NCBI GenBank assembly: GCA_009602725.1
Contig: WELB01000149.1
Span: 147,501 to 185,102 of the forward strand
Direction: 5' to 3'
Origin: Spirogloea muscicola
Lineage: Eukaryota > Streptophyta > Zygnematophyceae > Spirogloeales > Spirogloeaceae
Length of the DNA: 37,602 nt
A program made the translations under genes and the position numbers. Below, one piece after another: positions 1 to 37,602 of this stretch; the stretch's first letter is position 1; every line of letters starts with the position of its first letter. Below the pieces are notes generated by a model. That model was not told the origin of the DNA. It made no database searches and worked only from the letters and a program-made list of their open reading frames with translations.

Positions 1-470
1 GGCGTGAGAGGTGATCCAATCCGTGGCACCAGGTGTGGCTAGAGAAGTAAGTCTTGCCAGGCTCCTTGGATTGTTCTCAATCTCTGGCAGCCTCCTCAAC
101 CTTCTGCGACGCTCGTCTTCCACTGCCGTAACCAGCCTGGATTGTGCCCCTCTATCAGAAGCTTGGGCGAGGGCGGAGAATGGCGTGAGTAGGGGTTGGA
201 GAGAGGGGAATGCGCCGATGGCTGAGTCGCGGATGATCCTCAGGTCCTCTTGGAAGGGGAAGGGGCCTTCCTCCACATTGCGTACAGGGTCGTGGAGGCA
301 GGGGAAGCGCGTGGGGAGCATAGAGGCGATCTGGTGCCAGCAGCCCAGGAAGGCTGCTTGCGCCGTCTGCTGCAACGACCGGCAGCCAAGGCCGCCCATG
401 CGGGTGGGGAGGAGGCCTGAAGGGAAGCTGAATCTGAGGGGAAAGATGAAGAATGTAGTAAAGGAGAGGG
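1..470 (-). pseudogene. Non-LTR retrotransposon fragment: region after the reverse transcriptase core
   Basis: Read on the minus strand, one frame stays open from about 470 to the window edge. It carries GGLGCRS, then AAFLGCW, a PFPFQ segment and a TPGATDW segment. These match, in the same order and spacing, GGLGCRS, AAFLGSW, LPFQ and SPGAAAW in the element at 36742-37602, so this is the region between the polymerase core and the C-terminal zinc-knuckle/nuclease part of a LINE. No catalytic polymerase motif is present and the piece continues off the left edge. It begins next to the 3' end of another copy (472-835), so the two are juxtaposed fragments. That it is a dead copy is inference. Confidence 0.7.
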
Positions 471-471
471 G

Positions 472-835
472 AAGATGCGTGTGTATTAAGAGATGGGGAG
501 GCCATGTGTGGCCAAGTACAAAGGCAAGCACATTGGACAAATGTTCGTCACCTGCTGCTAAGCTGACCCGCTCAGTAACCACGAGTCAGCACATAGAGGT
601 CGCTAGCTGACGCTCGAATAGCGGACGGCAATTGACTAGCTCTTGTGCCAGCAGCTAAGGCTCGACCAGCTTTCTGATGCAGAGCATACGCCTGAGCTCG
701 TTGCAGACAGGTTGACACTCGACGTCGCAGAAATGACAGATAGGCTGCCGGCATACCCATCTGGGCTAGGAGCATATCCTCGCGTCGTGCATATCCCAGA
801 CTCGCTATGTTCTCGAGTAGGGTATAGGGAGAGGG
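472..835 (-). mobile_element. LINE 3' end, copy A
   Basis: The minus strand encodes the C-terminus of a LINE protein (open 775 to 572) containing AGRALAAGTRA and ending SDLYVLTRGY-stop at 572-574, followed by about 100 bases of 3' UTR. The copy at 9905-10400 matches across both coding part and UTR, including the TGGCCAAGTACAAAGGCAAG block. The same protein ending occurs in the copies at 5230, 15737 and 35199. The coding side is interrupted by a GA microsatellite. Confidence 0.75.
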
Positions 836-840
836 GGGGG

Positions 841-1004
<164 letters not shown>

Positions 1005-1155
1005 GGAGGCTGTCTTCGAAGTCAGAGCAACGCAGTGCCTTCGTGGGCGCCCACTGCGGCTCCGGCCGCCCACCTCTGCCGGCAATGCCCCCGCCGCCGT
1101 AGGCCGGGGCATTGCGACGACCTGCGGCGGCGGCGTTGATAAAGGAACCCCAGCC

Positions 1156-1882
1156 ATGCACGACTTCTGCTTCACCTTCCCGTATGGCGCGCTGCTGCTC
1201 GTCGGCGGCGCCGTCGGGTTCCTGCGCAAGGGCAGCCTCGCATCGCTGGCCGGCGGCGGCGGCGCCGGCGCCCTGCTCTGCTGGGCGGGCTCCCTCAGCC
1301 TTTCGGCGTACCACGCCGGCCGCACCTCGTACGCCGCCATCGCCATTGAGCTCGGTGAGCAGCGCGCGGCCAGGACCCAAGTTCGACAACTGATGGGCTC
1401 GCGCCGGCGACGGTCTGTGGGAAGGCGTGTCACCGCCGCTCTGCCGTAGAGCTGCTCGCGATCGTGCCGGCTGCAGCCCAATTGCCACGGCATTTGCTGC
1501 AGAATGCCAGCGCCAACCTCTTTGACGAGCGAGAGTTGTGGCAGACCTCATGTGCTGGCTCTCTCTGGCCACTGCAGCGGTGTCGGTGCTGCTCACCGGC
1601 AGCCTGGGGCAGCGCTACCTCCAGACGCGCAAGGTGATGCCTGCCGGCCTCGTCGCTGGCATCAGGTGAGAGAAGGATGCCACCGTCTGAGCTGCCTGCT
1701 GTCTCCAATACTTTCTTGCTCAGCACGTCAATATGACACCGAAGATGAGCAATGGCAAGATGTGCGAGCAGCACATGCTAATTGTCTTGGCTGCTGCAAT
1801 TTGCAGCCTGGTCATGACTGTCTTCTACCTGTACAAGCTGGCAACGGGCGGGAACGAGATCAAGAAGAAGGTCACAAATTGA
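1156..1882 (+). CDS. FAX/TMEM14-family membrane protein
   Basis: Model: join(1156..1354,1578..1665,1807..1882), 120 aa, all phases consistent. The start MHDFCFTFPYGALLLVGG, the FLRKGS loop, GQRYLQTRK, MPAGLVAG and a final FYLYKLATGGNEIKKK follow the plant FAX/TMEM14 pattern and length. Four hydrophobic segments fit the family's four-helix fold. Plant FAX proteins export fatty acids from plastids or act in the ER or secretory membranes. There is no N-terminal extension that would act as a plastid transit peptide, so this resembles the short non-plastid class (inference). The start is the first ATG of the conserved N-terminus. The exon 2 acceptor at 1578 was chosen because it gives exactly the family spacing before GQRY; the acceptor at the upstream CAG would add an insertion. 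Confidence 0.9.
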
Positions 1883-1978
1883 TCGTAGGACCTGAATATC
1901 AATGTGTTATACCTGGATAGATTCTGCAGATGTTGCAAGGCATAGTCAATGCTTTCATATTACCTATTTGAGTATGAG

Positions 1979-1983
1979 ATGTA
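1979..1983 (+). other. Possible polyadenylation signal TGTAA
   Basis: TGTAA, the usual green-algal polyadenylation signal, lies 97 bases after the FAX/TMEM14 stop. Other TGTAA copies follow near 2055 and 2068, so the exact site is uncertain. Confidence 0.35.
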
Positions 1984-2086
1984 ATAATGACTGCGCAGGT
2001 AGTTCGTTTGAATGGTGAGTGCAAGTACTGCATATTTACTCTGAGTACTACTGTTGTAATTGTTGATTGTAAACCGACTCATTTTG

Positions 2087-2730
2087 CAGCTGTCAGGGTG
2101 AATATATCATGTACATATATGCAATCCACAGACCATATAAAGTCTTAGGAAGGTTCAGATTTGCAACTTGCCAGATATACATATTGTATGTGACAGTGTT
2201 GTTTGCATTGTCAAGTACGCTGATAACAAGCATATCAGGGCACAGATGCGTGTACACATCCGTGTGCGTCAAATGTTCGAAATCCGCAAGTTGTTCTGAA
2301 GCTATTAGACATACTATCATTGTGAACGTGACAGGAATAAGTAACTTCGCATATGCTGCACTATCTCACGACTTAATGTGTGAGGCCTGCTGTCGTACTT
2401 CTCCAATGTTTACCTACTCATTTGGCTGTCAGGGTGAATATCTCATGTGAATATTTACAACCCACAGACCATACCCACATTGGAGAATTTGGGGTTGCAG
2501 TGTATTGACTGCAATTTTTGCATTCTCAAAGTACACTGATAACGTGTATATAAGAATGCGCATGCACATGCACATATTTGTCTTCCGCTAATTGGTCTGG
2601 AGTTCTGGACTGCTGGACATGCTATTGTTGTTATCACAGGAACAATATTTTTTTGCCTATGCTCAATACAACCTGACTTGATCATGTAGTACACACTTAC
2701 GAATATCAGTGTCACATTCAGATCTAATAT
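2087..2730. repeat. Diverged tandem duplication, period about 335 bp
   Basis: The segment starting GCTGTCAGGGTGAATAT near 2089 recurs near 2424. The match continues through CACAGACCATA, a TCAAGTACnCTGATAAC block (2211 and 2527) and a GACATnCTAT...ACAGGAA block (2309 and 2617). The AT-rich stretch 1883-3017 holds no recognisable coding sequence; this duplication is its only structure. Confidence 0.65.
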
Positions 2731-3017
2731 CAAAAGCTATGTTGTGTGCAAGAAGGCGGCAAAATTGAACAATGTGTGCTTGTGCGGAGGCAGAAAGATT
2801 CTATTCAAAACAAGTGTCACAATATACATAGGCAAGGTTTTTATCTACCTTGCTATGCTGCAGTATATCAGCATCAGTTCTTATTCTCTGATGTTCCTAG
2901 ATTTCTCTACCTGCATGCCTACATGTGAGTATGATTCAGCATGCTGCATGCCTGAGACCTGAATGGCAACCTACTAATGACTGGCAAGGCTGGACAAACT
3001 AACAGTCAGCCTGCCAC

Positions 3018-3761
3018 TCAGTTGACCTGGACATCAATTGTCTTGGGCTGCTCAGGCTCCACCGGCTGCTTCTTGGGCACAGTCACATTGAGCACGCCGT
3101 TCTCGCATGTCGCTGACACCTTCTCTGAGTCTGCATCCTCTGGTAAGCGGAAGCGGCGCATGAATTTGCCAGTGCTGCGCTCAAACCTGCATCAAGAAAC
3201 GCAAGACTGTAAGAGACCAGACAACTTCTGGAGGAGCTTAAGATCTGCAGAGAATCTCGGTTTGCTGTGATTTCTTGTGTGCTGAGTCTGATGTAATGGC
3301 ATAGTGATGTGAACAGAAGAACAAGACATAAGTGACTTGGCATATACAGATTGTTGAGTGCTAATAAGGAGCACCCAGAGCAGATTAGCATATGACAATT
3401 GTGTAGGTAGGCGGAGGAGGCCGCACCTGTGGTACTTGTCAATCTCCTGCTTCTCCTCGCGAGTGCGCTCTCCCGAGATGCTGAGCAGGTTGCCGCCCTC
3501 AATCTGCACCTTCACCTGGTCGCGCTGCAGGCCGGGGAGGTCGGCGATGAAGTCGTACTGGGTCGGCGTCTCCTTGACGTCCACGGCGGTGTTGGCGACG
3601 GCGTGGGTGTCGCGCATGTACGCGGCCATGGGCGGCTCGAACAGGGAGCTGAACTCGTCCGCGGTGCCGAAGAGCGACAGCGCCTGGTTCAGGAGCTGCG
3701 AGTGGGGGTCGCGGTCCCAGACGGACGTCGAGGGCGCCGCTCGGAACGCACGAAGAGCCAT
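3018..3761 (-). CDS. Class I small heat-shock protein (Hsp20)
   Basis: Model: complement(join(3018..3186,3427..3761)), 167 aa. An N-terminal arm of about 55 residues is followed by an alpha-crystallin domain: [20 protein letters not shown], a [14 protein letters not shown] strand, [20 protein letters not shown] across the splice junction, then [12 protein letters not shown] and a short tail. These are hallmarks of plant-type class I sHSPs, ATP-independent chaperones that form oligomers and hold unfolded proteins. There is no clear ER-retention or peroxisomal signal, so the protein is probably cytosolic. The 240-base intron falls in the loop region, with donor GTGCGG and acceptor GATGCAG, and its phases agree. 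I found no convincing heat-shock element in the 200 bases upstream. A 43-base A-tract (minus strand) lies 200 bases upstream. Confidence 0.93.
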
Positions 3762-3956
3762 GGGTGCGGAGCCGGATAGACGATGGCAAGTGGGCTTCAG
3801 GCAGCAGCAGCTGGGCGATGACGAAGCTGCGAAGGACTGGTGGCGGCGGCGGAGCGGCAGAGGCGCTGGCGAAGCTGGGTTTGCTGGGAGGAGGGAGGGA
3901 GGCAGTGTGGGCTCTGAGCTTGCTGGGAGGAAGAGATTGTCTCGGTGATGGAGGGT

Positions 3957-3959
<3 letters not shown>

Positions 3960-4002
<43 letters not shown>
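3960..4002. repeat. Poly(T) tract, poly(A) on the minus strand
   Basis: 43 consecutive T. Read on the minus strand it is an A-tract at the end of a repeat-derived segment (4440 to 4003) and about 200 bases before the Hsp20 start. It could be the A-tail of a minus-strand retroposed sequence or a nucleosome-excluding promoter tract. Confidence 0.9.
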
Positions 4003-4029
4003 CCTCCTCCCCCCTCCTCCCTCCCTCCT

Positions 4030-4260
4030 CCCGAAGCGTCCAGGCGCTTCGCGGGGCTCCACGTCGGATCTGGGGCTCTCTCTCGCCCCGCCACGGCGGC
4101 GCCAGGTAGGCTCCGGAGGCTTCGCGGACCTCCAAGTAGGACCCAGTCGCGCGACAAGCAGGCTCCGGCCCCTTCGCGGAGATCCACGTTGGATCCAGAG
4201 GGCCGACAGGTAGACCCGCGGGCGCCACATCGGAGGGAGGTCCACGCCACGTAGGACGGA
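4030..4260. repeat. GC-rich short repeat cluster
   Basis: The motif CTTCGCGGnnnTCCAnGTnGGAnC occurs at about 4049, 4120 and 4172, with AGGCTCCGG and related blocks between. Spacing is uneven (71 and 52 bases). No gene is evident on either strand; long open frames here are by-products of GC richness and poly(T). Confidence 0.6.
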
Positions 4261-4393
4261 AAGTGCCGACGCGGCCCGCGCTGGAGCTCTCCGGCGGACG
4301 TGGCGCGGACGTGGCGGCCTGCAGCCCGGGCCGGCGGAAGGGAGGAAGGGAAGGAGGGAGGAGGGAGGGAGGAGTGAAATGGCGCGCGGTGCG

Positions 4394-4440
4394 CATGAAA
4401 TGAAGGGGTGGTCCAACTATAAGCCAATACACCGTTCAGG
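4394..4440 (-). repeat. LINE 3' UTR module (CATGAAATGAAAGG type)
   Basis: A roughly 45-base block, CATGAAATGAA.GGGTGG followed by AAGCCAATAC and TTCAGG. Related copies lie at about 14812-14856 (opposite strand), 27234-27280, 34033-34080 and 36012-36050. At 27234 it is next to a LINE C-terminus, so I assign it to the 3' UTR of one LINE subfamily; in LINE sense it reads on the minus strand. Confidence 0.65.
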
Positions 4441-4503
4441 GAAAAGCTAGTGCCAAAGTTGAGGCTTCAAGAGGAGGAGATGGGGGTGGGGGGGAGGGGG
4501 AGG

Positions 4504-4586
4504 GACGTCCTGCTCATGAATAGCCGTGGTGATCGCTGATTTGCGACGTCCTGGTCATGAATGGCCGTGGTGATCGCGAAGAGGGC
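4504..4586. repeat. Two-copy 41-bp tandem repeat
   Basis: GACGTCCTGnTCATGAATnG followed by CCGTGGTGATCGC occurs twice in succession (about 4504-4544 and 4545-4585). I see no gene from 4440 to about 4900. Confidence 0.75.
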
Positions 4587-4899
4587 TTTGTGTCTTTCTT
4601 CTTTTGTGGCAAGGTGACGGGAAGATGCGCTTCGGCGCTCGGCAGCGGCTGCGGTGACGGCGGCGCTATGCAGCGGCAGGATAGCGTGCAATCTCAGGTT
4701 GGGATGTCAGCCAGTCGTCACAAGAGGTCGCTGTGGTCCCAGCTAGGCCAATGTGACCGGTGCGCCAGATGCGACCAAGCAAAGACTTGACGTTTTGGCA
4801 TCTCCTTCAACAGGGGGTACTCGGACTGGGATTGGGGTGAGGGCTGGAGGGAGACGGTTTCTTCTCAGAGATGAAATCCCTTCCTTGAAGAAGAAAACG

Positions 4900-5100
4900 C
4901 TTCCCATAAGGGGGCGATGGCTGTTAAGAGAAGAGCTATCTTTCACAAGGAGCCGAGGCTGTGTAACTCCAGCTTACAGAAGAATGAACAAGGTTCAGAG
5001 GAGTTGGACAGCGCATAGCACACAGAAAAGCAAGAGACCATATAGGATGGCTGCTCAGTGACTCCCAGTCAGCAGCCGCAAGTCGGAGAAACTGGTTTGA
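4900..5100 (-). mobile_element. LINE 3' end fragment
   Basis: Contains GGGGGCGATGGCTGTTAAGA, AGAATGAACAAGGTTCAGAG and, near 5062, CAGTCAGCAGCCGCAAGTCG. This is the reverse-complement order of a LINE C-terminus plus 3' UTR, as seen at 31172-31320 and 34790-35010. It is diverged and 5' truncated. Confidence 0.6.
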
Positions 5101-5229
5101 AACTCAGCCCCATCTATCATGGACTTGGAATAAGGGGCTGCTAGCACCGAGGGAAGTATATTACCCTCGGCCAGGCCTTTCACAGCGGTCACCCACCTTC
5201 TGGGGTGGTCCAGTTCTTCACTAGCTTCT

Positions 5230-5480
5230 TACAGTCATCGCCCATGGTCCATTGCCCATGCCTTGCAACCTCGTGCTGGCCGTGCTCTAGCTGCAGCCTC
5301 AGGCTTTCGTCAAGGGAACTGCTTTCCAGCGTCTAGGTTTTCTGACTTGCGGCTACTAACTAGAGGTTCCTAAGTGATTATCCTAGTTGGTCCTTGCTTA
5401 GTCATGTCTTTCAGCACTTTTCGGCCCCTTAAAACCTTGTCATTTGGGCTAGCTTGTCACAGCTCTCGCCCCCTTTGGAA
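5230..5480 (+). mobile_element. LINE C-terminus and 3' UTR
   Basis: Plus-strand frame ending TAA at 5371-5373 encodes RAGRALAAASGFRQGNCFPA then FSDLRLLTRGS-stop. This is the same protein ending as the copies at 572, 15201, 16189 and 35218. The 3' UTR follows with CAGCACTTTTCGGCCCCTT, CTTGTCATTTGGGCTAGCTT and CTCGCCCCCTTTGG. It is 5' truncated. Confidence 0.75.
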
Positions 5481-6443
5481 GCCACTTTCTCATCGCCCTC
5501 CTTGGAATAGCTTCTTCTACTCTTTGCTACCAAGCTATTGAGCTCCTCTAGCCTTCGGCGAGGTGCCTCGGCTGGAGACTCAACTGGCCAGCTTGATTGC
5601 AAACTCCGCCCCTCGCACTCAATGCCGCCGCTGCCTGGCCTGCAGGACGGGCAGGCCCCCGCTGCGAGCCCGAGCGGGAAGGGCCCATGCCGGCACCATG
5701 CTTTAGCGGGGCGACTTGGGGACCTCTGCAGGCACATGCCTCGCCACCTGGTCGTCCAACCGCGGCCGCAACCTGGGGACTGGTCTCTTAAGGTTGTCTG
5801 GTAACGGCAGCCACCGTGCTGGCTGAGCCCACTGCCGTCTCCTGCAAGAGCGCTTTAAGCACTCAGAGCTGGGCTCCTGCCACAAGAGGCAGTGGCTTTG
5901 AGGACATAGTGACAGGACAGTCAAGATCAAGGTGGCTCCATCTCACAGAGAGGGCCGGACTGGCCAGCCCAGCAAGCATGCAATGGGGGGCGGATATTAC
6001 AGAGCCAGTAAGCCAGACACCGCAGGATTAGAAGGACATAAGTACAACAAGGCAGCCCCTCCAGAGGGATAGATGGCTGGCGTGGCCACTGAGAAGGTCA
6101 GGCAACAAGTGATATATCGGCTGTCCTTCAGACCGGCACTGTTACTTTCACTTGGTAAGGCCGTGGTCACAGGATATATATATAGAGAGAGAGAATGACA
6201 CGCCAACGGGGTTGAGAGGAGGCACGGGCTGCCTTGCTCATGAAGTGGCTAGACCGACCACCAACTTCCGAGAGGGCTGGGAGCGATAGAAACCAAGCAC
6301 ATAGCAACAAGAGGTCGGCAATGTGAGGATTTGTGTTGGGAGTCCTTAAAAAATTGCCAATAGAGAGCCAGCTGACTCTTTCAGAATCAGCTTAGCAAGC
6401 AAAACTTGTGCAAGCTGCCTGCATTGCACTGCAGGCAGTAGCA
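5481..6443. other. No recognised gene
   Basis: Between the LINE 3' UTR and the ABHD18 stop codon I find no ORF with family similarity and no credible exon chain. The stretch 5547-5780 is GC-rich with unrecognised open frames on both strands. A short TA/GA-rich run is present at 6172-6195. Confidence 0.5.
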
Positions 6444-7159
6444 TCAGAGGCGGGACAGCGCATCCCGGATGGCGGACCGGAAAGCGGCCGCCTGGAAGAG
6501 GAATGACGAGACGTGGCCACCCCGGACCCACCGCACCTCCGCCTTGGGCCAAGCCTGGTGCATTGCCAGCAACGAGCGCGCAGGCACGTAGCCGTCGTCG
6601 CGCGCGCCCACGAAGATAGTCGCCTCCTGGCGGAGCGGCGGCGGAAACCGTGTCACGTCCGTAAGCTCCAGGACGCAGCGCAGGGCGTCCCGCACGGCTG
6701 CATTGCGTCCGGACGCGGCGAGGTCACGCTCGAGCGCCGCCCAGGCAGTCCCGTGGCGCAGCATGCCGTCGAGGAACGCGGGTGCCGCCGAGTGGGGCGC
6801 CAGGAGCGGGATGGTGGCAATGGGCTCCGGGTGCAGCGAGCCGACCATGGCGGCGTGCACGCCGCCCATGGATAGGCCGCAGACGCCTAGCGCGGCGTAG
6901 CCGCCGTCGGTGGCAGCCCAGTGGAGCAGCACGCGGGCCTCGTCGATGGTGGCGCGCCCGAGCAGCAGGAGGTCGGCAACCGCCAGCAGCTTGGCGCCCA
7001 CCTGGCCGGCCGGGCGGCGGGCGCCATAGAAGGGGCTCTCCAGAACCAGCGTTGCGATGTTGTGGCGCAGGAGCGGCAGGCCGAGCGCCAGCCGCCGCCC
7101 GAAGCCGTGGTCGCCGGTGCCGGCCAGGTGGACGACGCAGGCGGCGGCGGCGCCGGCGG
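6444..7159 (-). CDS. ABHD18-type alpha/beta hydrolase (DUF2048), N-terminus missing
   Basis: One minus-strand frame is open from the N at 7160 to TGA at 6444-6446, giving 237 residues. In order it shows CVVHLAGTGDHGF, LVLESPFYGARRP, LLLLGRATIDEAR, the nucleophile elbow GVCGLSMGGVHAA (Ser codon 6870-6872), GSLHPEPIATIPLLAPHS, an acidic segment GARDDGYVP and the His motif RGGHVSSFLF (His codon 6513-6515). This is the plant form of ABHD18. A Ser-Asp-His triad is therefore present, so an esterase or lipase-like enzyme is likely; the substrate is not known from sequence. The family normally has roughly 100 more N-terminal residues. They are absent here because the model ends at an N that probably marks a collapsed gap; the bases beyond (GCTAG on the minus strand) could instead be an intron acceptor. 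No intron is seen in the visible part. Confidence 0.88.
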
Positions 7160-7160
7160 N
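7160..7160. other. Single N, likely collapsed assembly gap
   Basis: The ABHD18 frame stops being meaningful exactly here, and sequence composition changes from GC-rich coding to mixed non-coding. Confidence 0.6.
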
Positions 7161-7439
7161 CTAGCAACGTGACATTCAGGATCACGCAGCTCATCAGCAG
7201 AGCTGATCGGATGGTGATAGTGCTGGACTCATGGGCATCAGAGAATGCGGCTCATGGGCATCTGAGAAAAGGGTGTCGTTTGACTTCCTCGAGCTGTCAT
7301 AGGCAGCAAACGCTGTTACTTCTGTTGCTTGCTCACATGAAGCCTAGCTGCGACTATTCTTCTAACCAGGAAACGAGAGGAGGAAAAGGATTGAGTAAGG
7401 TGCAATCTGCGGCATGCTGAGAGCAAGTGGGTACAATAG

Positions 7440-7530
7440 CGAGCCTGAGCCCTGACCCCTAGACAACAAGAGAAAAGTGCTCGCCCATAGAGAAGAGGGG
7501 CTGGCAAAGCCAGCCCAAAAAAGAATGGAC
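7440..7530 (-). repeat. LINE 3' UTR hairpin element
   Basis: GCTCGCCCATAGAGAAG precedes a near-perfect palindrome GGGCTGGCAAAGCCAGCCC (7498-7516) and AAAAAAGAATGGAC. The same string in reverse complement is at 16325-16372, and a one-mismatch copy is at 36258-36300. Confidence 0.75.
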
Positions 7531-7619
7531 AATAGATAATCGAACCATCCGAACCCTTACGCGACGTCACGGCTGCAATATTGCTTACAGGTTGCAAAAT
7601 TGCTTACAGGTACAGCTTG

Positions 7620-8251
7620 TGGCGGCCATGGCGGCGCCAGTGGCGGCGGCGGTGGCGGCGGCGGCGGCGCCGGAGCCAGCGGCGGCCCCGGAGCCAGCGG
7701 CGAGCAGCGACAACTGCTAATCGGCAGATTTAAGGACGGCGTCTCAGATATCGCTATTGAGCACACTTTCGCAGTGTCAATTGGTGTGGCGCCGGCCCAA
7801 CCTTATCGTCCCGCTCGCGGGATGCGCCGCCCGGCGGCGGCCCCGTCAGCGGCGACGACTGCGGCGCGGGCATGCAACAAATCATGCAATGCTCGGATCT
7901 GTCCCGCCCGTAGCGACGAGCCGCCCATACCCCGGGCGTCGTGAGCTTCACGCCGGAGGCCAGCCGCCCCCCCTCCTCCCCCGCCTGCAGGCGAAGCTGC
8001 GCGAGCTCGTGCATGGCTGACGCCTTATGAAGCTCCGAGCCCACAGCCGCCGCCTCAGTCCGCCGCGGCGCGGCTCGCCAGCCCAGCTCGCCAGCCGGCC
8101 AGTCGCTCCGAGCCCAACCAGCCGGCACCGCTCTCGCTCCGCGCTTAGCAAGGCTCGCCGAGGTGACGGCACCGTCGCCAAGCCCTCTCGCCTCTCGTTC
8201 TTCGCGGGCCTGCGCTGCGAGGCCGGCCACGCGAGGCCGAGTAAAGAAAGC
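7620..8251. other. GC-rich upstream region of the alkyltransferase gene
   Basis: Contains a GGC-rich run (7621-7710) and many long overlapping open frames on both strands, typical of GC-rich non-coding DNA. It would hold the promoter of the plus-strand alkyltransferase gene and possibly the missing 5' part of ABHD18. I could not recognise any conserved exon in it. Confidence 0.4.
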
Positions 8252-9222
8252 ATGAGGGCGCCGGCGCCCAAGGTCAGGATGGCCGTGGCCGTGGCCCGAA
8301 CCCCGGTCGCGCGGGCTGCGCCGGCGGGGGCTGTCCCATTCCGGTGAGCGCCTTGACCGCGTGCACATCTTGCGGCAGTCTCGGCTGATCAATCGAGCTG
8401 AGTCCGAGCAACTTTGCCAAGCAGCAGTTATGGGAAGGAAGCTGAGCTGAGCTGCCGCTGAGCTTCCGTCGTGCCGAGCTGCGCTTGTCCAGCAAAGTGC
8501 CTGGGTGCGAGTACGACGCATTCCAGTCGCCATTGGGCCGGCTGACGGTCGTGGCGTCGCCGGCGGGCCTGCACGCCGTGCTCATGGACGGCGACGGGAC
8601 GCGGGCGGACGCCCTCGCCGGGCTCCCCCACAACCCGGACCAACCGCTGCTCGCCGAGGTACTCAGCGTCACAGATAATGTTCTGTCTACGGGCTGGCTT
8701 GCAAGCGCCTGAGCAATGACAAGTGCCAGCAACTTCTGCAGAGAGATTGCAGGACAAAGCTCAAAGTTGCCGTGTCCTGTGAATGTACTGTATCATGCAA
8801 AGGAGCAACTTCTGCTGGGCACTCTGTGGTTTCTGATGAGCTCATTGTCTCACTGCTAAAATCCTGCTGCAGGCGAGGCGGCAGCTTCAAAGTTATTTCC
8901 AGGGCACGCTGAAACGCTTCAGCCTGCCGCTTGCGCCGCTGGGCACGACATTTCAGCTCGCGGTGTGGCAAGCGCTGCAGCAGATTCCGCATGGTGAGAC
9001 GCGGTCGTACGCAGCCCAGAGCACGCTCATGGGCCTGAGCGCTGGCCACGCTCGCGCCGTCGGCGCCGCCAATGGGCGGAATCCGCTCGCGATCATCATA
9101 CCGTGCCACCGCGTGATTGGCAAGTCGGGCGGGCTCACAGGCTATGCCGGCGGCCTGGACCGCAGAGCTTCCTTCTGCAGCTTGAGACGCGGGCGAAAAT
9201 CATGGCCAAGGCAGATGTGTAA
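8252..9222 (+). CDS. Methylated-DNA--protein-cysteine methyltransferase, frameshifted near the 3' end
   Basis: Model: join(8252..8343,8493..8658,8873..9222). It repairs O6-alkylguanine by transferring the alkyl group to its own cysteine. Visible: an N-terminal domain from [20 protein letters not shown], then [20 protein letters not shown] (helix-turn-helix entry), [17 protein letters not shown] with the arginine finger and asparagine hinge, the active site PCHRVIG (Cys codon 9104-9106) and [13 protein letters not shown]. After GGLDR the frame should read an LLxLE-type ending, and [16 protein letters not shown]-stop is present one frame over, ending TAA at 9220-9222. One base appears to be missing near 9169-9175. 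Taken literally, the frame instead runs to TAG at 9347-9349. Exon 1 starts with ATG at 8252 and encodes an Arg/Ala-rich, acid-free leader that could be an organelle-targeting peptide; exon 2 has no in-frame ATG, and phases 2+1 join correctly. The methionines at residues 1 and 10 are both possible starts. Confidence 0.85.
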
Positions 9223-9534
9223 CGGAGCTTACCACCACAGTCAGAGATCCTCCAGCAAGGCAGTGGCAATGGCCAACCTGAGGAACATATACAGAAATGT
9301 TGGGCTTACTTTGGCACAGAGACCTTTGTGGATGCAGCAAACTGAGTAGTAACAACTAGACGACTGTGTGAGCTTATTAGCTACAACACATCAGCTGGAT
9401 GTCAGACACTCAGGTCTAGCAGTTTATCTGTAGCACAACTCAGGCTGTTCTTGTGTATCTGGCTGTAGTACTGCCCGCTCCTGCCCTGGCAAGCATCTGT
9501 GCAACTTTTGCAAGCAGCAGTTCAATCTGGAAAG
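9223..9534. other. Intergenic, no gene seen
   Basis: Mixed-composition sequence between the alkyltransferase and the orphan minus-strand exon. The two genes converge here, so it should hold both 3' UTRs. TGTAA at 9218-9222 overlaps the alkyltransferase stop. Confidence 0.5.
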
Positions 9535-9650
9535 TCAGTGGCCAATCTCAACAATGCAGTACAGGCCAAGCAAGTGCACGATGTGTGCGAGCAGCGCAGC
9601 ATTGTTGAAGGAGTAGTGGCCACCAGGCCGCTTGGCAATGACATGGTCTC
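9535..9650 (-). CDS. Orphan C-terminal exon of an unidentified gene
   Basis: Minus-strand frame after an acceptor-like CCTCAG (bases at 9651-9656) encodes a well-formed peptide: GDHVIAKRPGGHYSFNNAAL, then AHIVHLLGLYCIVEIGH-stop, with TGA at 9535-9537. Codon use and hydrophobic pattern look like real protein. I do not recognise the family. A possible upstream exon (about 9785-9880, ending KTHKDMHYVCA) cannot be joined with matching phase, and a LINE 3' end begins at 9905. The gene may therefore be broken by that insertion. Confidence 0.4.
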
Positions 9651-9904
9651 CTGAGGCCTCAGCAATTTGTTGCGAATTGTAGCTAAATTCCTATGGTGTA
9701 TAGAATTGAAAATCAGCTTGAGATTCCTGGGTGGCCTAGAGCTGCACGGCTGCAGACTATTCTGTGCGCTGGAGGTATTATCAAGCACAAACATAGTGCA
9801 TGTCTTTGTGCGTCTTGCTGGACGCGACGATGCTCGGCACCTTGGAAGCGGCTGATACTTTGGCACAGCAGGACCATGTGCATGTTGCTCCTCTGACGAC
9901 CTTG

Positions 9905-10400
9905 GTTAGAGAGGGAAAGTGTGTATTAAGTGATGGAGGGCCTGTGTGGCCAAGTACAAAGGCAAGCACATTGACAGATGTACATCACCTGCTGCTAAGC
10001 TGACCGGCTCAGTAACCACGAGTCAGCACATAGAGGTCGCTAACTGATGCCCGCATACCGGACGGCAATCAACAAGCTCTTGTGCCACCAACGAAGGCTC
10101 GACCAGCTTTGTGATGCAACGCATGAGCCTGAGCTCGCTGCAGACATGCTGACACTCGATGTCGTAGAAATGACAATGAGTAGCCTGCCAGCGTGCCCAT
10201 CTGTGCTGGAAGCATATCCTCAAGTCGAGCATATCCCAGACTTGCAGATTTCACAAGTCGGGTATGGAAGCGGGGACCCATGCAGCCGAAAGTGTCAATT
10301 ACGGCTGGTAGGAGGTTATCACTGCGGAGGTAGTCAGAGTAGTGTAGGAGCCTTCCTCTGCTCTGCACCACCCACTGCGTGGCCAGCAATATGAGTCGAT
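9905..10400 (-). mobile_element. LINE 3' end, copy B (same subfamily as 472-835)
   Basis: Matches copy A through the 3' UTR (GTGTGTATTAAG, TGTGGCCAAGTACAAAGGCA) and coding end (LYVLTRGY-stop with stop at 10009-10011). It extends further upstream into DNLLPAVIDTFGCMGPRF, which aligns with EFFPLAIDTHGALGARW in the copy at 15737. The frame is broken at least once between the two conserved parts, so it is inactive. Confidence 0.75.
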
Positions 10401-10925
<525 letters not shown>

Positions 10926-11038
10926 NNNNNNNNNNNNNNNNNNNNNNNNNNNNNNNNNNNNNNNNNNNNNNNNNNNNNNNNNNNNNNNNNNNNNNNNNNN
11001 NNNNNNNNNNNNNNNNNNNNNNNNNNNNNNNNNNNNNN
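10926..11038. other. Assembly gap (113 N)
   Basis: Run of N. It lies 54 bases before the F-box start codon, so true N-terminal coding sequence could be hidden. Confidence 0.99.
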
Positions 11039-11092
11039 GCGCCCCCGCCAGCGGCGGCTGGCGGCGGCGGCGGCGGCGCGCGATGCGCCGCC

Positions 11093-14001
11093 ATGCTGCC
11101 GGACGCGCTCATGCTGGAGGTCTTCCGGCGGCTGTGCTACGCCGACCGCGCGCGCCTGGGCATGGCCAGCCGAGAGGTGCCTCTCCCCCCCCCTATCCTC
11201 CAAACCCTACCCCTAAGCCATGATCTTACTTACACCGTATTCTTATTCTTAATCTTAATCGCACTGACCAGCATCTCATTCGGTCACAATCTGCATCATT
11301 CAGTCAGTCTTCTGATCGTCCCTTCGCATGCTGACGCCGCCGTGGTGCGGCGCAGATGCGGCGGCTGGCGGCGGACTCGCGGCTGTGGCAGGAGCTGGAG
11401 CTCTTTGTGGTGCCGTCCGACGTGCATGGCCAGCACAAGCACCACACCCACTACAGCAGCCAGGCACTTGTCGACGTCAAGGTTCGGGCGGCCACCCTGC
11501 TGCCTGCCGGCTGGCGCCTGACCTCCCTCCTCCTTCCTGCTCAGCTTTCTCCTCAGCCCATCTGACTTCCTATTGCTGACGCGGAGTTACTAAGAGCGCC
11601 TGTTTGCCTAGCCTGTGGCTCCGCTACTGTGGTCATGAGCACCCTCTGCATGCACCTGGCTGGCTTTCACAGCCGCTCTTCTGTTCAGCAGCCGCATTCT
11701 TTCCTGCTCACTTCCCCACTCCCTACTCCTCCTCCCTCCTTGGCCAGGCACTGGTTGCCTCGGGCGCAGCGCTGGTGCTGGCGCCAGGCCCTGACGGACT
11801 CGATGGCCGCCGCGGCACAGCCAAGCTGGAGCTCCTTCTGGCACGCGCGCAGGGCCAGCTGCGCAGCGTCGCCATCCGGGACCTGCGCCTGCGGACCTCT
11901 GACCCGCTAGGGGGCCTGCCGCGCCTGCCGCTGCGTGCCGTCGCCCTCCTGGCCGCCTCCCGCGGCCTCCTGCACCTCGCGCTCGCCCAGCTGGTGCTGG
12001 CAGACTCCGACTTGGAGGCACTAGCCTCCGCGTGCCCGGGGCTTGTCACTCTCGACCTCCGCGACTGCCCCGCCAGCGCCGCCATGCTGCGTACGCTCGC
12101 TAAGCTGCATTGCCTGGAGACGCTCGCCCTCCAAGACCTCGAGGGCTGGTCAGCGCCCCAGCTCTCTCCCTGCGCTCTCTCTGCCTCTCTCCTCGCCCCC
12201 CTGACAGCTCCGCCTGCCTCCAGTCACTCAGCCTTCCTCTCCTCCCCTTTCCCCTTTCTTCCAACCCATTGACGACTTATGGACTCTCCTGTCAAACCTT
12301 ATTCCCTGAACCCTGAACCGTAAATCCTAAATGCCAAAGCTAAATCCTTAACCGGAAACCCTAACCGTAACCCCTAAACCCCAAACTCTACTACTCCAGT
12401 GCCCGACCCCAATCCTCCTGTCCTCCCTCTGCTTGCTCATCCCACAAGCACCTCAAGTTTCTCCTACCCATGCTTGGTCGCCTCTCTCTGCCTGCATCCA
12501 ACTCCTTTCGCCGCCCCCCCCCGCGGACTCCAAAACATGCTCCACATTCGTCGCTTGCTTGCTGACTGCAGTATGCTTGTCCAACCGGTGCTTTGCTGGC
12601 TGCAACTGCCTAAGACCGGCAACTGTGCAGGCGCGGCAATGGCGGCGGTGACGCGGTGCCTGGGGCAGACAACGTCGCCTCGCTCGCACGCGCGCTTCCG
12701 CGTCTGCGCTCGTTCTCGCTGGGCCAGTCGCCGTGGGACTCGTCAGTTGCCGGCGCGCTCCTGGGCGCCACCCGGGGGCCGCTGGAGCACCTTTCGTTCG
12801 GTCGCCGCGAGGAGTTTGCCACCTCGATGTTCCTGCAGCCCGACGGCAGCCACTTTGCGCCCGACCTTGCCCGTCACCACAAGCTTCGCTCGTGCGTGGG
12901 GCCTTCAGTCAATGCCACTTTCCTCCTAGCACCTCCTTCACTTTCCTCCCTCCTTGCTCCTCCCTCAGCACCTCCTCCTATGTCAATAGTAAAGTTGCTG
13001 TGTCAACTTGTGTCTTGAGTGAGTCTTTTTTGAGCTTGAGTAAGCTAGTCACTTAAGCCTACACCCCATCCCATGAACCATGCTGGGGCCACATGAATAG
13101 CCACTGTGACCCTACTTAAACCGTTGGTTCCAGATACAAGCCCTCCCCTCCATGGGTTGCCTCTCCAGCTCCTCCCTCATTCTCACGCACCCTATGATGC
13201 TTAATGTGTCCAGGCTCCTGCTTGGAGGATATGCGCTGTCCAATGAAGCCTTTGACGCCGTCGCCAGGGGCTGCCCTGAGCTGGAGACCTTGGAGCTCTG
13301 GCACGGCAGCATTGACGATGGCACGCTGGGCATTATTGCAGTGGCGCTTCCATTGCTCAAGGTCTCAGCTGCTGCATGTGCCTGTGCTGCACCAAGCGGA
13401 TACCATTGTCTGTGCTTATCATTGATCGTCTACGGCCGAGCTCCTAGGTATAGCAGCACCCACGATTTTGATGAGCCGGGCGGCCCACGCAGGTGCTGCG
13501 CGTGCTGTGCAACTACGGCGTGACCGATAAGGGCCTGGCATCGCTGGGGCAACGTTTAACTGTCCTTGAGGAGCTCGAGGTGAGGCACTATCCTGTCAAA
13601 TGGCCGCTTCCGCATGGCCGCCATCCAATGTTGTCAGACATCGTCACTCCTTGCGAGTGCGGGCAGGGCCCCTTGTCAGCCTAGCCCATTACTCGTCACG
13701 CTGGTAACTTCGCCATAGTCCCAAGCATTGCTCAAGCAAGCACGTGCCTAATTCTAAATATGGCCTGCCGGAGTGGTCTTGCGGCTTTCAGTTGGGATTT
13801 GTGTGCGAGAGTGACCCGTACGGGTACCCCCACGCAATCGATGACCTCCTTATCTCTGACGCCGGCCTTCTGCGGCTCTCTGGCTGCCGGGCGCTCAAGC
13901 GATTGTACATCGGTGGCGAGCTCTGGGCACCGATGGACTTTTTCACACACATTACTGCCGCAGGAGTTGACCGCCTCCGCACCACGCTGGGCACCTTCTA
14001 G
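11093..14001 (+). CDS. F-box protein with leucine-rich repeats
   Basis: Model: join(11093..11176,11356..11481,11748..12148,12631..12891,13214..13361,13493..13579,13792..14001), 438 aa, every junction in phase. Residues 1-42 form an F-box split by intron 1: LPDALMLEVFRRLCYADRAR, LGMASRE, then MRRLAADSRLWQELELF. Leucine-rich repeats follow: LRAVALLAASRGLLHLAL, CPGLVTLDLRDC, LHCLETLAL, LPRLRSFSL, LEHLSFG, CPELETLELW, LPLLKVLRVLCNYGVTDKGL, LEELE and ALKRLYIGG. F-box proteins bind Skp1 in SCF ubiquitin ligases and the repeats usually select the substrate; the target is unknown. The start is the ATG immediately preceding LPDALM, but the gap at 11038 means extra N-terminal residues cannot be excluded. 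Intron 3 (12149-12630) carries telomere-like sequence. Exon 7 (13792) begins after TTTCAG and is the least certain junction. Confidence 0.85.
12298..12390 (+). repeat. Degenerate telomere-like repeat inside an intron
   Basis: A run of CCCTGAA, CCCTGAA, CCGTAAA, CCTAAA, CCCTAA, CCGTAA, CCCCTAAA and CCCC units resembling the plant-type C-strand repeat CCCTAAA. It lies wholly inside intron 3 of the F-box gene. A shorter version (AAACCCTACCCCTAAGCC) is in intron 1 at 11202-11219. Confidence 0.7.
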
Positions 14002-14368
14002 GGGCTCATGGCGCATGTCAGCCTGTCCCCTTCGCTGGCCCTCTGACAAAGGTGGACTGACATCTCTTCCATTGCGCCAATTCGGAGGGGTTCAGATTTT
14101 AAGTTAGCACCTAAGCTCCTCTGCCTGCTGCAACTTGGTTGCTGTCTTTCTCCCCTGGCAGCTCCTGATTTGCCTCTTGGCACACCACAGCTAGGCTCAA
14201 TTATCTCTCATTTGACGAAGAGGGCTTTAAGCTGGACTTCCTTGGTAGGACCAAGCTGCATAAAGGAAGAGCCGGCAATGTCTCCTGCAGTCATTTGTCA
14301 TGCCAAGGGACGTCGAGTGCCATATCACGTTGATAGGGCCAATTGTAGCTAATTGCTTAGTGGTGTGT
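14002..14368. other. F-box 3' flank, no gene seen
   Basis: Non-coding sequence between the F-box stop and the first LINE-like motif (CAGCACTTTTCGGCCCATT at 14371). No ORF or RNA gene recognised. Confidence 0.45.
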
Positions 14369-14860
14369 CTCAGCACTTTTCGGCCCATTCGGACCTTGAC
14401 AAGGCAATGGCTGTGAGAGGCCAGCCTAAGGGAATGTACATAGGAAGGAGTAAGCAAGAGGTCTTTCTGGCCACTTCCGTTCCATGTTGTGCATTTGCAG
14501 GCAGGCCGCATTTGCAGGCAGGCCGCTCACTCTTCCGATGACATCTGTAAACACATAGAGACACACATCGATTTCTCTGGCCCCTTCGAAGCCTCGTCAT
14601 GCTCTTTCCTGGGCTGGCCTCTCACAGCAATCGCCCTCTACTAGAAGCTGGGTGTCTAGCTGGGTGGTATCTTTTTGGGGAACTTTTGGCCCTTGCCTAT
14701 TCTCTTTCGGGCTGGCCTTTCCCAGGCCAGCTCGAAAGGGCTGCCATCGACGTTTCCTTCTATGTTCTTCCTTTTGTAGCATTGTTTAGTCTGCACTCGA
14801 CTCTGCCTGAACAATGTATTGGCTTGAATTGGCCTCCCTTTCAATTCATGCGCCCCGCGC
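14369..14860 (+). mobile_element. Nested LINE 3' UTR fragments
   Basis: CAGCACTTTTCGGCCCATT (14371) with GACCTTGACAAGG, then CTTTCCTGGGCTGGCCTCTC and ATCGCCCTCTACTAG (about 14600-14645), and the module CAATGTATTGGCTTGAATTG ending in CAATTCATGCGC (14813-14853). All are LINE 3' UTR parts found elsewhere in the window. A perfect 17-bp tandem pair GCATTTGCAGGCAGGCC sits at 14491-14507 and 14508-14524. Confidence 0.6.
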
Positions 14861-14876
14861 GCCTTCTCTCTCTTCT

Positions 14877-15176
14877 ATGGACCTGGTGGCGTCCATGCTG
14901 GGAGGTGGCGCGCGGATCATAGCCGATGTAGTCACCACCGATGTGGTCGACAGCTCCAACCTGGGGCTCTCTGCCTCGCGGGCCGGCCACGCTGCCTCGA
15001 AGGCCGCTCGCTGCAAGGCGGCCAAAGCACTCCGACCACCCACCTGCCGACGAGTTCGTCCCCTTGGCGGTGGACGTGCACGGGGCTCTGGCTTCCTCTG
15101 GCCCCCTTCTCGTTCTTTGTTCATTCTTTTTTGGGCTGGCTTGTCCAGTCCCTATCCTCAATGGGCGAGCCCTTTC
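14877..15176 (+). pseudogene. LINE C-terminal domain fragment, frameshifted
   Basis: Encodes DLVASMLGGGARIIADVVTT, then SRAGHAASKAARCKAAK. After a frame change it continues HPPADEFVPLAVDVHGALAS. The same order is seen intact on the minus strand at 35700-35500. The coding match stops at about 15090, followed by 3' UTR-like TTGGGCTGGCTTGTCCAG and ATGGGCGAGCCCTTTCT up to 15176. Confidence 0.75.
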
Positions 15177-15480
15177 TAAAACAGGGGGAGGATGGATCAC
15201 TCAACAAGTACGAGTGAGGAGCCTCAGATCCGACAGACTAGCTGCCGGGAAACTATCACCCTGACGAAAGCCAGAGCCCGCAGCGAGAGCACGGCCAGCT
15301 CGCAGATGCAGAGCGTGGGCCATGGACCGCTGCAGGGATACAGAGAGGCGCATCCGATATACCTGAGCCCACGAGCCCGCGGCGTTGAAGTCGGCTGGCT
15401 CGCCGCGTCTGCGGGACACAGCCCGCCGCGCAAGCCTAGCCAATAGGTCAAGCCACTGGGACCCAAGAGCCTGTTTTACC
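15177..15480 (-). mobile_element. LINE 3' end in reverse orientation
   Basis: Minus strand encodes GSQWLDLLARLARRAVSRRR, GEPADFNAAGSWAQVYRMRL, SVSLQRSMAHALHLRAGRAL, and ends SDLRLLTRTC-stop at 15201-15203, followed by a short 3' tail (ATCCATCCTCCCCCTGTTTT). It is about 300 bases long and closely matches 35199-35490. It lies inside plus-strand LINE 3' UTR sequence, so it is nested. Confidence 0.8.
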
Positions 15481-15497
15481 ATTGCATCCTCAGGCCC

Positions 15498-15679
15498 CTT
15501 TGTAGCTCAGCATCTCTGATCTGCGGCTGCTTAGCAGGGGTTACTGAGTGTCTCGTAGCAGCTTTGTTTCTGTTACTTAGCGCTTCCCCTGGCCCCCTTC
15601 TCGTACTCTGTTCATTCTTTTTCGGGCTGGTTGTTCCAGCCCCTATTCTCAATGGGCGAGCACTTTCTTCTTTGTAGCT
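15498..15679 (+). mobile_element. 162-bp LINE 3'-end insertion with 10-bp target-site duplication
   Basis: Bases 15508-15669 are, by eye, identical to 16150-16311 and are flanked by the perfect direct repeat CTTTGTAGCT (15498-15507 and 15670-15679). The sequence without the insert, CCCCTTTGTAGCTGCTCACC, is present in reverse complement near 36170-36190. The insert begins in the last codons of the LINE ORF (ISDLRLLSRGY-stop) and ends GGGCGAGCACTTTCTT, which defines the element's 3' terminus. Confidence 0.85.
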
Positions 15680-15736
15680 GCTCACCGCTCTTAGGCCCCT
15701 CTGAACCTTTGTGCATTCTTTTTGGGCTGGCTTTTC

Positions 15737-16311
15737 GGCGGGCCACGTCTTCTCCTGGACGTGGTGACTACTGATGCCTATGACCGCTCACACCCAGCCA
15801 AATGTGCCACCACGGCTGGGTATGCGGTCGCCTGCGCTGCTCGGGCCAAAGAGCTGAAATACGCGGATCATCCGCGGGAAGACGAGTTCTTCCCGTTGGC
15901 CATCGACACACATGGGGCGCTGGGCGCTCGGTGGCTCGAGCTGCTCACCCAGCTCGCCCGCCACACCATCGCCCGGCGCTTCCATGGGGAGCCGGTTGAC
16001 TTCCCTGCAGCCGGGTCGCTGGCGCAAGTGTATCGAATGCGCCTGGCCGTCTCGCTGCAGAGGTCCATGGCCCGGGCGCTGCACCTTCGTGCCGGCAGAG
16101 CCCTCGCTGCTGCCTCTGGCTCTGGCCAGGGGACCCACTTCCAGGAGCCCAGCATCTCTGATCTGCGGCTGCTTAGCAGGGGTTACTGAGTGTCTCGTAG
16201 CAGCTTTGTTTCTGTTACTTAGCGCTTCCCCTGGCCCCCTTCTCGTACTCTGTTCATTCTTTTTCGGGCTGGTTGTTCCAGCCCCTATTCTCAATGGGCG
16301 AGCACTTTCTT
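15737..16311 (+). pseudogene. LINE C-terminal domain and 3' UTR
   Basis: Open from 15737 to TGA at 16187-16189. It encodes LLLDVVTTDAYDRSH, KYADHPREDEFFPLAIDTHG, GARWLELLTQLARHTIARRF, SLAQVYRMRLAVSLQRSMAR, HLRAGRALAAASG and ISDLRLLSRGY-stop. The arrangement RxDLV...DVVTTD...K.AKYADH is compatible with a PD-(D/E)XK nuclease fold like those of site-specific LINEs; that assignment is inference. The 3' UTR continues to 16311, where the copied 3' end stops. Confidence 0.75.
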
Positions 16312-16400
16312 TCTTCCTTCTCTTTCTTTTCTGGGCTGGCTTTGCCAGCCCCTCTTCTCTATGGGCGAGCCCTTTCCTTTCCCAGGCCCCACCTCTCTGA
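16312..16400 (+). repeat. LINE 3' UTR hairpin element
   Basis: Contains GGGCTGGCTTTGCCAGCCC (16333-16351) followed by CTCTTCTCTATGGGCGAGCC, the reverse complement of 7465-7516. Confidence 0.75.
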
Positions 16401-17431
16401 GGGCGAGCAATTTCTTTCTTGACTAGAAGCGTCATCCTTCGATTCGAGTAACAAATACCAAACCCTCCTCTGGGATTTGACACGGCACTAACAATCCTTA
16501 TTAGTGCCTTAGGCAATTAGGGGGGGGTGTGGGCCTCGGGGCCTGGCAAGCGGAGGGCGGGCAGGGCCAAGCGGGCCCGGCGCTTCGCGACAGGCGCGGG
16601 GTTACGCCCGCACCTGGGTGAGCCCCAGACACTTTGGTCGGCAGGTAGTCACTTGCGAGTAGCCAGAACCCTGGGACTGGCAGAGAGCCGTCGTTTACCG
16701 CTCAGTCACGCGCAACGTCCGGTCTTTGGCCGGGGGGATTTGACAGAGATTTGTCGCATATCAGGCGCCACGCCCGGGCGGCCCGAGCGGGCCCGTGCTG
16801 CGGCTGCCACGTGGCAAGAAGATTGCCATCGGACGGCCGAGGAGCGGCGGTATGGCGCCGACGGTACGGCGCGCGAAGCGGGGGCCCGCAAAGGGACAAG
16901 ATCAGGTGGTTTTCTGTGGCCCTGGGGAAGGGCGGGGGGAACAAGGGAGGGAGCAAGGGGGCAGGGGGTGGCCATGGCCTGGCCTGGCCCGAGGGACAGA
17001 CCGCCGCCGCGCCGCCCCGCCCCCGAGCTTCGGCTGTGGCGGCCATAGGAGAACCCAAGCGTCCGTCCCCTTCCTCAGCGCCCCCTAGGCCCCTCCAAAT
17101 TGCTTGCCTCGGAGGGCGCAGCCGCAGACTGCCGCAGCCGCAGGCGCAGCCGGAAAGCGAAGGATACGGCTGCCGATAACAGAAGAGCGGCTGTGATAGC
17201 CAGCCAGGCGCAGCCAAGAACGCGAGAGAGCGTTTCCCGCAAGGCCGCCGCGGCTCGGCGGCAGGAGCAGGTCTGCGGAGGCGCGGAGCCCGCGGACGGG
17301 CCGGCCTGGTTCTGGGGCCAGGAGCGACTCCGAGAAGAGTGCAGCCGAAGGGCGTTCATTGACGTGGAGTCGTTGGCGCGGACGCGAAGGCCTGCCTAGT
17401 GAGAGAAGAGGAGGCTCGCAGAGCTGCTGTC
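16401..17431. other. GC-rich upstream region of the CEMIP-like gene
   Basis: From about 16520 the sequence is strongly GC-rich and has overlapping open frames on both strands without family similarity. A palindromic G-box-like CCACGTGG is present at 16808-16815. A minus-strand frame 17359-17075 has one hydrophobic stretch (GCAWLAITAALLLSAAVSFA), but no other sign of being a gene. The promoter and 5' UTR of the downstream gene should be here. Confidence 0.4.
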
Positions 17432-20400
17432 ATGGCCGGATGGCCGATGGCGCCGCTCGTGGGTGCGGCGGCCCTCCTGGCGGTCCTGCTGGCGCAGGCC
17501 GCCGCGGCGCCCCAGCAGGCGGGCGACGTCTTCGCCGCGCCGTGCCCATTTCAGCCCGACCCGCCTCCAGGAGGTGCCGCCCGCCTGCTGCCGGAGGCCC
17601 GCAGAGTCCCCTCTCCGCACTGCAATCTGTCTTTTGTGTGTGTGTGTGTGTGTTTGTGTTTGTGCTTGTGCTTGTGCTTGTGCTTGTGCTTGTGCTTGTG
17701 CTTGTTTCTCAAGTCTGTGTTTGTGTTGGCTGCTGCTGTGGACTGTCGAGAGGACTGCATGCTTCTGAAGTGCTAGCTCAGCTCAAGCTCAAGTCCACCG
17801 TCATTGGGTATGGGACTCAAGGAATCAATCTAGGGATGGACATGCCACATTGTGCCATGAGCGCGTCCTCACTGCCTCCAGTCCTTGTCCTCCCCGCTGC
17901 TCGCTCGGCTGCAGGCTTCTTGAGGTGGAGCAGCGCCGCGACATGGGGCGGCGACGGCGTGCCCGGCGTGGGGCCCCGTGCCGGAGGCAACGCCACCATC
18001 CCGTGCGGCAAGGCCATCCTCCTCGACGTCCCTGCTGTCAGCCTCACGCTGCTCCTCATCCAAGGCTTCCTCAAGTGCGCCCCAAACCCCGCCCCATGTC
18101 TCACCTCCCTCATGCTGCAACTCTTGTTGCGCACGTCCCTCGTCACTGCTGACCTCTGGCCGCACCCCACGCCGCCTCCTCGCGTTCCCACCGCAGGTTC
18201 TTGGACAGCCCCTCGCTACCCGTCATCGCTCTCAACTCGAGCTACATCATCGTCCAGGGCCAGCTGACCATTGGCACGCCGACGGCGCACTTCAAGAGCA
18301 ACGCACGCATCACGCTCGTGCCCAACCCTGCCGGCCCCATCCAGTACCTCTTCTCCAGCGCGGCGCCCGCAGATGCCGCCAACCCTCGGATGCTTGGCTA
18401 CCAGGTCCTTGCTGTGGTATGCACAGCAGCCGCCCCTCTCTCCCAGTCAAGAACCATTCATGTATACTGCCTCTCTCCTTGTACCCTTTCCTCAGTCATT
18501 CTACATCATGCTTCTGGTATTTACAAGCGCTTCTGAGCCGCAGGTGGGCGGCCGAGTTCACTTGCATGGCATGCCCGCGGGCGCCACCACGGCGACCTTC
18601 ACGCGCCTGGCAGCCTCAGCGGCGCCAGGCGACAAACAGGTCGTGGTTCGGGCTAATGCATCTGGCTGGCCAGTGGGCGGCCAGGTCGTCGTGGCATCGA
18701 CGGACTACGACTACAAGCAGGCCGAGGTCGCAGTCATCACAGCAGGCAGGAACTCGTAGTCCCAAACTTCTCTGTCCTCCATCGTGCTCTCACCCTCCAT
18801 CACGGAAGGAGCTGACAGAGTACCCCTGCTTTCCTGCCATCGACAGTCCAGAGCAACGCCAGTGGTGGCAGCGTACTGGCCCTTGACCGGCCGCTCGCCT
18901 ACATGCACTGGGGCGGTGCACTGCTGCCTGATGGTGCCGGCGGCAATCTGGACCAGGGCGCCGAGGTTGCGCTTCTGAAGCGAAACATCCTCATCACCGC
19001 GCCGCCCTCCGACAACTTCGTGGGTAAGCGAGTGTACGGTCCCACTACCTAAAGTCTCTTACATCTCCGCATGCGCACTGCAACAAGTGTGAGCTATTCC
19101 CTTGGCTAAGACATGAAGCACGTCTCACCCAACCAGGGATGCCTCTGCTCCGGCCTGACATGCCTGCCAGAGACTGCCCCCCATGTCACAGGCGGCCACT
19201 TCATGGTCTTCTTCACAACCGTGGCGCAGTACATTGACGGAGTGGAGTTCACAAACATGGGGCAGCAGGGCACGCTGGGCCGCTATCCGATTCACGTTCA
19301 TATGTGCGGCAACCAGGCTGGCGGCACCACTGTTACTCGCAACAGCGTCCACCAAAGCTACCAGGTGTGCGGTGTAGGACGATGAAAAGGGGCAATGTAG
19401 TACAAGATAGACGGAGTAGGGAAGGCAGAGAGAGGAGGGGCATGTCCTGTTTGGCAGCACGATGTTCTCACCCGAAACCCCTCCCTCCTGCGCAGCGGTG
19501 CGTGGTGATCCATGGGACGGCAAATGTGACTGTTTCAGACAATGTGGCATATGACACGGCGGGGCACTGCTACATCACCGAGGAGGGTGGTGAGACGGGC
19601 AATGCCTTTCTGCGCAACCTGGGGCTGGCAACGCGCGCCGTTGCAACACTGATCCCCAATGAGTCGCCGCCCGGCCCGTCGACTGAGACCGATGACCAGC
19701 CAGCCACGTTCTGGATGAGCAACCCCAACAATGTCGTCGTTGGGAACTTCGCTGGTGGCGGTGACAACACGGGGTGCGTCATCTGTTCTCCTCCCTCCTC
19801 TTCTATCCTCACGCTCTCAAGGGGCACAGCTGGCTAACATTGCCACCACAATCGGTCTCACGGGCGTGCAGCTTCTGGTTTGAGCTGCGGGAGGCGGTGC
19901 GCGGCATCTCGGCTGACCTCCCGGGGAACAGTGCAGTCGTACCCTTCAACGTCCCACTGGGGGCCTTCACTGACAATGTTGCACACTCGTATGGGGCTGC
20001 CGGCTTCCGCACATACCCTCACGGCATGCGGCCACGTTTGCCCTCTGGGGTGAGCAAGCACTGTCTTGTGCCAGTCTACATTCATCCATACGATTGCAGA
20101 TGTCAATGGCAGACATGCTTTGGATGTCATATGATTTGAAACGCGTGCTCCTCTCCCGAGGGCTGTGTCCAGTGACTTGACCATAATCATGAGAACATGC
20201 AATGTCTGTTTCTATTCCAGGTTCCGACATCCGCCGTTTTCGCACGCCTGCGAGCTTTCAAGAATGGGTGGATAGGGTACGCAGCAAGCTAGCTGCAAGC
20301 TCGTAATGGCAAAGACCTAATATTGACATACAATGATTAGTTTTGAAGATGAACATGAGGCGCGCAAGAAGCCAGCAGTGTATCTTAATCTTACAAATGA

Positions 20401-23400
20401 TGCACCTTTGCCTTCTCAAATGCTTTTTCCCGTGCAATTGTCGTCACAGGCTACTTATGCACAACAGCGACAGCATCACGGCGACTGACCTAACCTTCTC
20501 CGACAACCCTTGGGGAATCTACCTCAATCAGGACGAGGGCATCACGGTGCAGAGGTCCAGATTCGTTGGCCTCACCGCCAACTATGGCAATCCGGCACAG
20601 TGCTTTCGCACCGACGAATGGGGCCCCTGCGTGTGAGCCCTTGGTCCTACATCCTATGCTCCATTCACATGATAGAAAATTTGACTGAAGTAGAGCTGCA
20701 GCGAGGCAAGAAATACATAAGGATAAGCTTTGGTTCTCTTCTCCCTGCCACAGGCCGGTCACCGGTTGCACATTGCCGGTGTCGCGCGGCACGCCTGCAA
20801 GGTCGTCTATTGGGCAGCACACGATGCCGATCTTCGGCATTGTGTGGGACCAGGGCAACCGCAGCGAGTCTGGTGGCTATCCCAACCTCATCAAGGGGTC
20901 AACGTTCACCAATTACGACCCGACCTGCCGTCCAGCTGCCGCGCTCGGCCTTGCAGGCGCAGCTGACTTCTGGAATGCGGCTCAAAGGTGAGCGTATGCC
21001 TTTTCTTGGACAACTTCGTGCTGGAAACGGTTACAGCTGTAATTACAATCGAACCATCTTTGCCATCTTCCTATATTCAATGTCTGTATTACTTGCTGTG
21101 GCACTATACTATTCGATAGTACGTTGCAACCTGTTGTTGGCCGCTAACTATCCAACTCATGACATTGCAGGGTACAGAGCCTGAGCTTCGTGAACGCGAC
21201 CCCAGTATACATGGTTCCGCGCATTGCAGCGTGGAGCCCAGGAATGTCTGTTGTGGATGGCGGCGAAATCTCACTGCAGTACGCGCTCAGGGACCTGGAC
21301 GGCTGCCTGGTCGGCGCGCCCGGCTACGTTGTTGCGCGCACGCCTGCCATGCTGCCGCCGGCGGCTAAGGGGTGCACGCTGCAGGCTGCATGGAACGCAT
21401 ACAGCTGCCCAAAGCTTTGTTACCGCACGGTCGCCATCCAGTACAATGAGCCTGGCTTTAGCGCCACGATGTTGGGCGCTCGCAAGCACGGCGACTTCAG
21501 CTGGGTGGAGATAACCAGGTTGGCAAGCCACCGCAAGGCCTGGACTGTGGCTGGCCAGTTGTGATGCTTGATACATTTCTCAGCTGATCGCAATGGGCGG
21601 GGTGTACTTGCACAACAGGAGAAGCTTAGTCAACAGACAAATTGCGGACGTGCAGCACACTGCTGTTTGGACCTCACGATCGCCTGACCATCATTGCACA
21701 TTCAAGATGTTAGCCTGTGCTTGACATGCTCTCCATGCATGCAAACGCTTGCCTAAAGACTTTTGCGGTGATCTTGACAGAGTGGAGGATGGCATCATCA
21801 CAGTGCTCGATGGTAATCTCAATGCTGAGTACGTCGCTTACGGAGGGGCGACAAGCACGTCTCGGTACTTCTTTGCCAACCTGCTGACTGGGTACACCTA
21901 CCTCGTCACCTTCAAGTCGAGTGGCAATTTCTACCCTGCAGTAGCCACTGTGAACCTCAAGGACGGAGCAGGCTGCGGTGGCATTGCCAAAATTCGCGTG
22001 GCGCCACCTGACGCTTTTCACCAGTGGACCTTTTCCTCGGCAGACCAGATCGTATACAAGTAAGCGGCCCTTGTCTCAGGTTCTAAGTAGGAAATTTATA
22101 TTGGTCTGTCCAAAGCTTACAGCATGGACCTGCGCTAACAGAACGCTGACTCCTGCAGGCCTTGCACTGGGCTAGTATCAAATATGGCCCCCAAGCTCAC
22201 CACCGTGAGCTATTTCTGCAAGGCTGGGCAGCCAGCGCAGATTGAGATATCTCTTGGACCTTCCATTGTGGACCTTGTGCAACTAAGCCTTGTCGCAGGC
22301 AGCAGCAGTTGCCCACTCTCAAGGTCTAGATCTGCAACCTGCCTTGAGCTGCATGACATTGCAGCATTGATTTCTCAGAGACAGGCTCTTGGCTGGACAC
22401 ATTATTCGCACATAAGCATATGGTGGCCACCTGCCAATTAGTAAAGTGGCTGCAATATTGAGACCACCATAGCTGTGACATGCACCTGGCAAAGTTCATG
22501 TGTGTGTCAAAGGGCGGGGCTGACGAATCATTGAGGCTCTCCCCATGACTTGTCCTATCTATGGCAGCTCTTGTGGCATACTCCCATCAGGATCAGCTGG
22601 CTGGGACTGGAGTGCAGGAATTGTACCTGCCACCTTTGCACCGACGACGGCTACCAAAGTGGGTCAACATGCACTCCAGGCAGGCTTTGGATCTGGGCAG
22701 GGCATCTTTGGTTACGGGAACAACTTTCTGGTTACCACCATCCCCAAAACAACGGCCTCCGTCATCACTTACTACTTTCAGCAAGCCTTCATTTTGACCA
22801 GCGTGGCCTGCTACAGCGGCCTGGATTTAGATATCATTGTGGACGATGGAGTTGTAGTATACCTCAATGGCGACGAGGTGCTGCGGAGCAACATGCCACT
22901 GGGAAAAATACGGCCACTCACTCAGGTGCTTTGGAGTTCTTGGCAGAGAAACTCTGATGTGCATTCAGTGCAATCAATCAGTACCACTCATGTACATGTC
23001 TCGCCTCTGTTGTTTCAGGCTCTGTCTCACCTCCAGCCCATTCGATATCCTAATGTAAACTACACCTCATTCCACATCGACCTTGTGGGATCATTAAGCT
23101 CGTATGCTTTAAGGGAGGGCATAAATCTTATCACTGTGGAAGTCCATGCTGCTTTCAATTACGCATGGGAGATGGCCTTTGACATGCGGATCTCTGCTGT
23201 CAAGCGGTAAAGACCTACACTTCTCTGCAACAGGCCCACACAATTTATTTGTTCTATCTTTCAGCTCAAATGCATATACAAAAGTCTTGGAGGGAGGAGA
23301 CGATTGTATTGCCAACTGAAAACATCTGTAACAGATATCTTCAGAAAATCACCTAAGATCTAAAAATTTCCCTGCCAGGGCCACCTGCGGATTGACATCA

Positions 23401-25715
23401 CAAGCTGCCAAGTGTTTGGATGCCAATGGAAACCCCTTGACCAAGCCATGTTCAAGCCAGTGCCGGTACTGGCATCCAGACATGTGTGAATGGGGCGTAT
23501 TCGGCATGCTCAGTCCATCAGCCATCAGCAGAAATGTACGTACTTAATGACTTCGTATGATATCATGTGTACAGTGTGCCCTGCTGAGCAGCTGCCTCGT
23601 CATGAACCCCTAACCTGGTATCCAGTGCAAGCTACTCATCTGTCACTCATTGTCTGCCATTTTCACACAGCTGTGACGGCATCGACAATGATTGCGATGG
23701 TTACGTGGACAATGGGCCTGGCAACCTGAACTGCGGCGCAGGGCAGGGCTGCTTTGCTGGCAAGTGCCAACCGATTGCCGACTACGTAAGAGCAATATCG
23801 GTTGTCCCAGCCGGATCGGCTGGCTGGTCTTACTACGACCTTGGGGGAGATGCCACTACAGCCTTTCCCCAGTGGAAAGTGGGGTGAGTCAAATCCGTCC
23901 CCTCCAATCCATTGGCCTAGTTAGCCAACTTGTAGTCCATTTGCAGGATCGAATACTTGCGAGACCTTATAAAGGAGCTTCTTGTGTAGTTTCGCATTTA
24001 ACTACTTGTGCTATACTGCATACAAGCTGACAATGTGCTGTGGACGTTGCCTCCTACTGTTCTTCAGCCAAGGCATTACAAGTTGGAAAACAGGCACTGC
24101 TCCTCTGGGCTATGACACGTACAATGCAAGCGACATCTTTCAGACCCAAATTGGGAGCATTCAGGGGAAGTTCATCACTTCCTACTTTGTCAAGGCCTTC
24201 ACGCTCACAGCAACAGAGCTTCCTATGATTGAGAGCATGAGTAAGCCTCTATGCTGACCCTTTCATACTAGCAGTCCAGCAACACCACCCTTTTCCCTTC
24301 CTTTGACTGCCTTGCATGCTCATCACCATCATTTTAATACTCATATGCAAATGAACTTGGTGATCACGTGGCAGTGGCTGCCGTGAGGAGGGACGATGGA
24401 GCAGTTATGTTCATCAATGGGCAAGAGGTCTTCCGTACCAACATGCCAAAGGGCTTAATCACTTTTCAGACCTTTGCGGCATCGATAACCTGGAATTCTG
24501 ACTTGAAGACCACCTACTATCCATGCGATACCTGTGGCCCAAGCACAGCATCCCTTCTCAAGGTGAGCACTTATACGGCGCTCTCCATGCCAGGCAAGTG
24601 TCATATATGAGCCTTGCACATATATAAGAGACATCCTTGTTGAGCTAAAAGGAACATAGTATGGCTAAGTGCGACCTACCCCTTATGCCGTGCGCAGGCT
24701 GGCCTCAATTACATTGCGGTAGAGCTGCACCAGAACTATTTGTGGTCTGGAGATGCTGCAATGGATTTGGTGCTCTCAAAGTACCTCTTTGGTTCCTGCC
24801 AAACGCTACCGGGTGCTCCAAAAGCTTGCATTCTGGCAGCTCCATCGAAGATTTTGCTACCTGTGAGTACCTTTCTCTTTCAACCATTATCTGCTGGTAC
24901 TTTAGCACGCCAAAGCTGACACAAAAGCGTTACTCTCCTGTTGCCTGCACTGCTTGACATTCTTACTTCATCACAGGCCTGATAATCTCAAGTCCAAACT
25001 TCCCTGCACATGCAGAGCCAGTCTACATGGAGGTACTTAGATGGAGGTGCCGTCGCGCCTGCCACATGGAGTACGGCTACCTTTGATGATAGCAATTGGA
25101 AGACAGGTCAGCTCGTTAGCTTCTGTCTCACTTCTGCGCCTCAACTTGCACTGCAATGCTGCACAGGACCATTCATATGAATTACAAGTTAGCTTGCCCT
25201 GGCATTCATTTTCTACCTTGCCAGGTCGTCCACCGCCCACGTCCTTACCTCATGCCTCTGATGACTGCTTTAGCTGCTTATGAGCAGGCTCCGGCATGTT
25301 TGGCTTTGGCTCAAATGGTGGAATACAAACAAAAGTCTCATTTGGAGCCGATGATGCCAACAAGGCATTGACCTACTATTTTCGGACCACTGTAACAGCT
25401 GCTGATCTGGCATGCTTCTTCGAGCTGACTGCCAGCATCATCGTCAATGATGGTGCCGTGGTATACGTGAACGGCAATGAGGTATTCCGCCTCAACATGC
25501 CAGACACACCCGTCACATCAGCGACACAGGCGAGCTTCTGGGGCAGCTGGTCATGGCAGGACACAGTTTTGACACCCGGTACGTGGGTCAAGAATGGTGC
25601 CAATGTCGTCGCAGTAGAGGCGCACCTCTTCTTCCCAAAGAAGACCGACTTCTTCTTTGACATGGAATTGACTGGCCAACGGGAAGGTGCGAACTGCCTT
25701 CCTCGGCGAACTTGA
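17432..25715 (+). CDS. Secreted CEMIP/TMEM2-like G8 and beta-helix protein with C-terminal beta-sandwich repeats
   Basis: Model, about 1,580 aa: join(17432..17573,17915..18074,18197..18404,18544..18745,18847..19023,19192..19364,19496..19773,19872..20049,20221..20276,20450..20632,20754..20987,21171..21518,21781..22059,22159..22323,22568..22925,23019..23206,23379..23535,23671..23883,24068..24240,24375..24562,24698..24862,25016..25106,25288..25715). A signal peptide (residues 1-27) precedes a G8 domain (about 50-165: WSSAATWGGDGVPGVG, NSSYIIVQGQLTIGT). Next are STDYDYKQAE, LDRPLAYMHWGG and a beta-helix core with LGRYPIHVHMCGN, RCVVIHGTANVTVSDNVAYD and TAGHCYITEEGG. These are family motifs of CEMIP and TMEM2, the animal extracellular hyaluronan-degrading proteins. 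The C-terminal third has three copies of a beta-sandwich domain (DDGxVVYxNGxEV, then VAVExH) and one MopE-like CDGIDNDCDGYVDN. There is no membrane anchor, so the protein is probably extracellular or in the cell wall; the substrate is unknown. Exon 17/18 phases disagree with the canonical sites used. Intron 4 appears to be GC-AG. Confidence 0.85.
17637..17706 (+). repeat. (TG)n/(TGTGCT)n microsatellite in intron 1
   Basis: TG dinucleotides grade into seven or so TGTGCT hexamers. It lies entirely inside intron 1 of the CEMIP-like gene. Confidence 0.9.
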
Positions 25716-25824
25716 GCTCGGCCGTTCTGTGGCGGGTTATCTGCAAAATTGGCAAGCCAAGAGTGTACTGTTAGTACTGCCGCTGCTTACTCTCACTTTG
25801 AGGAGCTTAACAGACGGATGCAGC

Positions 25825-25873
25825 AGCTTAGTGCTTGTTGATGCAGCTTTGCTGCATCAACATGCACTAAGCT
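25825..25873 (+). repeat. Long perfect-type hairpin in the 3' flank
   Basis: The 23-base arms AGCTTAGTGCTTGTTGATGC... and its reverse complement pair with one mismatch around a 3-base TTT loop. It begins 109 bases after the CEMIP-like stop codon, so it may be in the 3' UTR. The arm length is in the range of small-RNA precursors, but a mobile-element terminus or recombination palindrome is equally possible. Confidence 0.8.
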
Positions 25874-26463
25874 TCTTTCTGCAACATATGGACCAGACGC
25901 CCTTCAAGTGGCGTAGTCCTTATCGGCTTGCTGCTCAAATAATACCATCAGCTAAAGGAAGATAGGTAACAATCATATAAACTATTTGGAACTAGTGCGC
26001 AGCATTCTGACTGCTGAAAGCAGCAACAAGGGAGACTAGGATAAAGGTAGGACTTAGGGTAGAATTAGGGTAAAATTCATTCAGAAACAGACACCTCTTA
26101 TACTCTCATGCAGACGGGATAGCTGTGGTTGGCCAAAAGCGCCAGCAAGGTAGAGGCCTGCAAGGCAAAGTGCCCCGCTTTCTCATCAATTTGGCCTGTG
26201 ACATTTTTAAACTGGAGCCACCAACTCTGGCCTATGAGACTTGCTATTTATTGAATCGTTTCCAACGCAAGTTGGAACTTGTCAAGCTGAGGCTTGACAC
26301 AGCAATAACAACAGGGATCTGTACGATTCACTCTTGCGCGAGTCCTGGCAGATGTTGTCTATCCTTCCAAAAGACATAGGGCTAATCTACACATTTTTCC
26401 AGAGCAGCTTAAAAGCAGAGATACTGAGACGCAAAGCACCTAGCCAAATATCACTTAGTAGCT
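25874..26463. other. No confirmed gene; telomere-like motif and one exon-like frame
   Basis: 26036-26080 holds G-strand telomere-like units (ATAAAGGTAGG, ACTTAGGGTAG, AATTAGGGTAA). At 26113, after ATGCAG, a plus-strand frame stays open to 26379 (AVVGQKRQQGRGLQGKVPRF and KLEPPTLAYETCYLLNRFQR). It looks protein-like, but I do not recognise it and cannot connect it to a neighbouring gene. Confidence 0.4.
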
Positions 26464-27000
26464 GTCTGGGGCGGGGAATGAGGGAGGGCAGCCCAGAAAC
26501 TTGACACAAGCAATACAGCTAGGGTGATACTGCCTCCAAGACTGCCAATGGCTCTAAAGAGCAAGCCCAGGAGAATGATCGCAGTGGTTTGTATTTCACT
26601 TGCAGCTGGAAATGAGGCATCACAACCCAGAAATAGCAGCCAAAACGCGGCCTGCCTGCAAGTGCGCTGTGTGAGCCTGGGAAAGCTGGGAGGAAATGGA
26701 TAGCCGTATGCGGAATACCTGGGCAAGCGATGGGGCGTCGAAGCCGGGCAGCTCACCTTGCTGTCCCTGCCGAAGATCGATGGCCCGCAATGCAAGCCGC
26801 TGCAGAAGGTCCAGCTACCGACTGCCAAAATGGCCCGTGCACGTCCATCGCCAGCGCCACAAACTCATCACCGGCAGGGTGATCCGCGTACTTGCGCTCG
26901 TTTCCGCCAGCAGCCCTGCCGACTGCGTGCCCTGCTTCCGTTGCCGATTAGGTGGGGTTGGGAGACGACCGTCAGGCCCCAGCTTGACAAGCATGACAGA
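26464..27000 (-). pseudogene. Decayed LINE C-terminal domain
   Basis: Minus strand, with frame changes, encodes ERKYADHPAGDEFVALAMDV followed by HGPFW, then LDLLQRLALRAI, APSLAQVFRIRLSIS and HLQAGRVLAAISGL-stop. These align in order with KYADHPREDEFFPLAIDTHG, LELLTQLA, SLAQVYRMRLAVS and HLRAGRALAAASG of the copy at 15737. The copy is more diverged than the other LINE copies here. Confidence 0.7.
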
Positions 27001-27233
27001 CGATATTCAGGTAGTCACAGCCTGCTCGTTGGCGGCGGGTGTGAAGTGGTGTTGTGCCTTGGTATCAGAGCAGCCCGCCCACACCACAGAATTGGCATCG
27101 TTTCCTCGAGTGATGAGTACGAGCAGAGGAAGTCGCTTTGGATAACAGTGAGGGAGAGTTGGAAGAGCAGGGTTTCCGTTAAAACACACGCATTCTGCCA
27201 CTCCAGCTATGATAGGAAAAGAGAAGGCCCGGT

Positions 27234-27560
27234 GTGCATGAAATGAAAGGGTGGCCAATAAAGCCAATACATTGTTCAGGTAACAACTCGTGCAAGAATG
27301 GGGCTACATGAAACGAAGCCCTGTGCTAAGGTGGCTAAGGTAACAGTGTGACGTAGTACCCACGAGTGAGCACATACCATTTTCAACCTAATTTGGGGAG
27401 CCGGAGCGCCGCCATGGAAGCCGGTGGAACAGCTCTTCCAATGTGCAATGTAAAGCAATGTGACGCAATGTCTGTGGGAAGCCAGCCCAAAGGTATGAAT
27501 AGGCAGAAAGGGGTTGGTAGGAGCTAGGACTGCTTGGGCCCCCAAGGTGAAAAGGCGATA
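27234..27560 (-). mobile_element. LINE 3' end fragments
   Basis: 27234-27280 has the module GTGCATGAAATGAAAGGGTG with AAGCCAATACATTGTTCAGG. 27352-27376 reads on the minus strand as ATGTGCTCACTCGTGGGTAC, the coding end VLTRGY seen at 572-600. 27478-27492 has GAAGCCAGCCCAAAG. All belong to LINE 3' regions. Confidence 0.6.
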
Positions 27561-27908
27561 ATTGGTAGATGCCAAAATTTGGGCCCCAGGGAGAGATCAT
27601 AACATTTAGTTGTGGTCGACGTCTGCATGCTGCAGGCTGTCACAGGCGGGACTGTCGGAGCTGTCTCAATCGTGCAGTCAGGCCGGGGGGGTCCCGTGTC
27701 ACATCGCCGTCATGGACCCCTGCGCCCAGACGCCTGACGGCCGACAGGACGCCTGACAGCGCCCGGGGAGGCCCGCCAGCCCGCTGGCCTCCCGGGCGAA
27801 CCTGCGACCGCCATTGCTGGCAGCGCGGCCGCAAAATATAAATGGAGGAACGCCGCATTGGCGGCCCGGCTACGTCCCGCCACCGAGGAGCTCGCGGCCG
27901 TGCCCACC
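27561..27908. other. Upstream region of the Ala/Pro-rich gene
   Basis: GC content rises from about 27640. No conserved gene is seen; AAATATAAAT at 27834-27843 lies about 70 bases before the start codon and could serve as a TATA-like element. Confidence 0.35.
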
Positions 27909-28993
27909 ATGTCGCCGCTTTCCCAATTGCGGCGACCCAGCAGCCGATGCGTTGCAGCGATGGGCCTCCTCACACTTCTCGTCCTCGTCGTGGCCTTGGC
28001 CGGCGTTGGCCGGCGGGCGTCTGCAGAGGTGGCCCTGCTCGTGAGGGCGACCCAGCTGCGCAGCCAGATCGCATCTATGTCGGCGGGCAGCCTTGCGCAG
28101 ACCGCTGAAGAGAAGAGGCCCGATGCGGAGCTTGGTGAGGACGTCTTGGAGCTTCGCATGCGGTGTAGCTCAGAGCTAGCAGATTGTCGATGGTGCTGTG
28201 CCCGGCTCCGTCATTCTTGAAGGAGTCGTCCTAGCATTTGCTGCACCAAGTATGTTCTTGAGTTGATATCAGATTTAGCAGTTATGGACAATCAAGGTGC
28301 ACTGCCAGCAGGCCCTTCGCATCGGCTGCTCTATCTGCATTGACTGACGACAGTGATCACCTTATGTGGCACTTGTTGTGCTCCGCAACGGAGCTGCTCC
28401 AAGCCCGCAGCTTGCATGCAGTCTTGGGGTCAGAGTCGGCGCACTTGGAGCAAGACACCCCACACAGAAGCCTGGTGATAGCCAAGAGCTGGCATGCGGC
28501 AGGATCCAGGAGAGCCCTCAGCGACACGTTCGCAGCCTCTGCCCCTCGCCATCGCCTCGAAGTCGTGGTGGCTCCAGAGGCGGCAGCTGCACGGAAAGAT
28601 CATAATGGGCTCGACCACATGCTGCCACCGCCGCCGCCCTCAGCCCCAGTTTCTGCAGCTTCGCCTACCTTGAGACACAGTAGTCTCGGACACAATACCG
28701 CCCACATGGCATCTGCAAGGCAGCACCATGGCCACAAAGTCAAGGCTCCTCCTCCTCCTGCTCCTGCTCCTGCTCCTGTCCCTCGAGCGAATCGCCTCAA
28801 AGTCGTGGTGGCTCCAGAGGCGGCAGCTGCACGGAAAGATCATAATGGGCTCGACCACATGCTGCCACCGCCGCCGCCCTCAGCCCCAGTTCCTGCAGCT
28901 TCGCCTACCTTGAGACACCGTAGTCTCGGACACAATACCCCCCACATGGCATCTGCAAGGCAGCACCATGGCCACAAAGTCAAGGCTCCTCCT

Positions 28994-29025
<32 letters not shown>

Positions 29026-29239
29026 CCCTCGAGCGAATCGCCTCAAAGTCGTGGTGGCTCCAGAGGCGGCAGCTGCACGGACAGATCATAATGGGCTCGA
29101 CCACATGCTGCCACCGCTGCCGCCCTCAGCCCCAGTTCCTGCAGCTTCGCCTACCTTGAGACACCGTAGTCTCGGACACAATACCGCCCACATGGCATCT
29201 GCAAGGCAGCACCATGGCCACAAAGTCAAGGCTCCTCCT

Positions 29240-29277
<38 letters not shown>

Positions 29278-29926
29278 CCCTCAAGCGAATGTAAATTTAA
29301 ACGCGAGCTCGGCCGCCACAGTGAGGGCGGCTGAGCTCCTGTGGCTGCTTCAGCAGCTGTCAGCGTCGACATCAGGACCAGTTCAGCAGTCTGCTATCGA
29401 AGCGATCCGATTGCTGCAGCAAAGTGAGCTCTTCAGTATCATATGCAACAATCTTGGAACTTACAAGTGCCAAAGCAACAGCAAGGCACATTTGCAATCT
29501 AGCCTGCTCATCAAGCCTGCTCGTGCCCTTGGCTGCTCCGCAATCTTGATACTTTGCCATCTTTGGCTGCAGTCCCAGGTGTCGTGGATATTCGGTCCAG
29601 CCTGCAGTCCCAGGTCACCACGCTGCTCTATCCAATTCTACAGGTGAGAATGTTGTGACCGCTGAACTGCTTGTCACAGCAGCAAACATTGGCAGCCTCA
29701 TCCTGCAATCTCCGCTCCTGCAGAACCTGCAGTGTGCTGTATGTTTCATTCTGACTTAGCCCAACGGTGTTGAGTAAAGTCCGACATGTTGTTATTGGAT
29801 ATTGACCAGACACCAAGTACACCTCAGGAGCAGGCGGCAAATGTCGTGGACATTTTGTCCAATCTGGGCCGTTATACTGGACGATACCTAGACAACACAA
29901 TCGGACTTGCAAACTTCCAACCTTAG
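27909..29926 (+). CDS. Secreted Ala/Pro-rich protein with three long tandem repeats
   Basis: Not a recognised family. Exon 1 starts at ATG 27909 and encodes a signal sequence (MGLLTLLVLVVALAGVGRRA, cleavage likely near ASA-EV), then a helical ATQLRSQIASMSAGSLAQTA segment to a GTGAGG donor at 28135. The main exon (about 28399-29423) carries three near-identical repeats of 80, 82 and 84 residues: LxVVVAPEAAAARKDHNGLD, HMLPPPPPSAPV, TLRHRSLGHNTAHMASARQH, HGHKVKAPPPPAPAPA. After the repeats come ELLWLLQQLSASTSGPVQQS, a GTGAGC donor at 29424 and an exon at 29573-29643 in the right phase. The gene ends either at TAG 29757-29759 or, via an exon after 29800, at TAG 29924-29926. The link from exon 1 to the repeat exon is unresolved; a short exon near 28181-28249 may lie between. 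Pro/Ala content and secretion suggest a wall or matrix protein (inference). Confidence 0.6.
28553..29290 (+). repeat. Tandem repeat ladder of 240, 246 and 252 bp
   Basis: Units at 28553-28792, 28793-29038 and 29039-29290 are nearly identical. Each unit is longer than the one before by exactly one GCTCCT hexamer (one Ala-Pro pair) in the run before CCTCGAGCGAAT. The length steps keep the reading frame. Confidence 0.95.
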
Positions 29927-30559
29927 GCACTCACACTCCACACCTTGCAGATTCTAATGAGAGGCTGGCTCATCATCTCGACAGCAATCATTAGTTATAC
30001 AAGCAAGGATTGACCCACATGTACACGGTATCCCCCACTATTGTGGTGATATTACTATATTTGCATGATTACTGATGCGTCTATTTAATTTGCATATACT
30101 GAGTCAACCAGTGGTGAAAGTACTGTGCATACAGAAAAGGGCATGGCATGTGATGCGGTGATTGATGTGGCGAGTCTACTGATTGGTATCGCTTACATAA
30201 GTGTGCCAGTAATCACAAGCTAGGTGCAAAACGAGTAGTCTAACCAATGCCAATCGCTGGAGACTTCAGCATCTGCTTGCAGTGATTCATACCGTGTGAC
30301 TTGCATCGAATGACTATTATATGTACTATGAAAACTTTCCTAGCTGTTGACTTAAAATTTATGATAAGTATGGTGGTACCTAAGCCCTCCACCGCCATAG
30401 GCAGCTCCCTCTCCAACATGGTTGTTCACGTGCTGACGGTAGATGTACGGAGAGCACTATCAGAGCAGGGCTCTTTACCAATGACCTGCCCAAGTCATTT
30501 GAAGTGCATAGCATGGGCACTAGAAGGGCAGAAAGAAACAGCTGGTGACTCCGGGGCAC
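29927..30559. other. AT-rich, no gene seen
   Basis: Lower-GC sequence with no ORF of note and no recognisable RNA gene. Confidence 0.5.
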
Positions 30560-31339
30560 AGCGCGTCTAGCAAGTCGGTGCAAGAAGAAAGAAGAGATGG
30601 GCGAGGGCAGTGAAAAGCCAGCCCAAATATCTGACGAGGTCCATAAGAGCTAAAACCACACGGCCATGCAAGTGACTGCAGCGCATGGGAGCTTGGTAAC
30701 CTTCAGTGCAAGATGTCAAGCCACCGAGCCCTGAAGCCCTTTAAGATATTGATAGCGAGAAAGAAGAAATCGCTTCGCCTGATGGTCGGCGTACTTAATC
30801 TCCTTGCCACTCGGGGCGTCCGAGTCGCTCGACGCTCTTCCCATTGACGAGTTCCATCGGCTCTCAAATACCTGTTCCGGATAGCAGTCGACCACCATGT
30901 CGGTCTCCCACCCCTTCTTTTGCTTGGCCAGCATCCAGCAGTGCGAGTGTGGGCGTAAATCTGCTGATGAAAGTTTGTTGGCTGCAAGTGCTTAGATGTC
31001 TTTAAGAAGGTGCGCAATGCCTTCCACAATCTTCTCAAAGACACTTTGTTTGCTTAAATTTGTTCGCGAGGCTAGGTACCATCCAATTGTGGAGGTGTGG
31101 GGCATCTTGCCCGTACTCAGAAATTCGGCAAGCCGGACGTGAGGCGTCTAGATGGTGTGAAAACTCTTCCAGTAGAGGGTGATGGCTGTGAGTGGCCAGC
31201 CCAGAAAAATAGAATGAACAAAGTGCAAAGGGGCCAGAGAAAGTGCTGAAGGACACAGTGACTCAAGTGGTCACGAGGCACACAGTAACCCCTGTTGAGC
31301 AGCCGCGGGTCCGGGTACTATATAAGTCTGGCATATTAA
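30560..31339 (-). mobile_element. Decayed LINE 3' region
   Basis: Minus strand at 30813-30716 encodes KEIKYADHQAKRFLLSRYQY and, after a frame change, ARWLDILH, matching KYADHPREDEFFPLAID and ARWLELL. 31172-31320 has GTGATGGCTGTGAGTGGCCA, AATGAACAAAGTGCAAAGGG and GTAACCCCTGTTGAGCAGCC, the reverse complement of LINE coding end plus 3' UTR. At least two fragments are present. Confidence 0.6.
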
Positions 31340-31570
31340 GTATGTGCTCACTCGTGGGTACAAGAACCACCCTTTCAGCTTGCCTTGATTTGTACTTGGC
31401 CACTCAGGCCCTCCATCACACACTTGATGTTCTTCAGTTGCTTCAGTCGTTTCCTACCTTATCCCTGTTTCCATTTCCCTTTGTTTTCAGAGTGTGTACA
31501 CGGTCTGCTTTTGGCTGGCTTGTCCAGCCCCTCTCCTCAATTGGCGAGCCCTTTCTCTATTGGCCTCCCA
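31340..31570 (+). mobile_element. LINE 3' end fragments, plus orientation
   Basis: GTATGTGCTCACTCGTGGGT (coding end), then TTTGTACTTGGCCACTCAGG (3' UTR as at 510 on the other strand). This is followed by TTTTGGCTGGCTTGTCCAGC and CAATTGGCGAGCCCTTTC. Confidence 0.6.
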
Positions 31571-32342
31571 TCTCATTCTCATGGGCACCGCCTGCCTCTC
31601 TTTTTGTCACGAGCGGCGCCAGCAGCCGGGAGCTCTGCCTTTTGGAGTGGACCCGACCTAGGGTTGACATGGCGACACCGCCGCTGCTGCAGCAGCAACT
31701 AGCGGCGACGCGCGCCCGCTGCAGAGCGTGCCAAGAGGGCTCGGTCGTGGACAAGAGGCGAACCAGCAACCAGGAGGACTTACCTTGAGGACTCAGTGGG
31801 CAGACCTGTAGTTCAGCATGCCCCCAAGGCAAGTTTGTGCCTCGTGTGACGACGCACATTTCTTTAGCAATACCCCGGATGGTTGCTTATGGTGTGGCAT
31901 GTTCTATCTTTCTGCGCCGTTTGCTTGCGACATTGCATATGAGGCGTTGCGCCTCGATGTAGATGTTGGCTCCTTCAGACCTTGTCCTTGTCGAACTTCC
32001 TGCATCTTGCGGATGTTGGCTCCTTCGGAATCTGTCCTTTCCGAATGTGCGACTGAGCTGGCTTGTGCCAGATCGCTTGTCACTTATTCTTCTTATTGTT
32101 AGGGTTATAGCTACTACTACACTGTCATCCTCCTCTCAAGACAGACATTCAAAATAGGCTGTGTTTAAAGTCGTTTGTTGATGTACTCCTGACTCATTTA
32201 TATTGCGCTGTCAAAATGTGAGTTGCAACTCTTGTCATTGGAGCACTTTCTTCAACTGGCCCCAGAGAATGGGAAGAAGAGTTGCTTGATGCACCTGACA
32301 TATTCCAGCCATGCTCGTGGTGGCAGGCGTGGCTCACAATAG
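31571..32342. other. No confirmed gene
   Basis: A GC-rich island (31610-31770) has an ATG at 31669 opening a 39-codon frame, but there is no similarity to support it. GATGTTGGCTCCTTC occurs at 31963 and 32013, a weak 50-base direct repeat. 32250-32342 may be an upstream part of the decayed ORF described next, in another frame. Confidence 0.35.
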
Positions 32343-33562
32343 AGAGGGGGCATAACGAATCCAGGCCGCCTGGGAGCTTATTCTTCAGACAGTGATGACT
32401 GTGAGGGACAAAGTCGTCCACCCTTTGGTGCACCAACAGGAGGCAAGTATTTGCTAGGTCCTCAGGTGTCTCAGGAGCACCGCCCAAGAAGCGAGGATAA
32501 GACAAAGATGTCCAGCACGGCTCTCAAGGACTCTTTGTCAGCCGCCTTCATACAATCAGAAGTCTGGGCTGAAATGCCAGAATGTTTGCTTCCATTAACG
32601 GAAGCAGGTCTTGATACTGTAGCGATGATGACATACAATGCCTTATATGGCAAGGCCCAGAATCTACCCAGGCATCTGACACCTGGTGAATGGCGCATCT
32701 TCTGCTTCTTCCTTCTGAAGGCAGTGAAGCTGTTGAATCATCTCCAAGTTGGCGACCGGTCCATTGGCCAGGCTGCCTTTTCATTATGCATGACACTTGG
32801 GGAGGTTCGGACTCCAGCGCCAATAGCAGAGTATCTTGCCAGATGCATGGCAAGGAAATCCTATGGAGTTAGGTACTGGGCGCTATTTGAGAGCTACACC
32901 AATGGTCAAGCTGACAGAGGTGATAGCTACCATCTTGTGGATTTTACCTTCCTTTGGGCTATGGTCCAAGATGAGTACAGTGGCAACCTACAGAATTATC
33001 GTGCCTATGAGGTTGCTGATGTTGACCCTGCTAGAAAAATTGGAGGTAGGAGGTTTGGGGTTGAACTTTCAACCCAAGCGACGCAGGTGGCTCCTGACGA
33101 TGCACGACCAATACTTGCCGGCATAAAGTGGAGCCATGCTCTCTTAAGAAGGTGGATCGTGCCCTCTACTATGTAAAGCAATGTGATCGTGATCTGCAAT
33201 TTCTTAAGTTGAACTTCTCCATGCTGGCTATTAGACCTCCTAGGGTAGTAAAGGCACCAGTGACGGTGCTTATTTCAGAATCCAGCGACCATGGTAAAAT
33301 TGTGAGTAGGAGTCCCTTCAAGATGAGTGAGGTTCTGCTGGATTCCCTTTTTGGAATTCATGAAAGCAGGGATGCAGCAAGTGTTGCAGGTGCTTGTATG
33401 GATATAGCCCTCAAAGGCAAAGCTCCTGAAATTTTCCAAGCTCGTTCCGCACCATTCAAAGCGTTGCTTCGGAACAGAGAGCATTGTCTGAATAAGATTA
33501 TACTGGCTATGTTTGAACTATTCAAGCACTCACAGAAGCTAGTCGGACTAGGGAGATGGTGA
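32343..33562 (+). pseudogene. Unidentified low-GC ORF with a frameshift
   Basis: One frame is open from 32343 to TAA 33174-33176. A second frame (from about 33128 to TGA 33560-33562) continues with the same protein-like character. The two join if one base is lost or gained near 33125-33155, giving roughly 400 residues. The ATG at 32508 (MSSTALKDSLSAAF) is the likely start. There are no introns, and GC content and third-position use are clearly lower than in the other genes here. Visible segments include ECLLPLTEAGLDTVAMMTYN, RSIGQAAFSLCMTLGE, KSYGVRYWALFESYTNGQAD and EIFQARSAPFKALLRNREHC. The sequence is mostly helical-looking and lacks any catalytic motif I know. It could be from a transposon or an integrated virus of the alga, or a lost host gene. 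Confidence 0.5.
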
Positions 33563-34032
33563 AAACTAGTCCGCCCCCCTGTAAAAAGCAACTACTGTCA
33601 ACCCTGTCTAAGCTTATCCTCCATGAGCTAATATCCCTGTATAACGTTATCAAATCTTGGCAAACCGAGCAGGTCATGTACATCGTAAGAAGTCCTGTTT
33701 ATTGTTATGAATCTGCTTATCGTTATATAAACCTCCCCAACCGACCGTATAAGCTTAGACAGGGTTTACTGTATATACTCAAAGGACGCTTGACAGTTTG
33801 CCTACTAGGTTCTGCTAGTCCCATGCATGGTCTTGTGCGACAACGCACTGGTCAACAAATGTCTGGTCCAATGAAATGCCCTCCAAGGAGAGCTCGTGGA
33901 TTGAAGCAAGAAGCGGCTCAATAAAGGAGAGGAGTGTACCAATGGAACTTCCTCCACAGTGGCCAATGACTGTGACTGGACGCAGCAAGATGAGGTATAA
34001 GCTGCTCAGGAGAGAAGGCGCGCGGAGCAGAT
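33563..34032. other. No gene seen
   Basis: Mixed sequence after the decayed ORF. Short open frames on both strands lack similarity. Confidence 0.45.
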
Positions 34033-35074
34033 AGCGCATGAAATGAAAGGGAGGCCAATTCAAGCCAACACGCTGTTGAGGAGGAGGAGATGGCTGTAAA
34101 GGTACCCGGCCCAGGAAGACACTCAAGACTTCTCAGACACTCATTTGGCGCATAGCATGTCCAAGCATGCTACACTGGCCAGTGCGACACGCTCACTTTC
34201 CTTCTTTTCTTCCTCCCCAATCTCATGCATTATCTTAATGCAAGCCAGTCACAGCCAGTGCCGCTACTTATTGATGCAGCTAAGAAGAGGAATCGAGCTT
34301 CTTAAACGGGAAGAGGGCTTTCTTGTCCGCAATTGGCTCTTGACAAGGGCTTCAGTGCGGGGCAAATGGTACAGATAGTGGCTCTCCCAAAGGCGGCAAT
34401 GGCTGTGAAGAGCCAGCCCGAAAAGAATGACAAGGTACAGGGGCAGTTGGCCGTGAAGAAAAGCTACCCTAGAGTAGACACTTGAGAAGCACCCACTGCC
34501 CTCCTGCAAGGGCAGTGGCTGTGAGGGGACTAGCCGGAGAAGAACTTTGAGAAGCATGTAATTTTGTGTGAAATTATTTGACGGACAGTGTCTGCAGAGA
34601 TTGGAAAGTTACAAAGAGGGCAGCAGTGAACGCCGACTCGGCACACTGAGCATTGCGGCCATGTGTTTATAAGACCACGAGCATGTGGGCTTGTGTCAGG
34701 AAGTTGGCAGAAGTTGAACATGATTGCTTACTAGCTGAGTGATGGCTCGTTGGTCACTGAATGGTTTACTTAAGATTGAAAACGCTTCCAGTAGAGGGCG
34801 ATGGCTGTGAATGGCCAGCCCAATGTACGAATGAACAAAGTCCTTTCGTAGAGAAGGGAGCTCTTCTGAAAGGGGGCGGGGCCTGTGAATGGCCAGCCCA
34901 GAAAGAGTGGACGAGCTCCAAAGAGAAAGCGCTAAAGCACACTGAGTAATCAAGTCCCCACGACGAGGCACTCACCAGTAACCTATGCTAAGCAGCCGCA
35001 GATCGGAGAACACAGTCTCCTGGTAGCGTAGCTGGTCCTCTGGCCAGAGCCAGAGCTGTGCAGGAAGGAAAGAG
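34033..35074 (-). mobile_element. Cluster of LINE 3' ends
   Basis: Module GCGCATGAAATGAAAGGGAG at 34034. Repeated 3' UTR units include GGCAATGGCTGTGAAGAGCC (34393), GGCGATGGCTGTGAATGGCC (34797) and GCCTGTGAATGGCCAGCCCA (34880). Near 34978, AACCTATGCTAAGCAGCCGC with CAGATCGGAGAACACAG is the reverse complement of the coding end. Several 5'-truncated copies lie head to tail. Confidence 0.65.
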
Positions 35075-36155
35075 AGAAGTGGCACTCCTAATGGGGGCAA
35101 GGGCTGCGAAAAGCCAGCCCAAAAAGAATTGACAAAGGTTTGGAGGAGCCTACAGCGATTTAGCAGCTACAAAGGGGCCGGGAGACGCTATGTCAGAACA
35201 GGGGGAGGATGGATCACTCAGTAGGTACGAGTGAGTAGCCTCAGATCCGACAGACTAGCTGCTGGGAATCTATCCGCCTAACGAAAGCCGGAGGTTGCAG
35301 CGAGAGCACGGCCAGCATGCAGATGCAGAGCGTGGGCCATGGACCGCTGGAGGGATACTGACAACTTCATGCGATATACCTGAGCCCACGAGCCAGCTGC
35401 GTTAAAGTCAGCCGGCTCGCCGCGCCTACGGGACTCAGCGCACCGCGCAAGCCTGGCCAGCAGGTCGAGCCACTGGGACCCAAGAGCCCCGTGCACGTCC
35501 ACAGCCAGGGGGACGAATTCATCTGTATCCGGGTGATCGGCGTGCTTGGCCGCCTTGCTGCGAGCCGCCTTCGCCGCAGCGTGGCCAGCCCGCGAGGCAG
35601 AGAGCCCCGGGTTGGAGCGGTCGACCAAATCAGTGGTGATCACGTTGGCGATGATGCGCGCGCCGCCGCCCGGCGTTGACGCTACCAGGTCGACACGGCG
35701 CGTGAAGGAAAGGGCTCGCCCATTGTGCAGCCATCGCGCGACCGGCACGCAGAGTCAAGACGCGTGTCGGTGACCGCTGTAGCGAGACCCAACAGGCGCG
35801 TGCGATACACCTGAGCGAGAGAGCTTGCTGCATTGAAGTCAGCCAGCAGGAGAAGTGGCACTCCCAATGGGGGCAAGGGCTGCGAAAAGCCAGCCCAAAA
35901 AGAATTGACAAAGGTTCGAAGGGGCCGAAAAAGCGTGGAGCAGCTACAAAGGGGACTGAGCAGGGAGCGAGGGCCGTGAATAGCCAGCCCACAAAAGAAT
36001 TGACAAAAGAGTGCGCATGAAATGAAAGGGTGGCCATATTCAAGCCAAGGAAGGAGGTCCACAGCGAAAGAGCTCGCCCATAGGAAAGAAGAAGTGGCAC
36101 TCCCAATGGGGGCAAGGGCTGCGAAAAGCCAGCCCAAAAAGAATTCACAAAGGTT
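35075..36155. repeat. Three copies of a 65-bp LINE 3' UTR unit
   Basis: AGAAGTGGCACTCCnAATGG followed by GGGCAAGGGCTGCGAAAAGC, CAGCCCAAAAAGAATTnACA and AAGGTT occurs at 35075-35140, 35850-35916 and 36089-36155 with only single-base differences. Each copy contains the inverted LINE 3' UTR hairpin motif. Confidence 0.85.
35199..35850 (-). pseudogene. LINE C-terminal domain, two abutting copies
   Basis: Minus strand 35700-35278 is one open frame: DLVASTPGGGARIIANVITT, SRAGHAAAKAARSKAAKHAD, HPDTDEFVPLAVDVHGALGS, QWLDLLARLARCAESRRRGE, SWAQVYRMKLSVSLQRSMAH. The frame then breaks before the SDLRLLTRTY ending (stop 35218-35220). Immediately upstream, 35850-35705 is a second, different copy of the last part (ADFNAASSLAQVYRTRLLGL). 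This is the longest example of the nuclease-like C-terminus in the window. Confidence 0.8.
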
Positions 36156-36210
36156 CAGAGGGGCCTAAGAGCGGTGAGCAGCTACAAAGGGGCCTGAGGA
36201 TGCTATGGTA

Positions 36211-36260
36211 AAACAGGGGGAGGATGGACCACTCAGTAAGTACGAGTGAGGAGCCTCAGA
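36211..36260 (-). mobile_element. 50-bp LINE 3' stub
   Basis: ACAGGGGGAGGATGGACCAC through GAGGAGCCTCAG matches only the last 50 bases of the copies at 15180 and 35202, then stops. This is an extreme 5' truncation. Confidence 0.7.
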
Positions 36261-36449
36261 GGAAAGAGGGGCTGGCAAAGCCAGCACAAAAAGAATGGAC
36301 AATGTCCAAAGCCAAAGAAAGAGGTGCCGAAAAAGAAGAAGAAGAGGTGCCGAAAAGAAAGGGCTCGCCCATAGAGGAAAAGGACTACACTACCAAGCTC
36401 GACTCCGCTCATTATTTTTTGGGCTGGCTGTTCCAGCCCCTATCCTCAA

Positions 36450-37602
36450 TGGACATCAGGGCTGACAAGTGCTGTGCCTGGTCCCCGGCAGGTCCCCTGC
36501 CAGCCCACCTGGGCCTGCCCGTGGGCTGCCAGACACCGGCCGAGGGCCTCACTCTCCTCGGCGTCCCCCTGGGCGCACCTGCCTTCGTGTCGGAGCAGCT
36601 GCAGGGGCGGCTGCAGGACCACCTCCGGCCGGCGGGCCGCCTGCACACGCTGAACGACATGCAGCTGGCAACCGCCATGCTGACCCGGTGCATCGCGCAG
36701 CGGCCCCACTACCTGGCCCGCACCGTCCTTCCCTCACCGGGGTGACGGCAGCGTATGAGGCCTTCGACACCGGCATCATGGCGGCCGCAGCCTCCCTCGT
36801 GCAGCACCCGGCGTTCCTCACCACCCAAGCTGCGCAGCTGCAGGCCAGCCTGCCGATCAGTCGTGGCGGCTTGGGATGCCGCTCAGTTGCCCGCGTCTGT
36901 GAGGCGGCCTTCCTGGGAAGCTGGGCGCAGGTGGCCGCCCCCATGTGTCAGCGGTTCCTCGTGCACGGACAACGCGCCCTGGAGCGGGCGGCAGCCGATG
37001 TGGAGACAGGCCAACTCCCCTTCCAAGTCGCCCTCCGCACTGCCCGCGACAGGCTCCTGCAGGTCCACCCCAACATGTCCGAGCAGACTGTTCCTTTCCG
37101 GCACCTCGCCCACACTCCAGACCTGCGGGCTCAGGCACGCTTCACGGCGTTGGTCGAGAAGGCGGCCTCCGACCAGGCGGTGGAGCTTCTCCCTCCGTCT
37201 GACGTTCGCGGGCGTGCTCGGCTTCTCTCCGCCTCTTCCCCTGGGGCGGCGGCGTGGCTCCAAGCGCTCCCACTCTATGCCGCACTTACCATGCCCGACG
37301 AGGTCTACCGGACGGCGGTGCATCGGCTCTTGGGGCTCCTCCCTCCCTGCCTTACAGGTGTCACACAGTGCGAGTGCGGCGCCCGGCACGCCGACCCTGC
37401 GGAGCTGGCCGCGCACATGCTCCGTTGCGCCCACGGAGGCGAGAGGACCGCTTCCCATGATCTTTTGCGCGATGGTATGCAGGGGGTGTTCATAGAGGCG
37501 GGCTTCAAGGTGGCGGTGGAGTGCTCCTCAGTCATGCCCATCCTGCGGGGCGAGGACGGCCGGTCGCACACCCGGCGCGCCGACCTGGTCGCTATCCCGC
37601 CC
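36450..37602 (+). pseudogene. LINE protein: end of reverse transcriptase, zinc knuckle and start of nuclease-like domain
   Basis: The first frame (36450-36745) reads KCCAWSPAGPLP, GLTLLGVPLGAPAFVSEQLQ and DMQLATAMLTRCIAQRPHYL, the region after the polymerase active site of non-LTR reverse transcriptases. It ends in TGA at 36743. One frame over, 287 codons are open from 36742 to the window edge: AYEAFDTGIM, PISRGGLGCRSV, AAFLGSWAQV, LPFQVALRTARDRLL, ARLLSASSPGAAAWLQALP, CECGARHADPAELAAHMLRC (zinc-knuckle-like C-C-H-C), HGGERTASHDLLRDGM and TRRADLVAIPP, where the nuclease-like domain begins. The catalytic YADD-type motif is missing because the copy starts at a junction with 3' UTR sequence near 36450. 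A one-base change in the G run near 36741 breaks the frame. Confidence 0.85.

Follow-up and report, generated by a model that had tools for sequence, protein, structure and literature searches.

Evidence for 5′-truncated, target-primed insertion of an R2-like LINE within a sibling LINE's 3′ UTR in Spirogloea muscicola

RESULTS

A 162-base insert and its empty paralogue

The window, i.e. the whole 37,602-nucleotide stretch of S. muscicola DNA analysed here, contains at 15508–15669 (plus strand) a segment that is identical to 16150–16311 at 162/162 bases, with the match breaking off immediately on each side. The two copies have the same orientation and are 642 bases apart. The 10-mer CTTTGTAGCT is found directly before (15498–15507) and directly after (15670–15679) the segment, and the flanks, when joined with one CTTTGTAGCT, equal the minus strand of 36122–36217 at 94/96 bases (2 mismatches). 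This minus-strand paralogue has a single copy of the 10-mer and represents the uninterrupted target, or empty site. A preliminary description of this DNA had reported the 162-base identity, the perfect bracketing repeat and an uninterrupted target in reverse complement at about 36170–36190; all three are borne out, the exact place of the target core being 36173–36192, and mismatches of the kind expected from old divergence number zero between the two copies. Two further uninterrupted target cores, CCCCTTTGTAGCTG, occur on the minus strand at 35941–35954 and 35164–35177. From the flank alignment the empty paralogue is a 3′ UTR of a sibling LINE with a restriction-like endonuclease (RLE), termed family B, to which the rest of the interrupted target (15680–15735, plus strand) is also assigned by repeat pairing within the window.

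The insert itself is a 5′-truncated copy of a second LINE family (family A). Its first 40 bases (15508–15547) close an ORF with its TGA and the rest (15548–15669) is 3′ UTR, which includes the hairpin GGGCTGG-loop-CCAGCCC at 15624–15642 (folding z −4.5 for 15606–15669). The 3′ end reads ...CACTTTCTT plus a short CTT tail, and no poly(A) follows it in the window sequence. Because this tail could overlap the target, the CTT of the right-hand repeat copy being equally possible as element tail, the target-site duplication is given as 7–10 bases, depending on whether the CTT is owned by the element or by the target.

The neighbouring segment at 16150–16311 is the 3′ part of a second family A copy (15736–16311, plus strand, 576 bases), which is 5′-truncated within the endonuclease region of the ORF. 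On its left side this copy splits a family B 3′ UTR between GGCTGG and CTTTTCG, and its right flank is the 3′ UTR of a different LINE. No convincing direct repeat was found around it (4 bases in a tight scan; in a loose one 6 bases, set off by a gap of 14), and a rearrangement or target deletion at this place is possible. At the right end of the window a related RLE LINE copy, apparently 5′-truncated, spans the RT thumb to the endonuclease region and runs off the window (36452–37602, plus strand; the left limit is approximate, being set where the 3′ UTR repeat 36402–36452 ends); its segment 37273–37593 is 69–70% identical to family A. Fragments of a more distant LINE family lie on the minus strand at 572–1021 and 10069–10458, the former beside a long GA/CT simple repeat and ending ...SDLYVLTRGY, as does locus L049.

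Other features of the window are of diverse kinds. An open frame at 3192–4466 (minus strand) matches HSP20 (Pfam E 6e-6) and has a long stretch of lysines derived from an A/T homopolymer, and 6444–7160 (minus strand) covers part of a gene for an ABHD18-like alpha/beta hydrolase (Pfam E 2.7e-79). The open frame at 19238–19837 carries a CEMIP beta-helix domain (Pfam E 1e-30) and may share a gene with the frames 22524–23210 and 25284–25715, which are mutually alike by eye; frame 22524–23210 gave no Pfam match. At 28506–29290 a tandem repeat of ∼246 bases is present in three copies within an open frame, its unit being a proline-rich stretch of 82 amino acids. Pfam detected no LINE domain in seven ORFs of the window, so the reverse transcriptase was located in longer copies elsewhere in the genome.

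Genome copies of family A share one 3′ end

At least 40 places in the genome (153 Mb, 471 contigs) match the 162 bases over their full length at 100% identity, 40 of 1280 candidates having been scored. TTTAGGG repeats are in keeping with a green alga or a different lineage that has this telomere repeat. The terminal 20-mer of the element has 1975 exact genome copies, close relatives included, and is followed by C in 1759 of them; within the collected loci, which are biased towards family A, 52 of its 59 occurrences belong to family A and 7 to relatives or short copies. For comparison of junctions, a set of 42 copies (40 genome loci and the two window copies) was assembled; these were chosen for containing the 162 bases, so that shorter copies are absent. 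The 3′ end GGGCGAGCACTTTCTT is common to 42/42 copies, the next base is C in 39/42, and CTT follows in 21/42. The right flanks vary: only 2 of 861 pairs share at least 8 bases beyond the terminus, one consisting of the window copy and L028, which have the same target, and the other of two CTT tails. Copies running past the proposed terminus without a duplication, which according to the preliminary description would have spoken against its reading, were not observed. Its fixed 3′ terminus without long poly(A) stands in the sense that the end is common to the whole set, although a short CTT tail has to be added to it and the duplication becomes 7–10 bases rather than a settled 10.

The 5′ ends differ from copy to copy. 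In 40/42 copies the element is cut at 162 to 1534 bases (L036, for example, is 355 bases long) and the other two are long copies; the ungapped walk that sets the left limit shortens L009+ (504 bases when gapped) and L023 (203 bases when gapped). A fixed 3′ end combined with variable 5′ ends is the pattern of 5′-truncated LINE copies. Identity among the copies upstream is 98.8–100% in the best pairwise matches displayed. The neighbouring copy had been described as the identical source of the insert, a claim that fails, for it is itself a 576-base truncated copy without reverse transcriptase, and with at least 40 other places equally identical over the 162 bases it cannot be named the source.

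Target-site duplications and 3′ junctions

Target-site duplications could be tested in 33/42 copies, 7 being excluded for N beside the left end and the 2 long copies for a left end outside the collected stretch. In a tight scan (offset −4 to +9), direct repeats of at least 6 bases are found in 22/33 copies (control 14%) and of at least 7 bases in 19/33 (control 6%). A loose scan allowing a tail of up to ∼18 bases raises these to 26/33 and 21/33, compared with ∼21% and ∼10% of mismatched left–right pairs, respectively. Repeats of at least 6 bases are absent from 11/33 testable copies in the tight scan, including the neighbouring 576-base copy with its 4 bases, and from 7/33 in the loose scan; among the 11, L009+ and L023 show repeats of 9 and 7 bases once the left limit allows gaps.

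Of the 23 copies (41 scanned) in which a duplication of at least 6 bases was placed, 17 have a target starting with C and 12 one starting with CTT, whereas CTT starts make up 2.0% of a genome sample. In some copies extra bases stand between TTTCTT and the duplication, namely CTTCTT (L034), CTT (L001), CT (one L009 copy), C (L026) and TTC (L008), and in other copies the duplication and the CTT of the element itself overlap. As judged from these junction sequences, the simplest reading would be that an RNA ending in CUU repeats pairs with the AAG end of a nicked target, such that the CTT of a junction may be assigned to either.

The full-length element encodes a reverse transcriptase and an R2-like endonuclease

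At C20:1130000–1137620 the ORF from C20:1132099 runs uninterrupted through 1299 codons, counted from the first ATG. In L016, a second long copy, the final 683 codons are likewise open, these being all that lie within the collected locus. The 1299-aa product contains an RVT_1 domain (Pfam E 7.9e-16) and a CCHC-like knuckle with the spacing CX1CX12HX3C, preceded in the N-terminal part by two zinc-finger-like motifs seen by eye, one of which is a sub-threshold Pfam match (E 0.086). Its C-terminal KELKY fits the KX2KY motif that PMC5678591 describes for the restriction-like endonucleases of LINEs. No APE endonuclease domain is found in this ORF by Pfam at E up to 1. The fold predicted for the last 260 residues from nine sequences has a mean pLDDT of 55.6, with low confidence over much of its length, and its helix–strand order α-β-β-β-α-β agrees with that given in the same source. 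When this model was compared with the PDB by Foldseek, the top seven matches were R2 proteins (E 3.7e-5 to 1.3e-3, query TM-score 0.41–0.56); a direct sequence search of the PDB matched R2 weakly (E 0.05). The joint presence of a reverse transcriptase and an R2-like restriction-like endonuclease in one ORF makes family A an RLE LINE, as judged by domain order and predicted fold.

To the 5′ side, the 5′ part of the element was used as query, and 40 of the 2776 candidates were scored. At least 11 matches of ∼100% and one of 98% have starts that fall within 8 bases of one another, at query positions 358–365, i.e. 86–93 bases upstream of the ATG. Two further matches continue past this start and share the same flank. 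From the clustering of these starts before the ATG, the full length of family A is put at an estimated ∼4.1 kb; its 5′ UTR is short and its 3′ UTR measures 122 bases. The segment C338:12405–14204 equals C20:1131100–1132899, a stretch that takes in the 5′ flank of a full-length element together with its 5′ part, and is either a duplicated place or a second haplotype in the assembly.

Family A is likely to be young, because many copies are identical and because 11 long copies are ∼100% identical over 887–894 bases of the 5′ part. Recent activity had been proposed earlier from the identity of the insert to its neighbour, which is a weak argument; the activity itself is likely and finds its better evidence in these genome-wide comparisons.

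Structure of the 3′ UTR

The hairpin GGGCTGG-loop-CCAGCCC is nearly invariant across 29 distinct relatives picked by hand, and for that reason gains no support from covariation. In LINEs of the stringent type the reverse transcriptase recognizes a 3′ stem–loop, according to PMC5135761. Also considered was a long outer helix, whose folding in family A is good. In the 29 relatives 83.8% of its cells pair and 0/17 pairs are changed on both sides, figures to be read in the light of how the relatives were selected from 40, with attention to the left part, a choice that works in favour of the outer helix. It was dropped as evidence, since it shows no covariation and a shuffled control was equally good.

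Origin of the insert

Taken together, the data make it very probable that the 162 bases are a 5′-truncated copy of a young, abundant R2-like RLE LINE that entered a sibling LINE, in its 3′ UTR, by target-primed reverse transcription. The single 3′ end, the variable 5′ ends, the duplications and the empty paralogue all bear out the 5′-truncated, target-primed integration that had been proposed from the window. Two identical copies in the same orientation at a distance of 642 bases might also arise by local duplication or gene conversion of the neighbour at 16150, a reading that we regard as very unlikely, as the identity ends exactly at the family 3′ end, a target duplication brackets the copy, the joined flanks equal the empty paralogue at 94/96 bases and the same 162 bases recur at no fewer than 40 other places. 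Shortness, many identical copies and direct repeats would suit a non-autonomous SINE or MITE of a fixed length of 162 bases, which is more improbable still and is contradicted by the length distribution (5′ ends vary, with 36–809 bases at a shared insertion site and 162–1534 bases in 40/42 of the copies chosen for the 162 bases), by longer copies that extend into the RT–endonuclease ORF and by 162-base ends that are not inverted repeats.

For the LINE insertion, a course of events can be proposed in which the endonuclease would nick the opposite strand of the target immediately before CTT. The resulting primer would end in AAG-3′ and could pair with CUU at the 3′ end of the element RNA. Synthesis of cDNA would mostly stop early, giving 5′ truncation, and a second-strand cut ∼7–13 bases away would generate the target-site duplication. 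A preference for CTT and for the sibling 3′ UTR could stem from endonuclease specificity, annealing specificity or both.

Repeated use of one site in the sibling LINE

The junction in which GGGCGAGCACTTTCTT is followed directly by CTTTGTAGCT has 10 occurrences in the genome, that of the window included, and all 10 were read; the corresponding empty site, GGCCCCTTTGTAGCTGCTC, has 442 exact occurrences. The element lengths at the shared site are 162, 809, 71, 81, 51, ∼36, 51, 182, 104 and 82 bases, the ∼36-base case being too short for firm assignment to family A. The two 51-base cases have a common 5′ end and are maybe one event that was copied, so that nine distinct lengths are present. The left half of the target is kept in 7/10 junctions and not clearly so in L043, L049 and L050.

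The recurrence at this site may be a by-product of insertion at any CTT in open or repeat-rich DNA, of which the family B 3′ UTR is merely a common kind. This is a real possibility, although we would not count on it. In its favour, the 442 exact empty sites exist, about half of the placed duplications (12/23) simply begin with CTT, and sibling LINEs are plentiful in the genome sample (40/182 segments, 5/10 blocks). Against it, 10 junctions are found where 0.14 would be expected if 1975 insertions hit random CTT sites. In addition, a second CTT site of the same 3′ UTR, chosen by hand for comparison, is filled in 3 cases by count and empty in 1051, so that 10 filled and 442 empty differ from 3 filled and 1051 empty at Fisher p 0.0006, or 0.01 when only the seven two-half junctions are taken. 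A third CTT site in this 3′ UTR is filled in 3 cases.

The sibling 3′ UTR site is thus preferred, yet it accounts for only 10 of up to 1975 insertions, and the family is dispersed rather than strictly site-specific. In the wider surroundings, 21/40 flanks lie within a sibling or own-family LINE as against 40/182 background segments, a difference that a Fisher p of 0.0003 overstates because the background comes from 10 hand-placed blocks with its 40 hits in 5 of them. Within the loci the share of sibling LINE sequence is 21/40 at the junction, 13/40 at 100 bases and 5/39 at 1000 bases. The sibling library was taken from the window with family A included, and the two window copies were left out of the flank count. 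It is conceivable, though less likely than not, that this RLE LINE lineage has evolved a preference for the 3′ UTRs of its sister LINEs through CTT pairing together with endonuclease specificity, whereby young copies would pile up in older ones and genes would be spared.

DISCUSSION

The insertion described here is ordinary in mechanism for a LINE, and the notable addition is that a very young RLE family has repeatedly used a single site in a sister LINE's 3′ UTR. Such a case is of interest for the question of how strict site-specificity loosens into dispersed insertion. Family A constitutes a natural data set in this respect, since very many of its 3′ ends are identical, its long copies are nearly so and its target motif is short and readable, and each of its junctions displays the likely primer sequence together with the stopping point of the cDNA. 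If the proposed preference is true, a mobile element that lands in its sister LINEs would have one means of leaving genes unharmed. R2-type LINEs are also being explored as gene-insertion tools (PMC12222951). Our literature search returned nothing on target-specific LINEs that use transposons as targets and nothing joining RLE non-LTR retrotransposons with Chlamydomonas, which is a statement about that search and not a claim of absence from print.

Among known systems, the Zepp and ZeppL elements, which form nested LINE clusters in green algae, resemble family A in that elements insert into their relatives. Zepp and ZeppL group with L1 LINEs (PMC8226300 and PMC3446292), whereas family A has a reverse transcriptase with an RLE and matches on many contigs. 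The Dualen/RandI elements, described in PMC8226300 as LINEs with two endonucleases in Chlamydomonas and its relatives, have the RLE in common with family A; the family A ORF carries no APE domain by Pfam and is therefore not Dualen/RandI by domain content. The likeness to the animal R2 elements (R2Bm, R2Tg) comprises one ORF with a reverse transcriptase, a CCHC-like knuckle and a restriction-like endonuclease as well as a precise 3′ end. Unlike R2, the family A copies collected here sit in dispersed sites starting with CTT and in sibling LINE sequence, and the knuckle spacing CX1CX12HX3C differs from the CX2-3CX7-8HX4C given for RLE LINEs in PMC5678591. Finally, the domain order of family A is that of Utopia, of the Utopia/NeSL kind, as presented in PMC4640811, where the families of Utopia are described as varying in the strength of their target specificity.
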